A stretch of 64,000 nucleotides of DNA from Spirochaetaceae bacterium. Its GTDB lineage: Bacteria > Spirochaetota > Spirochaetia > Treponematales > Treponemataceae. Every line of letters starts with the position of its first letter. The stretch's first letter is position 1. Below are positions 1 through 64,000 of this stretch, one piece after another. The notes beneath the pieces are model-generated. The model did no database searches. It was not told the DNA's origin and saw only the letters and a program-made list of their open reading frames with translations. The translations under genes and the position numbers were made by a program. The stretch is from contig JAGBFB010000042.1 in assembly GCA_017936665.1 (NCBI GenBank), forward strand, positions 1 through 64,000, in the 5' to 3' direction.

Positions 1-113
1 CATTTTTAGAACAACTTGAATCTTATATTCATTATTTTAATTATGAAAGAGATTCAAGTGTTCTTTGTTATCGAACTCCAATTGAAGTTCGATATACAAA
101 TATGATAGCATAA
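1..113 (+). CDS. IS3-family transposase OrfB, C-terminal fragment (runs off left edge)
   Basis: An open frame entering from the left edge (frame starting at base 3) ends at the stop at 111-113 and encodes about 36 residues. It contains YIHYFNYERDSS and then YRTPIEVRY. This is the usual C-terminus of the DDE integrase of IS3/IS150-type elements, where the pattern YIxYYNxxRxxxxL...PxExR is typical. It is followed within three bases by a terminal inverted repeat at 116-140, which supports the call. Only the 3' end is visible, so it cannot be told whether the element is intact or a remnant. The catalytic DDE residues lie outside the window. Confidence 0.8.
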   Translation, partial: FLEQLESYIHYFNYERDSSVLCYRTPIEVRYTNMIA

Positions 114-115
114 AA

Positions 116-140
116 TGTCCAAAAAATTGGGTGCAGTTCA
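116..140 (+). mobile_element. Right terminal inverted repeat of the IS3/IS150-like element
   Basis: Read inwards on the minus strand, this 25-bp sequence begins TGAACTGCACCC and ends TTTTTTGGACA. That is the typical end of IS150-group IS3 elements, which start with TG and contain CTG.CCC followed by a GGACA block. It lies three bases after the transposase stop, as expected for the right end. The left end and any target duplication are outside the window, so the insertion boundary at 140 is inferred from this end alone. Confidence 0.7.
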
Positions 141-223
141 CATTTCGACTTCGCTCAATGACCGAGAAAAATCCGATTTCCTAGCGTAGACCTTTTTGGT
201 TGCTGAGCGTAGTCGAAGCAATG
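141..223. repeat. Inverted pair of REP-like units just outside the IS end
   Basis: The unit at about 141-163 reads CATTTCGACTTCGCTCAATG. The segment at 198-223, read on the minus strand, gives CATTGCTTCGACTACGCTCA. The two share the TTCGACT.CGCTCA core in opposite orientations with about 35 bp between them, so a transcript could fold into an imperfect stem-loop. Similar GCTCA/TTCGACT words recur in intergenic DNA of several bacteria as dispersed palindromic repeats. No coding frame crosses it convincingly. Its function is unknown. Confidence 0.55.
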
Positions 224-300
224 ATATTTTGTACGAAATGCTTGCTCCCTCAATGCCTTAGTCATTTCGCTTTAACCTAATCTCCGCCCATTCTCTACCT

Positions 301-570
301 ACTTGCTCAAAACAAAGCAAGAAACAATGTCGCAAACGCATAATTCAGACAAAAATCGCAAAAAAAATGTGAATTAGCAAATCCGTGAAAAATCCGTAGA
401 CAGAAAAGCACACCGACCTGCCTTGACGAACGAAGTGAGGAGCCGCAGGTCGCGGGGGATTTTCTGTCGAAAGGATTTTTGTACGAATTTGCTAAATACA
501 CAATTCATTCTGCGATTTTTGTATCAATTTCTGCATTTACAAAATTTCTTCTTGCTTTATTTTGTGCAAA
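301..570. repeat. Long imperfect palindrome upstream of the ileS promoter
   Basis: The left arm (about 301-421) and right arm (about 445-570) are reverse complements with scattered mismatches and small indels around a centre near 434. Matching words are GCAAGAA 317-323 with TTCTTGC 549-555, the ACAAAAATCGCA block 349-360 with 511-522, TAGCAAAT 375-382 with 487-494, GACAGAAAA 399-407 with 460-468, and CGACCTGC 414-421 with 445-452. The central loop (422-444) contains AACGAAGTGAG. Two short frames on opposite strands here are mirror images of each other and are not genes. Together with the IS end and the REP-like pair this accounts for the gene-free stretch 114-655. I see nothing else in 224-300. 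Confidence 0.75.
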
Positions 571-576
571 CCTACC

Positions 577-605
577 TTGAAAAATATCTCCTTTTATGGC
601 ATAAT
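577..605 (+). promoter_or_regulatory. Likely sigma-70-type promoter of ileS
   Basis: TTGAAA at 577-582 and CATAAT at 600-605 are separated by 17 bp. The pair lies directly outside the right arm of the palindrome, so the palindrome would not be transcribed with ileS. A second -10-like TATAAT occurs at 608-613. A small hairpin with 5-bp stem (GCATT 623-627, AATGC 632-636) sits between the promoter and the ribosome-binding site. Only sequence matches support this. Confidence 0.5.
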
Positions 606-655
606 GTATAATAATAAACTAGGCATTTTATAATGCACAAATAAGAGGCGATGTT

Positions 656-3600
656 TTGTACAAGAATGTAGATCCAAAAGTAAATTTTTCTAAACAAGAA
701 GAAAAAATTCTTGAATTTTGGCAAAAAAATGAAATTTTCAAAAAATCAATTTCACAGCGTGAAGGTTGTGATGAATATGTGTTTTATGATGGTCCTCCTT
801 TTGCAACAGGACTTCCACACTTTGGTCATTTTATTCCTAGTACAATTAAAGATATAATTCCACGCTACCAAACAATGAAAGGCAAGAAAGTTGAACGCCG
901 TTTTGGTTGGGATTGTCATGGTTTGCCAGTAGAAAATCTAATTGAAAAAGAATTAGGCTTAAATTCTAAAACTGATATTGAAAACTACGGAGTTGCAAAA
1001 TTTAACGAAGCTTGTCGTGATAGCGTTTTAAGATATGTAAACGAATGGAAGCAAACAATTACTCGTCTTGGTAGATGGGTTGATTTTGACAATGACTATA
1101 AAACAATGAATCCTGAGTACATGGAATCAATTTGGTGGGTTATGAAAAGTCTTTGGGAAAAAGGACTTTTATACGAAGGTCATTACATTCTTCCATATTG
1201 TCCACGATGTGCTACTGTTCTTTCTAATCATGAATTAGCAACAGGTGGATACAAAGATGTTCACGACCCAGCAATTACAATTCGATTTAAGGTTGTAAAA
1301 GCAGGTGCTAATATGGATGATAAAGAAATCACCAACGGAAAAACATATTTCCTTGCTTGGACAACAACTCCTTGGACACTTCCTTCTAACTTAGGTTTAA
1401 CAGCTGGTCCAGATATCGATTATGTAAAAGTAAAAGATGGAGATGAATATTATATTCTTGCAGAAGCAAGACTTGGTGCATATTATAAAAATCCAGAAGA
1501 TTATGAAATCATCTGGAAAAAGAAAGGTAGTGAATTATTAGGTTGTAAATATGAGCCACTTTTCCCTTATTTTGCATCTCTAGAAACAAATGAAGATGGA
1601 ACTGATGGTGCATTCCGAGTTTTCAATGCTGATTTCGTTTCTACAGAAGACGGAACTGGTATCGTTCATACAGCTCCTGGATTTGGTGAAGATGATAACA
1701 AAGTTTTCAAGGGTAGTGGAGTTCCTACAGTTTGTCCTGTTGATAATGAATGTAAATTTACTTCAGAAGTTCCAGATTACAAAGGTAGATTTGTAAAAGA
1801 TTGTGATAAAGACATCATGGAACGATTAAAACAAGAAGGAAAACTTGTAAAACGCGACCAAATTTTACACGCATATCCTCACTGTTGGAGATGTTCTAGT
1901 CCACTTATTTATCGTGGTGTAGGAAGTTGGTTTGTAAAAGTCGAATCAATGAGAGATAAACTTTTAAAAGCAAACTCTCAAATTACTTGGCAACCTGCTC
2001 ATATCAAAGAAGGTCGTTTTGGAAAGTGGCTTGCAAACGCTCGTGACTGGGCAATTAGCCGAAATCGCTATTGGGGAAATCCTCTTCCAATTTGGAAATG
2101 TCCTGATTGTGGAAAAACAATTTGTGTAGGAAGTCGTCAAGAATTAAAAGATTTATCAGGAACTTATCCAGAAGATTTACATAAACATTTTGTTGATAAA
2201 ATCACAATTCCTTGTAAATGTGGCGGTACAATGAGCCGTATTTCTGAGGTTTTGGATTGTTGGTTTGAATCAGGTTCTATGCCTTATGCTCAAAATCATT
2301 ATCCATTCGAAAATAAAGAATATTTTGAAAAACACTTTCCTGCTAACTTTATTTCTGAAGGATTAGATCAAACTCGAGGATGGTTTTACACATTAACAGT
2401 TCTTGCAGCAGCACTTTTTGATAGACCTGCTTTCCAAAACTGTATTGTTAATGGTTTGGTTTTAGCATCAGACGGAAAGAAAATGTCTAAGAGTTTACGA
2501 AACTTTACAGACCCAAATGAAGTTATTGATAAATTTGGTTCTGATGCTCTTCGTCTATTCTTAGTTCATTCTACAGTTGTAAAAGCTGATGACTTAAAAT
2601 ATAGTGATGACGGTGTGCGTGATGTATTAAAAGGAATCTTAATTCCTTTATGGAATAGTTATAGTTTCTTTGTTACTTATGCAAATATTGATAATGTAAA
2701 AGCAACAGGAAAAACTTTTGAAAATTCATTACCATCAAATCCACTTGATAGATGGCTTTTATCTATTACTCAAAAATTGATAAAAGATGTTACAGAAGCT
2801 CTTGATGATTATGACTTGTCTAAAGCAATCGATCCAATTGTTGCATACATTGATCAAGTTAATAACTGGTATATTCGTAGAAGTCGTCGTCGTTTCTGGA
2901 AGTCTGAAAATGATTCAGATAAAAATGAAGCTTATGAATCACTTTATATTGCATTAAAAACTTTTGCACAAGTTGCAGCTCCTGTAATTCCGTTTATTAC
3001 TGAAAGCATTTATACAAATATTAAAAATTCTGATGATCCAGAATCTGTACATTTGTGTGATTACCCAGTTTATAACGAAAGATTCCGTGATGAACAGCTT
3101 GAGTTTAAAATGGATACAGTGCAAAAAGCTGTTTCAATGGGACGTTCTTTAAGATATCAATATAACTTAAAAATTCGTCAACCATTAAAGAGTGTTGAAT
3201 TAGTTACAAGAAATCCTGAAGAAAAAACAGTTCTCTTAGAAATGGAAGATTCTATCCGTGAAGAACTAAATGTTAAGAAAGTTGTTTTCCATGAAAGAGA
3301 AGATGAACTTGTTGAATATCAAGCAAAAGCTAACTTCAGAACTTTAGGAAAAGAACTTGGACCTTTAATGAAAGCTGCTTCTGTAAAAATTGCATCTCTT
3401 GAACAAGAAGCAATTCAGTCAATTTTAGATGGTTCAATTTTAAGTATTGATGTTGAAGGAAAAACAGTTGAACTTACTCTTGAAAAAATCATTGTTGAAC
3501 GTTTAGAAAAAGCAAATCTAAAAGTTGTAAACGATGGAACTTTAACTGTTGCTTTAGATTCTGAAATTACAGAAGAATTAAAACTTGAAGGATATGTTAG

Positions 3601-3838
3601 AGATTTAGTTCGTGGTATTCAAAATTTACGCAAAGAAAGTGGTCTTGAAGTTACTGATAGAATTACATTAACACTTTCTGGCGATAGTGAATTAAACAAA
3701 GCTTATTCAAATTTTGCTGATTATATTTCTAATGAAACATTGGCAGATAAAATTGATTGGATTGAAAAAACTAGTTCCGATTTTACATCAATTGAAGCTG
3801 ATGATAAAACTTGGAGTGCAAAACTTGAAAAAGTTTAA
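656..3838 (+). CDS. ileS: Isoleucyl-tRNA synthetase
   Basis: Class Ia aminoacyl-tRNA synthetase that attaches isoleucine to tRNA-Ile in the cytoplasm. The protein has 1060 residues. It carries the HIGH-type motif HFGH at 55-58 after PPFATGLP, the KMSKS loop at 609-613, the editing-domain region between them, and cysteine pairs starting at C482 (CPDCGK) plus CKCGG downstream. The length and the long C-terminal region resemble the eukaryote-like IleRS type found in spirochaetes rather than the shorter E. coli type. That second type is commonly less sensitive to mupirocin, which is family knowledge and untested here. The start is TTG at 656, chosen because AAGAGG lies seven bases upstream and the next residues match family N-termini. 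The downstream lipoprotein gene overlaps its end by 14 bp. Confidence 0.97.
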   Translation: MYKNVDPKVNFSKQEEKILEFWQKNEIFKKSISQREGCDEYVFYDGPPFATGLPHFGHFIPSTIKDIIPRYQTMKGKKVERRFGWDCHGLPVENLIEKELGLNSKTDIENYGVAKFNEACRDSVLRYVNEWKQTITRLGRWVDFDNDYKTMNPEYMESIWWVMKSLWEKGLLYEGHYILPYCPRCATVLSNHELATGGYKDVHDPAITIRFKVVKAGANMDDKEITNGKTYFLAWTTTPWTLPSNLGLTAGPDIDYVKVKDGDEYYILAEARLGAYYKNPEDYEIIWKKKGSELLGCKYEPLFPYFASLETNEDGTDGAFRVFNADFVSTEDGTGIVHTAPGFGEDDNKVFKGSGVPTVCPVDNECKFTSEVPDYKGRFVKDCDKDIMERLKQEGKLVKRDQILHAYPHCWRCSSPLIYRGVGSWFVKVESMRDKLLKANSQITWQPAHIKEGRFGKWLANARDWAISRNRYWGNPLPIWKCPDCGKTICVGSRQELKDLSGTYPEDLHKHFVDKITIPCKCGGTMSRISEVLDCWFESGSMPYAQNHYPFENKEYFEKHFPANFISEGLDQTRGWFYTLTVLAAALFDRPAFQNCIVNGLVLASDGKKMSKSLRNFTDPNEVIDKFGSDALRLFLVHSTVVKADDLKYSDDGVRDVLKGILIPLWNSYSFFVTYANIDNVKATGKTFENSLPSNPLDRWLLSITQKLIKDVTEALDDYDLSKAIDPIVAYIDQVNNWYIRRSRRRFWKSENDSDKNEAYESLYIALKTFAQVAAPVIPFITESIYTNIKNSDDPESVHLCDYPVYNERFRDEQLEFKMDTVQKAVSMGRSLRYQYNLKIRQPLKSVELVTRNPEEKTVLLEMEDSIREELNVKKVVFHEREDELVEYQAKANFRTLGKELGPLMKAASVKIASLEQEAIQSILDGSILSIDVEGKTVELTLEKIIVERLEKANLKVVNDGTLTVALDSEITEELKLEGYVRDLVRGIQNLRKESGLEVTDRITLTLSGDSELNKAYSNFADYISNETLADKIDWIEKTSSDFTSIEADDKTWSAKLEKV

Positions 3839-4664
3839 CTTTAATTTTTTACAGTTTCTGATATTTGTAGTTTGCTTTGTCTTTATGTTTACAAGTTGTT
3901 CAACTTTAGACAAAGTAACTACTGTTGATTTTTTTTCATGTTTTGAAACTGATTCATATTTGTATGGAACTGTAGATGTTAAAGATAATTTTGAATTTGT
4001 AAAAACAACTTTGTCTGATAATTTTGCTTTGCCAGGTAAAGTTGTTTCAAAAATTTTACCTCGATGTAATAATATTTATTTTTCTTTATATTCTAGTAGT
4101 AATTCTACGAAATTTAACAAACAAAATTTTCAAGGTATCATTACTGGAAATTTTCCTGTAAAAATTTTTAATAATTCATTAAAAAAAGTTAATTCTATAA
4201 AACAAGTAACTCAAGGAAATTTAAAATATTTTCAATATGAAGATTTAAATATTTTTCTTGTAAATAAGAATATTTTATTAATTTCTACTGGGGATATGCT
4301 TTCTTTTTATGATAATTTTAGTAAAAATTTGTTTAGTAAAAATCCATCAATTACAAAATCTTTTTTAGAAGATTTAAACTTATTAAATTCTACAAATTGT
4401 GTTTTGTATTCTAATAAGGTTGGTGATTTATTAAAACAAATTCCTAATAATAAAATTACTTTTCCAATTGAACAGTTAGCATTTAGTTTTGAAACAAAAG
4501 AATTTAATGGAGATTTATTTTTTGAATTAAAAGATTCAAAATTTCAACGTGTTGCAACTGCTTTATTTAGAGTGATTTTGCCAGAAAATATTGTAAAATT
4601 TATTGATGATACAACAGTATATATTCCAAATATAAAATTAAATTTGGAAAAAAGTGAAAACTAA
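3825..4664 (+). CDS. Lipoprotein following ileS, possibly Tp0453-like
   Basis: The product has 279 residues with a lipoprotein signal peptide: a short basic start MKKFNF, a hydrophobic stretch and a lipobox MFTSC with the modified cysteine at 25. The start is TTG at 3825, preceded by GGAG at 3813-3816 inside the end of ileS, so translation is probably coupled. An in-frame ATG at 3714 lies deep inside ileS and is unlikely. I recognise no domain; the rest is rich in Lys, Asn and Phe. As I recall, in T. pallidum the gene after ileS encodes Tp0453, an outer-membrane-associated lipoprotein of similar size, so position suggests homology, but I cannot align the two here. Confidence 0.75.
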   Translation: MKKFNFNFLQFLIFVVCFVFMFTSCSTLDKVTTVDFFSCFETDSYLYGTVDVKDNFEFVKTTLSDNFALPGKVVSKILPRCNNIYFSLYSSSNSTKFNKQNFQGIITGNFPVKIFNNSLKKVNSIKQVTQGNLKYFQYEDLNIFLVNKNILLISTGDMLSFYDNFSKNLFSKNPSITKSFLEDLNLLNSTNCVLYSNKVGDLLKQIPNNKITFPIEQLAFSFETKEFNGDLFFELKDSKFQRVATALFRVILPENIVKFIDDTTVYIPNIKLNLEKSEN

Positions 4665-4691
4665 TTTTCTAAAGAACTAAAGGGGGAAGTT

Positions 4692-5759
4692 ATGAGTTCT
4701 AAGGTTATTTTAAAAGCAGAAGATTTAGATGGATACTTAACAGAAAAAGATCAAGAGTATTTATCCACATTAGATAAACTTTATGATGAAGCAATGGAAT
4801 CATTTAAAGTTATTAGTAATGGAGGTTTTTCATCTACAATTGCCTCTGAAGAAAAAAAGATTATTAGTTTATACAATGAAATGGGACAAGTAATGCAAGA
4901 TGTTTGCAAAGAAGTACCTGGCTTAAAAGTATTTTCATTTGAAACTCAAGAAGAAAGTCATGCAGAAGCTTCTCGTGTAATTGCAAAATTACGTGATGTA
5001 AAAACTGGTCATCAAGAATTTTTGTATTATACACAAAGAGCTTTTGAAATGCTTTTTAAACTTGCTTATACTACAAACCATTCTGATAATAAAAATTATT
5101 TAGTTGTTAAAACTCCTGTAACATCCCCTGTACAGAATTATTCAGTGCATAAAATTCCTGATATAGACTTTAAAATCGAAAATACTGTAATGTGTGTTTT
5201 ATTGCGTGGAGCTTTGTTGCCTTCAATGATTATGTCAAAAGAAATTGAGGAATATTCTTCTCATGGATATGTTACACCATTTGCATTATTCAAAATTAAA
5301 AGAGATGATTCAAAAAAAGAATCAAACATGGAATATGTTTTGGATTTAGATAAATCTTATTTTAATCTTGAAGATTTGCAAGGTAAAGATTTAATTTTTG
5401 CAGATCCGATGAACGCAACAGGAGGTTCTTTAGTTACAGTTGTAAAATATTTACTAAATAATGGAGTTAAACCTCGTTCAATAAAAATATTTAATGTAAT
5501 TTCTGCATTAAAAGGAAGTTTACGAGTAGTTAGAGCTTTGGAAAATTGTACATGTTATACATTATGGATGGATCCTGTGTTAAATTCTAAAGCATATATT
5601 ATGCCAGGTTTAGGTGATGCAGGGGATAGACTTAATGGTTGCGATACAGAAGATGCTCCAAGAAATATTTTGCAGTTAATTGCTGATTATGGTTCAAATG
5701 TTGCAGATTTATATCGTTCTCAATTACGAAAAATTGAACAAACTGTTTTAGATAAATAA
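4692..5759 (+). CDS. upp: Uracil phosphoribosyltransferase family protein with N-terminal extension
   Basis: The C-terminal two thirds is a uracil phosphoribosyltransferase, which makes UMP from uracil and PRPP. Visible landmarks are LRGALLPS, the PRPP-binding loop DPMNATGGS at 238-246 and the uracil-binding [12 protein letters not shown] near 304-316. The family is usually about 210 residues, but this protein has 355. The first roughly 140 residues are an extra alpha-helical, charged region that I do not recognise. A strong AGGGGGAA site precedes the ATG. It stands 27 bp after the lipoprotein gene. The core family assignment is firm. Whether the protein acts only on uracil cannot be told from sequence. 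Confidence 0.85.
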
Positions 5760-5777
5760 TAGGACTTAAATTTTTAT

Positions 5778-5921
5778 GAAAAGCTACGCACAAATAGTGC
5801 TCCGCTTTTCAAATCAAGTTTGCTAAAGCAAACTTGTATATTAACTGCAATTTCTCACTTCGTTGCGAAATTGCGACTAAGAAGTTTCTTCGGAATTTGA
5901 AAATTTCTCAGAAACTTCTTA
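5778..5921. repeat. Run of four adjacent hairpins between upp and the TPR lipoprotein gene
   Basis: Four inverted repeats lie side by side. GAAAAGC 5778-5784 pairs with GCTTTTC 5804-5810, with an inner GCAC/GTGC. CAAGTTTGC 5815-5823 pairs with GCAAACTTG 5828-5836. GCAATTTC 5847-5854 pairs with GAAATTGC 5867-5874 around the loop TCACTTCGTTGC. TAAGAAGTTTCT 5878-5889 pairs with AGAAACTTCTTA 5910-5921. None is followed by a clear T-run, so they are not ordinary terminators. They could stabilise mRNA ends or be a cluster of dispersed repeat units. An open frame translated through them is spurious. Confidence 0.7.
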
Positions 5922-5932
5922 TAGGGGATTTT

Positions 5933-6595
5933 ATGAAAAGAACTTTTGGTTTTTGTATTTTATTTTTTTCACTTTTTATTATTTTTTCTTGTGTTTCAAA
6001 TAATAATGCTTTAATGAAAGAAGTTTATTTTGGATATTACACTATTGCAGAAGAATATTTTAAAATGGAAAAATATGCAAAAGCAATTGAGTTCTACGAA
6101 AAATGTCTAAAAGATAATGATGAACTAACATTGCGAAATGTAAAATACAAACTTGCACAAAGTTATTTGAAAACTTCTAAGTGGGAACAAGCAAAAGAAA
6201 TTTATGAAGAACTTTTGCAAGTTGATTCTGAAAATACAAATATTAAAACTCTTTTGGCTTATTCATATATGAAATTAGAAAATTTTGAAAAAGCTGAAGA
6301 AATTTATTTAAGTTTAATTGATTCTCAAAGTTTAAATCAATCTTCTTATAAAAATCTAATTTTACTATATATAATAAAATTAGATTTTGAAAAAGCAGAA
6401 CAAGAAATAACTGCTTATAAGGATATGTTTCCGTTAGATGAAACTATAAATACTATCGAAACTGAACTTAAAAACCAAAAGAAAAAATTAGAAGATGAGA
6501 AGAAAAAAGAATTAGAAGAATCTAGTGAAGCAAGTTCTTCTGATGGTGAAAGTTCTGAAGAAATTTTAGAAAGTAATACAACACCAGAAGAATAA
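5933..6595 (+). CDS. TPR-containing lipoprotein
   Basis: The product has 220 residues. It starts MKRTFGFC and has a hydrophobic stretch and a lipobox IFSC with Cys20, so it is probably anchored to an envelope membrane. Residues about 28-160 form three to four helical tetratricopeptide-like repeats, for example AEEYFKMEKYAKAIEFYEK and AQSYLKTSKWEQAKEIYEE. TPRs usually bind partner proteins. The tail is Lys/Glu-rich and then Ser/Glu-rich. The ATG at 5933 is chosen because GGGG at 5923-5926 precedes it at a normal distance. Upstream in-frame codons run through the hairpin cluster. The partner is unknown. The gene ends one base before the convergent GGDEF-like gene. Confidence 0.8.
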   Translation: MKRTFGFCILFFSLFIIFSCVSNNNALMKEVYFGYYTIAEEYFKMEKYAKAIEFYEKCLKDNDELTLRNVKYKLAQSYLKTSKWEQAKEIYEELLQVDSENTNIKTLLAYSYMKLENFEKAEEIYLSLIDSQSLNQSSYKNLILLYIIKLDFEKAEQEITAYKDMFPLDETINTIETELKNQKKKLEDEKKKELEESSEASSSDGESSEEILESNTTPEE

Positions 6596-6596
6596 T

Positions 6597-7829
6597 TTAG
6601 CCTTCATCAATTAAACACTGACGATATTTTTCAGGACTTACTCTAAAAGCAACTATAGGTAGCCCTTGTTCTTCAAATGCTTTTTCTAGAGCTTGTGTTG
6701 CTTCTTCGATTAATCGATTTCCTGTAATCAATCTTAAACTTCTAGTTGTTATTCCGATTCCAATTTTATTATTCATTTGTTTGTTAATTAATAGACCACT
6801 AACATCTGTATATAAATCTTGACTCAAAGCCATTGCTCTGTCTAAATCCATTCCTGGAACTATTGCAGCAAAACCATTTGTTCCATATTCAAAAATTAAA
6901 TCTCGGAATTTGAATTTATCTAATAATATGCTGGTTAAGTATGGAATAATATGATTTTTGAATGTTATGTCTTCAATTCTAATTAAGAATAAAGATAAAT
7001 CCTGCTCAGCAGATGCAGTACGTGCTAATTCAGAATCTAGCCGAGTTTCAAAATAAGATTCCCAACCTAATCCAGTAAATTCAGAAAATAATCCTTGTGG
7101 ATCAGAAATATTAGAAGCTAAAGGTTTATAATCTGGTGAAACAGTTTTTTCTACAATAATATTATCTTCATTAACTTCATTTTGTTGAAAAATTTCTTTT
7201 TTTGTATCATCAGCAACATTACAAGATTCAATTTGATTTGTTTCATCATATGTATGTTTTGTAAGTATTTCTGTGTTGTTTAGTTTTTCTGATGCTTTTT
7301 CTTCATTCATATTTTTATATAGGATTATTAAAACTATAAAAACTAAAATTGTAGCACTTAAAATAATCAAAAAAGTAGTTTTAGCTAAGTCAAAAATTTT
7401 ATTAGGATGTATTAAGTATACAGAAGTAGTTACTGCTACATTGGTATAGTTATTAGTTGGTAAAGTTGAACTAAAAATAGAAATTATTGGAGAATTACCT
7501 TCTAAAACTGGATCACCAAAATTATCAATTTTGATTAAAGGTGATGATACTGGATAAGCAAAACAGGTACTTCCATCGTGAGTTATTATAATTGCTGCTA
7601 TATTTTTATTATTTTTTACATAGTCAGTATATTTTTGTACAAATTCATCTGTTAATCCATAATTGTTAACAAATAAAGCTGTATCAGAAATTACTGTTTC
7701 AAGAGATTCTGATGCAATCAATTTTCCATTATTAATGTTTTTAAGAAGTGATACTCCAAAAAAAACTAATGAAAAAACAAAAACAAGTATAATACATACT
7801 GAAAATATTTTAATATTCTTATATTTCAT
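6597..7829 (-). CDS. Membrane protein with degenerate GGDEF domain
   Basis: The product has 410 residues: a transmembrane helix at about 8-29, an extracytoplasmic region to about 145, a second helix at about 151-171, a low-complexity acidic linker, and a C-terminal domain (about 250-405) with the fold pattern of diguanylate cyclases. At the place of the active-site motif the sequence is EYGTNGFA (314-321), so the GG(D/E)EF loop is missing and cyclase activity is unlikely. It may be a structural or sensory relic that transmits a periplasmic signal. It lies 4 bp after the DUF115 gene on the same strand but also appears to have its own promoter inside that gene, and its ATG lacks a Shine-Dalgarno sequence. 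Confidence 0.75.
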   Translation of the reverse strand: MKYKNIKIFSVCIILVFVFSLVFFGVSLLKNINNGKLIASESLETVISDTALFVNNYGLTDEFVQKYTDYVKNNKNIAAIIITHDGSTCFAYPVSSPLIKIDNFGDPVLEGNSPIISIFSSTLPTNNYTNVAVTTSVYLIHPNKIFDLAKTTFLIILSATILVFIVLIILYKNMNEEKASEKLNNTEILTKHTYDETNQIESCNVADDTKKEIFQQNEVNEDNIIVEKTVSPDYKPLASNISDPQGLFSEFTGLGWESYFETRLDSELARTASAEQDLSLFLIRIEDITFKNHIIPYLTSILLDKFKFRDLIFEYGTNGFAAIVPGMDLDRAMALSQDLYTDVSGLLINKQMNNKIGIGITTRSLRLITGNRLIEEATQALEKAFEEQGLPIVAFRVSPEKYRQCLIDEG

Positions 7830-7833
7830 AACA

Positions 7834-9354
7834 TCATATAGTATAATTGTGTATTAAGTTCTTTGCAATATTAAATGTAGAAAAAAAATCAAATTTTTTT
7901 TGTTTTCCCCAAGCAAAAAAAGGTAAAAGTGTAAAAAATATAGGTGTTTTTTCAATATTTTTAATTTTAATTATTTCTTGGTAATATTTTTTTAATATAT
8001 TTTTGTCTATGTAGTTTAAATTAAATTTAATTATATTTTGCTTATTATAAATTATTTCATCAGTAAATATTTTTAATTTCATAGGATTACAGTTTGTACT
8101 TGCAGAAAAAATATTTTTTTCACAAGTTGTTATCATTTTTTGTTGAGTTAAACAATATTCATTTAATAGTTGTGATGTTAAATATCCAGATGAATTTTTT
8201 TCTGTAATTGTTCTAAACATCAAATTTGAATATTGTGTCTCTAAATTATTTATAAAATTTGATTTATTTAAAAATTGTTTTTCTAAATATGTGGTTTTTG
8301 CATAGGGTTTATTTTTATAAAAACAAAAATCAGAACCAAATAATTCTATATTAGTGAATCCACATTCTAGTGCAAAATCGAATGCTGTAGTAGTTACAGT
8401 ACCTCTACCTGAATTTAATTTTAAGAATTTTATATTTGATAATTTTTCAAAATAATTGCATAAGGGATGCCCACTATTAAAAAACAAAATTTGATTTGGA
8501 TTTAATTGTTTAGCAATTGTTGTATTACAACATAAATCAAGTAAAAAAATTGTTTTACTTGATTTAAAATTTTCTATACCGATAAAATGTTCTCGTGAAT
8601 AAATTTGTGCATCAATACTAGTAACAACATCGGGAATAATATCGTTTTTACATAGAATAGGATAGGCTGTATCTGTGGAGATTATAAAATATTTTTTTGT
8701 ATTGTATTTTAATTTTAAAATTGTTTCATCTAATGAAGGACCAGCTCCAATAATCGCTGCAATTTTAGAATTATCAATTTCAAAATTATTATTTATTTTA
8801 CAATCATACATTAATTTTATATTTTCAAAAATATTATGCATCCAAATTTTTCCAAAATAACTTTGTGTTGATATATCAGCTGAAATATTCGATATTGAAT
8901 TATTTATTTTATTTTCAATTACAGAAAAATATTCTTTATGATAATCTAACCAATTTTTAAAGTATGTAAAATAAAAATCTCCATATAATATTGGATTATA
9001 AAATTCTGTAATTTTTTTTTCTAAATCATTTAATGTTGTTAAGTGGATATTTGAATTTTTTATAAAGTCAAAATCATTGTTTGATAATAAAAAATTTAGA
9101 GAACTTTGATTTATTTCAAAAGCCAAAATAAATTTTTCTGGATATAGTTCTGAAATTTTTTTTAAATGATAACCATTGCCAATTCCTGCAATACAAATAA
9201 AACCAGAATTTTTTATTTTTTCATTATTACAAAAAAAATCAATTTCTCTTTCAGGATTATAAATTGAATAAAATGTTTTATTGTTTTTTAATTTTGCAAC
9301 ATTTAAATTTGTTTTTGAAATTACATTTTCAATATATGAATTTTCATCTGTCAT
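7834..9354 (-). CDS. DUF115 / MptE-like flagellin-modification (Maf-type) protein
   Basis: The product has 506 residues and is cytoplasmic, with no signal peptide. The central part matches the DUF115 (MAF_flag10, 6-hydroxymethylpterin diphosphokinase MptE-like) family: a glycine-rich GAGPSLDE at 203-210, FIISTDTAYPIL, PDVVTSIDAQ at 241-250, and SGRGTVTTTAFDFALECG followed by IELFGSDF. In flagellated bacteria relatives called Maf attach nonulosonic sugars such as pseudaminic acid to flagellin; archaeal MptE is a pterin pyrophosphokinase. The Maf role is an inference. It overlaps the upstream paralogue by 11 bp, so the two are translationally coupled. The DNA is very AT-rich with long A/T runs, which may indicate a different history or relaxed selection. 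Confidence 0.8.
   Translation of the reverse strand: MTDENSYIENVISKTNLNVAKLKNNKTFYSIYNPEREIDFFCNNEKIKNSGFICIAGIGNGYHLKKISELYPEKFILAFEINQSSLNFLLSNNDFDFIKNSNIHLTTLNDLEKKITEFYNPILYGDFYFTYFKNWLDYHKEYFSVIENKINNSISNISADISTQSYFGKIWMHNIFENIKLMYDCKINNNFEIDNSKIAAIIGAGPSLDETILKLKYNTKKYFIISTDTAYPILCKNDIIPDVVTSIDAQIYSREHFIGIENFKSSKTIFLLDLCCNTTIAKQLNPNQILFFNSGHPLCNYFEKLSNIKFLKLNSGRGTVTTTAFDFALECGFTNIELFGSDFCFYKNKPYAKTTYLEKQFLNKSNFINNLETQYSNLMFRTITEKNSSGYLTSQLLNEYCLTQQKMITTCEKNIFSASTNCNPMKLKIFTDEIIYNKQNIIKFNLNYIDKNILKKYYQEIIKIKNIEKTPIFFTLLPFFAWGKQKKFDFFSTFNIAKNLIHNYTI
7840..7868 (-). promoter_or_regulatory. Promoter of the GGDEF-like gene, inside the upstream DUF115 gene
   Basis: On the minus strand TTGCAA (7863-7868) and TATACT (7840-7845) are 17 bp apart, and the ATG at 7829 lies 10 bases after the -10. 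No Shine-Dalgarno sequence fits between them. Transcription would start only about three bases before the start codon. Confidence 0.5.
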
Positions 9355-10852
9355 TTACTAACTCCAACTTTTTTATTTGATTAATAAGAAAATCTTTGCT
9401 TTCACTGATTGCTTGTTCCAAAAAAATATTTTTAGTAAATTTTTCATAATTTAAAATATTTCCTAAGCTTAAAATTTTTAACCATTGAAAATCGTTTTCA
9501 ATTTTGCTCAATAATGTTTTTAATAAATTAATTAAATCTATTTTTTTATAATTTATCTGTTTATAAATTTGTGGAGTAGTAGAATTTTTGTTAAAAATTA
9601 TATTTTCAAAACTAATTGTTTCTATATTACCTAAATTTTCTGTTTTTGTATCATAAATTCTAAAAACATTTTTTACATAATCTTTAGATAAATTTTCAAA
9701 CCAATTTTTATAAGTATTTAATGCAGAAAAGGATAAATTTCTTTTTGAAATTCTAGTTTCTTTATTTGAAAAAAAATAATCAGTAAGAGAATCATTTATT
9801 TCTAAAATATTAGGTTGAGTATGTTGAAATCCAGTATTATTTGATAAGTCTAAACCAATAAAATAAATATTTGAAGTAGTAAGTTGCTTTGCAATTTCTA
9901 ATGCACTTCCAGAAACAGTACCATTCCTATTTGTTTTTATTGTACTTAATTTAGTTGATTCAAAAAAATATTTATTTGTAAAATCATTATATTCAATAGG
10001 AATAATTTTTGATTCTTGTAATAAATTTATAGGTAAACTAGCTTCTGCTGGACATATTATCGGAATAGATGTTAAATTTTTTTTATATGTAGATAAATGT
10101 TTTTTTGCCCAATATCCACCATCTGTTGTTAATATTAAATCAGGGATAATATTATTTTTTATTAAAACATTTGTTGCAGATGAAACTGAAATTAAGAAAA
10201 AATTATTTTTATATTTTTTTATATTGTCTAATGAGTATTTTAATGAGGGCCCAGAAGCTACAATTAAAATATCCTTTGTTCCTTTTTCAATTTTATAAAA
10301 ATTTTCTTTACTTAATGAAAAAAATCTAATTATATTTGAAATCCATTTTTTTGAAAAATATCTTCTTGTAGCAATTAAATCTTTAGATTTATTTAAATAT
10401 TCTTGTATTGCTTTTAATGAAAAAGAATATTCTTCTGAAAAAAATGTTTCGGAAGGTTTCCACGATAAAAATAAAATTTGATTACTAATTTCTTCTGAAA
10501 AATTATTAAATAAAAAAGCTGAAAAATGTTGTGGTTGTTTAAAATCATTTAATAATACTTGCTTTGTATTTTCATCAAACAAATTTGAAAAATCAATTTT
10601 TACTTTATCATAAATTTCTTTTGAATATTGTACTAAAATAATTTTTGTATTGTAAAATTTTTTTTTAAGATAATTAATACAATAGGGAAGTCCAATTCCT
10701 AAAACAATAATAGCTTTGGGATTAAAATTACAATCAATTTGATTAACCCATTTTTCTGCTTCAGATGATGGATTATACACAGAATGGAAATATTTATTAT
10801 CTATTGAATATGTTATTTCATTATTTTTTGCGTGAGAAAAAACAAATTTCAA
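9344..10852 (-). CDS. DUF115 / MptE-like flagellin-modification (Maf-type) protein, second paralogue
   Basis: The product has 502 residues and is homologous to the next gene downstream. Shared landmarks are an N-terminal FHSVYNPSSEAEKW, ASGPSLKY at 199-206, the IPDLILTTDGG segment at about 236-245, and NRNGTVSGSALEIAK followed by IYFIGLDLS. Both proteins therefore have the complete DUF115 core, and the tandem pair probably arose by duplication followed by strong divergence. Sequence between the motifs is largely different, so the two may act on different sugars or acceptors. It ends inside the start of the paralogue (11-bp overlap) and begins one base after the 322-residue gene. Operon membership is strongly indicated by spacing. 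Confidence 0.8.
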   Translation of the reverse strand: MKFVFSHAKNNEITYSIDNKYFHSVYNPSSEAEKWVNQIDCNFNPKAIIVLGIGLPYCINYLKKKFYNTKIILVQYSKEIYDKVKIDFSNLFDENTKQVLLNDFKQPQHFSAFLFNNFSEEISNQILFLSWKPSETFFSEEYSFSLKAIQEYLNKSKDLIATRRYFSKKWISNIIRFFSLSKENFYKIEKGTKDILIVASGPSLKYSLDNIKKYKNNFFLISVSSATNVLIKNNIIPDLILTTDGGYWAKKHLSTYKKNLTSIPIICPAEASLPINLLQESKIIPIEYNDFTNKYFFESTKLSTIKTNRNGTVSGSALEIAKQLTTSNIYFIGLDLSNNTGFQHTQPNILEINDSLTDYFFSNKETRISKRNLSFSALNTYKNWFENLSKDYVKNVFRIYDTKTENLGNIETISFENIIFNKNSTTPQIYKQINYKKIDLINLLKTLLSKIENDFQWLKILSLGNILNYEKFTKNIFLEQAISESKDFLINQIKKLELVNDR

Positions 10853-10853
10853 T

Positions 10854-11822
10854 TTATTTACCTAGTAACAAATTTATTAAGGTTTTTGCATCACTTGTAG
10901 ATGTATAATTTGTTATAGAAATTAAATCCAAAATATCATTGTTTAAATAATTACAAAGATTATTTTTAATTTGAATTTCGAACATCTGTGCATCGATTTC
11001 TGAATTTGCAAAATAAACAAACTTTACTTTACCAGGATAATCAAGACAAATATTAGGTTCAATAACTGAATTTTTTAAGATATTATATATATGTGAGCCA
11101 ATGTGTAAAAGTTCAAATTTATTTAAAAAATCAATCTTTTTTAATAATTGAACAATATTTAACTCCATATACTGTCCCTTTAAGGATTTAGATAAACCAT
11201 TATTAACATTATTTTGTAACTGGCTTTGTGTACAATTTTTTTCTAACTTATTGCTAATAACTAAAAAATCTTCAATTGAATTTATAAACTTAATCACGTT
11301 ATTTTCTAAGTTAGTTGTATCAATAGTTTGATTAGAATCTAATGTTGTTAAAAAAATAAAAGTTTTAGAATTTACTATAAAGCGTTTAAAACAAATTTTG
11401 TAAATACGTTCAATTTCTTCTGAATTAAATAATTGATAAAAACCAATTAATTCTTCTTTTTGAAAAATTTGCCAATCATTAGAAGGTAATGACCCATTCC
11501 AAAATGATTTTGAAGATTTTGATTTTTCAACTGTTTTATCAGTGAAATTATATGAAAAATTTAGAAAATAACCATTTTGATTTTCAACAAAAAGACCTGC
11601 TTTATTAAGATTAGATTCCTGACACATTCTAATAAAACTTTCGTAAGGCTTTGTGATGTCATACGAATTATCATTTTTGCACTTTAAATCTGGTGTGATT
11701 TTTGATTCAGTTGATTCTTGTAAAGTATTTTTTTCTCTAAACTTTTCTGCAAGAGAGAGTAGTCCCTCTTGCTTTTGACTTTGAGAATAATAAACACTGT
11801 TGATATGTTCTAATAATCCCAT
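10854..11822 (-). CDS. Unrecognised cytoplasmic protein between the acidic-repeat and DUF115 genes
   Basis: The product has 322 residues without signal peptide or membrane helix. I do not recognise a family. It opens with MGLLEHINSVYYSQSQ. Residues about 55-175 look like a compact alpha/beta sensor-type domain (alternating strands such as KAGLFVENQNGYFLNF and RFIVNSKTFIFLTTL). The C-terminal third has strand-helix units (VKFVYFANSEIDAQMFEIQI) before an LLLGK end. The ATG overlaps the stop of the acidic protein by one base (11822), a classic coupled junction, so the two proteins are probably needed together. Function unknown. Confidence 0.7.
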   Translation of the reverse strand: MGLLEHINSVYYSQSQKQEGLLSLAEKFREKNTLQESTESKITPDLKCKNDNSYDITKPYESFIRMCQESNLNKAGLFVENQNGYFLNFSYNFTDKTVEKSKSSKSFWNGSLPSNDWQIFQKEELIGFYQLFNSEEIERIYKICFKRFIVNSKTFIFLTTLDSNQTIDTTNLENNVIKFINSIEDFLVISNKLEKNCTQSQLQNNVNNGLSKSLKGQYMELNIVQLLKKIDFLNKFELLHIGSHIYNILKNSVIEPNICLDYPGKVKFVYFANSEIDAQMFEIQIKNNLCNYLNNDILDLISITNYTSTSDAKTLINLLLGK

Positions 11823-14800
11823 TAGTTCGAAATTCCTAATTCTGAGAATAATTTTTTGTAAGTATCAAAATGTTCTGATTTTGCAAATTCTTCAATCTTT
11901 TCTTCAGGTAAGTTTTCTAAAAGTTGATCCATATAAACAAGAACGGATTTGATATCATCTTGTATTTTAGAAGTAGGTGAGGTTGTATTTGTTGCAACAG
12001 GTTTCTCAACAACTTGTGTAACTTTTTCTTCTGCTGATAAATTTTGTTCTTCGATATTATCTTGAACAATATTATCTTCATCTGTTTCTGGTTCAACTAT
12101 TTCTTCTTCTGTAATAATGTCTGATTCTGTGGTTTCCACATCTTCTATTGTATCGTTTTCAGCCAAAACATTTTCTACAGAAGGAACTTCGTTATCCCAT
12201 TGTGGGCTATTAAATACATCTTCTGTAGGTTCATTACTTTCTTCAAGTTCATCATCTTCTTCAATAGTTTCTTCTGGTTCAGAAACAGTGTCTTCTTCAG
12301 AAACTTCTTCTGTTTCTTCTTGTACAGGTTCAACAGGTGTTTCTTCAACTTCTTCTGTAATATTTGAATCATCTTCAAAAGTATCTTCAAGATATTTTAA
12401 TCTATCTTCAGTTAGAGTTTCAGAAATTGTAGGATCTACTGCATTGATAGATTCAATAAAATCATTTGTTTCTGGTTCTTCAAATGATTCATCTTCGTTT
12501 ACTTCTTCTTCAGTTTCTACTGCATTTTCTTCTTTTGGAATATCGATTTCTTCTTGTAAATCTTCATCATTTTCATCAAAATCGTTATCCATTTTTAATT
12601 CGTCAAGTTCTGGCTCTTGTAAATCTTCATCAGCAAAGTCCGATGTTTCACTTTCTTCAGCAAATGAATCTTCTTCATATTCATCGATAGTGTCTAAGTC
12701 AGAATCTGTTAATTCAGTTGCATCTCCTAATGGATTTACAACAGTGTCTTCTTGAGTTTCAGCTACTTCTTCAACAACTGGTTCTTCAATTGCTTCAATT
12801 TCTTCTTCTGTTTCTTCATTAGAGTCTAATAATTCATCTGAATTATCAATTTCTTCTGTTTCATCAGATGCTGAAATATTGTCTTCAGTTGGTTCTTCTG
12901 TAGTGAAATTTGCATTATTCAAGATGTTATTTAGCTCATCTCCAGAAAGTGAAATTGTTTCATCTTCATTATCATCATTAAAGAAGCCAGAAGTTTCTTC
13001 TTGATTTTCAGATTCGATTGGTGTTTCTTGTTCTGGTTCATCAAGAATTTCATCATTTGTACTTCCTGTCTTCAATGAATTAAATTCAGTTCTTAAATTT
13101 GTAATTTCAGAACGTAAATTTGTAATTTCAGCAGCGATTTTTTCTAAAATTGCCGTTGAAGCATTATCAGCAACAACATTATTTGTTTCTTGAGTATTTT
13201 CTACGAGGTTATCGTTTTCTTCCATAATTGTATCACCTTGATTTTCTATAGTTTCTTCTTGATTTTCTTCTTCAATAATTGTTTCTTCATCTGAAAAATC
13301 CATATCCAACAATTCATCATCTGAATTTTGAATTATATCTTGTGGTTCATCAGTGATTTCTTCTGTAGTTTCTTCAATTTCTGAAAAACTATCATCCAAT
13401 ACATCATCTTCTTCTGCAATAATCTCTGTTTGAGTAGGTTCTTCATCTAAATCAAATTGAGGTTCTGCAATTTCATCTTCCATGGCGATTTCTGGTTCTT
13501 CTAATGTAATATCATCTTCAGGTTCTGCAATATCTTCTTCAATTGCAATTTCTGGTTCTTCTAAAGTGATATTATCATCAGGTTCAGAAATCTCATCTTC
13601 AATTACAATTTCTGGTTCTTCCAAAGTGATATCATCTTCAGGTTCTGCAATATCTTCTTCCATAGCGATTGCTGGTTCTTCTAATGTAATATCATCTTCA
13701 GGTTCTGCAATTTCATCTTCCATGGCGATTTCTGGTTCTTCCAAAGTGATATTATCATCAGGTTCAGAAATTTCTTCTTCAATTGTAATTTCTGGTTCTT
13801 CCAAAGTGATATTATCATCAGGTTCAGAAATCTCATCTTCCATGGTGATTTCTGGTTCTTCCAAAGTGATATTATCATCAGGTTCTGCAATATCTTCTTC
13901 CATGGCGATTTCTGGTTCTTCTAATGTAATATTGTCATCAAGTTCTATATTAGTATCTTCAATTACTAGTGTTGGAGTTTCATCTACTAAAGACATTTCA
14001 TCAGTAATTTCATCTTGTAAATTAGTTTCATCTAAAGAATCTACATCAAAAGATACGCTTTCTGGTGCTTCTTCTGTTACAGTAACTTCTTCTTGTGAAT
14101 CTTCTACAGAATTTTCTTCACTTACGTTATCAGAAGGGAAGTCAAAATCTCCTTCTGCCAAAATTTTGTCGATTTCGTCAAAATCCATACTTGATTGAGC
14201 CTCCAAAACTTTCATGCCACCAACTGGTTGACCATTGTTTTTTGCTTGTTGTTTAAAGTTTTCTATATCTTCATTAGATTGGAATAAAGAAATATCATCT
14301 AAATCATCATCAGTTTGATTTTCGTCTTCTTCTGTTTCTTCAGATAAATCTTCTTCGTCCATTGTAACTGTAATATCATAATCTTGAAAAAGTTTTTTAG
14401 TTTTTGCTTCTTCTGGTGTGTCCGTTAAAGGAGTTGCTTCATCAAGAGAACTTAATAAATCGTCAAATTCGGATGCATCATCATAAGCGGATTCTGTCTT
14501 AGTTTCTTCTTTTGCTACAACTGGTTCAGAACTAGTTTCTGACATAAATTGACTTGTAAAGTCTTCTGTTTCAAAGCTACTAATATCAACTTCTGGAATT
14601 TGTGGAATTTCTGTAGTGGAATCTGCAAAGTCACTTGGGAAAGCTGCTCCTTCATCTTGAATGTTATCAAATAAGTCATCAAAACTCATTTCGCTGCTTT
14701 CACCATCAAATCCAATAAATTCAACTTGACTTACAGGATCTGCTTTTGTTTCTAAAACAAAGTTATCATCAAATTCAAGGTTGATGTCTAATGGTTCTTC

Positions 14801-15358
14801 ATCAATGATTTCTGGTTCTTTTTTTGTACCTGAATCACTCATAAAGTCATCAAAGTCAATACTCTCTCCATCGCCAAAAAATGAAGATAGATCAACTTCA
14901 CCATCACCAGAATCTGAAGAAAAGAAATCGTCCATATCTATAGAAACTTCACCTTCTGGTTCTGATTTTGGGGCAGGAATATCATTGTTTTCAAAAGCAC
15001 TTAAATCGACACCTGGAATATCTAAGCCTTCTGGTAAACCAAAATCTGGAACTGCATCACTTATTATAGAAGAATTTTCTTCTATAACATCTTCTTTTGC
15101 TGGTTCAACTGACTCGGAAGAATCCATTAAACTGTCAAATTCTTCGTCAATTGAATCAATTTGTTCTTGTTTTGGAGTATCAAAACTAATATCTTCTGAA
15201 ATATCAAATGTTTCTGGGATTTCTTGTGGTGATTCTAGATTTTCTGGACCTTTTTTTATCCAAACACCATATTTTTCTAATTGAGGTTCTGTTTTTGTTG
15301 AATCTTTTGATGTTGCTTCCACATTTGTGTCCAATTCTGTTTCATCATCAAATACCAT
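11822..15358 (-). CDS. Very acidic low-complexity protein with eight 20-residue repeats
   Basis: The product has 1178 residues dominated by Glu and Asp, with no signal peptide. The N-terminal part has short Phe/Leu-containing acidic motifs such as DMDDFFSSD, DFDDFMSD and EFDDLLSSL. The middle has eight exact-length repeats of the type DDNITLEEPEIAMEEDIAEP. A short coiled coil (EKIAAEITNLRSEITNLRTE) and further acidic sequence follow, then a normal-looking C-terminal segment of about 45 residues (IKSVLVYMDQLLENLPEEK onward) that is probably the conserved functional end. The start is ATG 15358, since GGGAG precedes it by seven bases; an upstream TTG does not have such a site. First gene of a five-gene block. 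Role unknown; a disordered scaffold is a guess. Confidence 0.8.
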   Translation of the reverse strand: MVFDDETELDTNVEATSKDSTKTEPQLEKYGVWIKKGPENLESPQEIPETFDISEDISFDTPKQEQIDSIDEEFDSLMDSSESVEPAKEDVIEENSSIISDAVPDFGLPEGLDIPGVDLSAFENNDIPAPKSEPEGEVSIDMDDFFSSDSGDGEVDLSSFFGDGESIDFDDFMSDSGTKKEPEIIDEEPLDINLEFDDNFVLETKADPVSQVEFIGFDGESSEMSFDDLFDNIQDEGAAFPSDFADSTTEIPQIPEVDISSFETEDFTSQFMSETSSEPVVAKEETKTESAYDDASEFDDLLSSLDEATPLTDTPEEAKTKKLFQDYDITVTMDEEDLSEETEEDENQTDDDLDDISLFQSNEDIENFKQQAKNNGQPVGGMKVLEAQSSMDFDEIDKILAEGDFDFPSDNVSEENSVEDSQEEVTVTEEAPESVSFDVDSLDETNLQDEITDEMSLVDETPTLVIEDTNIELDDNITLEEPEIAMEEDIAEPDDNITLEEPEITMEDEISEPDDNITLEEPEITIEEEISEPDDNITLEEPEIAMEDEIAEPEDDITLEEPAIAMEEDIAEPEDDITLEEPEIVIEDEISEPDDNITLEEPEIAIEEDIAEPEDDITLEEPEIAMEDEIAEPQFDLDEEPTQTEIIAEEDDVLDDSFSEIEETTEEITDEPQDIIQNSDDELLDMDFSDEETIIEEENQEETIENQGDTIMEENDNLVENTQETNNVVADNASTAILEKIAAEITNLRSEITNLRTEFNSLKTGSTNDEILDEPEQETPIESENQEETSGFFNDDNEDETISLSGDELNNILNNANFTTEEPTEDNISASDETEEIDNSDELLDSNEETEEEIEAIEEPVVEEVAETQEDTVVNPLGDATELTDSDLDTIDEYEEDSFAEESETSDFADEDLQEPELDELKMDNDFDENDEDLQEEIDIPKEENAVETEEEVNEDESFEEPETNDFIESINAVDPTISETLTEDRLKYLEDTFEDDSNITEEVEETPVEPVQEETEEVSEEDTVSEPEETIEEDDELEESNEPTEDVFNSPQWDNEVPSVENVLAENDTIEDVETTESDIITEEEIVEPETDEDNIVQDNIEEQNLSAEEKVTQVVEKPVATNTTSPTSKIQDDIKSVLVYMDQLLENLPEEKIEEFAKSEHFDTYKKLFSELGISN
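13460..13939 (-). repeat. Eight tandem 60-bp coding repeats
   Basis: Exactly 480 bp of eight 60-bp units with no spacers, all in frame within the acidic protein. Each encodes a variant of (D/E)D(N/D)ITLEEP(E/A)I-(A/T/V)(M/I)E(D/E)(E/D)I(A/S)EP. Units differ mainly by a few substitutions, and two alternating variants (IAEP and ISEP ends) suggest that blocks of more than one unit were copied. Such arrays change copy number by slippage or recombination, so length variation between strains is expected. Confidence 0.95.
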
Positions 15359-15520
15359 AAATTTACTCCCAAAAAGTTGTTTTTCGTAAATTTGCAAAAA
15401 TTAAAATAATTTCTCACTTATTTATCGGCAAAAATCTCTAATTTCTACAGTCTAATTTTGTATATTATAACATACTTTTTTAATTCAGGAAACAAAAAAA
15501 AATGCCGAAAATACATATAT

Positions 15521-16024
15521 ATGCGAAAAATTACAATTTTATTTTCAATTTCACTTGGAACTTTAGTTTATGTGTTAGTTTCCTTGTTTTGTGGTCAAAA
15601 TGGTTTATGGGCAGAAAGTCAATTAGTGTCTCAAAAAATGGATTTATGCACAAATATTGCAAAAATTCAAAAAATTAACGACGAATTAGTTTTAGAACAT
15701 ACATCTTTAATGATAGATTCTGAAGTTATAAGTGGACATGCAAGAAGATTAGGGTTTATAAAAGATGGTGAACATTTACTAAAAATTTCTGGTATTCCAC
15801 CTCAAACACAGAAAGCATATTCAGTAGGTAAATATTATAAAAGAAATTCTATTCAATTTGTACCTGAATATATTTGTAAAATTTTAGGTTTGTCTGTATG
15901 TTTTTTATCTTTTTTTATTTGTTTTTTAGTTTCATTAACTGAAAAAAATTCAAAAAAACAAAAGGTAAAAATAAATAGTTCTTTGGTAAAAGAATTTACA
16001 GAGGTTCCAAGTGGTAATTTCTAA
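15521..16024 (+). CDS. FtsB/DivIC-like septum formation initiator family protein
   Basis: The product has 167 residues. It has an N-terminal membrane helix (about 4-25), a GLWA segment, then a short coiled coil (LVSQKMDLCTNIAKIQKINDE) and ARRLGFIKDGEHLLKI. This matches the layout of FtsB/DivIC proteins, which bridge FtsL and FtsQ in the divisome, and the ARxLG(F/Y)...GE ending is typical. Unusually a second hydrophobic helix follows near 118-140 (ILGLSVCFLSFFICFLVSL). The ATG at 15521 has only a weak ribosome site; an upstream in-frame TTG would add an unlikely leader. The tsaC-like gene overlaps its end by 14 bp. Confidence 0.7.
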   Translation: MRKITILFSISLGTLVYVLVSLFCGQNGLWAESQLVSQKMDLCTNIAKIQKINDELVLEHTSLMIDSEVISGHARRLGFIKDGEHLLKISGIPPQTQKAYSVGKYYKRNSIQFVPEYICKILGLSVCFLSFFICFLVSLTEKNSKKQKVKINSSLVKEFTEVPSGNF

Positions 16025-16577
16025 AAATTTACATAATTCAATTGAAATTACGGTTGAAAAATTAAGAAACAAAGAAATAGTCATAATTCCAACAGATACT
16101 GTTTATGGTTTTTCTGGAATTGCACCTTGGACAGAGGATTATATTAGACAAATTAAGGGAAGAGAAGAAAATAAACCTTTTATTCAGTTAATAGCCTCTC
16201 CAAAAGATATCTCATATTACACTAATGAAAAAATTGAAGAAAAAATTTTATCTTTGTGGCCAGGTCCTTTAACAATAATTGTTCCGCTAAAAGAAGATTC
16301 TTCAAAAACTATAGCTCTACGTTGTCCTAATGACGAGTGGTTAAGAAAGATAATTGAATTAACAGGTTTTTCAATTTATTCTACAAGTGTAAATTACTCA
16401 GGCAAAGAAATTTTATCTGATATTTTTGATATTGTAGATGAATTTGAATCAAAAGTTTCTTTAATTGTTGATGATGGAAATAAAAAAGATTTAAAAGCTT
16501 CAACAATAATCAGCATAATTAACGGAAAAAAAACACTGATACGTCAAGGTGAACTTAAAATTGATTTATCAAAATAA
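16011..16577 (+). CDS. tsaC: Threonylcarbamoyl-AMP synthase (Sua5/YrdC/TsaC family)
   Basis: Makes threonylcarbamoyl-AMP from threonine, bicarbonate and ATP, the first step of t6A37 modification of ANN-decoding tRNAs. The 188-residue protein is a single YrdC domain: IPTDTVYGFSG, KGREENKPF (the KxR nucleotide-binding motif), LWPGPLTIIV, LRCPNDEW and STSVNYSG (SxN). It lacks the C-terminal Sua5 domain, so it is the short form. The start is GTG at 16011 with AGAGG six bases upstream, overlapping the FtsB-like gene. It converges on the wecA-like gene with a 10-bp gap and no visible terminator. Confidence 0.92.
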   Translation: MVISKNLHNSIEITVEKLRNKEIVIIPTDTVYGFSGIAPWTEDYIRQIKGREENKPFIQLIASPKDISYYTNEKIEEKILSLWPGPLTIIVPLKEDSSKTIALRCPNDEWLRKIIELTGFSIYSTSVNYSGKEILSDIFDIVDEFESKVSLIVDDGNKKDLKASTIISIINGKKTLIRQGELKIDLSK

Positions 16578-16587
16578 GTTTATCTTT

Positions 16588-17643
16588 TTACTGCTGATTT
16601 AATTTTTCAACTTCTTTGGCTTTTCCAATGTGAATTACTGTAAAAAATAAAATTCCCATCAAATAAACAGTGAATAATAAAATTGCACCTATAATTCCAC
16701 CCATCCAAATTGAGCAACACAAAAAAATACAAATTATAGACTGAAACATTAAAACAATAATTAAAGCTTGTCTATTTGTAAATCCAAACATCATTAATTT
16801 ATGATGCAAGTGGAATCTGTCTGGACTTCCTATAGAACGATGTTCTCTTAATCTACGCCAAATTGCAGCTATTGTATCAAAGATTGGTATCATAATAATT
16901 GCAGCTGCATACAAAATTGAAATTGAAGGCAATGAACCTTTGCTACTTAAAAGAGGTAATACAGAAAGTATAAATCCTAAAGTTTGACTTCCTCCATCTC
17001 CCATAAAAATTTTTGCTTTTGGTAAAGGTAAATTAAAAAACAAGAATCCCATAACAGAAAAAATTAAACTTAAACAAATTAACATTGCAGCTTCGTTGCC
17101 TTCTTTGAAGAAAAATATACAAAAAGTTGAGCTTGCAATTACAGAAAGTCCACCACATTGTCCATCAATTCCATCAATTAAATTTACTGCATTTGTTACA
17201 CCGATTATCCAAACAAAAGTTAAGGGATATGCCAAAAATCCTAAATTTAATGTGTAAATTCCAAATGAAAGAGTAGAAAATTTGAATCCACCTAATAATA
17301 CTAAAATCGCGGCTGCTAACTGTGGAATCAATTTTATTTTTGCAGGTAAAGTTACAATATCATCAATAATACCCATTCCAGTAATACAAATTGCAGCAAT
17401 TACCAAAAACCAAATGTTTTGTTTTATATCAACAAAATAATTTCCTAAAAGTAAAACTAGCAATGCAACAGAGAAAGCAAGTGTAATTCCAAGCCCTCCA
17501 AGTCTTGAAATTTGACCTGTGTGTACTTTTCTACCATCGATTGTATCGTATAAATTAAATTTTTTAGAAAATAATATAATTAAAGGCATTGAAACTGTTG
17601 AAATTACAAGTGCTAAAACTAATGCTAAGTATTTTAATTCCAT
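16588..17643 (-). CDS. Undecaprenyl-phosphate N-acetylhexosamine-1-phosphate transferase (WecA/TagO family)
   Basis: Polytopic membrane enzyme of the MraY/WecA family (351 residues, about ten to eleven helices). It transfers a sugar-1-phosphate from a UDP-sugar to undecaprenyl phosphate to begin surface polysaccharide synthesis. Visible motifs are RKVHTGQISRLGGLGI near the N-terminus, DDIVTLPAK, NAVNLIDGIDGQCGG, FMGDGGSQTLGF and the cytoplasmic HLHHKLMMFG, all typical of the WecA/TagO branch rather than MraY. GGAG lies about 13 bases before the ATG, which is long. It could supply the Wzz-like/Wzi-like surface-polymer genes at the right end of the window, but that is inference. Confidence 0.88.
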   Translation of the reverse strand: MELKYLALVLALVISTVSMPLIILFSKKFNLYDTIDGRKVHTGQISRLGGLGITLAFSVALLVLLLGNYFVDIKQNIWFLVIAAICITGMGIIDDIVTLPAKIKLIPQLAAAILVLLGGFKFSTLSFGIYTLNLGFLAYPLTFVWIIGVTNAVNLIDGIDGQCGGLSVIASSTFCIFFFKEGNEAAMLICLSLIFSVMGFLFFNLPLPKAKIFMGDGGSQTLGFILSVLPLLSSKGSLPSISILYAAAIIMIPIFDTIAAIWRRLREHRSIGSPDRFHLHHKLMMFGFTNRQALIIVLMFQSIICIFLCCSIWMGGIIGAILLFTVYLMGILFFTVIHIGKAKEVEKLNQQ

Positions 17644-17720
17644 ATATAAATAAAAACTCCAGTTTAATTATTAACAAAACTTTAACATATCAAATCATTA
17701 TTGTCCACAAAAAAAATAAA

Positions 17721-18392
17721 TTAAAATTTTGTAATTGTTAAAAATGTTAAAATATTATACAAAACATGTGAAATTATTGGAAAACATATATTTTTTGTTT
17801 TTAAATAACATAGTGAAAATATCAAAGATGATAAAAAAGCAAAAATAACGTTAATAATTCCTGAATATCTGTGAGCTAATCCAAACAAAATTGCTACTAA
17901 AAATACAGAAATTACTGTTGGAATATTTTTGTTATGGTTAAAATTAAACTGTGTAAAAGTATTTTCTAGTAATAAATTTAATCTTGTAAATAAAAATTTT
18001 CTGTAAAGAATTTCCTCATAGATGCACAAAACGATAATTTGTAAGCAAGATAAAAATTTTTCTGTTTTTGAAAGATTAAAAATCATCTTATCTTGAGGAA
18101 ATCCAAGTAAATCTTTAATTTGTTTAAAGATAAAAGAAAAATAGAAAATCAAAATAAATGAAATAAGTGAAATTCTTAATGAATTTCGTGAAAACTTTTC
18201 ATCTTTTTGTTCCGATAATATATAGAGAAGTAGTGACCAAATTAAACTTATCACTACCGTAAATAATGAAAATTTGCTAATATCATTTGTATTACTTCCA
18301 TTTGTAAAAAAATCAGTTTGATTTACAAAGATAGGAGGAAAAATTAAAAAAACTAATACCACAAATAGTATAAAAAAGTGATGAAATTTCAT
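17721..18392 (-). CDS. CPBP-family intramembrane protease
   Basis: The product has 223 residues with about six hydrophobic helices. It carries the CPBP (Abi/CAAX-type) motifs: EEILYRKFLFTRL (EExxxR), GLAHRYSG..FAFL with the conserved histidine, and FPIISHVLYN with the second histidine and asparagine. Members are membrane metalloproteases. Substrates are seldom known, and bacterial roles include bacteriocin immunity and signal-peptide turnover. The gene is divergent from the PilZ gene. Its promoter overlaps the PilZ start region, and its ATG has no Shine-Dalgarno sequence. Function of this copy is unknown. Confidence 0.85.
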   Translation of the reverse strand: MKFHHFFILFVVLVFLIFPPIFVNQTDFFTNGSNTNDISKFSLFTVVISLIWSLLLYILSEQKDEKFSRNSLRISLISFILIFYFSFIFKQIKDLLGFPQDKMIFNLSKTEKFLSCLQIIVLCIYEEILYRKFLFTRLNLLLENTFTQFNFNHNKNIPTVISVFLVAILFGLAHRYSGIINVIFAFLSSLIFSLCYLKTKNICFPIISHVLYNILTFLTITKF

Positions 18393-18404
18393 ATAATATA
18401 TGTT

Positions 18405-18433
18405 ATTATAGATAAAACGAGGTGGTTTGTGAA
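18405..18433 (-). promoter_or_regulatory. Promoter of the CPBP protease gene overlapping the PilZ start codon
   Basis: Minus-strand TTCACA (18428-18433) and TATAAT (18405-18410) are 17 bp apart, and the ATG at 18392 follows 12 bases after the -10. The -35 element covers the GTG start of the divergent PilZ gene (18429-18431), so expression of the two genes could interfere. Confidence 0.45.
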
Positions 18434-19652
18434 TACATTTTTACCAATTTTACTTTCATTGGTAGTTCTCATATCAATTTTTAGGCTAGTATACCATTTT
18501 AAAGACGATATAAAATTTTTCACTACAGGTTTTGACTCTGGATTTAAACTTTCTGAAATTTTGATGTTGTGGAAATTAGCAAAAACTTCACAATTAAGCG
18601 AACCTTGTGCTTTGTATTGGTCATTACCTGCTCTTGAAAAAGGGATTTCAACAATAATCACAAATGCTAAAGATAACGGAATGGAACATTCTAAGAAAAC
18701 TCAAGATTTTCTTGCAAGACTTTATAGTTATCGTACAAAATTAGAATTAAGTCCAAAAAATAAAAAGGGATTATCTTCTACAAAATATATTGATGTAGGA
18801 CAAAAAATCAGAGTTATTTTAAAAGGTCGTGGTGTATTTTCTTCAGAAGTTATAAATAATTCTAAAGATTTAATTATTTCATTACCTTTACAAAACAATC
18901 AAATTACAATTTCAGGTGTTGATTGGGTTGGAATGATGATGAGTGTATATCTTTGGCGAAAAGATGATGCAGCTTATGTATTTGATACTTATGTTCGTGA
19001 AAATTCAATGTTTAACGGTAAAAGTGTTCTTTGTTTATCTCATACTGATAATTTATTAAGAACGCAAAAACGTCGTTCTGTTCGCTGTGAATGTCATATT
19101 TATGCTCAGATGTACATAATAAAATCTGAAACAGCAGATTTAAAATCAATGGAAACTCAACCTGGATTAAAGTGTCTTTTAGAGGATATTTCTGAGGATG
19201 GAGCTTTAATTTGTATCGGAGGTAAAGGAGTTTCAAATCTTCAAATAAAATTACAGTTTACGATAGGTGAATCATTTATTGTTATGAGTGGATTTGTTCG
19301 TGGTGTAGAATTTGATCAAGAAAAAAATCAATCTAAATTACATTTTGAATGTACTTGCATCGATACACCAATGAAAAATGCAATTCTAAGTTATGTTTAT
19401 AATGTAATCCCTGAAGAAGAAAAAGAAATTATCGAAGCAATGGATTTAGCAGAAAAAGATGAAAAAGATAAGGAAGAGACTGAAAAATCTTCTACAACTT
19501 CAGAAACTTTACAAAATAATGAAACTGATATTTCTGAACCACAGACAAATGTAACAGTTGAAAATCAAGTTCAATCAGCAACTGTTACTGAAAATACAGA
19601 ATCTAACGACGTAAAAAATGTGTTAGATTTACCTCCCTTAGAGGATTTTTAA
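18429..19652 (+). CDS. PilZ-domain protein (putative c-di-GMP receptor), membrane-anchored
   Basis: The product has 407 residues. It has an N-terminal membrane helix (about 3-22), a helical region, and a PilZ domain. Both c-di-GMP binding signatures are present: the arginine motif QKRRSVRCEC with R215, R216 and R219, and the DISEDGA box at 253-259 (consensus D/NxSxxG). The C-terminal 70 residues are acidic and Thr/Ser-rich, probably disordered. The start is GTG 18429, selected because GAGG (18419-18422) lies six bases upstream; earlier in-frame ATGs fall inside the divergent gene. The output partner is unknown. Treponemes use c-di-GMP in motility control. Confidence 0.85.
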   Translation: MNTFLPILLSLVVLISIFRLVYHFKDDIKFFTTGFDSGFKLSEILMLWKLAKTSQLSEPCALYWSLPALEKGISTIITNAKDNGMEHSKKTQDFLARLYSYRTKLELSPKNKKGLSSTKYIDVGQKIRVILKGRGVFSSEVINNSKDLIISLPLQNNQITISGVDWVGMMMSVYLWRKDDAAYVFDTYVRENSMFNGKSVLCLSHTDNLLRTQKRRSVRCECHIYAQMYIIKSETADLKSMETQPGLKCLLEDISEDGALICIGGKGVSNLQIKLQFTIGESFIVMSGFVRGVEFDQEKNQSKLHFECTCIDTPMKNAILSYVYNVIPEEEKEIIEAMDLAEKDEKDKEETEKSSTTSETLQNNETDISEPQTNVTVENQVQSATVTENTESNDVKNVLDLPPLEDF

Positions 19653-19708
19653 GTTTGCGTTGCAAATTTTTAGTTTTGTTTTATAATGTTTTTAATTGGA
19701 GAAATATT

Positions 19709-20929
19709 ATGAAAAAGATTATTTTTTGTTTTTTGTTTTTTTTTATTTCATTAAACTTTTTTTCTCAAGAAGTTACTTTGAGTCAAACTGATACTGAAGT
19801 TGAAACTCAACTTGATAAATCATCTGAAGATTTAACTATATTTGCAAATTTTATTACAGGAAGTCTCTATGATAAAGTTGACATTATAAAGTCTGTTTCT
19901 TCTGATGAAGTTCCTCAAATTTTTTTTGAACAATCATTAGAATTTGCTTTACAAAATAAAGACTTAATAGAAAATCATCCTGCTTATTATCCACTTATTT
20001 TATCATCAATAAAAAAACTTAATTTTAATTCAAGTGAAACAACTGATGATTTATTATTAAAAATTTATAATGATTTCAGTGATTATAATTTAAGATTAGC
20101 TATTTTAAATGCGTTTTCTATTATAAAAATTGATAATCCAAATGTTTCTATTTTGGTAAATGATGTTGTAACTCAAGAATTTGAAAAAAAAGATTCTTCT
20201 TCTGTTGATTTTTTTGTTGCAGGATTAAAAACATTAGAAAATATTAAAGATATCAATTCATTTGATTTGGTTTTTTCTTGTTACAAAGAAAATATTTCAG
20301 AAGAAATTACACAGGCTTCATGTGATACTTTATATTCATTATCACCAATGTACAATGATAAAATTTTAAATATTGTTATAAATAATGATTTAGAAGATAA
20401 AGCATTGGCATTTAAAATTGTAACAACAAATCCTAAAAAAGATAAAAATTTTTCGGCAGAAATTGCTTCAAAATTGCTTTTTGAGACTATAAATAATATA
20501 GGTGAAGTTTCTGAATTATCTCAAGAGCAAATTGGGTTGCAGTTGGCTGCATTTAAAATACTTGAAGAATCAAAATGGACAAAAGAAACATCATTAGTTT
20601 TAGATTTCTTTAATTTAGCTCAAAAAGAATATTATGAATTAATGATTAGCGAAGATGAGTTTACTTCAATAATTTATGCATTAAAGGAATTTCCTACAAC
20701 TGAAACTTGTAGAGCTTTGACTGATTTTCTGGCTTCCCAATACAGTGAAACATTAACAACTGGTTCTTATAACAATGATGTTATGTTAGCTGTAATTTCT
20801 ACATTAGGAGAATTGGGAGATAAAGATGCCTTTGATACATTACTTTATGTTATTTCTTGCCCAGATTATTCAGATGAAATCATTACGGCTTCTCGAACTG
20901 CTCTCGAAAAGCTAAAATGGAAGTGGTAA
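19709..20929 (+). CDS. Exported HEAT-like repeat protein
   Basis: The product has 406 residues with a signal peptide MKKIIFCFLFFFISLNFFSQ and no lipobox, so it is probably periplasmic. The body consists of repeated paired helices with a HEAT-like pattern, for example LRLAILNAFSIIKIDN, ITQASCDTLYSLSP and VMLAVISTLGELGDKDA. Such repeats usually form elongated binding scaffolds. The ATG at 19709 follows GGAG with seven bases between; an upstream TTG would place extra residues before the signal peptide. The comEC-like gene begins inside its last codons (13-bp overlap). Partner unknown. Confidence 0.75.
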   Translation: MKKIIFCFLFFFISLNFFSQEVTLSQTDTEVETQLDKSSEDLTIFANFITGSLYDKVDIIKSVSSDEVPQIFFEQSLEFALQNKDLIENHPAYYPLILSSIKKLNFNSSETTDDLLLKIYNDFSDYNLRLAILNAFSIIKIDNPNVSILVNDVVTQEFEKKDSSSVDFFVAGLKTLENIKDINSFDLVFSCYKENISEEITQASCDTLYSLSPMYNDKILNIVINNDLEDKALAFKIVTTNPKKDKNFSAEIASKLLFETINNIGEVSELSQEQIGLQLAAFKILEESKWTKETSLVLDFFNLAQKEYYELMISEDEFTSIIYALKEFPTTETCRALTDFLASQYSETLTTGSYNNDVMLAVISTLGELGDKDAFDTLLYVISCPDYSDEIITASRTALEKLKWKW

Positions 20930-22194
20930 GGAATTTACAAAAAAAATTAAATGAATTTTTAAGTAATTTTACATTAGTTAATTACATTGCAATTTTTTCT
21001 ATTGTTTTAATTTATGGGTTTTCTCTTAAAAATGTTTCATCTTTTAGTTGCTTAATAGAAAATCATAAAATTTATTCTGCTCAAGGATTAGTTGCATCAA
21101 ATCCAGTTATAACATCCTCTGGAAAATATTATAAATGCGATTTTAAACCAAACCTTATAAAAACTAAAAATGATTTATCAACATTTTCAACCAATGGTAA
21201 AATTACTTTATTGTTTCCCAAAGAAATAATCGAAACTCATTATCCAGGAAAACTTTACAGTACAATAGGTGAATCAATTTTTGTAGAAGAAGGCTCAATT
21301 TTAAATGTACAAATTGAACAATTAAATAAAAAAACTGATGAATCATTTTTTATAGTAAAAAAAGCTGAATTTTTAGGTTGGAAAAATTTTTTATCAAAGA
21401 TTAGAGGTTTTTTTAGACTTCAATTTAAAAGACTTATGTATATGTGGGGTAATGCTGGTGGATTGTTACTTGCTTTGCTTTCATCTTCAAAAGAATATAC
21501 AAGTTTTGAATTTTCAAATGCCTTTAGATTAGCAGGTTTGTCTCATATTTTAGCTTTATCAGGAATGCATGTTTCAATTTTTTCAACTTTAACTGAAAAA
21601 TCTTTTTTTAAAATTTTAGGAAAAAATAAAACTAATTTTTTATCACTGATTATTGTTTTGCTTTTTGTGTGGTTTGCAGGAATTGCACCTTCTTTAACCA
21701 GAGCTATGATTAGTACAATTATAATTTTTATTACTGCAAAAGTAAATTTAAAATTAAAAATTCTTGATATTTTATGTTTATCATTTTTAATTCAATTAAG
21801 TCTTTATCCTCAAGATAGTTCTTCAATATCATTTATACTTTCATATTTAGCATTATTTGGAATTTTAACTTTAGGAACTTACATAAAACCATTCTTAACT
21901 AATTTTTTAGGAACAACCTTATCAAGTTCATTAAGTTCTTCTATTGGAGCCGTTTTAGTTACAATTCCAGTGTGTGCTGTTATTTGGGGATACATAACGC
22001 CAATCGGAATTATTTCTACAATTTTTATTTCACCTTTAGTTACTTTTTTCTTAATTTTTGGTTTAATTTCTGTAATTATTTGTTTAATTTTTCCTTTTTT
22101 TACGTACCCACTTGGTACAATTTTACAAATAGTGTATTATCTAATTGATAATGTGGCTACTTTGTTTGCAAAAGTTCCACCTATAATTTTTTGA
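20917..22194 (+). CDS. comEC: ComEC/Rec2-family membrane protein without the metallo-beta-lactamase domain
   Basis: The product has 425 residues. After one N-terminal helix there is an extracytoplasmic OB-like region (about 40-150, DUF4131-like), followed by the competence domain with many helices. It contains the diagnostic stretch AGLSHILALSGMHVSI and GIAPSLTRAMISTI. ComEC forms the inner-membrane channel for incoming single-stranded DNA. Full-length ComEC proteins (700-800 residues) end in a metallo-beta-lactamase-like domain, absent here; the next gene is rsmA. The product may be a channel-only form or be unrelated to DNA uptake. The start overlaps the preceding gene, so translation is probably coupled. 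Confidence 0.8.
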   Translation: MEVVRNLQKKLNEFLSNFTLVNYIAIFSIVLIYGFSLKNVSSFSCLIENHKIYSAQGLVASNPVITSSGKYYKCDFKPNLIKTKNDLSTFSTNGKITLLFPKEIIETHYPGKLYSTIGESIFVEEGSILNVQIEQLNKKTDESFFIVKKAEFLGWKNFLSKIRGFFRLQFKRLMYMWGNAGGLLLALLSSSKEYTSFEFSNAFRLAGLSHILALSGMHVSIFSTLTEKSFFKILGKNKTNFLSLIIVLLFVWFAGIAPSLTRAMISTIIIFITAKVNLKLKILDILCLSFLIQLSLYPQDSSSISFILSYLALFGILTLGTYIKPFLTNFLGTTLSSSLSSSIGAVLVTIPVCAVIWGYITPIGIISTIFISPLVTFFLIFGLISVIICLIFPFFTYPLGTILQIVYYLIDNVATLFAKVPPIIF

Positions 22195-22200
22195 GGTTTT

Positions 22201-23061
22201 ATGAGTTTACCTGATTACGATTCACCTAGTGCATTAAAAGCGATTTTAGATTCTCGGGCAATGGCAATGCAAAAGAAATTTGGACAAAACTTTTTGATAA
22301 ATTCAAATGCTAGAACAAAACTTGCCGAAAATCTTGATTTGCAAGAAAATATGAAAGTGTGGGAAGTTGGTCCTGGACTTGGTGCTTTAACAACTGAAAT
22401 TCTAAAAAGAAAAGCAAAATTAACTGCTTTTGAAATTGATAGAGGTTTTGTTTCATTTTTGCAAGAAGAAATTCAACCTTTATTCAAAGAGAATTTTGAA
22501 ATCATATCAGGGGATGTATTAAAAACCTGGAAAGATTATTACTCAAAGAACGGAATTCCAGATAGATTTTTTGGTAATTTGCCTTATAATGTTGCTGCAA
22601 CAATTATTGCAGATATGATAGAAAATGAAGTTCGCTTTGATAAGGCTGTTGTAACTGTACAAAAAGAAGTTGCTCTTAGAATGGCTGCAAAACCTGGAAC
22701 AGATGATTATTCTTCTTTTTCTGTATTGTGTCAGTGGGCTTATGATGTTTTTCCAATAATGGATTTAGCTGGAGGATGTTTCTGGCCTCGACCTAATGTG
22801 GATTCTCGTGCTGTAAAATTTGTAAAAAAAGAAATTTTCCCTGGTTGTAAAAATCCTAAACTTTTCTTAAAATTGGTTAGAACATTGTTTAGTTGTAGAC
22901 GAAAAACAATTAAAAACAATTTAAATATTTACACTCAAAATGCAGATTTGTCAGAAAAAATATTAAATACTGCAAATATCGAAACTAATGTTAGAGTTGA
23001 AAAACTTGATATACAAACTTTATTGAATTTGTCAGATATTGTTTCTGATATAATGGGGTAG
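22201..23061 (+). CDS. rsmA: 16S rRNA dimethyladenosine transferase
   Basis: KsgA/RsmA dimethylates the two adjacent adenines in the 3' terminal helix of 16S rRNA (A1518 and A1519 in E. coli numbering) late in 30S assembly, using S-adenosylmethionine. The 286 residues include KKFGQNFLINSN, the SAM-binding motif VWEVGPGLGALT, AFEIDRGF, and the catalytic FGNLPYNVA. The C-terminal helical domain has SCRRKTIKNNL, typical of the family. GAGG precedes the ATG, 6 bp after comEC. Loss of this gene gives kasugamycin resistance in other bacteria (family knowledge). Confidence 0.95.
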   Translation: MSLPDYDSPSALKAILDSRAMAMQKKFGQNFLINSNARTKLAENLDLQENMKVWEVGPGLGALTTEILKRKAKLTAFEIDRGFVSFLQEEIQPLFKENFEIISGDVLKTWKDYYSKNGIPDRFFGNLPYNVAATIIADMIENEVRFDKAVVTVQKEVALRMAAKPGTDDYSSFSVLCQWAYDVFPIMDLAGGCFWPRPNVDSRAVKFVKKEIFPGCKNPKLFLKLVRTLFSCRRKTIKNNLNIYTQNADLSEKILNTANIETNVRVEKLDIQTLLNLSDIVSDIMG

Positions 23062-23069
23062 TTGTTTTA

Positions 23070-23765
23070 ATGAAATCCAGAATTGAAACTATTTTACAAA
23101 ATATAAATGATGCTTGCTCAAAATCTAATAGAAATTTTTCTGATGTAAAATTGATGGCTGTTAGTAAATTCCATCCAGTTGAAGAAATTTTGCAGGCATA
23201 CAATTGTGGATTAAAACTATTTGGCGAAAATCGTGTGCAAGAATCTTGTGCAAAATTTCCTGAAATTTTACAAAATAATACAGATGTTGAATTACATTTA
23301 ATCGGTTCATTACAAAGAAATAAAGTAAAAAATATCGTACCTTTATGCTCTTGTATACAATCTTTAGATAGAATTGAACTTGCTCAAGAAATTCAAAAAC
23401 AATGCGAAAAAATCAATAAAAAAATGAAAGTACTTTTTGAAGTTCATACAGCAGAAGATTCAAAATCAGGATTTCAAAATATTGATGATATAAAAACAAC
23501 TTTAGATTATATTTTATCTTTAGAAAATTCATTTTTAGAACCAGTTGGTTTTATGACAATGGCTCCTTTTACAGAAAATGAAATTGAAATTCGCAAATCT
23601 TTTATTACTTTGCGTGATATTCGTGATAAAATTCAAAAAGAATATTCTGATTTTAATTTTACGGAACTTTCTATGGGAATGAGTCAAGATTACAAAATTG
23701 CCATTGAAGAAGGTTCTACATTAGTTAGAATTGGAACTGCAATTTTTGGAGAAAGAAAATATTAA
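23070..23765 (+). CDS. YggS-family pyridoxal-phosphate homeostasis protein
   Basis: The product has 231 residues forming a single PLP-binding barrel of the YggS/PROSC (PLPBP) family. Landmarks are LMAVSKFHP with the PLP-binding lysine, GENRVQE, LHLIGSLQRNK, GFMTMAPFT, and SMGMSQDYKIAIEEGSTLVRIGTAIFG. These proteins buffer pyridoxal phosphate and influence amino-acid metabolism; no enzymatic activity is established. The gene starts 8 bp after rsmA with a GGGGTAG site and shares its last base region with the next gene, consistent with one operon. Confidence 0.93.
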   Translation: MKSRIETILQNINDACSKSNRNFSDVKLMAVSKFHPVEEILQAYNCGLKLFGENRVQESCAKFPEILQNNTDVELHLIGSLQRNKVKNIVPLCSCIQSLDRIELAQEIQKQCEKINKKMKVLFEVHTAEDSKSGFQNIDDIKTTLDYILSLENSFLEPVGFMTMAPFTENEIEIRKSFITLRDIRDKIQKEYSDFNFTELSMGMSQDYKIAIEEGSTLVRIGTAIFGERKY

Positions 23766-24295
23766 TGAAAAAATTTATTGCTTTACTTTTACTGATAACT
23801 TTCTCAGCTTGTTTGTTTGCAAATACAAATACTACGCCCGAACCATACAGTGATGATGAATTTCCTGATTGGGCAAATTATCTTAGACGATATGAAGTTA
23901 TAACTTTAGGAACATTACCATTTGCAACACTTTCTGTAACAACGATTTATGGACTTTACCGATACATAGACCATGATTTTGATAAAAATTATATTCCAAA
24001 TCCTTTTGCATTTACATCAAGTGCTGCAAATTTAGACAAAGATGAACAAAAATTAATTCTTCTGTCAGCAATTGGAGTTAGTGTTGTTGCAGGAACTGTA
24101 GATTTAATAATTCACATTGTAAAAAAAGAAAAAGCTAAAAAGAAAAATGCTGAAATTTTTAAACAAGATGTTATTATCAAGGATAAAACTGAAAATTTAG
24201 AACTAAATTACGATTTACAAACTATTGATACAGTACAAAATGAAATACAAAATGATTCTTTATCCCTGTACGATTCTGTTATTGAGGAAAACTAG
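23765..24295 (+). CDS. Hypothetical exported/membrane protein
   Basis: The product has 176 residues with a signal peptide (MKKFIALLLLITFSACLFA) that could be cleaved after LFA; the FSAC segment is not a convincing lipobox because the cysteine is inside the hydrophobic core. Two further hydrophobic segments near 48-66 and 96-115 probably span or attach to the membrane, and a charged Lys-rich region and acidic tail follow. I recognise no family. Its ATG overlaps the stop of yggS by one base, and the rluA-like gene begins right after its stop, so it is embedded in the operon. Confidence 0.65.
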   Translation: MKKFIALLLLITFSACLFANTNTTPEPYSDDEFPDWANYLRRYEVITLGTLPFATLSVTTIYGLYRYIDHDFDKNYIPNPFAFTSSAANLDKDEQKLILLSAIGVSVVAGTVDLIIHIVKKEKAKKKNAEIFKQDVIIKDKTENLELNYDLQTIDTVQNEIQNDSLSLYDSVIEEN

Positions 24296-25243
24296 ATGGC
24301 AGAAATTTTTATTGAAGTAAAAGATTTAGAATCTAGCCAAAGATTAGATACATATGTTTCAAAAAATTTAGAAAAATTTTCTCGTTCTCGATTAAAGAAT
24401 GGAGTTGAAAAAATTTTATTAAACGACAAAATTGCAAAACTTTCTGCAAAAGTAAATAATGGCGACAAAATTTTTATTCAATGGCAAGATCCAATTCCTG
24501 AAGCTCTTATTCCTGAAAATATTCCACTTGAAATTCTTTATGAAGATGAAAATGTTACTGTTGTAAATAAAAAACAAGGAATGGTAACTCATCCTGCTTG
24601 TGGAAATTGGTCTGGTACTTTAGTTCATGCACTTTTATATCATTGGGGAATGACAGAAAGTAAACTTGATGAAAAAGCGGGAAATCACAGAAGAGGAATT
24701 GTCCATCGTTTAGATAAAGATACTTCTGGAATAATTATTTGTGCAAAAAATTTTAATTCTGAAGAATGGCTTCAAAATCAATTCAAAGAAAGACGGGTAA
24801 AAAAAGAATATATTGCAATTGTAAAAGGTGTTCCCAAAGAAAAATCTGGCTCTGTAAAAATTAATATGATTAGAGATTCAAAAAATCGTAAAAAATTTAC
24901 AACAACAGATGATTCTTCTAAGGGAAAGTTTTCTCACACGGTTTATCGCTGTATTGCTACTTACGGAAATTACTCCTTAATGAAGTTAAAACTAAAAACT
25001 GGAAGAACACATCAGATTAGAGTACACATGAAATACTTAGGTTGTCCGATTTTAGGTGATCCAATTTATGGCACTAAAGATTCACTATTTGATTCAGCAA
25101 CTTTGATGTTACATTCAAAAACTCTTGGAATTCGCTTACCACAAAATGAAGATTTTACAACATTCGATTCCTCAGTTCCGATTCGTTTCAAAAAAGTTAT
25201 GCACAAACTTCACAAAATGTATCAAAAAATTGTCTGGAAATAA
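24296..25243 (+). CDS. RluA-family pseudouridine synthase (RluD/RluC type)
   Basis: Converts specific uridines of rRNA to pseudouridine. The 315 residues contain an N-terminal S4 RNA-binding domain (about 13-70), then the RluA catalytic domain with VVNKKQGMVTHPA, the catalytic block GIVHRLDKDTSGI, VKKEYIAIVKG, and LKTGRTHQIRVHMKYLGCPILGDPIYG. The S4 domain and the length resemble RluD/RluC, which modify 23S rRNA, but the exact target cannot be read from sequence. GAGG lies upstream of the ATG. A second family member follows after 7 bp. Confidence 0.92.
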   Translation: MAEIFIEVKDLESSQRLDTYVSKNLEKFSRSRLKNGVEKILLNDKIAKLSAKVNNGDKIFIQWQDPIPEALIPENIPLEILYEDENVTVVNKKQGMVTHPACGNWSGTLVHALLYHWGMTESKLDEKAGNHRRGIVHRLDKDTSGIIICAKNFNSEEWLQNQFKERRVKKEYIAIVKGVPKEKSGSVKINMIRDSKNRKKFTTTDDSSKGKFSHTVYRCIATYGNYSLMKLKLKTGRTHQIRVHMKYLGCPILGDPIYGTKDSLFDSATLMLHSKTLGIRLPQNEDFTTFDSSVPIRFKKVMHKLHKMYQKIVWK

Positions 25244-25250
25244 TTTATTT

Positions 25251-26006
25251 ATGAATGAAAAATTAGATGATAAAATTACAATCTTATATAATGATGATGA
25301 CATTTTAGTTGTAAAAAAGAACGCAGGAATTCCATCTGCTCCCTTAAAATCAACTGAAACAGATAATGCTTTATTTTATGTTTCAAAAATTTTTCCACAG
25401 ATAATAAATGTAAAAAATTTATACAAAAAAGTTGAAGGTGGTTTAATTCATAGAATTGATACAGACACAGAAGGTCTTTTACTTTTTGCTTTAAATGATG
25501 AATCTTGGCAAAATTTATATCTTCAACAAAAATCAAATTCATTCCTAAAAGAATATACTGCCTTATGTAACAAAATTGATGATAATTCTAGAACATTACC
25601 TGGTTTTCCAGAATTTGTTTTTAAAGATATTAATTTAAATAAAAATATTTTAATTCAAAGTAAATTTAGAAATTATGGCCCAAAAGGAAGGGAAGTTAGA
25701 CCAGTTTTGGAAAATGAAAATACTTATGCTCAAAAAAAAGCAAGTAACAAGTTGTATTCTACAGAAATTTTAGAAGTAAACAAATTTGATAATTACTATA
25801 AAATTCTTTGTAAAATAAATTCAGGTTATAGACATCAAGTTAGATGTCATCTTGCTTGGGCTGGATTTCCTATAATAAATGATAAAATTTATAATTCTTC
25901 TTGTGTAGAAAATGATTCAGTTGGAAATTTACAGTTTTACGCATCAAAACTTGAGTTTAATCATCCTAAAACTAATCAACTTGTAAAGTTTGCAATAGAC
26001 GTTTAA
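25251..26006 (+). CDS. Second RluA-family pseudouridine synthase, lacking an S4 domain
   Basis: The product has 251 residues and starts directly with the catalytic domain. Motifs are VVKKNAGIPSAP, GGLIHRIDTDTEGLLLFA (with HRID in place of HRLD), FLKEYTALC and GYRHQVRCHLAWAGFPIINDKIY. No S4 domain is present, which resembles RluA/TruC-like members. The ATG at 25251 is preferred because longer in-frame versions would overlap the previous gene by more than 100 bp. Its 3' end overlaps the convergent folC gene by 35 bp. The substrate is unknown. The pair looks like an old duplication rather than a recent one. Confidence 0.88.
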   Translation: MNEKLDDKITILYNDDDILVVKKNAGIPSAPLKSTETDNALFYVSKIFPQIINVKNLYKKVEGGLIHRIDTDTEGLLLFALNDESWQNLYLQQKSNSFLKEYTALCNKIDDNSRTLPGFPEFVFKDINLNKNILIQSKFRNYGPKGREVRPVLENENTYAQKKASNKLYSTEILEVNKFDNYYKILCKINSGYRHQVRCHLAWAGFPIINDKIYNSSCVENDSVGNLQFYASKLEFNHPKTNQLVKFAIDV

Positions 26007-27348
26007 CTTCTGCTAATAAGTAAAAAGAGCCACAAATTAACAAAGGTTCATTTGCATTATAAGCCTGCTCAAAAGCTGCAAAAATTGCTTTTTGAGGATT
26101 TTCATCAAATTGAAGATTTACTTTTTCATTTGAATTATCATTTATTTTTTTTACACATTCAATTAGATATGGTAAATTTGAGCCTTTTTCTAATCCAGGT
26201 TTTGTTAAAATAATATCTTTAAAATTATATTCAAAAAACAATTTAGAAATTTCATCCATATTTTTGTCGTAAGCACATGCAAATAACAATTTTCCTTCAT
26301 TGTTAAATAATTTTCTAAATGTATTGAAAGTAAAAGTTACGCTATCTTTTGTATGAGCTCCATCCATTATTATCGTTGGAATTTTTTTTGAGTCATTTTT
26401 GTTGATAATTTCAAATCTGCCAGGAAGAAAAGCATTAGACAAACCTTCTTCAATTTGTTCTTCTGTAATTTCTGGATTTATGATTTTACATGCATAACAT
26501 GCTAGAGCAGCATTAAAAACTTGAAATTCGCCTAAAAAGTTTAATGTTGTTTTAATTGGTCTTGAAAATAAATTATTAAATTCTAATGTTATGTCTGATT
26601 TAAGATTATTTATTTCATAATTATATGATTTTAAAAATTCATCTAAAAAATAAATTTTACAATTTTTTTCATTTGCTTTTTCGATTAATACTTTTTTTAC
26701 TTCAGGTTTTTGATTAAAACTTATTACTGGAATATTTTCTTTTATAATTCCAGCTTTTTCAGCAGCAATTTTTTCTAAAGTATCACCTAAAAATTCAGTG
26801 TGTTCTAATTCGATTGGTGTAATTATACAAATTTCTGGATTTATAACATTTGTTGCGTCAAGTCTTCCTCCCATTCCTGTTTCAAATACACAATGAGTAC
26901 AACCAGCATTTTTAAATGTTAAAAAAGCAAATAATGTTACTAATTCAAACCAAGTTGCTTCTCTTTGATTTGGTAAATTTTCTGGAATAATTGAATCCAC
27001 AAGTGGAACAATTTGTTTTACAGTTTGTTCATAAATTTCTTCAGGAAATGGATTGTTTGCACAACGTATTCTTTCTGAAAAATTTAAAATATGAGGGGAA
27101 GTGTAGAGACCAGTTTTAAATCCTGCTGAACTTAATATGTTTGCAATATAACTTGAAACTGACCCTTTCCCTTTAGAGCCTGCAATATGATAACATTTAT
27201 ATTCTTTTTGAGGATTGTAAAATCTATTACAAAGGTAATTCATTGTATCAAGCCAAAAAATATTCTTTTTAGGCATTTTTTCAAAATTTAAAAATGCGTC
27301 TAGCCATTCATTAAAATATTCTAGAGATGATTTTTCATTTGATTTCAT
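25972..27348 (-). CDS. folC: Folylpolyglutamate synthase / dihydrofolate synthase
   Basis: Mur-ligase-like enzyme that adds glutamate to (dihydro)pteroate or folates using ATP. The 458 residues include the P-loop HIAGSKGKGSVSSYIA, GLYTSPHILNFSERI, ETGMGGRLDATNV, ELEHTEFLGDTLEKIAAEKAGII, LPGRFEI and IMDGAHT. ATG 27348 is used; an in-frame GTG at 27369 would add seven residues and overlap the upstream gene by 16 bp, and I cannot decide between them from a ribosome site. It reads against the rluA-like gene, with overlapping 3' ends and no terminator. Confidence 0.93.
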   Translation of the reverse strand: MKSNEKSSLEYFNEWLDAFLNFEKMPKKNIFWLDTMNYLCNRFYNPQKEYKCYHIAGSKGKGSVSSYIANILSSAGFKTGLYTSPHILNFSERIRCANNPFPEEIYEQTVKQIVPLVDSIIPENLPNQREATWFELVTLFAFLTFKNAGCTHCVFETGMGGRLDATNVINPEICIITPIELEHTEFLGDTLEKIAAEKAGIIKENIPVISFNQKPEVKKVLIEKANEKNCKIYFLDEFLKSYNYEINNLKSDITLEFNNLFSRPIKTTLNFLGEFQVFNAALACYACKIINPEITEEQIEEGLSNAFLPGRFEIINKNDSKKIPTIIMDGAHTKDSVTFTFNTFRKLFNNEGKLLFACAYDKNMDEISKLFFEYNFKDIILTKPGLEKGSNLPYLIECVKKINDNSNEKVNLQFDENPQKAIFAAFEQAYNANEPLLICGSFYLLAEVKRLLQTLQVD

Positions 27349-27353
27349 AATAT

Positions 27354-28181
27354 TTACAATTTTTTCCACTTTACAGAAATATTTGTATAATTAGGTGTTT
27401 GATCATCTGTTTCTGCTAAAGTGTGTTTTGTTCCTTCTAGTTCAGTTGAATTTTTTATATTAAAAGTCCATTTTATAGGTTCAGCAGACGGAGCTAATTC
27501 CAGTGCTTTTTCTCTTGAAATTTCAGGAAAATACGATGCATTTGATTTACTAATTTGTGTTGCTATAAGATTGTTATTTTCAATTTTTAATGAAATATTC
27601 ATTGAAGCACCATTTTCATAAATAACAAAACCTCTTCCACCACGCAAAATTACAATTTTATCAATGAAATCTTCACCTTCCCAAGTTCCAGAAAGTGTTT
27701 CTATAGAAATATTGTTAATTGAACTTAGCTGATTTGTAGATTGATTTTCCGTAGGATTATCATTATTAATTTTTGAACTTAATGAATCAAAAAATACTGT
27801 AATTTCTTTTTTTGCATCCATTAGTATCATATAATAAGAATCATACTCAATAGTTGAATTAAATGTTGCCTTTGTATTTACATCTATTGCATGAAAAGTA
27901 CAGTTCCAACCTAATCCATTTTCTTGTATTTCAGGAAAAAAAATATAATCTAAGTTTGAATAATCAGAAATATTAGTTAAATCAAATTTTTCATTTCTGA
28001 AATCAAAAACTGAAACATTTGGAAGTAGGGATAATTTCTGAAAATATAAATCTTGAGTTAAATCAATTGTTGCAGAATCAGAGGAATCAGAAACAGCCAT
28101 AAAAAAGCCAATATTACTTTGACAAACTAATTCAAATGAGAAAATTGAACTAAAAATTAAAAATAGTATGGCTTTTTTCAT
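27354..28181 (-). CDS. Hypothetical exported protein
   Basis: The product has 275 residues with a signal peptide MKKAILFLIFSSIFSFELVC. The cysteine after LELV is at position 20 and the context (FELVC-QSN) is a possible but weak lipobox. The mature part begins with about 120 residues of mixed strands resembling small periplasmic enzyme or TolB-like N-terminal folds (VSVFDFRNEKFDL, LDYIFFPEIQENG), and ends in a beta-rich domain (LSGTWEGEDFIDKIVILRGG, ATQISKSNA) that looks like a lipocalin/avidin-type small barrel. I do not recognise a family. It lies between folC and smpB, 2 bp after smpB. Confidence 0.7.
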   Translation of the reverse strand: MKKAILFLIFSSIFSFELVCQSNIGFFMAVSDSSDSATIDLTQDLYFQKLSLLPNVSVFDFRNEKFDLTNISDYSNLDYIFFPEIQENGLGWNCTFHAIDVNTKATFNSTIEYDSYYMILMDAKKEITVFFDSLSSKINNDNPTENQSTNQLSSINNISIETLSGTWEGEDFIDKIVILRGGRGFVIYENGASMNISLKIENNNLIATQISKSNASYFPEISREKALELAPSAEPIKWTFNIKNSTELEGTKHTLAETDDQTPNYTNISVKWKKL

Positions 28182-28183
28182 TC

Positions 28184-28651
28184 CTAACCTTTTAGCCCCT
28201 TTCTAAATTCTCGTTGTATATCCCTTTGGTTATCTCTATCTTTTATTGTGTTTCTTTTATCAAACTGTTTTTTACCTTTACAAATTCCTAAAGAAACCTT
28301 TAGTCTTCCATCTTTCAAATAAAAAGATAAAGGAATTAAAGTATAACCTTTTTCTTCAACTTTACGCTGCAATCTTTTTATCTGTTCCCGATGTAATAAC
28401 AATTTTTTGGGTCTATCAGGATTATGATTAAAAATTGATGAATAAACATATTCAGAAATATGAAAATTTTTTAACCATACTTCATCTTTTACAATTTCAG
28501 CAAAAGAATCAGGAAAAGAAATTTTACCTTCTTTTACGGATTTTACTTCTGTACCTTGTAAAACTACTCCACATTCAATTGAGTCATCAATGGTATAGTC
28601 AAAACGAGCTTTTCTGTTTTCTGCTATCAATTTAATTCCTAACTGTCCCAT
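28184..28651 (-). CDS. smpB: SsrA-binding protein
   Basis: SmpB binds tmRNA and helps rescue stalled ribosomes (trans-translation). The 155 residues show IAENRKARFDYTI, LQGTEVKSVKEGKISFPDSFAEI, ISEYVYSSIFNHNPDRPKKLLLHR, YTLIPLSFYLKDGRLKVSLGICKGKKQFDKR and a basic tail ending RKGLKG, all characteristic. There is no Shine-Dalgarno sequence: a TATACT -10 lies 7 bases before the ATG, so the message is probably leaderless. The ssrA (tmRNA) gene itself is not in this window. Confidence 0.96.
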   Translation of the reverse strand: MGQLGIKLIAENRKARFDYTIDDSIECGVVLQGTEVKSVKEGKISFPDSFAEIVKDEVWLKNFHISEYVYSSIFNHNPDRPKKLLLHREQIKRLQRKVEEKGYTLIPLSFYLKDGRLKVSLGICKGKKQFDKRNTIKDRDNQRDIQREFRKGLKG

Positions 28652-28658
28652 ATTTTAT

Positions 28659-28687
28659 AGTATACGCTATCTTGAACAACCACTCAA
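28659..28687 (-). promoter_or_regulatory. Promoter of smpB with overlapping dyad
   Basis: Minus-strand TTGAGT (28682-28687) and TATACT (28659-28664) are 17 bp apart, and the smpB ATG (28651) begins 7 bases beyond the -10. The -35 lies inside the dyad AACCACT-CA-AGTGGTT at 28678-28693, a possible operator or hairpin located between smpB and the divergent lepB. Confidence 0.55.
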
Positions 28688-28726
28688 GTGGTTTTGTTAC
28701 GAAAAATAATAAAGATTTTTTTCCAC

Positions 28727-28756
28727 TTGTAAAACTTGTATGATATATGATATTCT
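28727..28756 (+). promoter_or_regulatory. Promoter of lepB
   Basis: TTGTAA (28727-28732) and TATTCT (28751-28756) are 18 bp apart, and the lepB ATG (28763) begins 6 bases after the -10. No ribosome-binding site exists between them. The two matches are moderate taken singly; the position repeats the arrangement seen at smpB. Confidence 0.45.
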
Positions 28757-28762
28757 AGATAC

Positions 28763-29482
28763 ATGACAAATAATATTTATGACTATTCATACCAAATGCG
28801 AAGAAATTTACAAAAAAAGATAGGTTTTATTTTTATTTTTTTGTTAGTTATATTCATTTTAGTAGCAATAACTTCTAGTTTTTTTATTTTTTCAAAATTT
28901 ATAAAGTCAGATTCAATGTCTCCAACATTAGAAAAAAATAATATTGTATTTATTAGTCCTTTCGCAAGTCCATCAAATCCAATTTTTTCTGATAAAAATA
29001 TTTTTGAAAGAGGTCAATTAGTTCAAATTAAACCTCTTGAAACTACTGAAATATCTTTTTTTAAACAAATTTTAGATAAAATTGTTTTATTTTTTACGTT
29101 TCAAAAAGTTGCACCATTTTCAGATTCTACAAATATGACTCATTCTTCTTTAATTAGAAGGGTTATTGGATTGCCAGGGGATACTGTATATGTTAAAAAT
29201 TGCGTAGTATATGTAAAACCTGCTGATTCATCTCATTTTTTGACAGAATTTGAAGTATCTCAAAAAAAATATGATATTATTTCCACAAATTCTAATAACG
29301 AAAATATTGATTTACTTAAAGATTCAAAAGAAATCACATTGGGTAACGATGAATATTTTGTTATGAGTGATAATCGCGTTTCTAGTATAGATTCAAGACT
29401 TTGGGGTGCAATAAAATCAGATCAAATACAAGGAAAAGTTTTATTAAGATATTTTCCATTAAATAAAATTTCTGGTTTTTAA
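28763..29482 (+). CDS. lepB: Signal peptidase I family protein with Lys-to-Arg change in the catalytic box
   Basis: Type I signal peptidases cut signal peptides on the outer face of the inner membrane using a Ser-Lys dyad. The 239 residues have a membrane helix at about 20-45, the serine box SDSMSPTL (Ser51), the box IRRVIGLPGD at 131-140, and MSDNRVSSIDSRLWG. In E. coli the corresponding box is IKRAVGLPGD, whose lysine is catalytic; here position 132 is arginine (codon AGA at 29156-29158). MSDNR also departs from MGDNR. The product may be inactive, use another base, or be a specialised paralogue. The family call is secure, the activity is not. hemW follows after 5 bp. Confidence 0.85.
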   Translation: MTNNIYDYSYQMRRNLQKKIGFIFIFLLVIFILVAITSSFFIFSKFIKSDSMSPTLEKNNIVFISPFASPSNPIFSDKNIFERGQLVQIKPLETTEISFFKQILDKIVLFFTFQKVAPFSDSTNMTHSSLIRRVIGLPGDTVYVKNCVVYVKPADSSHFLTEFEVSQKKYDIISTNSNNENIDLLKDSKEITLGNDEYFVMSDNRVSSIDSRLWGAIKSDQIQGKVLLRYFPLNKISGF

Positions 29483-29487
29483 TTTTT

Positions 29488-30639
29488 ATGTACACAAAAA
29501 ATCCTGCATTATATATTCACATACCTTTTTGTGTTTCAAAATGTACATATTGTGATTTTTTTTCAATAAAAAATAATTTTATTCCCGATGAATACGTAAA
29601 TGCACTAAAAAAAGAGTTGAAATATAAAATTTCTTACTACAAAATTGATAAATTTTATAGTGTTTATTTTGGAGGGGGAACTCCTAGTTTATTAAACAAA
29701 ACACAGATTGAAGATTTATTAAAAAACATTTTGCCGTATACAAATGAAAACACTGAAATTAATTTTGAATGTAATTGTGATGACATAAATGAGGATTTTT
29801 TATTTTTTTTAAAAACTGTTGGAATAAATAGAGTTTCAGTTGGAGTTCAAACTTTTAATAAAAAATCTTTAACGTGTATAAAACGTAGAGCGTCTCAAGA
29901 ACAAACTTTAAAAGCAGTTAAAATTTTATCAAATTTTTATTCAAAATATCATGATGAGTTTAAAATTTCACTAGATTTTATTTCTGGCTTACCATTTTCA
30001 ACAGAAAAAACAATTATTGAAGATTTAAAAATCGCAGTAGAAAATAAATTTCCGCATATTTCTCTTTATGCTTTAACGTTGGAGGAAAAAACTCCATTAT
30101 ACAAAGATATTGAAGAAGATAAAATTTTTTATGATGAATCTTTAGCAAGTGAACAATGGATAATGGGTAGAGACTTTTTATTAAATAATGGTTATCAAGA
30201 ATACGAAATTTCTAATTTTGCATTTTCTGGATATGAAAGTTTACACAATAGTTTTTATTGGAAGGAAAAAGATTATCTGGGTATTGGTTCTGGGGCAGTA
30301 GAGACTATTTTTGCTCCTGATGGAAAATCAGGAATTCGAAAAACAAACACAATGAATATTGAAAAATACATTGAAACTTCTCCTTTTAATCAAGCTGAAA
30401 TTGAAAATTTGAATTTTAAAACTGTTTATTTAGAATATTTGATGACTGGATTTAGAACATCTAAAGGAGTAAATTCTAATGATTTTTATAATCGTTTTGG
30501 GATAAAATTAGAAGATGTGATAAAAGATAAATTCAAAAAGTATGTAAATTTATCTAAAGCAAAAATTGAAAATAATAATTTTTATTTTTTACCAGATGGA
30601 ATGTTGTTTTTAAATCAATTTTTAGTAGATATTTTTTAA
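29488..30639 (+). CDS. hemW: HemW-like radical SAM protein (coproporphyrinogen III oxidase family)
   Basis: The product has 383 residues and opens with YIHIPFCVSKCTYCDFFS, the CxxxCxxC radical-SAM cluster motif at Cys15, Cys19 and Cys22, followed by VYFGGGTPSLL, RVSVGVQTFN, DFISGLPF and LYALTLEEKTPLY. HemW members act in haem trafficking rather than as true oxygen-independent coproporphyrinogen oxidases (HemN), which carry a distinct N-terminal extension missing here. Its ATG follows lepB by 5 bp with no strong ribosome site, suggesting coupling. Confidence 0.9.
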   Translation: MYTKNPALYIHIPFCVSKCTYCDFFSIKNNFIPDEYVNALKKELKYKISYYKIDKFYSVYFGGGTPSLLNKTQIEDLLKNILPYTNENTEINFECNCDDINEDFLFFLKTVGINRVSVGVQTFNKKSLTCIKRRASQEQTLKAVKILSNFYSKYHDEFKISLDFISGLPFSTEKTIIEDLKIAVENKFPHISLYALTLEEKTPLYKDIEEDKIFYDESLASEQWIMGRDFLLNNGYQEYEISNFAFSGYESLHNSFYWKEKDYLGIGSGAVETIFAPDGKSGIRKTNTMNIEKYIETSPFNQAEIENLNFKTVYLEYLMTGFRTSKGVNSNDFYNRFGIKLEDVIKDKFKKYVNLSKAKIENNNFYFLPDGMLFLNQFLVDIF

Positions 30640-30693
30640 AATAATTTCTTTTGTAAAATAGTGTAAAATATTCTAGTTTTCAAAAAAAATTCT

Positions 30694-30722
30694 TTGCAAA
30701 AATGTAGTTTTAGGGGTATTAT
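30694..30722 (+). promoter_or_regulatory. Promoter of the winged-helix gene
   Basis: TTGCAA (30694-30699) and TATTAT (30717-30722) are separated by 17 bp. ATG 30730 follows 7 bases after the -10, without a usable Shine-Dalgarno sequence (GGGG at 30713-30716 lies in the spacer). This arrangement also fixes the start codon of the gene. Confidence 0.55.
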
Positions 30723-30729
30723 ATTTAGA

Positions 30730-31026
30730 ATGAGTGGTGCGATGCTACAAAAATCAAATTTTAATCCTCAAAACTTAACAGTTAATATTTCTGGTGAAGT
30801 AGTAGAATTATTGTATCAAGAATACAAATTACTAGAATATTTAGTTGCGAATAAAGGTAAAATAATCTCAAGGGATGAAATACTTCTTTCTGTTTGGAAT
30901 GTAGAGGGGATAGTAGTTACTAGAACTGTTGATATGCATATTGCAAGATTGCGAAAAAAACTATCAAAATTTAACCTTGAAGAAAAAATACGAACTATCC
31001 GTTCAAAAGGTTATATTTTTTCGTAA
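30730..31026 (+). CDS. Free-standing OmpR/PhoB-type winged-helix DNA-binding protein
   Basis: The product has 98 residues consisting almost only of a C-terminal response-regulator effector domain: LLYQEYKLLEYLVANKGKIISRDEILLSVW, the recognition helix TVDMHIARLRKKL and the wing IRTIRSKGYIF. There is no receiver domain and no neighbouring kinase, so activity is not controlled by the usual phosphorylation. ATG 30730 is selected from the promoter geometry; an alternative upstream TTG start would include promoter DNA. It overlaps the convergent DEAH helicase gene by 16 bp. Targets unknown. A truncated regulator is possible, but the domain is complete. Confidence 0.8.
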   Translation: MSGAMLQKSNFNPQNLTVNISGEVVELLYQEYKLLEYLVANKGKIISRDEILLSVWNVEGIVVTRTVDMHIARLRKKLSKFNLEEKIRTIRSKGYIFS

Positions 31027-33590
31027 AGTTCTCTTAATTTTCTGTAAATTAAATTTATTTTTTCTTCAATTTCAGTATGTTTATTTATTTCAAGTTTCTT
31101 AATATCTTCAATCAATGTTTCTAAACTATTTAGTGTTTCTGTTACAGCTGTTACAATTCCTCTTGAAACTTTGTACCAATAATTATTATTTTCGTCAGTA
31201 AAAAGACAGATAAATCCTAATTCTTTTTTCTTTGCTTTTGCAATTACTATTCTTAAAATATTATCTAAACTGTTGATAAAATCATTAAAATTTTCATTTA
31301 AATTATAATTTTCGTGTCTTGCCCAAGAACTTTCATCCAAAATTGAAAAATTAATTGTTTCGTAAATTTCTAAAATTGTAGAAAGTTTTTCTCCAGAAAG
31401 AAGTTCACATCCGTTTAAAATTGTAAGAGTTTTTAATCCACTGGCTTGTTTTAATGCTGAATCATTTTTCCAGTTTTGTAAATCAATTTCTTTTATAAAA
31501 GTTTGTAATTTTTCAAATGGTAAAATAATATGTTTTTTCCCTTTAATTTTTCGAAGATTAAAAATTTGACTTCCTAATTTAATTTGATTTTCAGAAATTG
31601 ATTTATTTTCATCTTTTGTTTTATATAAATCTTTCTTTGTTCCATCATCAAAAATTGATTTTTTTCCATCTGCTAAGATGTTTTTTCTAAAACCAGAAAG
31701 TTTGCTTTCTAAATCATTTGAAATTTTGCGTAAATTTTCTTTTGTTAAAGGTGAAACTGACATTGCAAACATTCTACTTGTTTTTACAATTTCACCAGCG
31801 ACAATGTACAATGGAGCAACTTTAAACATACATGAACCAGGATGAATTTGAATATTATCTGCTGTTAAGGTTTTGTAATTTTCTTTTCCTTCTCTTACAG
31901 CAATAAATTGAATCATTCCAGAAGCAATACAAGTTAAGTAATCATCATTTTTTCCACCGTTTAGAATTGGAATTCCCATGTCGCTAACAATTAGTTCTAA
32001 TTGTTCTTTAATATTTTTAATTTCTGATAAAACTCTATAGTCTAAAAAATTTTTTTCACAAAATTCTTCAGGTTTTTCTTGATTAATAAATTTTTTAAAT
32101 AGTTTAACGTAAGTTAAAAAGTCCCCTTGAACATCTCTAAATGCGTGATGTGCAATTCTTGCTTCCATTTCTTCACCTGGAGGCAAGATGAAAGGGGATT
32201 GTGCAGACAAAAATGCAGAAGCAATAATTGTTTCTTCTAAAACTTGTGGATAATGTAAAATTGCTTCAACAATAATTCTACTTAATCGTGGCATCAATGG
32301 AAATTTCACCATCAATTTTCCAATTTCTGATAAGGTGTTATCTTTTTCTAGTGCTTTTAATAAATTTAAGGTTTCTATAGCACTAATGATTCCTTCTTTT
32401 CCTGGAGGTGAAATAAAATCAAATTGTTCAAACTCTGTAATTCCAAGTTCAGACATTCTTAAAACAACTTCTGATAAGTCTGTTCTAAAAATTTCTTCTA
32501 GCGTGTACATTTGTCGAGTTTCATAATCTTTTCTAGGATAAAGTCTGTAGCAAGTTCCTTCTTGAGTTCGGCCAGCTCGACCTTTCCTTTGGTTGCAAGA
32601 TGCTTTTGAAACTGGAGTTTCTATCAAACTTGATGTAAAAGTGCGTGGATTATAAAAATTTAGTTTTGCTAAGCCAGAATCAATTACAACAGTAATTCCT
32701 GGAATTGTAACACTGGTTTCTGCAATATTTGTTGAAATTATAACTTTTTTCTTTCCAAGTGGGGCTGAATCAAAAACTCTTTCTTGTTCTTCTTTTGCAA
32801 GTCTTCCGTAAAGTGGAATTATATGAATTTTTCTTGAAAAAGAACTTTTATAAAGTTTTTGCATACAATCTTTTATAATTTTTTCACCAGGAAGAAAAAT
32901 TAAAATATCACCATTTACTCTGTTTGAAAGTACTCTTTGAATTGTACTTTCTATTTTGTTTAATAAAGCATCGCTAGCTGCTGGAGAAGAAGTACTTGCT
33001 GGAATTGCTGGTGGATCGTAAATTACTGAAACAGGATAAGTTATAGTATCAATGTTTACGATAGGACAATTTCCAAAATAAGATGAAAATGCTTCTGCGT
33101 TCATTGTGGCTGATGAAACAATAACTTTAAATTCTGGTCGAGCTTGTAAAACACGTTTTAGTAACCCAAGAACAAAATCTATATTTAAACTGCGTTCGTG
33201 GGCTTCATCTACCATTACAACTGAATATTTTGACATCCAAGGATCAAGTTTCATTTCTTGAAGCAAAATTCCATCTGTCATAATTTTTATCTTTGTGGAA
33301 CTATCGGTTTTGTCTTCAAAACGCATTTTATAACCAACTAATCCTGGATAAGTTGTTCCTAATTGTTTTGAAATAAATTCACTTACAGAAAGAGCCGCGA
33401 TTCTTCGTGGTTGAGTTACAGCAATTATTCCAGAGTCTGAAAATCCTGCTTCATGTAAAATAACAGGAATTTGAGTTGTCTTTCCAGAACCTGTAGGGGA
33501 TTGAACAACAATAACTTGATTCTTTTCTAAAACTTCTAGAATTTTATCTTTTTGTTCATAGACTGGTAATTTTTTGTAATTTATTGCCAT
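31011..33590 (-). CDS. DEAH-box ATP-dependent RNA helicase (HrpA/HrpB-like)
   Basis: The product has 859 residues. The N-terminal half is a complete DEAH helicase core: Walker A SPTGSGKTTQIP (34-39 GSGKTT), TQPRRIAA, DEAHERSLNIDF (motif II), SSATMNAE, ISTNIAETSVTI and QRKGRAGRTQEG (motif VI). The helicase-associated HA2 region follows, with SELGITEFEQFDFISPP, and then an OB-fold. The last 200 residues are not recognised. E. coli HrpA is about 1300 residues, so this is a shorter form. HrpA relatives rescue collided ribosomes or process mRNA in other bacteria. AAGGAA precedes the ATG by seven bases. It overlaps the winged-helix gene tail to tail. Confidence 0.9.
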   Translation of the reverse strand: MAINYKKLPVYEQKDKILEVLEKNQVIVVQSPTGSGKTTQIPVILHEAGFSDSGIIAVTQPRRIAALSVSEFISKQLGTTYPGLVGYKMRFEDKTDSSTKIKIMTDGILLQEMKLDPWMSKYSVVMVDEAHERSLNIDFVLGLLKRVLQARPEFKVIVSSATMNAEAFSSYFGNCPIVNIDTITYPVSVIYDPPAIPASTSSPAASDALLNKIESTIQRVLSNRVNGDILIFLPGEKIIKDCMQKLYKSSFSRKIHIIPLYGRLAKEEQERVFDSAPLGKKKVIISTNIAETSVTIPGITVVIDSGLAKLNFYNPRTFTSSLIETPVSKASCNQRKGRAGRTQEGTCYRLYPRKDYETRQMYTLEEIFRTDLSEVVLRMSELGITEFEQFDFISPPGKEGIISAIETLNLLKALEKDNTLSEIGKLMVKFPLMPRLSRIIVEAILHYPQVLEETIIASAFLSAQSPFILPPGEEMEARIAHHAFRDVQGDFLTYVKLFKKFINQEKPEEFCEKNFLDYRVLSEIKNIKEQLELIVSDMGIPILNGGKNDDYLTCIASGMIQFIAVREGKENYKTLTADNIQIHPGSCMFKVAPLYIVAGEIVKTSRMFAMSVSPLTKENLRKISNDLESKLSGFRKNILADGKKSIFDDGTKKDLYKTKDENKSISENQIKLGSQIFNLRKIKGKKHIILPFEKLQTFIKEIDLQNWKNDSALKQASGLKTLTILNGCELLSGEKLSTILEIYETINFSILDESSWARHENYNLNENFNDFINSLDNILRIVIAKAKKKELGFICLFTDENNNYWYKVSRGIVTAVTETLNSLETLIEDIKKLEINKHTEIEEKINLIYRKLRELYEKI

Positions 33591-34771
33591 ATTGTTGTTC
33601 CTTGTATTTTATTCATTAATTCAAATCTTTTTTGATAATATTCTTTATCAGGGGATTTTACTGAATCTATAAAATCCTGATTGAAAATTTTGATATATGT
33701 ATTTCCATTCCAATCTGTATGATTTGTTATTAAAATAGAATTTATGTTTTCACTATAAACTATATTTTTTGTTTTTACAAACTTTATTTGAAATAAGTAA
33801 GAATCCCCAGTGTATTCTCTACTAGCTTCTGGATTTACATAATTTCTTCTATACCTTTGACCAGAAATTGTGTTTCCTACTGAATACATTATAAATTTTG
33901 TTTTATATGGAGTTTTATCAGATTTTACAACTTCCCATTCTTGAGTAACATGTGGATGATTTGCCCAGACAATATCAACTCCAGCTTCTAATAGTTCATG
34001 ATAAAAATTTTTTCTTGTATTAGTTACAGTTCTTACATATTCTGGTTCTGAACAATGAATTGAAAGAATAAAAATGTCTGGTGAAAATTCTTTACTAAAT
34101 TTTGTAATTTTTTCTAAAAGATGTTGTCTATTTTTTATTGTAGTTCCCTGTATATCAAACCAAGAACGATAACTTGGGGAATTATAAATTTCGGTTAATG
34201 CCATGAATAAAATTTTAAAATCATTTTTTTCTATTATTTGATATGTAAAATCTTCACCAGAATTTTGTTTTATTCCAGCAAAATACACTTTTTTATTTTC
34301 AGGAACTGAAGAATTATATTTTTCAAAAAAATTTCTTGTTGATTTTATTCCTTCTAAACCTTGGTCATTTGTATGATTATTTGCTAACGAAAAAACATCA
34401 AATCCTGCTTTTATTGCAGCTTTAGGATATTCATCTTTTACATTAAAATTTGGATAATTTTCATAATCTAGATTATTCATTATAGGAGTTTCTAAATTTG
34501 TAAAGGTTAAATCATCTTTTTGTGTAATATCCAAAATATCTTCATAAATTAATGAAAAATCTTTCATTCTTGTAACATTTGTGTGAGCCATAATATCACC
34601 TGCAAATGTAAGAGAAATTGAAGTTGTTTTGGACTCTGTTTTTATTTCAAATAAATCTTGATAATCCTGTTCTTGAACTAAATTTTTATTTGTTGAACAA
34701 CTAGTAGTAATCGAGAAAAAAATATATATAAAAAACGCAAAACTACAAAATAAATAATTTATTTTTGTCAT
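33581..34771 (-). CDS. CapA-family (poly-gamma-glutamate synthesis-like) lipoprotein
   Basis: The product has 396 residues with a lipoprotein signal peptide whose lipobox ITTSC puts the cysteine at 25. The rest is a CapA/PGA_cap calcineurin-like fold: TFAGDIMAHT, FTNLETPIM, FSLANNHTNDQGLEGI, LSIHCSEPEYV and WANHPHVTQEWE, including the metal-binding Asp, Glu, Asn and His residues. Family members are tied to capsule polymers in some bacteria, though many relatives have unknown roles. ATG 34771 is chosen: earlier in-frame ATGs lie within the promoter, and this choice gives a clean signal peptide. It overlaps the helicase gene by 10 bp. Confidence 0.82.
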   Translation of the reverse strand: MTKINYLFCSFAFFIYIFFSITTSCSTNKNLVQEQDYQDLFEIKTESKTTSISLTFAGDIMAHTNVTRMKDFSLIYEDILDITQKDDLTFTNLETPIMNNLDYENYPNFNVKDEYPKAAIKAGFDVFSLANNHTNDQGLEGIKSTRNFFEKYNSSVPENKKVYFAGIKQNSGEDFTYQIIEKNDFKILFMALTEIYNSPSYRSWFDIQGTTIKNRQHLLEKITKFSKEFSPDIFILSIHCSEPEYVRTVTNTRKNFYHELLEAGVDIVWANHPHVTQEWEVVKSDKTPYKTKFIMYSVGNTISGQRYRRNYVNPEASREYTGDSYLFQIKFVKTKNIVYSENINSILITNHTDWNGNTYIKIFNQDFIDSVKSPDKEYYQKRFELMNKIQGTTIWQ

Positions 34772-34780
34772 ATAGAAATC

Positions 34781-34809
34781 ATTATACATTGACATAAATT
34801 ATTCTTCAA
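34781..34809 (-). promoter_or_regulatory. Promoter of the capA-like gene
   Basis: Minus-strand TTGAAG (34804-34809) and TATAAT (34781-34786) are 17 bp apart, a strong match. The ATG at 34771 lies 9 bases after the -10, giving a leader of only about two bases and no ribosome-binding site. Confidence 0.6.
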
Positions 34810-34858
34810 TGGTATCTTAGTGTATTGAGAGTGATTAAATTAAGGAGAATTTTTTATC

Positions 34859-37528
34859 ATGTCAAAGTCACAATTTGTTTATTTCTTTGGTGATGGAAAA
34901 GCTGAAGGTGACGCTAAAATGAAGAATGAACTCGGTGGAAAAGGTGCTAACCTTGCCGAGATGACTAACTTAGGAATTCCTGTTCCTCCTGGATTTACAA
35001 TTTCAACTGAAGTTTGTAAACTTTTTTATGAAAATAACAAGAACTATCCAGAAGGATTAAAAGAAGAAGTTGCAAAAAACCTTGAAAAATTAGAAAAACT
35101 TATGGGCAAAAAACTTGGGGACGAAAAAGATCCTCTTTTAGTTTCTGTTCGTTCAGGTGCTGCAGTTTCAATGCCAGGTATGATGGATACAATTCTTAAC
35201 TTGGGTATGAACGATAAAGCAGTAGTTGGTGTTTCTGAACTTACTGGAAATCCTCGTTTTGCTTGGGATGCATATCGTCGTTTTATTCAAATGTTTGGTG
35301 ATGTTGCAATGGGCGTTCCATCTGATGCTTTTGAAGATGCTTTAGATGAGATTAAAAATGCAAAAGGTGTAAAACTTGATACAGAACTTGATGCTTCTGA
35401 CTTGGAAAAACTTGTTGCAAATTACAAGGTAATTTATAAAAAATATACAGGAAATGAATTTCCTCAAAATCCTCAAGATCAAATGTGGGGTGCAATTAAT
35501 GCTGTTTTTGGTTCTTGGATGAACGAAAGAGCTATTAAATATCGTGAATTAAATAGCATTAAAGGTTTAGCAGGAACAGCTGTAAATATTCAATCAATGG
35601 TATTTGGTAACTTTGGTGATGATTCTGGAACAGGTGTATGTTTTAGCCGTGACCCATCAACAGGTGTTAATCAATTCTATGGTGAATATTTGATGAATGC
35701 ACAAGGTGAAGACGTTGTTGCAGGAATTAGAACTCCAGCTAAAATTGATAAATTAGCAAACGAAAATAAAGAAGTTTACGAACAACTAGTTGCAATTCGT
35801 GATAATCTTGAAAAACATTATCGTGATATGCAAGATATGGAATTTACTGTTCAACAAGGTAAACTTTTCATTCTTCAAACTCGTAACGGAAAAAGAACTG
35901 GTCAAGCTGCTGTAAAATGTGCAGTAGATATGGTTGAAGAAAAACTTATCACAAAAGAAGAAGCTCTTTTGCGTGTAACTCCAGACCAACTCGACCAACT
36001 TTTACACCCAATGATAAATCCTAAAGCTGTAAAATCAGTTGAAGCTTTGACAAAAGGATTAAATGCTTCTCCAGGAGCTGCTTGTGGTCAAATCGTTTAT
36101 ACAGCTGACGAAGCTGATGCTTGGGTACAACAAGGCAAAAAAGTAATTCTTGTTAGAAAAGAAACAAGCCCAGAAGATATTACAGGTATGGTTGTTTCAG
36201 AAGGAATTTTAACTTCAACAGGTGGTATGACAAGTCATGCTGCTGTTGTTGCTCGTGGTCTTGGAACTCCATGTGTTTGTGGTGCTTCAGAAGTTGTTTT
36301 TGTTGACAATAAAGTTAAAATCGGAAATAAAACTTACAAGAAAGGGGACTTTATCACTATTGATGGTTCTACAGGTTTTGTTTACGACGGAAAACTCGAA
36401 CTTATTGATCCAGAAATTTCAGCAGAACTTAATACATTCTTAACATGGTGTGATGAAATCAGAAATTCTTCTGTAAGAAAAATCGGAAAAGCAAAAATCG
36501 AAGGTTTCTCTGTTAGAGCAAATGCAGATCAACCAAATGATGCAAAAAATGCTATCAATTTTGGTGCAGAAGGAATTGGTCTTTGTCGTACAGAACATAT
36601 GTTCTTTGATAAGGATAAGTTAATTCACTTTAGAGCCATGATTGCTTCTGATACACAAGAACAAAGAAGAGAAGCTCTTAAAAATATCTTGCCATTACAG
36701 AAAAAAGACTTTGTTGGAATTTTCGAAGCTATGGAAGGTCATCCAGTAACTGTACGTTTGCTTGATCCACCTCTACACGAATTTATTCCACACACAGATA
36801 AAGAAACAGCAGAACTTGCAAAACACATGAAAGTTAACAAGAAAGAATTAAAAGCAAAACTTGATGCACTTCATGAAATGAATCCAATGTTAGGACATCG
36901 TGGTTGTCGTCTTGCAATTACATATCCAGAAATTTATGAAATGCAAGTTGAAGCAATCGCTTCTGCTGCAGCAGAATGTGTAAAAAATAACATTCCTGTA
37001 AATCCAGAAATCATGATTCCTATCGTATGTGATAGCAAAGAACTTGAAATGATTAGAACTCGTTCAGAAAAAATCATCGAAAAAGTTCTTGCAGAAAACG
37101 GTGTAAAATTTGAAATCAAAATTGGTTCTATGATTGAAGTTCCACGTGCTGCTCTTATGGCTGGAAAATTAGCTAACTTTGCAGACTTCTTCAGTTTTGG
37201 AACAAATGACTTAACTCAAATGACTTTTGCATTTAGCCGTGATGACTCTGGAAAATTCTTGCCAGAATATCTAAAACAAGAAATCATTGAAACTGATCCA
37301 TTCAAAACTTTGGATGAAGATGGAGTAGGTGAACTTGTTAATTTTGCAAGAGAAAAAGCAAGAGATACAAAACCTGAAATCAAACTTGGAATTTGTGGTG
37401 AACACGGTGGTGATCCTCAAACAATCGATTTCTGCTATCGTGCAGGATTGAACTATGTTTCATGTTCTCCATACCGAGTTCCAATTGCTCGTTTGGCAGC
37501 AGCACAAGCTGTAATCAGAAATAAATAA
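34859..37528 (+). CDS. ppdK: Pyruvate, phosphate dikinase
   Basis: Interconverts pyruvate, ATP and phosphate with phosphoenolpyruvate, AMP and pyrophosphate. In fermentative bacteria it often replaces pyruvate kinase or supports gluconeogenesis. The 889 residues have the N-terminal ATP-grasp region (GGKGANLAEMTNLGIPVPPGF, VRSGAAVSMPGMMDT), the swivelling domain with the phosphorylated histidine in GGMTSHAAVVARG (His460), and the C-terminal PEP/pyruvate barrel (GIGLCRTEHMF, GTNDLTQMTF, and GICGEHGGDP near the end). The length matches the family. GGAG lies about ten bases before the ATG, and codon use is richer in C-ending codons than in most neighbours, which points to high expression. A hairpin terminator follows. 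Confidence 0.97.
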   Translation: MSKSQFVYFFGDGKAEGDAKMKNELGGKGANLAEMTNLGIPVPPGFTISTEVCKLFYENNKNYPEGLKEEVAKNLEKLEKLMGKKLGDEKDPLLVSVRSGAAVSMPGMMDTILNLGMNDKAVVGVSELTGNPRFAWDAYRRFIQMFGDVAMGVPSDAFEDALDEIKNAKGVKLDTELDASDLEKLVANYKVIYKKYTGNEFPQNPQDQMWGAINAVFGSWMNERAIKYRELNSIKGLAGTAVNIQSMVFGNFGDDSGTGVCFSRDPSTGVNQFYGEYLMNAQGEDVVAGIRTPAKIDKLANENKEVYEQLVAIRDNLEKHYRDMQDMEFTVQQGKLFILQTRNGKRTGQAAVKCAVDMVEEKLITKEEALLRVTPDQLDQLLHPMINPKAVKSVEALTKGLNASPGAACGQIVYTADEADAWVQQGKKVILVRKETSPEDITGMVVSEGILTSTGGMTSHAAVVARGLGTPCVCGASEVVFVDNKVKIGNKTYKKGDFITIDGSTGFVYDGKLELIDPEISAELNTFLTWCDEIRNSSVRKIGKAKIEGFSVRANADQPNDAKNAINFGAEGIGLCRTEHMFFDKDKLIHFRAMIASDTQEQRREALKNILPLQKKDFVGIFEAMEGHPVTVRLLDPPLHEFIPHTDKETAELAKHMKVNKKELKAKLDALHEMNPMLGHRGCRLAITYPEIYEMQVEAIASAAAECVKNNIPVNPEIMIPIVCDSKELEMIRTRSEKIIEKVLAENGVKFEIKIGSMIEVPRAALMAGKLANFADFFSFGTNDLTQMTFAFSRDDSGKFLPEYLKQEIIETDPFKTLDEDGVGELVNFAREKARDTKPEIKLGICGEHGGDPQTIDFCYRAGLNYVSCSPYRVPIARLAAAQAVIRNK

Positions 37529-37544
37529 TTTTTGAGGTATAAAA

Positions 37545-37575
37545 AAGGTGGTTGAGTAAAATCAGCCACCTTAAT
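37545..37575 (+). terminator. Hairpin terminator after ppdK
   Basis: AAGGTGGTTGA (37545-37555) pairs with TCAGCCACCTT (37562-37572) through an 11-bp stem with one G-T pair and a six-base loop. The stem is preceded by A residues and followed by AATTTTTA. This fits a rho-independent terminator 16 bp after the ppdK stop. murC begins 13 bp later. Confidence 0.75.
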
Positions 37576-37585
37576 TTTTAATATT

Positions 37586-39142
37586 ATGTTTGAAAATGAA
37601 GCTAAAAATAAAAATTTTTTTCCAAAAGATTTAAAAGATTTTAGAATACATTTTGTTGGAATTAAGGGAACTGGAATGGCGGCTCTTGTTGAAATTTGTG
37701 TTTCAAGAGGTGCTATTGTTACAGGAAGTGATGTTCCTGACCATTTTTATACAGATGAAATTTTAAAAAAACTAAATATTATCCCATATACTGAATTTAA
37801 AAAAGAAAATATTACAGACGATATAAAACTTGTAGTATATTCTTCTGCATATAAACTTGAAGAAAATCCAGAATTAGTTGAAGCAACAAAAAAAAATATT
37901 CCTTGTATGTTATATTCTCATGCCTTAGGAAATATTTCTGCAATGTCTTGTAGTTCTGGAATTGCTGGTGTCCACGGAAAAACAACAACAACTGGAATTG
38001 CTGGAACATTGGTAAAAGCATTGAATTTACCTACTCAAGTTTTAGCAGGAAGTGTAATAAAATCATTTTCTGATAATTTAACTGTAAATGATTTTGGAAG
38101 TTGTACTCTTTCTATTGGACACAAATATTTTGTTGCAGAAACTTGCGAATATCAGCGACATTTTATGGATTTTCATCCACAAAACATAATTTTAACAAGT
38201 GTAGAAAGTGACCATCAAGATTATTATCCAACATTTGAGGATATTCAACAGGCTTTTATTGATTATGCACTTTTACTTCCTAAAAATGGATATTTAATTT
38301 ATTGTGCAGATGATAAAGGTGCTACTGACACTGCTGAAAAAATAAAAAAACAAAGAAATGATATAAATTTTATTCCCTACGGATTTAACGCTGACGGAAA
38401 TTTTAAAATTTTAGCTCATAATATTAAAAGTGGTTTACAAAATTTTAAAATTCAACTTTTTGAAAACGAAGTTTTTTCAATAAAAGTACCTGGAATTCAT
38501 AATGTAAGAAACGCAACCGCAAGTATTGCTTTGATGTCAATTTTATTTTATCAAAATAATGAAGTTGAAAATTTTTCTGAACTTTCAATGGAAAATAAAG
38601 TTGAATTTGTAGAAAAAATAAAAATTGGTCTTTTAGATTTTTCTGGTTCTAAACGAAGAAGTGAAATTTTAGCACAGTTAAAAACAGACTCTAATAAACA
38701 AATTATTTTTATCGATGATTATGGTCATCATCCAACTGCAATTAAAACAACCTTGGAAGGATTTAAAGATTTTTATCCAGATAAATATCTAATTGTAGAT
38801 TTTATGAGTCATACATATTCAAGAACTGCATCTTTGTTAGATGAATTTGCTTCTTCATTTACTTCCGCTGACCAAGTTATTTTACATAAAATTTACAGTT
38901 CTGCTCGTGAAAATAAAAAAGATTTTGAAGGAGTTGTTTCTGGTCAAATTCTTTTTGAAATAACAAAAAAATACCATGAAAATGTAGTTTATTTTGAAGA
39001 AATATTAGATGCAAAAGATTATGTTAAAAATATTTTTTCATCACCTTTACCAGAAGGAAAAAATGGTTTTGTTTTTGTTACAATGGGCGCCGGTGACAAC
39101 TGGAAATTAGGAACATCATTAATTAAGGATTTTAATATATGA
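37586..39142 (+). CDS. murC: UDP-N-acetylmuramate-L-alanine ligase
   Basis: ATP-dependent Mur ligase that adds the first amino acid, L-alanine, to UDP-N-acetylmuramic acid in peptidoglycan synthesis (cytoplasm). The 518 residues include the N-terminal GIKGTGMAALVEIC Rossmann motif, GSDVPDHFYTD, the P-loop GVHGKTTTTGIAG, AETCEYQRHFM, ESDHQDYYP, the C-terminal IDDYGHHPTAI and MSHTYSRT. It is somewhat longer than typical MurC. Mpl, which recycles tripeptide, is the main alternative family, but HIRG-type Mpl features are not evident. The first ATG after the ppdK terminator is used; no good ribosome site is visible. yicC overlaps its end by 4 bp. Confidence 0.88.
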   Translation: MFENEAKNKNFFPKDLKDFRIHFVGIKGTGMAALVEICVSRGAIVTGSDVPDHFYTDEILKKLNIIPYTEFKKENITDDIKLVVYSSAYKLEENPELVEATKKNIPCMLYSHALGNISAMSCSSGIAGVHGKTTTTGIAGTLVKALNLPTQVLAGSVIKSFSDNLTVNDFGSCTLSIGHKYFVAETCEYQRHFMDFHPQNIILTSVESDHQDYYPTFEDIQQAFIDYALLLPKNGYLIYCADDKGATDTAEKIKKQRNDINFIPYGFNADGNFKILAHNIKSGLQNFKIQLFENEVFSIKVPGIHNVRNATASIALMSILFYQNNEVENFSELSMENKVEFVEKIKIGLLDFSGSKRRSEILAQLKTDSNKQIIFIDDYGHHPTAIKTTLEGFKDFYPDKYLIVDFMSHTYSRTASLLDEFASSFTSADQVILHKIYSSARENKKDFEGVVSGQILFEITKKYHENVVYFEEILDAKDYVKNIFSSPLPEGKNGFVFVTMGAGDNWKLGTSLIKDFNI

Positions 39143-40008
39143 ACAGCATGACAGGTTATTCCTACAATGAAGAATTAGGAGAAAATTATTCAGTTTCTGT
39201 AGAAATTAAAAGTGTAAATTCAAGATTTTTAGATTTATCAATTAATTTACCTTCATTTTTAGGTAGACTGGAATCAAAATTCAAAGAACTCATAACATCA
39301 AAAATTCAACGAGGTAAAATTGATATTTTTATAAGAATAAAAGAAAACAATGCTCCAGTTACAATTTCTGTTGATGAAAAAATGGCAAAGTCTTATTTTG
39401 ATGCTATTTCAAAAGTTGCTAACACAATTGGACAGACTGAAAAAGATATTCCACTTTCTTTAATTATAAGTCAAGAAGGAGTTTTAACTAGTCAAAAAGA
39501 AATTGATATTGATTATTATTGGAATTTAATTTTTCCTATTTTTGAAAAAGCATTTACAGATTATATTGCAGACAGAAAAAGAGAAGGCGAAAATCTAAAA
39601 AATGATTTACTTTTTCAACTTGATAAAATTCAAAAGGCTAGTGAAATATTTTCTGAATGGCAACCAAAAATGGAAAATGCTTTTAGAGAAAGTATTTTGA
39701 AGAAATTCAATGAACTTTTGGCTGATAAAGTTGATGAACAGAGAGTAATGACAGAAGTTGCAGCTTTAATGGTAAAATATACTATTAATGAAGAAATTGT
39801 AAGATTGAAAAGTCATATAAACGCTTTAACAAAAGAAATTGAAGAAAATCCGATTCCAGGAAAGCGAATTGATTTTATTTGTCAAGAAATGAATCGTGAA
39901 ATAAATACAATTGGTTCAAAAAATCAATTTATTGAGATTGCTCAAGAAGTAATAAATGCAAAAGATGCTCTGGAAAATATCAGAGAACAAAGCAAAAATA
40001 TAGAGTAA
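39139..40008 (+). CDS. YicC/YloC-family endoribonuclease
   Basis: The product has 289 residues typical of the YicC family: an N-terminal MNSMTGYS, VEIKSVNSRFLDLSINLP, KIQRGKIDIFIRI, and a C-terminal helical region with DEQRVMTEVAALMVKYTINEEIVRLKSHI and GKRIDFICQEMNREINTIGSK. E. coli YicC and B. subtilis YloC have been described as RNA-cleaving enzymes, so a role in RNA turnover is likely. The ATG overlaps the murC stop by four bases (coupled translation). Confidence 0.93.
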   Translation: MNSMTGYSYNEELGENYSVSVEIKSVNSRFLDLSINLPSFLGRLESKFKELITSKIQRGKIDIFIRIKENNAPVTISVDEKMAKSYFDAISKVANTIGQTEKDIPLSLIISQEGVLTSQKEIDIDYYWNLIFPIFEKAFTDYIADRKREGENLKNDLLFQLDKIQKASEIFSEWQPKMENAFRESILKKFNELLADKVDEQRVMTEVAALMVKYTINEEIVRLKSHINALTKEIEENPIPGKRIDFICQEMNREINTIGSKNQFIEIAQEVINAKDALENIREQSKNIE

Positions 40009-40016
40009 AATTTGTA

Positions 40017-40045
40017 TTGAAATTTATTTTATATAGTGCGATAAT
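40017..40045 (+). promoter_or_regulatory. Promoter of the amylase gene
   Basis: TTGAAA (40017-40022) and GATAAT (40040-40045) are 17 bp apart in the 73-bp gap after yicC. Unlike several neighbours, this gene has a normal leader with a GAGAGGAA ribosome site before ATG 40082. Confidence 0.5.
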
Positions 40046-40081
40046 AAAATAATAGGTTTATTTTTTTTTGAGAGGAATTGT

Positions 40082-42139
40082 ATGAAATATAAATTATTTT
40101 TTTTAGTTTTAATACCGATTACTATTTTCTTCTTCTCATGTTCTGCTGGTGATTTTGAATTAGAAAATGTTGGTTTATTTGAATATACAGGCGATAAAAA
40201 TTATAGAAGTCAATCTCATGTAGAAGTTTCTGCCGCAAAAAATCAGTACAATGATGTTAATAGTGAAAATTTATCAAAAGACTGGTATAAAGATTCTTCA
40301 TTTTATCATATTTGGGTTAAAGCATTTGTTGATTCTGATGGTGATAGATGTGGAGATTTAAAAGGTATTGAAGAAAATCTAGATTATATCCAAGAAATAT
40401 TAGGCTGTGATGCAATTTGGCTTTCTCCAATTTTTTCTTGTAGTTATGTTTCAATTGATGGAAATATGCATGGTTATGATACTATAAATTATTATTCAAT
40501 CAACGAATTTTTTGGTAAGCCTGAAGATTTGGAATCTCTTATAACTGAGGTTCATAAAAGAGGAATGAAAATCATTTTTGATTTTGTACCAAATCACACA
40601 TCTGATGCACATCCTTGGTTTTTGAGTAGTAAAGAAAAAAATAGTGATAAAAGAAATTGGTATCTTTGGAGTGATGAACAACTTTCTTGGAATAATGGAA
40701 TGTCAAGTAAAACTTGGCACAAGAAAGATTCTGAATATTACTATGGTGCTTTTAACGGAATGATGCCAGATTTGAACTTTAGAAATTATGAAGTTCGTGA
40801 AGAAATGAAAAATGTTGTACGATATTGGTTAAATAAAGGTTTTGATGGTTTAAGAATTGATGCTGTTCGTTATTTAATCGAAGAGGATGGAGATTATTGT
40901 GATACTCAAGCTACACATGAATGGTTTCAAGAGTTAAGAAAAGAAGTTATCGATGCTTATGAAAGTCCTAAATTTATGGTTTGCGAAGCCTGGATTGAAA
41001 ATGATAGAAATACCTTAAACGAATATTTTGGAACTGCAACTAATCCTGAGTTTAATATGGTTTTGGATTTTGATGCGGGTAAACCATGTATCTATTCTGT
41101 TCGTGATGGCTTTGATAAAACAGGGGAATCTTTGTCTCCTATGAAGGAATTTACATCTGTTTTTGGAACTTTTTTAGGAAACCATGACGAATATTGTGGT
41201 AGAGTAGGTTCAGAACTTGGTTTGCAAGAAAAATTAATAAAACAAGCAACAGCTTTATCTCTATTACGTCCTACAGTTCCTTTTATTTATTATGGAAATG
41301 AACTTGGGCAACCAGAAGAAAATATTTCCGGAGATTTTAGATTACGATATCCAATAAAATCTTCTGAAGTAACTATACAAAAATCAAATCCATTATCAAT
41401 CTTAAATTTAAATAATAAGATTTTATCTTTACGAAAAAAATATTCAGTATTACGAAATGGAGTTGTTACTAAATTAGAATCATTAGATAATACTGATAAA
41501 GAATCTTCTTTTTTAGCATATTTTATTAGTGATGATTCATCAACTGATAAATTTTTATGTGTATTTAATTTTTCAAATAAAGCAGTACAATCATGCAGTT
41601 TTTCACAAAATTTGACAGAAAACGATATTGCAACTTCAATGTTAATTGGTGATTCTGATCAGGATAATACTATTGTGTTTACTGACGATTCTGTAACTAT
41701 AAAAAATTTAGCTCCTTATGCTTATCGAGTTTACTATATTGGAAATTCAGAATTGAAAAATGTCTTTGATGATGAAAACTATATAGAAAATGAAATTGTT
41801 TATAAAACAATGTATATTCGTGGAAATATAAATAATTGGGAAGTACTAGATTCATTTTTAATGAATGCTGCTAACATGGAAGGTGACACTGTATATTCAA
41901 TTGACATAAAAATACCATCTAATTTTGATTCCAAAACTATCGAATTTAAATTTGATACTGGTTCTTGGTTAAATGGTTATAACTGGGGACTAAACAAACT
42001 AAACTCTGATAAAACTTCAGGAACAGTAACTTCTATACAAGATCAAAGTAATAATATAATTATTTCAGTAGAAAAAAACAAAACTTACACATTTACTTTT
42101 AACTTTACAAAATTAACATTTAGCGTTAAAGCAAAATAA
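40082..42139 (+). CDS. Lipoprotein alpha-amylase family glycoside hydrolase (GH13)
   Basis: The product has 685 residues with a lipoprotein signal (lipobox FFSC, Cys20), so it acts outside the cytoplasm. The GH13 barrel shows DFVPNHTSDAHPWF, GFDGLRIDAVRYL (nucleophile Asp260), FMVCEAWIEN (acid Glu302) and FLGNHDEYC (Asp369), so all three catalytic carboxylates are present. It hydrolyses alpha-1,4 (or 1,6) glucans; the exact specificity is uncertain. After a beta domain, the last ~110 residues (MYIRGNINNWEV onward) look like a starch-binding module. It sits near galM, which suggests carbohydrate use. GAGAGGAA precedes the ATG. It ends one base before the convergent J-domain gene. Confidence 0.93.
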   Translation: MKYKLFFLVLIPITIFFFSCSAGDFELENVGLFEYTGDKNYRSQSHVEVSAAKNQYNDVNSENLSKDWYKDSSFYHIWVKAFVDSDGDRCGDLKGIEENLDYIQEILGCDAIWLSPIFSCSYVSIDGNMHGYDTINYYSINEFFGKPEDLESLITEVHKRGMKIIFDFVPNHTSDAHPWFLSSKEKNSDKRNWYLWSDEQLSWNNGMSSKTWHKKDSEYYYGAFNGMMPDLNFRNYEVREEMKNVVRYWLNKGFDGLRIDAVRYLIEEDGDYCDTQATHEWFQELRKEVIDAYESPKFMVCEAWIENDRNTLNEYFGTATNPEFNMVLDFDAGKPCIYSVRDGFDKTGESLSPMKEFTSVFGTFLGNHDEYCGRVGSELGLQEKLIKQATALSLLRPTVPFIYYGNELGQPEENISGDFRLRYPIKSSEVTIQKSNPLSILNLNNKILSLRKKYSVLRNGVVTKLESLDNTDKESSFLAYFISDDSSTDKFLCVFNFSNKAVQSCSFSQNLTENDIATSMLIGDSDQDNTIVFTDDSVTIKNLAPYAYRVYYIGNSELKNVFDDENYIENEIVYKTMYIRGNINNWEVLDSFLMNAANMEGDTVYSIDIKIPSNFDSKTIEFKFDTGSWLNGYNWGLNKLNSDKTSGTVTSIQDQSNNIIISVEKNKTYTFTFNFTKLTFSVKAK

Positions 42140-42676
42140 TCAAGACTTTGATAAGTTTTCTTCGTACCAAGTTTTAATTCTTGTAAATGCAGAAGTAATA
42201 GAGGAGGTGATTTCGGTTGCCTCCTTTTGTTTTTCTGGTTCATTTGCAAATTTATCTGGGTGAAATTTTTTTAGTAATGACTTATAGGCAACTTTACATT
42301 CATCAAGATTTGTTCCAGGCATTAAGCAAAGTGTTTTAAAGTCTTCATAAAGTTCAAAAGGTACATAATATCTTTTCCCTGAAGTTTGATTTGTATTTTT
42401 AGGTTTTGATTTACTGTGTTCTGTTTTTTTGTAAGTATGTTTTTGTTTATTTTCGGTTTTATTGTATTCTGATTGCTGTTTACTTGTGTCAAATTTAAAT
42501 TCTTTATTCGATGTTTTAGTGTCAACATTTTCTTCAGATTGAGATTTATTTTCTTGATAAAAATTATTAGTTTTTTCGTTGTGTTTTTCTTCTTCTGGAC
42601 TTGAAAATATTCCTTGTTCATCATCATTAATATAATCTTTAAGATACTCTCCAAGTCTATCAAACATACTATTCAT
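42140..42676 (-). CDS. J-domain (DnaJ-like) protein
   Basis: The product has 178 residues. A short N-terminal part (FDRLGEYLKDYIND) and a long hydrophilic, Asn/Lys/Glu-rich linker precede a C-terminal J domain (about 112-175) with YVPFELYEDFKTL, LDECKVAYKSLLKKFHPDKFANEPEKQKEA and the essential HPD. The J domain stimulates Hsp70 ATPase, here with an unknown client; its position at the C-terminus is unusual compared with classical DnaJ. The start ATG 42676 is placed by the promoter seven bases upstream; a longer frame to 42751 would cross the promoter and overlap galM. No Shine-Dalgarno sequence. Confidence 0.8.
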   Translation of the reverse strand: MNSMFDRLGEYLKDYINDDEQGIFSSPEEEKHNEKTNNFYQENKSQSEENVDTKTSNKEFKFDTSKQQSEYNKTENKQKHTYKKTEHSKSKPKNTNQTSGKRYYVPFELYEDFKTLCLMPGTNLDECKVAYKSLLKKFHPDKFANEPEKQKEATEITSSITSAFTRIKTWYEENLSKS

Positions 42677-42683
42677 AAAAAGT

Positions 42684-42712
42684 ATTATAAAATATAACTT
42701 TTGTCTTTTCAA
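42684..42712 (-). promoter_or_regulatory. Promoter of the J-domain gene
   Basis: Minus-strand TTGAAA (42707-42712) and a consensus TATAAT (42684-42689) with a 17-bp spacer. The ATG (42676) starts 7 bases beyond the -10. The -35 overlaps the opposing galM -35 at 42706-42711, so both promoters share nearly the same six base pairs. Confidence 0.6.
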
Positions 42713-42734
42713 TATCGAATCAATGTTGTAAAAT
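42706..42734 (+). promoter_or_regulatory. Promoter of galM
   Basis: TTTTCA (42706-42711) and TAAAAT (42729-42734) are 17 bp apart, and galM ATG 42741 begins 6 bases after the -10, with no ribosome site. The -35 is a weak match, but its place back-to-back with the J-domain promoter supports it. Confidence 0.4.
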
Positions 42735-42740
42735 GGTTTT

Positions 42741-43781
42741 ATGATGAACATGCAGATAAAAGATCAAATTTTTGGTGTACTTGCAGATGGAAAAGAAGTA
42801 CATTTGTATACTATTTCATACGGAAATTTAACTTTTTCCGCCACTAACTACGGTGCTTGTTTAACAAGTTTAATTGTACCTGATAAAAATAATAAAAAAG
42901 AAGATATTATCGTTGGTTTTCCAAATTTACAAGGATATATATCAAATTGGATGAGTCATGGAGCTATAGTTGGAAGATACGCAAATAGAATTTCAAAAGC
43001 TTCTTTTAAAATTGATGATATCACATATCAGTTAGATAAAAATGGAGAAAATGGTTCTTGTTTACATAGTGGATACAATAGTTATAGTCGTAAATTATGG
43101 GATTGTAAAACATTTTCAAATTACAATGGAACTGGAGTAATTTTTTCAAGAATAAGTCCTGATGGAGAACAAGGTTTTCCTGGAAATCTTGAAATACAAG
43201 TAGTTTATACAATTACTGATAATAATACTTTTACTATAAAAATAAAGGCAATTACAGATAAAAAAAACTATGTAAATTTAACAAATCATTCATATTTTAA
43301 TCTGAAAGGAATTAATGGAATCAATATTGATGATTTATATTTAAAAATTAATTCAGATAAAATTGTAGAAACAGATGAAAAAAATTTGCCTACAGGAAGA
43401 ATAATAAATATAAAAAATTCTAGTTATGATTTTACTGAATATAAAAATATTGGACAAGCAATAAAAGACAATAATTCAAATTTTGATACTTGTTATTATT
43501 TTGAAAATTCAGGAAACATAAAACCTATAGCAGAAGTCGTAGATAATACTTCAGGAAGAGGTATGAAAGTTTCAACTAATCAATGTGGATTACAACTTTA
43601 TACACCTCACTATGAACAACCTTTCTGGGGAAAATATGGAACACCTGCCTTTGGGAATGGTGCAATTTGTTTAGAAACTCAAGCATTACCAGATTCTCCA
43701 AATCAACCTAATTTTCCAAATACTTTATTACTACCTAGTCAATTATATGAATCTGTTACAATTCTTGATTTTTTTTGTTGA
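42741..43781 (+). CDS. galM: Aldose 1-epimerase (galactose mutarotase)
   Basis: Interconverts alpha and beta anomers of hexoses. The 346 residues carry NYGACLTSLIVPD, GRYANRISKASF, LHSGYNSYSRKLWD, NLTNHSYFNLKG with the catalytic His, and a C-terminal AICLETQALPDSPNQPNFP containing the catalytic Glu. The first ATG of several near 42741 is used; it places the codon six bases after a -10 element. It probably works with sugar released by the nearby amylase. V-ATPase genes follow after 57 bp. Confidence 0.93.
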   Translation: MMNMQIKDQIFGVLADGKEVHLYTISYGNLTFSATNYGACLTSLIVPDKNNKKEDIIVGFPNLQGYISNWMSHGAIVGRYANRISKASFKIDDITYQLDKNGENGSCLHSGYNSYSRKLWDCKTFSNYNGTGVIFSRISPDGEQGFPGNLEIQVVYTITDNNTFTIKIKAITDKKNYVNLTNHSYFNLKGINGINIDDLYLKINSDKIVETDEKNLPTGRIINIKNSSYDFTEYKNIGQAIKDNNSNFDTCYYFENSGNIKPIAEVVDNTSGRGMKVSTNQCGLQLYTPHYEQPFWGKYGTPAFGNGAICLETQALPDSPNQPNFPNTLLLPSQLYESVTILDFFC

Positions 43782-43838
43782 CGATTTTAGATTTTGAATT
43801 TAAAATATAATATATATATTTATTTTTAAGAGGCTCCA

Positions 43839-44459
43839 ATGGATATTCAATTACAAGAGTTGATTGACAAAATTAAAAAAGATGGTGTTGCAAGTGCTGA
43901 ATCAAAAGCACAAGAAATAATAGCTGAAGCAGAAAAAAAAGCACAAGCAATTATATCTTCAGCTGAAGAAAAAGCAGATTCAATTATTAAGAGTGGAAAA
44001 TTAGAAACTGAAAGAATGGAAAAGGCTAGTGTTGATGCAATTCGTCAAGCTGGAAGAAACCTTCTTATTAGTTTTAGAGATGGAATTAATTCACAATTAA
44101 ATGCTTTGATTTCAAAAGAAACTGAAAAAGTTTATAATTCTGATATTCTAAAAAATTTAATTCCAGAAGTTGTAAAAAATTGGGCATCAAAAGATGATGT
44201 AAATTCTTTAACTGTTTTGCTTTCTGAAAAAGATTTGAATGCATTAGAAAAAAATTTAGGAACTGCTCTAAAAGAACAAATAAATTCAGGACTAGAAATT
44301 AAAGTTGATAAGAATTTATCAAATGGTTTTAGAATTGGTACAAAAGATGGTAGTGCATATTATGATTTCTCAGCAGAATCTGTTGCAGATTTATTTGCTT
44401 CATATTTGAATCCTAAAAATGCTGCCATAATGAAAGAAGCTGCAAAAGAAGGACTTTAA
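43839..44459 (+). CDS. atpE: V-type ATPase subunit E
   Basis: Peripheral-stalk subunit that links the catalytic A3B3 head to the membrane subunit I. The 206 residues begin MDIQLQELIDKIKKDG, followed by a long alanine/lysine/glutamate helix (ESKAQEIIAEAEKKAQ onward) typical of E subunits, and a C-terminal globular part. AAGAGG lies upstream of the ATG. A -10-like TATAAT occurs at 43806-43811. First gene of the seven-gene V-ATPase operon, 43839-51096. Confidence 0.93.
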   Translation: MDIQLQELIDKIKKDGVASAESKAQEIIAEAEKKAQAIISSAEEKADSIIKSGKLETERMEKASVDAIRQAGRNLLISFRDGINSQLNALISKETEKVYNSDILKNLIPEVVKNWASKDDVNSLTVLLSEKDLNALEKNLGTALKEQINSGLEIKVDKNLSNGFRIGTKDGSAYYDFSAESVADLFASYLNPKNAAIMKEAAKEGL

Positions 44460-44461
44460 TA

Positions 44462-45013
44462 GTGGGTGGACAATATTACCTTGTGTCACAGTTACCTGCT
44501 TTTAGTATTACACAAAATGGGCCGTTACCTGTTACAGAAGAATACTTTTTAGATTTATGTTCTCGATTTATGAACAAGAAAGTTTTAAAAGTATTAGAAA
44601 GTTTAACATTAGAGCCACCTAAAGAATTTGAAAAAACAGGGTTTACTGTTTTAGATAAATGGTATGATTTTGAAAGATCTTTAAGAATTGCTCTTGCATA
44701 TTTAAGAGCTCAAAAAATGAAAAAAGATTTTACAGATCCAACTAATCTTTTATCTAAAGTGAGTCCTGAAGTTATGCAGGTTGCAAGAACTGCAATGGCT
44801 TTTGAAAGTCCTTTAGAAGCAGAAGATTATCTTGATCAAATTAGAATTGAATATCTTACAAATAATTTACCATATGATAATTTTTCTGATGATGCTGTTA
44901 TTGCATATGGCTTGAAATTAAAACTTGCAAATCGTGTAAAAAAATTTAATGAAGAAGCTGGAATGGCTTCATATCGAAAGATATATGATAGAATACTTGG
45001 AGAATCAACATGA
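44462..45013 (+). CDS. DUF2764 protein of the V-type ATPase operon
   Basis: The product has 183 residues and starts GGQYYLVSQLPAF. This matches DUF2764, a family that, as far as I recall, occurs in V-ATPase operons of spirochaetes and chlamydiae and is all-helical. Its place in the operon is where other V/A-type ATPases carry stalk subunits, and no C or F subunit is recognisable here, so it may serve as the linker between rotor and head. The start is GTG 44462, two bases after the E stop. The A gene overlaps its end by 4 bp. Function is inferred from context. Confidence 0.85.
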   Translation: MGGQYYLVSQLPAFSITQNGPLPVTEEYFLDLCSRFMNKKVLKVLESLTLEPPKEFEKTGFTVLDKWYDFERSLRIALAYLRAQKMKKDFTDPTNLLSKVSPEVMQVARTAMAFESPLEAEDYLDQIRIEYLTNNLPYDNFSDDAVIAYGLKLKLANRVKKFNEEAGMASYRKIYDRILGEST

Positions 45014-46779
45014 CGGATACAAAAGGAAAAGTAGTCGCTATAAATGGTAACATGATAAGTGTTAAATTTGATGGTGATGTTGCTCTTAATGAAGTAGGCT
45101 ATGTAAAAGTAGCTGGAAAAAGTTTAAAAAGTGAAGTAATCCGTATTCGCGGAGGACAGGCACAACTTCAGGTTTTTGAAATGACAAAAGGAATTTCAAC
45201 AGGTGATGAAGTTACATTTACTAAAGAACTTCTTTCTGTAGAACTAGGTCCTGGACTTATGGGGCAAGTTTTTGATGGTTTGCAAAATCCATTACCACAA
45301 TTAGCTGAAAAAGCTGGTTACTTCCTAGAAAGAGGTGTGTATTTAGATCCTGTTCCAGATGATACTGAATGGGATTTTACTCCTATTGCAAAAGTAGGTG
45401 ATGTTGTTCGTCGTGGAGATTTTATTGGTTCAGTTCCAGAAGGAACATTTACTCATAAAATTATGGTTCCTTTTGGTTTTTATGGAACATATACAGTAAA
45501 ATCCGTTGCATCTGCAGGTGTTCATAAATTAAAAGATACAATGGCTGTTCTTGTAGATGAAAAAGGCAAAGAACATAATGTAACAATGAGTTTTTCATGG
45601 CCTGTAAAACGTGCTGTTGATTGTTATGCTGAAAGATTAAAACCAGAAGAAACTATGGTTACTAAAATTCGTCTTATAGATACATTTTTCCCCGTTGCAA
45701 AAGGGGGAACCTACTGTGTTCCTGGTCCTTTCGGTGCTGGAAAAACTGTTTTACAACATACAACAAGCCGTAATGCCGATGTTGATATTGTAATTGTTGC
45801 AGCCTGTGGTGAACGCGCAGGCGAAGTTGTTGAAATTCTAAAAGAGTTCCCTGAATTAACTGACCCAAGAACTGGTCGTTCACTTATGGAAAGAACAATT
45901 ATTATTTGTAATACATCTTCCATGCCTGTTGCAGCTCGTGAAGCATCAGTTTATACAGGTGTTACTTTAGCTGAATACTATCGACAGATGGGATTAAATG
46001 TACTTCTTCTTGCAGACTCAACAAGCCGTTGGGCACAAGCATTGCGTGAAATGTCTGGTCGTCTTGAAGAAATTCCTGGAGAAGAAGCATTCCCAGCATA
46101 TCTAGAATCATACATTGCTTCATTTTATGAAAGAGCAGGTATTGTTCGTTTAAATGATGGTTCAATTGGTTCTGTAACAATTGGTGGAACTGTATCACCT
46201 GCTGGTGGTAACTTTGAAGAACCTGTAACACAGGCAACTTTGAAAGTTGTAGGAGCTTTCCATGGACTATCTCGTGAACGTTCTGATGCACGTAAATATC
46301 CAGCAATTCATCCACTTGATTCTTGGTCAAAATACAAAAGTGTTATTAGAAGCGATTGGGTTGAATATGGACGTTCTTATTTACGAAGTGGAACAGATGT
46401 TGAATCAATGATGAAGGTTGTTGGTGAAGAGGGAACAAGCCTTGAGGACTATATTGTTTATCTAAAAGGAAACTTCCTAGATTCAGTTTACTTACAACAA
46501 AACTCTTTTGATGATGTTGATGCTGCCGCTGATGTTGAAAGACAAACTTATGTTTATAAAAAAATCTTAAAAGTACTTGGTTCTAATTTTGAATTAAATA
46601 CTAAAGATGAAGCACGCTCTTATTTCAACCAACTTAGACAAAGCTTTATTGACTGGAACTATTCAGTTTGGATGAGTGATGCCTTTAAGAAAATTGAAAG
46701 CGATATTGACAGTCTTTATTCTGAAAAATCAGGAAAACTTGAGACAACTGCTTCATTGCTTCTCAAGGAGGATAACTAA
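45010..46779 (+). CDS. atpA: V-type ATPase catalytic subunit A
   Basis: Catalytic nucleotide-binding subunit of the V1 head. The 589 residues show the Walker A loop GPFGAGKT at 239-246, [54 protein letters not shown] and the characteristic V-type insertion before the P-loop ([12 protein letters not shown] region). All catalytic residues appear present. Overlaps DUF2764 by four bases and B by one base. Codon use suggests strong expression. Confidence 0.97.
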
Positions 46780-48071
46780 TGAATAAGGTTTATAGTAAAA
46801 TTGAATCAATTATCGGTAGTGTAATTACAGTAAGAGCTACTGGTGTAAAATATAATGAGTTAGCAGAAATTGAAACTTCTTTTGGAAAATCTTTGGCAGA
46901 AGTAAACCGAATTGATGGAGATTTAGTTTCATTACAGGTTTTTGCTGGTGGACGAGGTGTTTCCACTGGTGACCAAATTAGATTTCTTGGTCATGAAATG
47001 CAAGTTAGTTTTTCAGATGATTTGCTTGGAAGAATTTTTAATGGTTCTGGAAATCCTCGTGATAATGGTCCAGCGTTACAAGATAATCTTGTTGAAATTG
47101 GTGGACCTTCTGTAAATCCAGCAAAACGTATTATGGCAAAACGCATGATTCGTACTGGTATTCCAATGATTGATATGTTCAATACATTGGTTGTATCTCA
47201 AAAGTTACCTATTTTCTCAATTTCAGGTGAACCTTACAACCAACTTTTAGCACGAATTGCTATGCAAGCTGAAGTTGATGTAATCGTCCTTGGTGGAATG
47301 GGATTAAAATATGATGATTACTTATACTTCAAAAGCGAACTTGAAAACTGTGGTGCTTTAAGTAGAACAGTTATGTTTGTACATACTGCTGCTGACCCAA
47401 CTGTAGAATGTATCAAAATTCCAGATATGAGTTTGGCTGTTGCTGAACAATTTGCTTTACAAGGAAAAGATGTTCTTGTTCTCTTAACTGATATGACAAA
47501 CTTTGCAGACTCAATGAAAGAAATTGCAATTACTCAAGAACAAGTTCCTTCAAATCGTGGATATCCTGGTGATTTATATTCTCAGTTAGCAGCTCGTTAT
47601 GAAAAAGCTGTTGATTTTGATGATGCTGGTTCTGTAACAATTCTTGCAGTTACAACTATGCCAGGTGATGATGTTACTCACCCTGTACCAGATAACACTG
47701 GATACATTACAGAAGGTCAGTACTATCTTAAAGGTGGAAGAATCGAACCTTTCGGAAGTCTTTCTCGTCTAAAGCAAAATGTAAACGGAAAAACTCGTAA
47801 TGACCATCGTGCGTTAATGGATGGTATGATTAGACTTTATTCATCTTATAAAGACACTCTAGAAAAAAAATCTATGGGATTTATGATGTCTGATTGGGAT
47901 GAAAAATTGCTTAAATACGGTGAGATGTTTGAAAAAGAGATGATGGATCTTTCTATCAACATTCCACTTGAAAGTGCCTTGGACTTAGGTTGGAAAATTC
48001 TTTCTGAATGTTTTAGTAGAGAAGAAACTGGTATTAAATCAGAACTTATTGAACAATATTGGCCTAAATAA
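46779..48071 (+). CDS. atpB: V-type ATPase regulatory subunit B
   Basis: Non-catalytic nucleotide-binding partner of subunit A. The 430 residues contain [33 protein letters not shown] in place of a P-loop (as usual for B), [34 protein letters not shown] and [23 protein letters not shown]. Length matches the family. It ends with the NDHR-containing region and a helical C-terminus. Its first base overlaps the last base of the A stop. Confidence 0.97.
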
Positions 48072-48092
48072 TTGATTTGAGGGTAATTTTAG

Positions 48093-48719
48093 ATGGCTAC
48101 AATTAAGCTAACAAAAAATGAGTTAAAAGCTCAAAAAGATGCCCTTAAAATGTATCAAAGGTATCTTCCAACTTTAACTCTAAAAAAACAACAATTACAA
48201 AGTGAAATACGCGCAATTGAAATTCGTGCAAATGAGGTTCGTGCAAAACGAAAAGCCTTAGAAGCAGAATTTACACGATGGATTGCTGTTTTTGGTGAAG
48301 AAGATGCTTTTGATCCTTCAATGGTTAAGGTTTCTAATATAAGAAAAGGTGTTGGAAATATCGCTGGAGTAACTATTCCTGTATATGAAGGAGCTGATTT
48401 TACTCGAGGTGATTATGATTTGTATTCAAAACCTCTTTGGATTGATTTAGCCGCCGATAGAATGGAAAAAGCTCTTTCCTATGATTTAGAAGCAGATGTT
48501 CTTGATGAACAGGTAAGACTTTTAAATATTGAATTAAGAGTTACAACTCAGCGTGTTAATCTTTTTGAAAAGGTTAAAATACCTGAAACTAAGGCAAATA
48601 TAAAACGGATTTCAGTTTATCTTGGAGACCAACAAGTTGCAGCCGTTGTAAGAGGTAAAATCTCTAAGAAAAATCTTGAAAATGTTTCTAAAAAAATAAC
48701 TGAGGAGACACAAGAATGA
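48093..48719 (+). CDS. atpD: V-type ATPase subunit D
   Basis: Central rotor shaft subunit, two long antiparallel helices that turn inside the A3B3 head. The 208 residues begin TKNELKAQKDALKMYQRYLPTL, include a long heptad-rich helix with IRANEVRAKRKALEAEF, and end with TTQRVNLFEKVKIPETKANIKRISVYLGDQQ, which is characteristic. GAGGG precedes the ATG. The I gene overlaps by four bases. Confidence 0.95.
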   Translation: MATIKLTKNELKAQKDALKMYQRYLPTLTLKKQQLQSEIRAIEIRANEVRAKRKALEAEFTRWIAVFGEEDAFDPSMVKVSNIRKGVGNIAGVTIPVYEGADFTRGDYDLYSKPLWIDLAADRMEKALSYDLEADVLDEQVRLLNIELRVTTQRVNLFEKVKIPETKANIKRISVYLGDQQVAAVVRGKISKKNLENVSKKITEETQE

Positions 48720-50605
48720 TTGTACCAATGAAAAAAGTTTCCTTTGTTGTAACTAATGATACTAAAAAAGATGCTCTAAAAGAATTGCGCAAATTAGGGG
48801 TTGTTCATTTGGAGCAAATTTATGGTTCTAGTGAAAAATTAACTCAATTAAAAGAAACATATAATCAACTAGAAGAAGTTCAATTACTTTTGTCAGAAAT
48901 TAAATTTGACAAAAAAACAACTGAACAAAAAAAACTTTCAACTTCCCATGTTGTAGAAAAAGTTTCTAAAATAATTGAATTAAACGAAACTAAGAAAAAT
49001 TATATCGAAGAATTATCTATTGCAGATAAAGAACTTGAACGACTTTCAGGTTGGGGTGGATTTAATCCAGATGATTTTTCTTATTTAGCAGAAAAAGGAA
49101 TTTATCTTTTACCCTTTGAAACATCTCCAGACAATTACAAAAAAATTCCTGAAGATGTAAATTATATTTATGTAAACAAAGATAAATCTCAGGTAAGATT
49201 CTTAGTTTTATCAGAAGATGGTACTAAACCAGAATCTCTTGGATCTGAATATTTACCAGTAATCAATCCAGAAATGGGAACATCTGATTTATCTGAAAAT
49301 TGCGTAAAATATCGAAAAGAAATTTCTGCTATCGAAAAAGAAATTAAAAGCAATGTTTGCTACATTCAAAGTATAAAAGATACGATGAAAGTATATGCAA
49401 AAGATATTGAATTTGAAAATGCTTATTCTGGAATGGCAACGGACGGAGAAGAGGGGCAAGAAGCAAAACTTGCTTGGCTAACAGGTTATGTTCCTGAAGA
49501 AGAACTTGACATCGTTAAAAATGCTGCTAAAGAAAATCATTGGGCATTTTTGTCAGATGACCCATCAGAAGAAGATGAAGTACCAACAAAACTTAAAAAC
49601 AATAAATTTGTTAGTTTGATTTATCCTGTTTCTGATTTCTTAGGAACAGTTCCTGGTTACAGAGAATATGATATTTCTAATTGGTTTTTATTGTTCTTCT
49701 GTGTTTTCTTTGGAATGATTTTTGGGGATGGTGGTTATGGTTTACTTTTAGTTATTGCTTCACTGTTTCCAATTTTTGGAGCATTTGCTAAAAAACAAGG
49801 TCCTGCACCTTCATTTATCTTGATGTTATTACTTGGTTTGTCAACTACAGTTTGGGGAGCATTAACCTGTAACTGGTTTGGTTTAACTCCAGATCAATTA
49901 CCACAAGCAATAAAACCTTTCTTGCTTTCTATTGATTGGAATTTTATTTCTAATGCATCAACTTTACCTAGTGAAGTTGTAAAACAGAATTTACAAATTT
50001 TCTGTTTTTCTTTGGCATTGTTCCAGTTATCAGTTGCACATATTAAAGGAATGATACGATATAGAAAATCTCTAAAAGTTTTAGGAGAGTTTGGTTCATT
50101 AATCTTACTCTGGGGAATTTTCTATTTAGTATTAAACATGGTTGTTGATGGACAACGTTTTGCTCTTTCAAATTTAATTTTTGGTGTGCCTGTTTCAACA
50201 TTGATGTTTGCATGTATCGGTGGTGGATTTGCCTTGAGTTTTATTTTTTCAAACTATGAAGATAGTATCGGAAAATCAATACTTGAAAGTTGTAAAAATA
50301 TTATTTCTGTATTACTTGGTGTAGTAAACTACTTCTCAGATATTGTTTCATACATTCGTCTTTGGGCAGTAGGACTTGCAGGAAGTGCAATTTCAAGTAC
50401 AGTAAATCAAATGGCAGGTCCAACATTAGGAGGAGCAATAATTTTCTTTGGTATTTTGTTGTTAGGATTTGGTCATGGCTTAAATATGATATTAAATGTT
50501 TTATCTGTTATTGTTCATGGTGTTCGCCTTAACACATTAGAGTTTTCCAGTCACTTGGGAATGTCTTGGTCTGGATTTAGTTATAAACCTTTCGCTGAAA
50601 AATAG
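48716..50605 (+). CDS. atpI: V-type ATPase membrane subunit I
   Basis: Membrane stator (a-subunit equivalent) that forms the ion half-channels. The 629 residues have a cytoplasmic N-terminal half with coiled coils and a C-terminal membrane domain of seven to eight helices beginning near residue 325 (WFLLFFCVFFGMIFGDGGYG). The conserved arginine helix region is SDIVSYIRLWAVGLAGSAIS, and the end is LGFGHGLNMILNVLSVIVHGVRLNTLEF. The essential Arg is in YIRLWA. The ATG overlaps the D stop. Confidence 0.95.
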   Translation: MIVPMKKVSFVVTNDTKKDALKELRKLGVVHLEQIYGSSEKLTQLKETYNQLEEVQLLLSEIKFDKKTTEQKKLSTSHVVEKVSKIIELNETKKNYIEELSIADKELERLSGWGGFNPDDFSYLAEKGIYLLPFETSPDNYKKIPEDVNYIYVNKDKSQVRFLVLSEDGTKPESLGSEYLPVINPEMGTSDLSENCVKYRKEISAIEKEIKSNVCYIQSIKDTMKVYAKDIEFENAYSGMATDGEEGQEAKLAWLTGYVPEEELDIVKNAAKENHWAFLSDDPSEEDEVPTKLKNNKFVSLIYPVSDFLGTVPGYREYDISNWFLLFFCVFFGMIFGDGGYGLLLVIASLFPIFGAFAKKQGPAPSFILMLLLGLSTTVWGALTCNWFGLTPDQLPQAIKPFLLSIDWNFISNASTLPSEVVKQNLQIFCFSLALFQLSVAHIKGMIRYRKSLKVLGEFGSLILLWGIFYLVLNMVVDGQRFALSNLIFGVPVSTLMFACIGGGFALSFIFSNYEDSIGKSILESCKNIISVLLGVVNYFSDIVSYIRLWAVGLAGSAISSTVNQMAGPTLGGAIIFFGILLLGFGHGLNMILNVLSVIVHGVRLNTLEFSSHLGMSWSGFSYKPFAEK

Positions 50606-50658
50606 CGTAAAGATAAATTTAGTAAATTAGTGTTATAAAACACAATAAGGAGTATTTT

Positions 50659-51096
50659 ATGAGTCTTGGATTATTTGGAGCTGCATGTGTATTAGGTATT
50701 GCTGCTATTGGTTCTGCAATTGGAATTGGTGCTGCAGGTCAAGCTGCTATTGGTGCATGGAAAAGATGTTATATGAATAACAAACCTGCACCATTTATTT
50801 TAACAGTTTTTGCAGGTGCACCACTTACACAAACTATTTATGGTTTCTTGTTAATGCAAACAATGAAAAATGCAGCATTAGCTAATCCTGATCAAGGTGC
50901 ATTTTATTTAGGTATTGGAATTTTTTCTGGATTAGCAATGGCTTTTTCTGCAATTTTTCAAGGAAAAGCAGGTGCTTCTGGCTCAGATGCTTTAGGAGAA
51001 ACAGGAAAAGGTTTTGCTCAATACATCATGGTTGTTGGTCTTTGTGAAACTGTAGCTCTTTTTGCAATGGTATTCTCAATGATTCTTTGTGGCTAA
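50659..51096 (+). CDS. atpK: V-type ATPase rotor subunit K with apparent Na+-binding residues
   Basis: Proteolipid of the membrane ring, 145 residues and four helices (two fused hairpins). Only the second hairpin keeps the ion-binding carboxylate, Glu130 in LCETVALF. Compared by eye with Enterococcus hirae NtpK, whose sodium ligands are Leu61, Thr64, Gln65, Gln110 and Glu139 plus Tyr68, this protein has PLTQTIY (Thr57, Gln58, Tyr61), FQGKA (Gln101) and Glu130. All side-chain ligands match, so a Na+-coupled machine is likely. AAGGAG precedes the ATG, 53 bp after I, which suggests separately strong translation. Confidence 0.93.
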   Translation: MSLGLFGAACVLGIAAIGSAIGIGAAGQAAIGAWKRCYMNNKPAPFILTVFAGAPLTQTIYGFLLMQTMKNAALANPDQGAFYLGIGIFSGLAMAFSAIFQGKAGASGSDALGETGKGFAQYIMVVGLCETVALFAMVFSMILCG

Positions 51097-51110
51097 GACG
51101 GAAAACTTAA

Positions 51111-52253
51111 ATGATTTATAAAATTCCACGAACTGTATCTGTTGGTGGTTTAGGAAAAACTAAGCGTATAGAAATTGGAGGAAATGCTCCAGTTTCTATA
51201 CAGACTATGTGGAAAGAGGGTATTGTTTCTGTTTTAAACGATAGAAACGCCCTCGATTCTATTTTATATCGCATAAATGAACTTTCTCAAATTGGATGTG
51301 ATTTAATTCGCTTTGCTGTTCCTGATATGGACAGTGCAAAAGCCTTGTGTTTAATTGCCGAAAATACATCGATGCCATTAGTAGCAGATATACATTTTGA
51401 TTATAAGTTGGCACTGGAATGTTTAAAAGGAAATGTTGCAAAAATCAGAATAAATCCTGGAAATATTGGAAGTAAAGAAAATGTAATAAAAGTAGTAAAT
51501 GCTTGTAAAGAAAAAGGTGCTGCAATTCGTATTGGAGTAAATTCAGGTAGTTTACCTCATGATATTCTTGAACAAGTAAATAATAAGCAAATTACTCGTG
51601 CAGAAGGGTTGGCTTTAACAGCAGCTAGAGAAGCAGAAATTTTTAACGAATTAAATTTTGATTCTGTAGTTGTTTCAATGAAAGCATCATCTGTAGAAGA
51701 AACTATTTTAGCAAATGAAAGTTTTGCATCTAAATTTGATTTACCTTTACATATTGGAGTTACTGAAGCAGGTCCTCTTATAAGTGGTGTTGTAAAATCA
51801 ACTATCGCTTTTACACATTTACTTAATGAAAACATTGGTTCTACTATTAGAGTAAGCCTTTCTGATTCACCAATGAATGAAGTAATTACTGGTAGAGAAA
51901 TTTTACGTGAAACAGGAAAACGCACTGAAGGTGTAAAATTAATTTCTTGTCCTCGTTGTGGTCGGTTGGGATTTGATGTACATTCATTTGTAACGCGATG
52001 GCAAACTGAGTTGTTATCTTTAAATAAAGATATAACAGTTGCAGTTATGGGCTGTGTTGTAAACGGACCTGGTGAAGGTAAACATGCTGATTTAGGAATT
52101 TGCGGTGCAGGAGATTCTGTAATAATTTTTAAACATGGAAAAATATGCTGTACTTTAAAAGCTGATTTATCAATAAAAGATGAAGAATTACGACTAAAAT
52201 CATTAATGGAAAATGCCGATAATGAGTTTAGAAAGGAATTATATAGTTTGTGA
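51111..52253 (+). CDS. ispG: 4-hydroxy-3-methylbut-2-enyl diphosphate synthase (IspG/GcpE)
   Basis: Iron-sulfur enzyme of the MEP isoprenoid pathway that reduces methylerythritol cyclodiphosphate to HMBPP. The 380 residues contain the barrel domain starting RIEIGGNAPVSIQTMWK, AVPDMDSAKAL, RINPGNIGS, and the C-terminal cluster domain with ISCPRCGR (CxxC), VMGCVVNGPGEGKHAD and LGICGAG. The three cluster cysteines are present. It stands 14 bp after the V-ATPase operon and may be partly co-transcribed with it. The next gene overlaps its stop. Confidence 0.95.
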   Translation: MIYKIPRTVSVGGLGKTKRIEIGGNAPVSIQTMWKEGIVSVLNDRNALDSILYRINELSQIGCDLIRFAVPDMDSAKALCLIAENTSMPLVADIHFDYKLALECLKGNVAKIRINPGNIGSKENVIKVVNACKEKGAAIRIGVNSGSLPHDILEQVNNKQITRAEGLALTAAREAEIFNELNFDSVVVSMKASSVEETILANESFASKFDLPLHIGVTEAGPLISGVVKSTIAFTHLLNENIGSTIRVSLSDSPMNEVITGREILRETGKRTEGVKLISCPRCGRLGFDVHSFVTRWQTELLSLNKDITVAVMGCVVNGPGEGKHADLGICGAGDSVIIFKHGKICCTLKADLSIKDEELRLKSLMENADNEFRKELYSL

Positions 52254-53371
52254 AAAAATTTACAATAACAATATTAGCATTACTTATTTTAACAAATTTT
52301 ATGTTTTCTCAATCATTATCAAGTCCTCATGCAAACGAATCTGATTTTTCATGGCGTGTTTTAGAAAAAGCAGATGCTGCCTTTGTTGCCAAAAATTATT
52401 CTCGTGCTGCAAAATTAGTTCAAATTGCTAAAATCAATCGTAAAAAAGAATCTCAATGGTATGTTGATACTTTACAACAAGCTTTAAAACCATTACCTGT
52501 TCAAAATGCTGGTGATAATATTGATGTTGTAAAAAAAATACTTATAGAACGAAATTCTATGGAAGCCGTAAAAGTTATTAATGATGTAATTACATCAAAA
52601 GGAATTTCATATTTTAACAATTCAATTCAATCAATTTTGGATTATTATCAAAATTTTTACATTTATCCTGAAGCTAATTTTTTAGAAGCAAAAATTTATA
52701 GACTTGAAGGTGAATTTGACTTAGCAAAACAATTTTATTTAGAAGCATGGAAAAATTCAGATAAGTTAGATATTCCAATGCAAAAATATGATATTTTGTA
52801 TGAACTTGCTTCATTATATAAAATTCAAAACAATTTAGCCGATTATGAAAAAACTTTGTTATTGATAGTATCCGATGATGAAAACTTTTATAAAGATGGT
52901 AAACAATCAGGATTTTTAACATCAATTATAAAAAATATTAATTCTGGAATAGATTTAGATAAGTTTTTCTTATTGTATCGTTGTGATTCCTATAATAGCA
53001 TAAACGCATATTTTCAACTAGCACAATTATATTTAGAAAAAAATATGAAAGAAAAACTTTTAGAAGTTTCTATCATGGGGATGTTAACATCTGTTACTAG
53101 AATTGAACAAATTTTAAAAGAAAGAGAACTTGAGTATACATACAAGAATTTTAATCACTTTTATTATTTAGCCACACAATATTCTGATATAATTGCATGG
53201 GGAATTGAAAATAAAATTTGGCAAGGATTTTTTAATTTTGGACAAGCTTTGGAGCTTAATGAATTTATTGAACTAGCAAAAGATGTTTATACTCAAAATG
53301 TAATTTATTCACCTGAAGAACATTGGCAAAAAACAAGCCGGGAAAAATTAAAAAGATTAGCAGAAGAATAA
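52250..53371 (+). CDS. Exported TPR-like protein
   Basis: The product has 373 residues with a signal peptide MKKFTITILALLILTNFMFSQ and probably periplasmic localisation. It consists of helical repeats with a TPR-like pattern (AKNYSRAAKLVQIAKINRKK, EGEFDLAKQFYLEAWKNSDK, QNNLADYEKTLLLIVSDD) and ends with a helical tail. No catalytic domain is visible. GTG 52250 is the start, overlapping the ispG stop by four bases; AAGGA lies about twelve bases upstream, a long spacing. It converges on the barrel-protein gene with 3 bp between. Function unknown. Confidence 0.72.
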   Translation: MKKFTITILALLILTNFMFSQSLSSPHANESDFSWRVLEKADAAFVAKNYSRAAKLVQIAKINRKKESQWYVDTLQQALKPLPVQNAGDNIDVVKKILIERNSMEAVKVINDVITSKGISYFNNSIQSILDYYQNFYIYPEANFLEAKIYRLEGEFDLAKQFYLEAWKNSDKLDIPMQKYDILYELASLYKIQNNLADYEKTLLLIVSDDENFYKDGKQSGFLTSIIKNINSGIDLDKFFLLYRCDSYNSINAYFQLAQLYLEKNMKEKLLEVSIMGMLTSVTRIEQILKERELEYTYKNFNHFYYLATQYSDIIAWGIENKIWQGFFNFGQALELNEFIELAKDVYTQNVIYSPEEHWQKTSREKLKRLAEE

Positions 53372-53374
53372 TTT

Positions 53375-54682
53375 TTAGTAAAAAAGACCAATTCCAATAA
53401 ATAATTCTAAATCATTTTTGCTAATACCAGCACTTGCTCTTAATTCTAAACTTCTAGTGATTCGTGGGTAAACTAGAAATTCTAAACCACCAGAAATTAT
53501 AAAATTATTTGCATAACCTATATCCATAAATGGTGAAATTTGTAATTCAAAATCATACCATTTGTTTTTATTTATTTTAAAAATAGAAATTGGAAAATCA
53601 AAATTACACAAAAAACCTAAATTACTAGTTAGATTTGTATCTGTAATTCCTCTAATATATTTTGCAACAAAAATATCTTCTGGATTATAAAATCCATATA
53701 TTCTAAAGTTTGTACCTAAAAAAGAAAAATTATTATAATAAGCAAAATAAGATTCTAAAGAAAATTTATAAGTAAATTCATTATAAGATAAATTGATTAA
53801 ATTAGTTGAATTTAAAATAAAACCTTTCCTAAAATTTGAAATCCAGTTTACAGAATTATTATATAATGTAAAACCTAATTTATTAACATATTGATATTTT
53901 GGAAGAATATTCCACTGTGAATTAGCAACCAAAGAAAATATAAATTTATTAAAATAAAAAGGAAATTTTACAAATAAATTTTCTGCAACAAACCATTCAT
54001 TTATTTTTGTTTGAATTGTATTATAATCTGCAATTTGCTCAAATCCGATTTTTATAAAAGGATTAATAATTGGATAAAAAAATTCAAAACCAGTGTTTGA
54101 ATCTAAAGTAAATTTTTTTTCGTTTATAAAATATCCTGTTTCAAAATTTGAAAAAATATTTGTTCCCAAATAATTTAGATAAAGAGGAACATCAAAATCA
54201 AATTGTAATCCAAATTTATGATCAAATTTTTCTGTGTAAGCATAAACTAGTTCCGAATTTAATTCTGTTAATGTTCCAAAAAAATTTGAATCACGTAATT
54301 TTAATTTTAATACTAAACCTTCATTTGAATCGTATTTAGGATAGGGCAGTGCGATAAAATTTTTTGTATCAGTTGTCTTAATTATTAAATTAACTAAAAT
54401 TAAATCAGAATTTAATTCTTTGTTGAAATCTGTAATAAGTTCGTATGAATCAATTTGTCTTAAATCATTTAATTTAATTTTTAAATCTTGAATATATGAA
54501 TTAAAAGTTTGTTCATCTTGAAAAATTAATTGATTATCTATTTCTATTTTATTTTCTAAATATTTTTGTTTAGAAGATCCTGTAATTTCATACATAATCT
54601 GATTTATTTTATATTGTTCAGAAAAAATAAAAGAAAAAAGAAAACTAAGAAATAAAATAAAAATTATTTTTTTATTTTTCAA
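53375..54682 (-). CDS. Putative outer-membrane beta-barrel protein with POTRA-like N-terminus
   Basis: The product has 435 residues with a signal peptide MKNKKIIFILFLSFLFSFIFS. Residues about 24-110 resemble a single POTRA-like domain, followed by LKLRDSNFFGTLTELNSELVYAYTE and many alternating amphipathic strands ending in ELFIGIGLFY with a terminal aromatic residue. This layout resembles a small BamA/TamA (Omp85-like) relative, but the family assignment is by pattern only. It overlaps the neuB-like gene by 11 bp and so is probably translated with it, a possible link between envelope assembly and nonulosonate sugars. Confidence 0.6.
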   Translation of the reverse strand: MKNKKIIFILFLSFLFSFIFSEQYKINQIMYEITGSSKQKYLENKIEIDNQLIFQDEQTFNSYIQDLKIKLNDLRQIDSYELITDFNKELNSDLILVNLIIKTTDTKNFIALPYPKYDSNEGLVLKLKLRDSNFFGTLTELNSELVYAYTEKFDHKFGLQFDFDVPLYLNYLGTNIFSNFETGYFINEKKFTLDSNTGFEFFYPIINPFIKIGFEQIADYNTIQTKINEWFVAENLFVKFPFYFNKFIFSLVANSQWNILPKYQYVNKLGFTLYNNSVNWISNFRKGFILNSTNLINLSYNEFTYKFSLESYFAYYNNFSFLGTNFRIYGFYNPEDIFVAKYIRGITDTNLTSNLGFLCNFDFPISIFKINKNKWYDFELQISPFMDIGYANNFIISGGLEFLVYPRITRSLELRASAGISKNDLELFIGIGLFY

Positions 54683-55745
54683 TTATGCAACTCCAATTTA
54701 CAGCATCTCCAGATTTTATATCTTTAGTAATTTTCTTTCCAATAAAATTATCTAAAAATATAGGATGAACACCGACTTCTAAAATTTTTTCAGTTCGTAA
54801 AATTCCTATTTCATTTGAGGTAATAATATCACCTTTGCTTAAATCCTTCATAAAACGCAAAGAACGATTTGTTCTTGTATAATTATCTTTTTCAGATTTA
54901 GCTAATTTTTTTACACCTGAACCTAAAGTTTTATCTACAATTTCTCCAAAATGTTTTTTTAATTCAGTAAATAAATCATCATTTGATATAAGTTTAGCTT
55001 GCTTAATAGAATCTGTCATTTTTTTGAAATTTTCGATATTAAGAGCAACAGGATCATCAAGACCTAAATCATCATTGTTTAATGTTATATGTTTTTCTAA
55101 CATAGTTGCACCACAATATAAACTTAACAATGGAACAATATATGGACTTAATGAATGATCGCTAACTCCTGTTTTAATTCCCAAAATAGAACTTAAATTT
55201 TTAATTAAATTCAAATTATATTCTGTTTCTGTTGCTGGATATGAAGTTATACAATGTAGTAGCGTTAAATTATCAGCATTAGAAAAACATTCTAAAGCAT
55301 TTTCTATATCTGAAAGTTTAGAAACTCCACTTGATAATACAACAGGAATATTCTTATCATTTTTTTTATTTAATAAATTTAATAGTTGTATGTAATTTAA
55401 TTCAGGGGAAGCAATTTTTATAAAATCTGGATTTATCTGCAATAATTCAACAAGACTTTTAGGTCCAAAAGGGGAACACATAAATTTAATATCTAATTCT
55501 GACGAAAATTGCCGTAACTTGTAAAAAAAATCAGAATTTACTTCTAATTCTTTAAATCTTTGATAAAGAGGAATTTTTCCTGTTGGTAAATTTACAAATC
55601 CTGTATTTGGATGCAAAATTTCATCTGCATAAACCCATTGAAATTTTACACAATCTGCTCCTGCAAATTTCGCTTTTTCCACCAATAATTTTGCTTTATC
55701 AAGAGAACCTTCATGGGATGTTCCAATTTCTGCAATAATAAACAT
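54672..55745 (-). CDS. NeuB-family N-acetylneuraminate (or pseudaminate/legionaminate) synthase
   Basis: Condenses phosphoenolpyruvate with an N-acetyl-hexosamine to form a nonulosonic acid. The 357 residues have the NeuB barrel (MFIIAEIGTSHEGSLDKAK, CVKFQWVYADEI, IKFMCSPFGPKSLVEL, FIKIASPELN, VLSSGVSKLSDIENAL, LLHCITSYPA, GVSDHSLSPYI, EKHITL) and a C-terminal SAF/antifreeze-like domain (TNRSLRFMKDLSKGDII, IGKKITKDIKSGDAVNW). Which sugar is made cannot be told. Nonulosonates decorate flagellins where DUF115/Maf proteins occur, and two are encoded at 7834-10852. A -10 element lies 6 bases before its ATG and no ribosome site is visible. Confidence 0.85.
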   Translation of the reverse strand: MFIIAEIGTSHEGSLDKAKLLVEKAKFAGADCVKFQWVYADEILHPNTGFVNLPTGKIPLYQRFKELEVNSDFFYKLRQFSSELDIKFMCSPFGPKSLVELLQINPDFIKIASPELNYIQLLNLLNKKNDKNIPVVLSSGVSKLSDIENALECFSNADNLTLLHCITSYPATETEYNLNLIKNLSSILGIKTGVSDHSLSPYIVPLLSLYCGATMLEKHITLNNDDLGLDDPVALNIENFKKMTDSIKQAKLISNDDLFTELKKHFGEIVDKTLGSGVKKLAKSEKDNYTRTNRSLRFMKDLSKGDIITSNEIGILRTEKILEVGVHPIFLDNFIGKKITKDIKSGDAVNWSCIIEK

Positions 55746-55751
55746 AATTAT

Positions 55752-55781
55752 ATTTTACTATATAAATTATATAATCATCAA
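55752..55781 (-). promoter_or_regulatory. Promoter of the neuB-like gene
   Basis: Minus-strand TTGATG (55776-55781) and TAAAAT (55752-55757) are 18 bp apart, and ATG 55745 begins 6 bases after the -10. The region is very AT-rich, so other -10-like words exist. Support comes from repetition of the same geometry at other genes. Confidence 0.4.
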
Positions 55782-55809
55782 GTAAGTTACAATTTATGTG
55801 TAAAAATTA

Positions 55810-55833
55810 TACAATATATTACAAGATATTGTA
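55810..55833. promoter_or_regulatory. Dyad next to the yebC promoter, possible operator
   Basis: TACAATAT (55810-55817) and ATATTGTA (55826-55833) form a perfect 8-bp inverted repeat with an 8-bp centre, the size of a dimeric regulator site. It ends five bases before the yebC -35 and lies in the intergenic region with the divergent neuB-like gene. There is no direct evidence of binding. Confidence 0.4.
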
Positions 55834-55838
55834 TAGCA

Positions 55839-55867
55839 TTGACACTATTTACACAAATTGATAAAAT
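55839..55867 (+). promoter_or_regulatory. Strong promoter of yebC
   Basis: A consensus TTGACA (55839-55844), 17-bp spacer and TAAAAT (55862-55867). The start would fall near 55874, leaving a normal leader with AAAGGAG before ATG 55899. It is the closest match to the sigma-70 consensus that I found in the window. Confidence 0.7.
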
Positions 55868-55898
55868 ATAGTAAGAATGTTTATTTAAAGGAGTTCCG

Positions 55899-56636
55899 AT
55901 GTCAGGACATAGTAAATGGGCAACCATTAAACATGCAAAAGGTGCTGCCGACGCAAAACGCGGTCAGTTATTTACAAAATTTATTAAAGAAATTTCAATT
56001 GCTGCACGTATGGGCGGAGGAGATCCTAACTCTAACCCTCGCTTAAGAACAGCTATCCTTAAAGCTCGTGCTTCAAACATGCCTAAAGATAACATTGAAC
56101 GTGCTATCAAAAAAGGTACAGGTGAACTTGGTGGTTCTACATATGAAGAAAAACTTTACGAAGGATATGGACCAGGTGGAGTAGCTGTACTTGTTGAAGT
56201 ATTAACAGATAATAATAACAGAGCAGCCGCAAATGTTAGAAATATCTTTGGAAAATCAGGTGGAAACTTAGGTGCAACAGGTTCTGTAGCATATATGTTC
56301 AACCGTAAAGGTGTTATCGAATATGATGCAGAAAAAGTTAGCGAAGATGAAATCATGGATGCAGCTTTAGAAGCAGGTGCAGATGATATCGTTACAGAAG
56401 ATGGGGTAGTAACAGTTACAACAGATCCTTCTGCATTTGAAGAAGTTCTTGAAGCTTTAAATCAAAAAGGATATGAATCAGTTTCTGCAGAAGTTTCAAT
56501 GGTACCTGATACATATTCTGCAATTGATAAGGATACAGCTGCAAAAGTACAAAAACTTATTGATCGTCTTGAAGAAGATGATGATGTACAAAACGTTTAT
56601 ACTAATGCAGATTTCCCTGAAGATTTTGAAGGCTAA
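55899..56636 (+). CDS. yebC: YebC/PmpR-family protein
   Basis: The product has 245 residues and is clearly Yeb[102 protein letters not shown]. Members were first described as DNA-binding regulators; more recent work, as I recall, places them as ribosome-associated factors that help translate proline-rich motifs. AAAGGAG precedes the ATG, with a consensus promoter upstream and a strong bidirectional terminator downstream, so it is a monocistronic unit. Confidence 0.96.
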
Positions 56637-56653
56637 ATAGCTTTTAACTATAA

Positions 56654-56711
56654 AAAAAAGGCTGTCTAAATTGCTATTTATAAAAAATAGTGAATTTAGA
56701 CAGCCTTTTTT
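56654..56711. terminator. Bidirectional hairpin terminator between yebC and the outer-membrane protein gene
   Basis: A 19-bp perfect stem pairs 56654-56672 with 56693-56711; the core is AAAAAAGGCTGTCTAAATT and its complement. A further CTATTT/AAATAG pairing lies in the loop region. The stem starts with A6 and ends with T6, so it can end transcription from either side. It separates yebC (+) from the minus-strand envelope operon. Confidence 0.9.
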
Positions 56712-56728
56712 GTTTGGAAAAATATGAA

Positions 56729-57868
56729 TTAATAATTCCACTCAAAAGAAAGTGACATAGCAGGAGTTATTGACCATGTACTAGAAGAATAAGTTATAGG
56801 TATACCCACATTGATATCAACATGTGGAAGAGCATAATAAATGTATCCAGGAGTAATAATTCCATTATTGGAAACAAAATCGTGTACAAATTCTAAACCA
56901 ATTTTTGAAGTACTTTTAAATAATCTAGAAACTAAACCTTTAAAATGAATTTTATGAGAATCTATTGCTGTAGGATTTAATGTTTTATCATAAAAAATCC
57001 ATTGATATTCAATGATAAATCCAATTCGAGGATTTTCCCAATCTTTCATTAATCCAACTGTAAAATACAATCTATCAAATTTAGTATTTTTTATATTTTT
57101 TGTATCAAAATCAAGATGTGTAATAGTTTGATTATATAAATCAAAGCCCCATAAATTTATTTTGTTTTCTAAACCAATTGCAGGATTTTTTTTATTTTTG
57201 TCTTCACTTGCCCATTTACGTGCAAATAAATTTAATTGTAATTTACCAAATACCCTCTCTATAGAACCAGCAAATGATATATTTTTAATACTAGGAATAG
57301 TATTTCCACCCCAATTTACTTGTGACAAAATTATTGCAGAAAAATTGGTACTAAATAAATTAAAAGACATACCAATTGAAGCACCATTTACAGAATCAGA
57401 TAAAAGATTATTTTCAAATAATTCAGTATTCCCCCAAGAAATCTCTCTTTTACCAGCTTGAATATATAAAAAATCAAGTAACATATAGTCAAAATAAAGT
57501 TCGTGTAAACTTAGGGAAAAATTGGGAAAATTTGTTTTTATTGAAGCCTTTATGCCAAAAATATCACTAGCTCTGGCGTTCATATAGGTATAATGTTCTA
57601 ATGCAAAATATCCTAAAGGAGTAAAATAATCTTCAGAAGAAGATGAAAAACCAAGTCCAATATCTGTATCTAGTGCCCCCGTAAAATTAATAGAATTATT
57701 TGATGAGGAAGTAGGTTTTGGGGCTTCTTTTTGTTCCTCGACTATAATATCTTCTGCTTCAGAAAATAAACTGTCAAAATCATCAAATTCATCTGTAATT
57801 TCAGATTCTTGAGTAAAAACAACTGTAAAACAACAAAAAAACAAACAAATTAAAATTATTTTTTTCAT
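56729..57868 (-). CDS. Outer-membrane beta-barrel protein with acidic N-terminal motif
   Basis: The product has 379 residues with a signal peptide MKKIILICLFFCCFTVVFTQ. Directly after it is an acidic segment DDFDSLFSEAEDIIVEE (29-45), and a Ser/Pro linker leads to an amphipathic beta-strand region of about 320 residues that ends in SLSFEWNY with terminal aromatics, as in outer-membrane barrels. No named family is recognised. The acidic segment closely resembles one in the permease encoded three genes upstream. Last gene of the six-gene operon; 15 bp follow the LolA-like gene. Confidence 0.72.
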   Translation of the reverse strand: MKKIILICLFFCCFTVVFTQESEITDEFDDFDSLFSEAEDIIVEEQKEAPKPTSSSNNSINFTGALDTDIGLGFSSSSEDYFTPLGYFALEHYTYMNARASDIFGIKASIKTNFPNFSLSLHELYFDYMLLDFLYIQAGKREISWGNTELFENNLLSDSVNGASIGMSFNLFSTNFSAIILSQVNWGGNTIPSIKNISFAGSIERVFGKLQLNLFARKWASEDKNKKNPAIGLENKINLWGFDLYNQTITHLDFDTKNIKNTKFDRLYFTVGLMKDWENPRIGFIIEYQWIFYDKTLNPTAIDSHKIHFKGLVSRLFKSTSKIGLEFVHDFVSNNGIITPGYIYYALPHVDINVGIPITYSSSTWSITPAMSLSFEWNY

Positions 57869-57883
57869 TATAAATAAATTCTC

Positions 57884-58660
57884 TTAACGATTACTCATCA
57901 TTTCAAAATATGCTTTAGTAAACACTGTATCTTTTTGTTTAGAAAAAGACACGTTTTTAATACTTATTTGTGTTTTTTCATATTGCATTTTATCATTAAT
58001 TTTTTTACCTTTTAGGTTATCTACAATCAACATACTAACTGGAATAGAACGAGTACCTATTAATTGATATGAAGGAATAGCTGTTGTTCTAAGTAACTGA
58101 CCAGATAAACTGTAATCTTCTTTTTTCCTTATTAAGCCATCATCTTTTGTTACCCATACTTTAACTTTTGGATAAACTACATCATCTACTTTTGCATCTA
58201 ATTCAAAAAGAACGCAATCGTAGGCACCAAGTTTTTTAGGTAATGCAGAAACGATTCTATAATTATTAGAAAACTCCATTGGTGCAAAATCGGATGTGTT
58301 AGCATTGGTATTTTGAAACTTATCTCTTTTACTTGAGAATGTAAATCTTCTATCTACAGGATCATAAAACCATACATTTGATTCAATTTGTAAATATCCT
58401 TTACCTTTATCATTTTTAGGTGAAGTAATTAGAATAGTATAATTTGAAGTTTTATCTCGTCTATACATAATTGCTTCTGTAACTGATTTACTTTGTCCTG
58501 GTTTATCTTGAACAAGAGTATATTCCGCAGAAAAATCTGTATCAATAAAACTTGTAGTAGTATCACATTTTTTTAGAAGTTCATAATCTTCTTTTGTTTG
58601 TGAAAAAATAAAAAAACTTAAAAATAAAAACAGACAACAAATTAAAATATTTTTTTTCAT
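57884..58660 (-). CDS. LolA-like outer-membrane lipoprotein-sorting protein
   Basis: The product has 258 residues with a signal peptide MKKNILICCLFLFLSFFIFSQ. The mature part has the curved-beta pattern of LolA/LolB-like and 'outer membrane lipoprotein-sorting' proteins: FSAEYTLVQDKPG, YLQIESNVWFYDPVDRRFTFSSKRDKFQN, DCVLFELDAKVDDVVYPKVKVWV, SGQLLRTTAIPSYQLI. Such periplasmic carriers accept lipids or lipoproteins. The ATG at 58660 is selected because GAGGT precedes it; the longer frame to 58705 overlaps the permease gene. Its position after two FtsX-type permeases supports a transport partnership. Confidence 0.82.
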   Translation of the reverse strand: MKKNILICCLFLFLSFFIFSQTKEDYELLKKCDTTTSFIDTDFSAEYTLVQDKPGQSKSVTEAIMYRRDKTSNYTILITSPKNDKGKGYLQIESNVWFYDPVDRRFTFSSKRDKFQNTNANTSDFAPMEFSNNYRIVSALPKKLGAYDCVLFELDAKVDDVVYPKVKVWVTKDDGLIRKKEDYSLSGQLLRTTAIPSYQLIGTRSIPVSMLIVDNLKGKKINDKMQYEKTQISIKNVSFSKQKDTVFTKAYFEMMSNR

Positions 58661-58682
58661 TTTAATACCTCTATAAATTTTA

Positions 58683-59960
58683 TTATGTAACAGAAAGTGC
58701 ATCAACTGGATTAATTTTTACACACTTTCTAATAGTAAAATAAACAAATATTAAAGTTGTTACAATTACAATACCATAAATTGAAATAACTTGTAAAATA
58801 CTTGGTTGTATTAGAATTTTACCATTCATTAAAAAGATGTCTAAAGCAGGGATAGCAGTAAAATCAACTAAATTTATTGCAAATGATAAAATAAAATAGA
58901 TTAAAAACGAAGAAATAAATGCAGCTGACATTAAATAAACAACTTCTATTAAAAATAAATTTATTATTCCTTTTGGTGCAAGCCCTAATGCCATATACAT
59001 ACCAATTTCATTTGTTCGTTTTACAGCAATAACCTTATAAGTACTACCAATTCCAATTGCTATAATTAAAATTAATATTGCAATTATAATATAAATTATA
59101 ATATGCATTGCTAGTATTAAAAAGTTTAAATTTTCTAAGTTTGATGTTAATGTTATTAGTGCAGTTTTACCTTTAGCTTTATACAAATTATCAATAAAAT
59201 CTTGTTTGTCCTCAACTATAGGATACATATCGAAAAATTGATTTAAATCATTTTGTATAAATAAAATTTGTGCTGTTGATAAATCTTTATTAGAAAAAGC
59301 TCCTATAGATATGGAATAATCTTTAGGATAATTAATTAAATTTCTTAAAAATTCTAAATCAAGATATGATACATTTGCTCCAAATAAACTTGAATCTTGA
59401 AAAATTCCTTGTACAATTAAGTTTGTAGTTTCTGTATAATTATTTACAGTTTTAAGCATTAATAAAACTTCATCACCAATTTTGAGTTTTAAATAATCAG
59501 CAGTAGCAGATGAAATATATATACCATTAGTTCCTTTTTGAATTTTTCTAGAACCTTCAACAAAGGTCAAACTTGAAAATAATTTTTCTTCTTTATTAAA
59601 ATCTACACCTTTAATTTTTCTTTGTTTTAAACTTTCTCCTTCAAAAAAAAGATAGGTATTATCATTTTCATAATCAATTCTAGAAGAAATTACAAAATCT
59701 TTTGATGTAAAATAAGGTTCAATTTTTGATATTGTTTCCTCTGTGCTGTACCATCCTAAACTTCCGTTAGAGGAGTGTAGAAGCATTAAATCTCCACCAT
59801 AATAAATACGAGCCTTATTATTAAATGAAGAAATAAGTCCATTCATCATTCCAATAGCAGTAATTGTTAAAGCAATTCCAATACTTGCAACTAAAAATAA
59901 TAATAAGTACCGTTTAGGTTCAAACTTTAATGAACGAAAAGCAATAGAAGATAAAGTCAT
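58683..59960 (-). CDS. FtsX/LolE-type ABC transporter permease
   Basis: The product has 425 residues: an N-terminal helix (about 18-42), a periplasmic domain of roughly 230 residues, and three C-terminal helices (about 275-305, 325-355, 380-408). This is the MacB/LolC/LolE layout, with GIGSTYKVIAVKRTNEIGMYMALG matching the conserved cytoplasmic coupling segment. Such permeases work as mechanotransmitters with an ATPase and a periplasmic partner. No ATPase is encoded in this window. It starts directly after the first permease and has a GGTGG ribosome site. Part of the six-gene envelope operon. Confidence 0.88.
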   Translation of the reverse strand: MTLSSIAFRSLKFEPKRYLLLFLVASIGIALTITAIGMMNGLISSFNNKARIYYGGDLMLLHSSNGSLGWYSTEETISKIEPYFTSKDFVISSRIDYENDNTYLFFEGESLKQRKIKGVDFNKEEKLFSSLTFVEGSRKIQKGTNGIYISSATADYLKLKIGDEVLLMLKTVNNYTETTNLIVQGIFQDSSLFGANVSYLDLEFLRNLINYPKDYSISIGAFSNKDLSTAQILFIQNDLNQFFDMYPIVEDKQDFIDNLYKAKGKTALITLTSNLENLNFLILAMHIIIYIIIAILILIIAIGIGSTYKVIAVKRTNEIGMYMALGLAPKGIINLFLIEVVYLMSAAFISSFLIYFILSFAINLVDFTAIPALDIFLMNGKILIQPSILQVISIYGIVIVTTLIFVYFTIRKCVKINPVDALSVT

Positions 59961-61424
59961 TTAATTTCCACCTTTCATGGCTTTTACAGGTAAAATTTTT
60001 AATGCTTCAATTACTGGAATAATCCAAGAAAATAAACCAATAAACAAACTAACTAAAAATCCAAATCCAAATGAAGAGATTGTAATTTGAGGTTTTAAAA
60101 ACTTTCCTCCAAAGAGTTGTTCCAAAAATATATTATTTAACTTAATTGGAAATCTTTGTAAAATTAAAATTATTAAAAATGAAACAATAAAACTAATAAA
60201 AGCTGAAATCATTGTTAAAATAATAGTTTCACTCATGCATTGAAAAGCAATATTTCTTTTATTCGCTCCTATGGCTCTCATAGTACCAATTTCTTTTGTT
60301 CTATCTAAAATATTGATAACTAATGTATTAGTAACAACAATTAATCCTGCAAATAAAATAATAAAAATACCAATAATTAAAACAATTCTTAACCAATAAA
60401 CATATTGAGCTGTAGGTCCTGCTGCAACTCTCCAATTGACAGCTTCTATTGGATAATTATTTTTATCTGCCCATTTGTTTATTTTTCTTATAACTGAATT
60501 TTCATTAATATTTTTATTCAATCTAACTACAATAAAGTGCCAGTTCGTTACAGTGTTTTGTGGTATTGAAATTTGTTCATCTTCAAAAATTTGATTTATA
60601 TTTGTTTCTTCAACTTCTTCAACAAATATATCTGATTCTTCAGCAAATAATGAATCCATGTCGTCAAAATTAAATTCAATAGAATCAATTAAGTTTGTTT
60701 CGCTATCTTCAATATTAATTTCTTCTGAATAAGTTTCATTCATTCCTAAAAGTGAACGTATTGTAGAAGCATCTGCCAAAACTATTTTATCTAAAATATC
60801 ATTTCTCAATGGATAAGAATAAATACCTGTTATTGGTAAAACTCTGATTCTAAATGTATTTCCGTCTGAATAAACAAGTTGTACTTCTGTACCAATTTCA
60901 ATTGTTTTTTTGTTTTCTTTTTGGAAATTTTCAGCCCATGCTTCAGAAACTAATAATCCCTTTTCTCCTTTTTCAAAGGCTTTTCCTTTTACAATATTTA
61001 TTGAATTCATTATTGATAAATAATTTTCGATATCAATACCAAATACAGCAGCTTTAGATTTTTTATTATCTATCTCTAGTAAAGAAAAACTTGAAACTTG
61101 TGGTGTAAAATCATTAATTTCGTCTAGTGTTGATAAATAGTTTGTTATTTCTTCATAAAATGAAACTTCTTCCATGGGTAGAATACTTTCATCTATTAAT
61201 GAAACATTTCCAAATAAACTAACATTATCTTTTGTTTTTTCCCTAATTACTAAATCCCCTGTAAAACTTTCTTTAAATACTGTTTTTATACCATTATCAG
61301 TACCATCAAAAATAGAATTAACTATAATTAACAATGTTACAGCAAATGTAATAAATAAAACAATTACAAAAGAACTTTTACGAGAAAATATATTTCTAAA
61401 AGCTAATTTTAATGTATAATACAT
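59961..61424 (-). CDS. FtsX/LolC-type ABC transporter permease with acidic insertion
   Basis: The product has 487 residues. It has an N-terminal helix (about 17-39), a periplasmic domain to about 320, and three C-terminal helices, with DRTKEIGTMRAIGANKRNIAFQ as the coupling motif. In the periplasmic domain a low-complexity acidic insertion (about 235-285) contains DDMDSLFAEESDIFVEE at 254-270, not expected in LolC relatives and strikingly like the N-terminus of the outer-membrane protein at 56729-57868. ATG 61424 follows the Wzz-like stop by five bases; an upstream in-frame TTG would overlap that gene. Probably pairs with the second permease as a LolCE-type heterodimer. Confidence 0.87.
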   Translation of the reverse strand: MYYTLKLAFRNIFSRKSSFVIVLFITFAVTLLIIVNSIFDGTDNGIKTVFKESFTGDLVIREKTKDNVSLFGNVSLIDESILPMEEVSFYEEITNYLSTLDEINDFTPQVSSFSLLEIDNKKSKAAVFGIDIENYLSIMNSINIVKGKAFEKGEKGLLVSEAWAENFQKENKKTIEIGTEVQLVYSDGNTFRIRVLPITGIYSYPLRNDILDKIVLADASTIRSLLGMNETYSEEINIEDSETNLIDSIEFNFDDMDSLFAEESDIFVEEVEETNINQIFEDEQISIPQNTVTNWHFIVVRLNKNINENSVIRKINKWADKNNYPIEAVNWRVAAGPTAQYVYWLRIVLIIGIFIILFAGLIVVTNTLVINILDRTKEIGTMRAIGANKRNIAFQCMSETIILTMISAFISFIVSFLIILILQRFPIKLNNIFLEQLFGGKFLKPQITISSFGFGFLVSLFIGLFSWIIPVIEALKILPVKAMKGGN

Positions 61425-61429
61425 ATTTT

Positions 61430-62275
61430 TTAAGGAAATAATTTTTTCCCTTTTTCCCAAGCATTTTTAATTTTTGCACTAGCTTCTTTATCAGATTTTA
61501 TATTTTGAATTGCATTTAATAGAAATGCTATAAATATAAAAATAAAGAAAGATGCAAAAATTATAATTATAAATTTAAGAAGAATATCATTATTTTTTGT
61601 GATAAAAATTGAAAAATCATCAATAAATAATGTAACGGTATCTTTGTTTAAATTTTCTAATTCATGTTTTTCAGCAAAAATTTCTTTATTTGCATTATTA
61701 TTATCTATAATTTCTTGCAATAATAAAATTCTATTTTCAATTTCAATACTAAAATAATTTCTATATTCGCTATTTAATTTTTGTATATATTCAGAAATAA
61801 ATTTTTTTGCATTATCAACTGAATATGAGCGTAAATTAATAATTAAAGATGATTTAGTAGAATTTAATTTTACTTGATAGAATCCACTATTAACTTTTGT
61901 ATTAATAAACTCGTTATAATCTAATTGATTAAAGTTACTTTTATTAAAATCATAATAAAAAACATTATATTTTTCGTTGAGTTTTGCAATGTAACCCAAA
62001 TCTTTAAATCTTACAACTGTATCATTTAATAAATCATAATTTACAACGTTATTTAAATATTTTATTTTATTTGAAATTGGTATTGTAAGTTCAATGTCAT
62101 AGTAATTAAGAACTTTATCTTTATATTTTACATAAGAGATATATACTATACTTGTAATAAATATCAAAAGTATAGAGCCAATAACTATAAATTTACGATA
62201 TTTTAACAATACTGAAAATAAATCAATCAAAGATATTTCTTCGTTTTCATCTGTTTTTTGTTCTATGTTGTCCAT
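61430..62275 (-). CDS. Wzz-like polysaccharide chain-length/co-polymerase protein
   Basis: The product has 281 residues. It has an N-terminal cytoplasmic acidic segment, ISLIDLFSVLLKYRKFIVIGSILLIF (first helix about 32-50), a periplasmic region with coiled-coil character, and a second helix near 235-260 (FIIIIFASFFIFIFIAFLL) followed by a short Lys-rich tail. This two-helix topology with the ISLIDL...LxxRKxxI start is typical of Wzz/PCP-family chain-length regulators. The tyrosine-kinase part of PCP-2 proteins is absent. It lies between a Wzi-like gene and two permeases, linking the operon to surface polysaccharide. Confidence 0.72.
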   Translation of the reverse strand: MDNIEQKTDENEEISLIDLFSVLLKYRKFIVIGSILLIFITSIVYISYVKYKDKVLNYYDIELTIPISNKIKYLNNVVNYDLLNDTVVRFKDLGYIAKLNEKYNVFYYDFNKSNFNQLDYNEFINTKVNSGFYQVKLNSTKSSLIINLRSYSVDNAKKFISEYIQKLNSEYRNYFSIEIENRILLLQEIIDNNNANKEIFAEKHELENLNKDTVTLFIDDFSIFITKNNDILLKFIIIIFASFFIFIFIAFLLNAIQNIKSDKEASAKIKNAWEKGKKLFP

Positions 62276-62294
62276 TAATTTTACCCTAAATATT

Positions 62295-64000
62295 TTAATA
62301 CACTTTTATTGAAAGTGTTAAATAATTACCTGCTTTGTTTTGATATTCTGCATTATTTATATTTTTAATACTATCTTTTGTACCTAAAGTATGATGTGTA
62401 TAACTAAAAGTATAAGTTAAACCAACTGTAATAGGTATATCCCATTTTCTACAATTAAGTTCTCCACCTAAAGATATAGAATTTATCCATTCATAAACTC
62501 CATCATGTAAAAAATCTTTCCAGTATAAGTCACCTTCTTGTGCATCTTGTATATTTCCACTGTAATTTAATGGATCATAAAAAGAACTACCATCAACTTT
62601 TCCACTTCCTGTTGTTGTACCGTGGCGAACCAAAGTATATTTTAAGGTGGCTAATAAATACCATAAAGGATTTGATTCTAATTGAATTTTAAATTCATCG
62701 GAATTTGGATTTAAGAAATATCCTAAAGGTTGCCCATGATTAATATATGTTGTATCCATTGGTTTATCATACCAAGGAACATCTGTTAAAGGATGTGAAT
62801 ACATATATGGTTCAATTTTTGTATATTGGAATGTAAAAATTGAAGTCCAAAAGGGCAGTGGAGATTTTGCTCCAATTTGTACAGCATACATATTTCTATC
62901 TTTATTTAGAAAGTTAGAAACTTGAACATTTAATTCATCCATAAAAATTGAAGCGTAAATATGTGTTATTTTAGGAATAGTTATACCTGTAAATAATCCT
63001 AATTGCATATTGTCAAAATCACCTATTTGATTTTGATACAAAAAAGCCAACATAAAAGGATTCATATATCCAAGTTCTATTCTTTTTGGAAATACGACGG
63101 AACCAGTTGCTCCAAAATAAAAGTATTTAAACTTTAATTCGCCCCATAAAGCTGAGTACATATTTTGAAATGTACTTGCACAATCTTTTAGATTTCCGTT
63201 ACTATCATATTCCAATGTGCCAGTAATAAAATTAGTTGAAAACCAAGAAACTGGATTTAATTGTGTTTCAAGAGATACAAAAGGTCGAGCAGTTCCTGAC
63301 AACATTAAATTACCACTACCGTATCCCCAATCGTGACGAGTTCTTGAAAATTTTACTTGAACTTTGCTATCAAAAACAGAAAAAGCAAGTTCTGGTAACA
63401 TTCTAAGACCACCAGCAGGTAAATCACTTATAGAAACATATTCATAAAAATCACTTAAAACAAACTGAAATCCATCCCAGGTTTTTTGATAAGTGTTTGG
63501 TGCATAAGATTTTGTGGATAAATCCATTAAACTTCCACCAATATTAAAATTGTAAGAAAAATATTTTGTAATATCACCTTTTATATAAACATCACCCCAA
63601 TGCTCGTGAGAAAAATCTGGATTATTACAGTTTATACTTGCTTCACTTGTCCATGTAAAGCCTGCTGTAATAGGTAGTTTTACATTTTCATCAAATTTAT
63701 TAGTGTAATAACCTGTCCTATACCACTTTTGAGGAGTATTTTGTGCAAGTCTATCATAAGTTTTAATGAAAACTTCTTTTTCTATTTCTGATAATATATC
63801 ACTTGCCAATACAGTATTCAAATTATCTAACACAAAAGATAAAGTATAAGGTTTTGCAGCTGGTAAAGTAGGTAATATTCCTCTTAAAGAAGCATTTTCT
63901 AGCAAAAAATACACATTGTCATTTAATGGAACTGATAGATTCTGCTGAGCAAAAACTCCCAATGTAAAAAAAATGAGAAAAATAAAAATAAATTTCTTAC
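62295..64000 (-). CDS. Wzi-like outer-membrane beta-barrel protein, 5' end cut by window edge
   Basis: The frame remains open to the right edge. Reading in, KKFIFIFLIFFTLGVFAQ is a signal peptide whose first one or two residues lie outside; a TTG at 63962 that could be read as a start lies inside this signal and is not used. The mature part is a large beta-barrel (over 540 residues). The segment DWGYGSGNLMLSGTARPFVSL and a later RIELGYMNPF match the pattern of capsule-assembly Wzi proteins, which help retain capsule at the surface, but this is judged by eye. The Wzz-like gene follows 19 bp later, supporting a polysaccharide role. Confidence 0.65.
   Translation of the reverse strand, partial: KKFIFIFLIFFTLGVFAQQNLSVPLNDNVYFLLENASLRGILPTLPAAKPYTLSFVLDNLNTVLASDILSEIEKEVFIKTYDRLAQNTPQKWYRTGYYTNKFDENVKLPITAGFTWTSEASINCNNPDFSHEHWGDVYIKGDITKYFSYNFNIGGSLMDLSTKSYAPNTYQKTWDGFQFVLSDFYEYVSISDLPAGGLRMLPELAFSVFDSKVQVKFSRTRHDWGYGSGNLMLSGTARPFVSLETQLNPVSWFSTNFITGTLEYDSNGNLKDCASTFQNMYSALWGELKFKYFYFGATGSVVFPKRIELGYMNPFMLAFLYQNQIGDFDNMQLGLFTGITIPKITHIYASIFMDELNVQVSNFLNKDRNMYAVQIGAKSPLPFWTSIFTFQYTKIEPYMYSHPLTDVPWYDKPMDTTYINHGQPLGYFLNPNSDEFKIQLESNPLWYLLATLKYTLVRHGTTTGSGKVDGSSFYDPLNYSGNIQDAQEGDLYWKDFLHDGVYEWINSISLGGELNCRKWDIPITVGLTYTFSYTHHTLGTKDSIKNINNAEYQNKAGNYLTLSIKVY

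Follow-up and report, generated by a model that had tools for sequence, protein, structure and literature searches.

An acidic tag shared by the permease and the outer-membrane barrel of a Lol/MacB-like spirochaete operon: a candidate docking motif for the LolA-like carrier

To our knowledge, how a soluble periplasmic carrier distinguishes the site where it is loaded from the site where it is unloaded, and how cross-talk among parallel periplasmic carriers is avoided, are poorly understood outside the Lol system of Escherichia coli. In this study, we analyzed a window of 64,000 nts (the whole stretch of DNA examined) from a Spirochaetaceae genome, in which a minus-strand operon encodes two permeases (A and B), a LolA-like carrier, and an outer-membrane barrel, in this order. 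Why do permease A and the barrel, at the two ends of this set, carry nearly the same acidic segment (hereafter the tag)? A shared tag would be a directly testable answer to the question of how a carrier recognizes its stations, and no description of such a tag was found in the literature searched (which covered few subscription papers). The features of the locus are as follows.

59961 to 61424, minus strand: permease A (487 aa), a LolC/E-, LolF-, and MacB-like ABC permease with a tag-bearing periplasmic insertion
60615 to 60665, minus strand: tag in the periplasmic loop of permease A (residues 254-270, DDMDSLFAEESDIFVEE)
58683 to 59960, minus strand: permease B (425 aa), a second FtsX-type permease, without the tag
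57884 to 58660, minus strand: LolA-like periplasmic carrier (258 aa; Pfam LolA_like, E=2e-32), without the tag
56729 to 57868, minus strand: porin-like outer-membrane barrel (379 aa) with an OccK/AlgE-like fold
57734 to 57784, minus strand: tag in the N-terminal tail of the barrel, directly after the signal peptide (residues 29-45, DDFDSLFSEAEDIIVEE)
61430 to 62275, minus strand: upstream neighbor, a Wzz-like chain-length determinant (NCBIfam WzzB, E=2e-4, below the cut-off)
62295 to 64000, minus strand: upstream neighbor, a putative second outer-membrane protein that extends beyond the window end (full length 571 aa, L276 2296-4011) and has no Pfam or NCBIfam family match

Residues of permease A are numbered from the ATG at 61424. 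The start of the LolA-like gene is at 58660, which corrects the sequence-only reading of this DNA. No plasmid carrying the operon at near identity was found by our search.

Permease A contains the Pfam FtsX and MacB_PCD domains and has profile matches to LolF, LolE, and MacB, as is characteristic of an FtsX/MacB-type permease fold with a large periplasmic domain. The scores of permeases A and B against the NCBIfam lolCE equivalog TIGR02212 were 52.5 and 38.9 bits, far below its cut-off of 362, and no gene for a LolD-type ATPase adjoins the operon in the window or in most other operons of this type (system 1; the exception is L071). On account of these two results, the operon is classed as Lol/MacB-like and not as bona fide LolCDE. 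The carrier scored 112.7 bits against Pfam LolA_like (PF17131; gathering score 30) and has a LolA fold, with 3buu (TMt 0.72, Z about 19.5), 4z48, and 9tp6 as structural matches. The barrel belongs to no Pfam or NCBIfam sequence family. Its residues 58-379 adopt a porin-like OccK/AlgE fold (Z about 22 by Foldseek and VIA-align), with an rmsd of 3.5-5.1 over 280-307 residues against OccK/OprD/AlgE; since sequence identity is about 8-10%, the likeness is one of fold only.

The two tags lie where the sequence-only reading had placed them and are identical at 12 of 17 residues. Along the coding strand (bases 57784-57734 in the barrel gene and 60665-60615 in the permease A gene), the codons coincide at only 5 of the 12 residues in common, and the DNA agrees at 34 of 51 bases; an origin of the pair as a copied DNA repeat is thereby excluded, in agreement with that reading. 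When the two proteins were shuffled, the best 17-residue match between them stayed at or below 9 identical residues over 300 global shuffles and at or below 10 over 300 local ones (20 aa). Moreover, the pattern DxDSLFx[DE] has four matches in the 2.58-Mb genome: two fall in the genes of permease A and the barrel, the third (C24:1042) has the sequence DGDTFFKE, and the fourth (C35:12975) lies outside same-strand ORFs of at least 60 aa. The tag therefore does not represent an acidic linker that is widespread in this genome.

The tag extends beyond this genome and is kept in both orthologue families. In a first survey, 118 genomes of the family were searched, and the operon was found with its order kept in about 40 of them. 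These relatives were recovered by whole-genome searches; a search for related loci with the barrel as the sole query gave no match. In nearly all of the operons, the tag is present at both sites (permease loop and barrel tail), in the same register, and its core in the barrel tails reads D-D-[FLI]-D-[SD]-[LMI]-F-x-x-[AS]-x-D-[VI]. L259 and F260 do not vary among 14 permease A orthologues and D265 hardly varies, in a loop that is otherwise variable around L259/F260. Weight matrices learned separately on the permeases and on the barrels of 39 genomes show column-wise agreement (z=5.2, reached by 0 of 20,000 column permutations). The barrel matrix locates the loop site in 36 of 39 permeases, and the permease matrix locates the tail site in 38 of 39 barrels; scanning permease B and the LolA-like proteins of the same set with the matrices revealed no tag. 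A second scan of named records, including Treponema bryantii, T. parvum, T. ruminis, T. zioleckii, and many uncultured Treponema, yielded 80 operons, 52 of which were additional to the first survey. In the further operons, the best site of the permease matrix falls within the first 130 residues in all 50 barrels, and that of the barrel matrix coincides with the loop position in 38 of 44 permeases (of the remaining six, several are cut off by the end of a contig). The search across Treponema proposed by the sequence-only reading found the permease/barrel pairing kept in nearly all operons of the first survey, and the 52 further operons agree. Selection on the protein sequence, which had been thought likely, is strongly supported, and neither of the two outcomes that were to count against that reading was observed.

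Tags of the same genome resemble each other more than tags of different genomes (p<5e-5; p=0.001 for 20 non-redundant genomes). After control for LolA and permease B distances, a partial Mantel test for system 1 was not significant (r=0.05, p=0.29), so that fine co-variation of the tags is inseparable from common descent within system 1. Fine co-evolution of the two tags within this system, for which the raw signal was positive, was accordingly set aside after phylogeny control, and a comparison between two systems was used instead.

The second, paralogous system was found by a looser family-wide pattern search, which was noisy, with many chance matches and sizeable reversed-pattern controls, and served this purpose only. 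Its operons, which include the LolD-type ATPase gene, have the order ATPase, permease A', permease B', LolA-like protein, and barrel'. Their tag, S-[DE]-D-[DE]-[LF]-F-G, sits at the same two places, as SED[DE][LF]FG in the permease loop and as SDDDLFGG or LEDELFGG in the barrel tail. Eight genomes that contain both systems allowed nine comparisons. The summed score was higher for the matched loop-tail pairs than for the swapped ones each time (9 of 9), and the single score was higher in 17 of 18 cases. The comparison controls for phylogeny and genome composition, and this result is the strongest sign of operon-specific tags. The resemblance of the tags is one of column-specific conservation, fixed register, and operon-specific matching. 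In ABC-type LolA operons of other spirochaete families, the permeases are short and lack the acidic loop, and the barrels lack the tag. It was also observed that several system-2 barrels (L080 2917-4578, as well as L160, L170, and L172) have many tandem DDDLFGGS copies in the N-terminal tail, which represent a multivalent form of the tag.

A similar arrangement was identified in operons that encode an MMPL/RND transporter, a LolA_like protein (PF17131), and a DUF1302/Wzi-like barrel in the same order (transporter, LolA-like, barrel), whose energy source is an RND pump instead of the ABC permease pair. In Treponema and relatives, operons with the long versions of these exporters (870-940 aa) have acidic-aromatic tags peculiar to them, one in the second periplasmic loop of the exporter and one in the tail of the barrel. 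The exporter insert spans approximately residues 505-560, with hydrophobic segments on either side of it (near 430 and 730-775), and has words in common with the barrel tail (e.g., WDDWGDD, DSFFDD, and GDFG). Matched insert-tail pairs stand out from unmatched ones (p=0.0015), although the repetitiveness of these sequences makes the extension to RND exporters a weaker one. No tag was found in the smaller versions (about 765-815 aa). In one small complete genome (G020, 1.14 Mb), an MMPL/RND exporter with a DDFGVF insert (L096 5281-7947) has a LolA-like neighbor and no adjoining barrel, and a search of that genome gave no barrel tail containing this word; its outer-membrane partner is absent or unrecognized. 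Separately, barrels of two distant families beside MMPL-sized transporters (L149 2734-4479 and L155 2878-4473) have DYGALF/DYDALF tails, and no matching word was found in the transporters next to them.

What, then, would read the tag? We consider it probable, if by no great measure, that the operon encodes a Lol-like shuttle whose carrier docks at both ends of its route via the D-x-D-[SD]-L-F tag. In this model, the two permeases would work with an ATPase whose gene usually lies elsewhere, take a lipidic cargo out of the inner membrane, and hand it to the LolA-like carrier, which would bring it to the porin-like barrel. The tag would act as a short linear docking motif on flexible acidic tails at the two ends of the route, bound by the carrier on the permease for loading and on the barrel for unloading, so that the same carrier surface would read the same address at both stations. 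The shared tag suggests such a common address label, and different tag variants would keep paralogous shuttles apart. Short motifs on flexible tails that are read by a partner are also represented by the C-terminal acidic tip of SSB and the TonB box; the likeness is one of principle, whereas the proteins, their partners, and their place differ from those of the tag operon.

Docking of the LolA-like carrier is the best reading of the tag, and the evidence for it is indirect: operon-specific matching, tag-linked LolA residues, a Hook that appears shortened, and a rise in tag-core confidence in AlphaFold2 models. Nine LolA residues (D42, K53, P54, R68, G88, D100, R191, P196, and K249) hardly vary in either tagged ABC system but are not so conserved in untagged or RND-type LolA-like proteins. 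In E. coli, a structured Hook and Pad on LolC serve to recruit LolA (PMC10865981), whereas in permease A the apparent counterpart of the Hook hairpin is six residues shorter (VYSDGNTFRIR, by sequence alignment to LolF) and the protein has an acidic loop insertion that bears the tag. The sequence-only reading had also proposed to model the tag with the LolA-like protein, and this was carried out for the barrel tail. Since the LolA-like and barrel genes share one frame with a stop between them, a read-through product could be folded, with a joint alignment of read-through rows only (barrel-only rows, which were misaligned onto LolA, were left out). In this model, the tag core (residues 293-302) has a pLDDT of at least 50, with a block mean of about 64, and forms a short helix, and its flanks are below 50. 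For the barrel alone, with the same seven barrel rows, nearly all of residues 8-57 are below 50, and the tag blocks are at 35-41. Of the rise in the tag, about 8 points are shared with the barrel as a whole, which leaves roughly 15-20 points as specific to the tag; the contrast consists of one run per condition, and the joined model forces LolA-barrel proximity. Of the earlier proposal, docking of the LolA-like protein stands as the best-supported mechanism, with binding and hand-over as predictions; we infer both the carrier as the reader of the tag and the direction of transport.

The main alternative, a live one although we consider it unlikely, is that the tags bind each other, directly or via calcium, and tether the inner-membrane transporter to its outer-membrane partner, the carrier being no reader at all. 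Such binding would directly account for the matching of the two tags of each operon and for the tandem copies in some system-2 barrels (L080), and the aromatic/acidic repeats of the RND set do resemble cohesive low-complexity sequences. However, system-1 tags are strongly acidic and should repel each other without a cation, the conservation of the nine LolA residues is specific to tagged systems, and AlphaFold2 confidence in the tag goes up when LolA is present. It is also rather improbable that a third partner reads both tags, be it a factor in outer-membrane assembly, a chaperone of the periplasm, or a scaffold bound to peptidoglycan. It is common for a short motif to have more than one partner, and a reader unlinked to the operon is compatible with the data; nevertheless, the tag variant follows the operon and not the genome, so the reader should be operon-specific, and the LolA-like protein is the obvious soluble candidate encoded there. 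That the tags are mere spacers, acidic unfolded linkers alike by chance or weak compositional selection, fits the acidity of both segments and the predicted disorder of the barrel tail in isolation, but is very improbable given the column-specific conservation in fixed register, the invariant LF inside a hypervariable loop, the rarity of the pattern in the genome, and the operon-specific matching.

Carrier docking at a shared tag may also hold more widely. Whether spirochaete LolA-type shuttles, ABC- or RND-driven, generally have operon-specific tags alike on pump and receiver, both read by the carrier, which would insulate paralogous lipid routes and set the direction of hand-over, is in our judgment an evenly balanced question. 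A shared tag gives a sequence signature by which pumps and their receivers in the outer membrane can be paired, and could identify such partners for orphan spirochaete exporters. The LolCDE-LolA-LolB system of E. coli and the LolDF system are alike in having an FtsX/MacB-fold permease with a periplasmic domain, a LolA-fold carrier, and an inner-to-outer route; the outer-membrane end is LolB in the E. coli system and a porin-like barrel in this operon. Among spirochaetes, the Borrelia BBJ23-29 cluster likewise combines a MacB-like ABC transporter, a LolA-like protein, and an outer-membrane barrel, and delivery of a non-polar ligand to the outer membrane has been proposed for it (PMC13078400). 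Its barrel is of the Omp85 family, unlike the porin-like barrel here, and the term 'motif' is absent from that paper (PMC13078400).

Genomic context weakly suggests a glycolipid or a surface polysaccharide precursor as the cargo. The operon directly follows a surface-polysaccharide-like cluster located upstream of its two neighbors, beyond the window end (L276 4021-18685, contig C32), which contains glycosyltransferases, a Wzy_C-like protein, and genes resembling rmlABCD, which we take from their sequences to be for dTDP-rhamnose synthesis. A Wzz homologue lies beside the operon in 10 system-1 relatives (upstream in nine and downstream in L057), and RmlA or RmlB homologues flank it in four others. 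Such a neighborhood makes a glycolipid or polysaccharide-linked cargo plausible, and points to glycans in place of the lipoproteins released by LolCDE. Elsewhere in the window, a 435-aa protein without a Pfam match (53375-54682), by eye possibly a short Omp85-like barrel, is encoded next to a NeuB-family gene (54672-55745).
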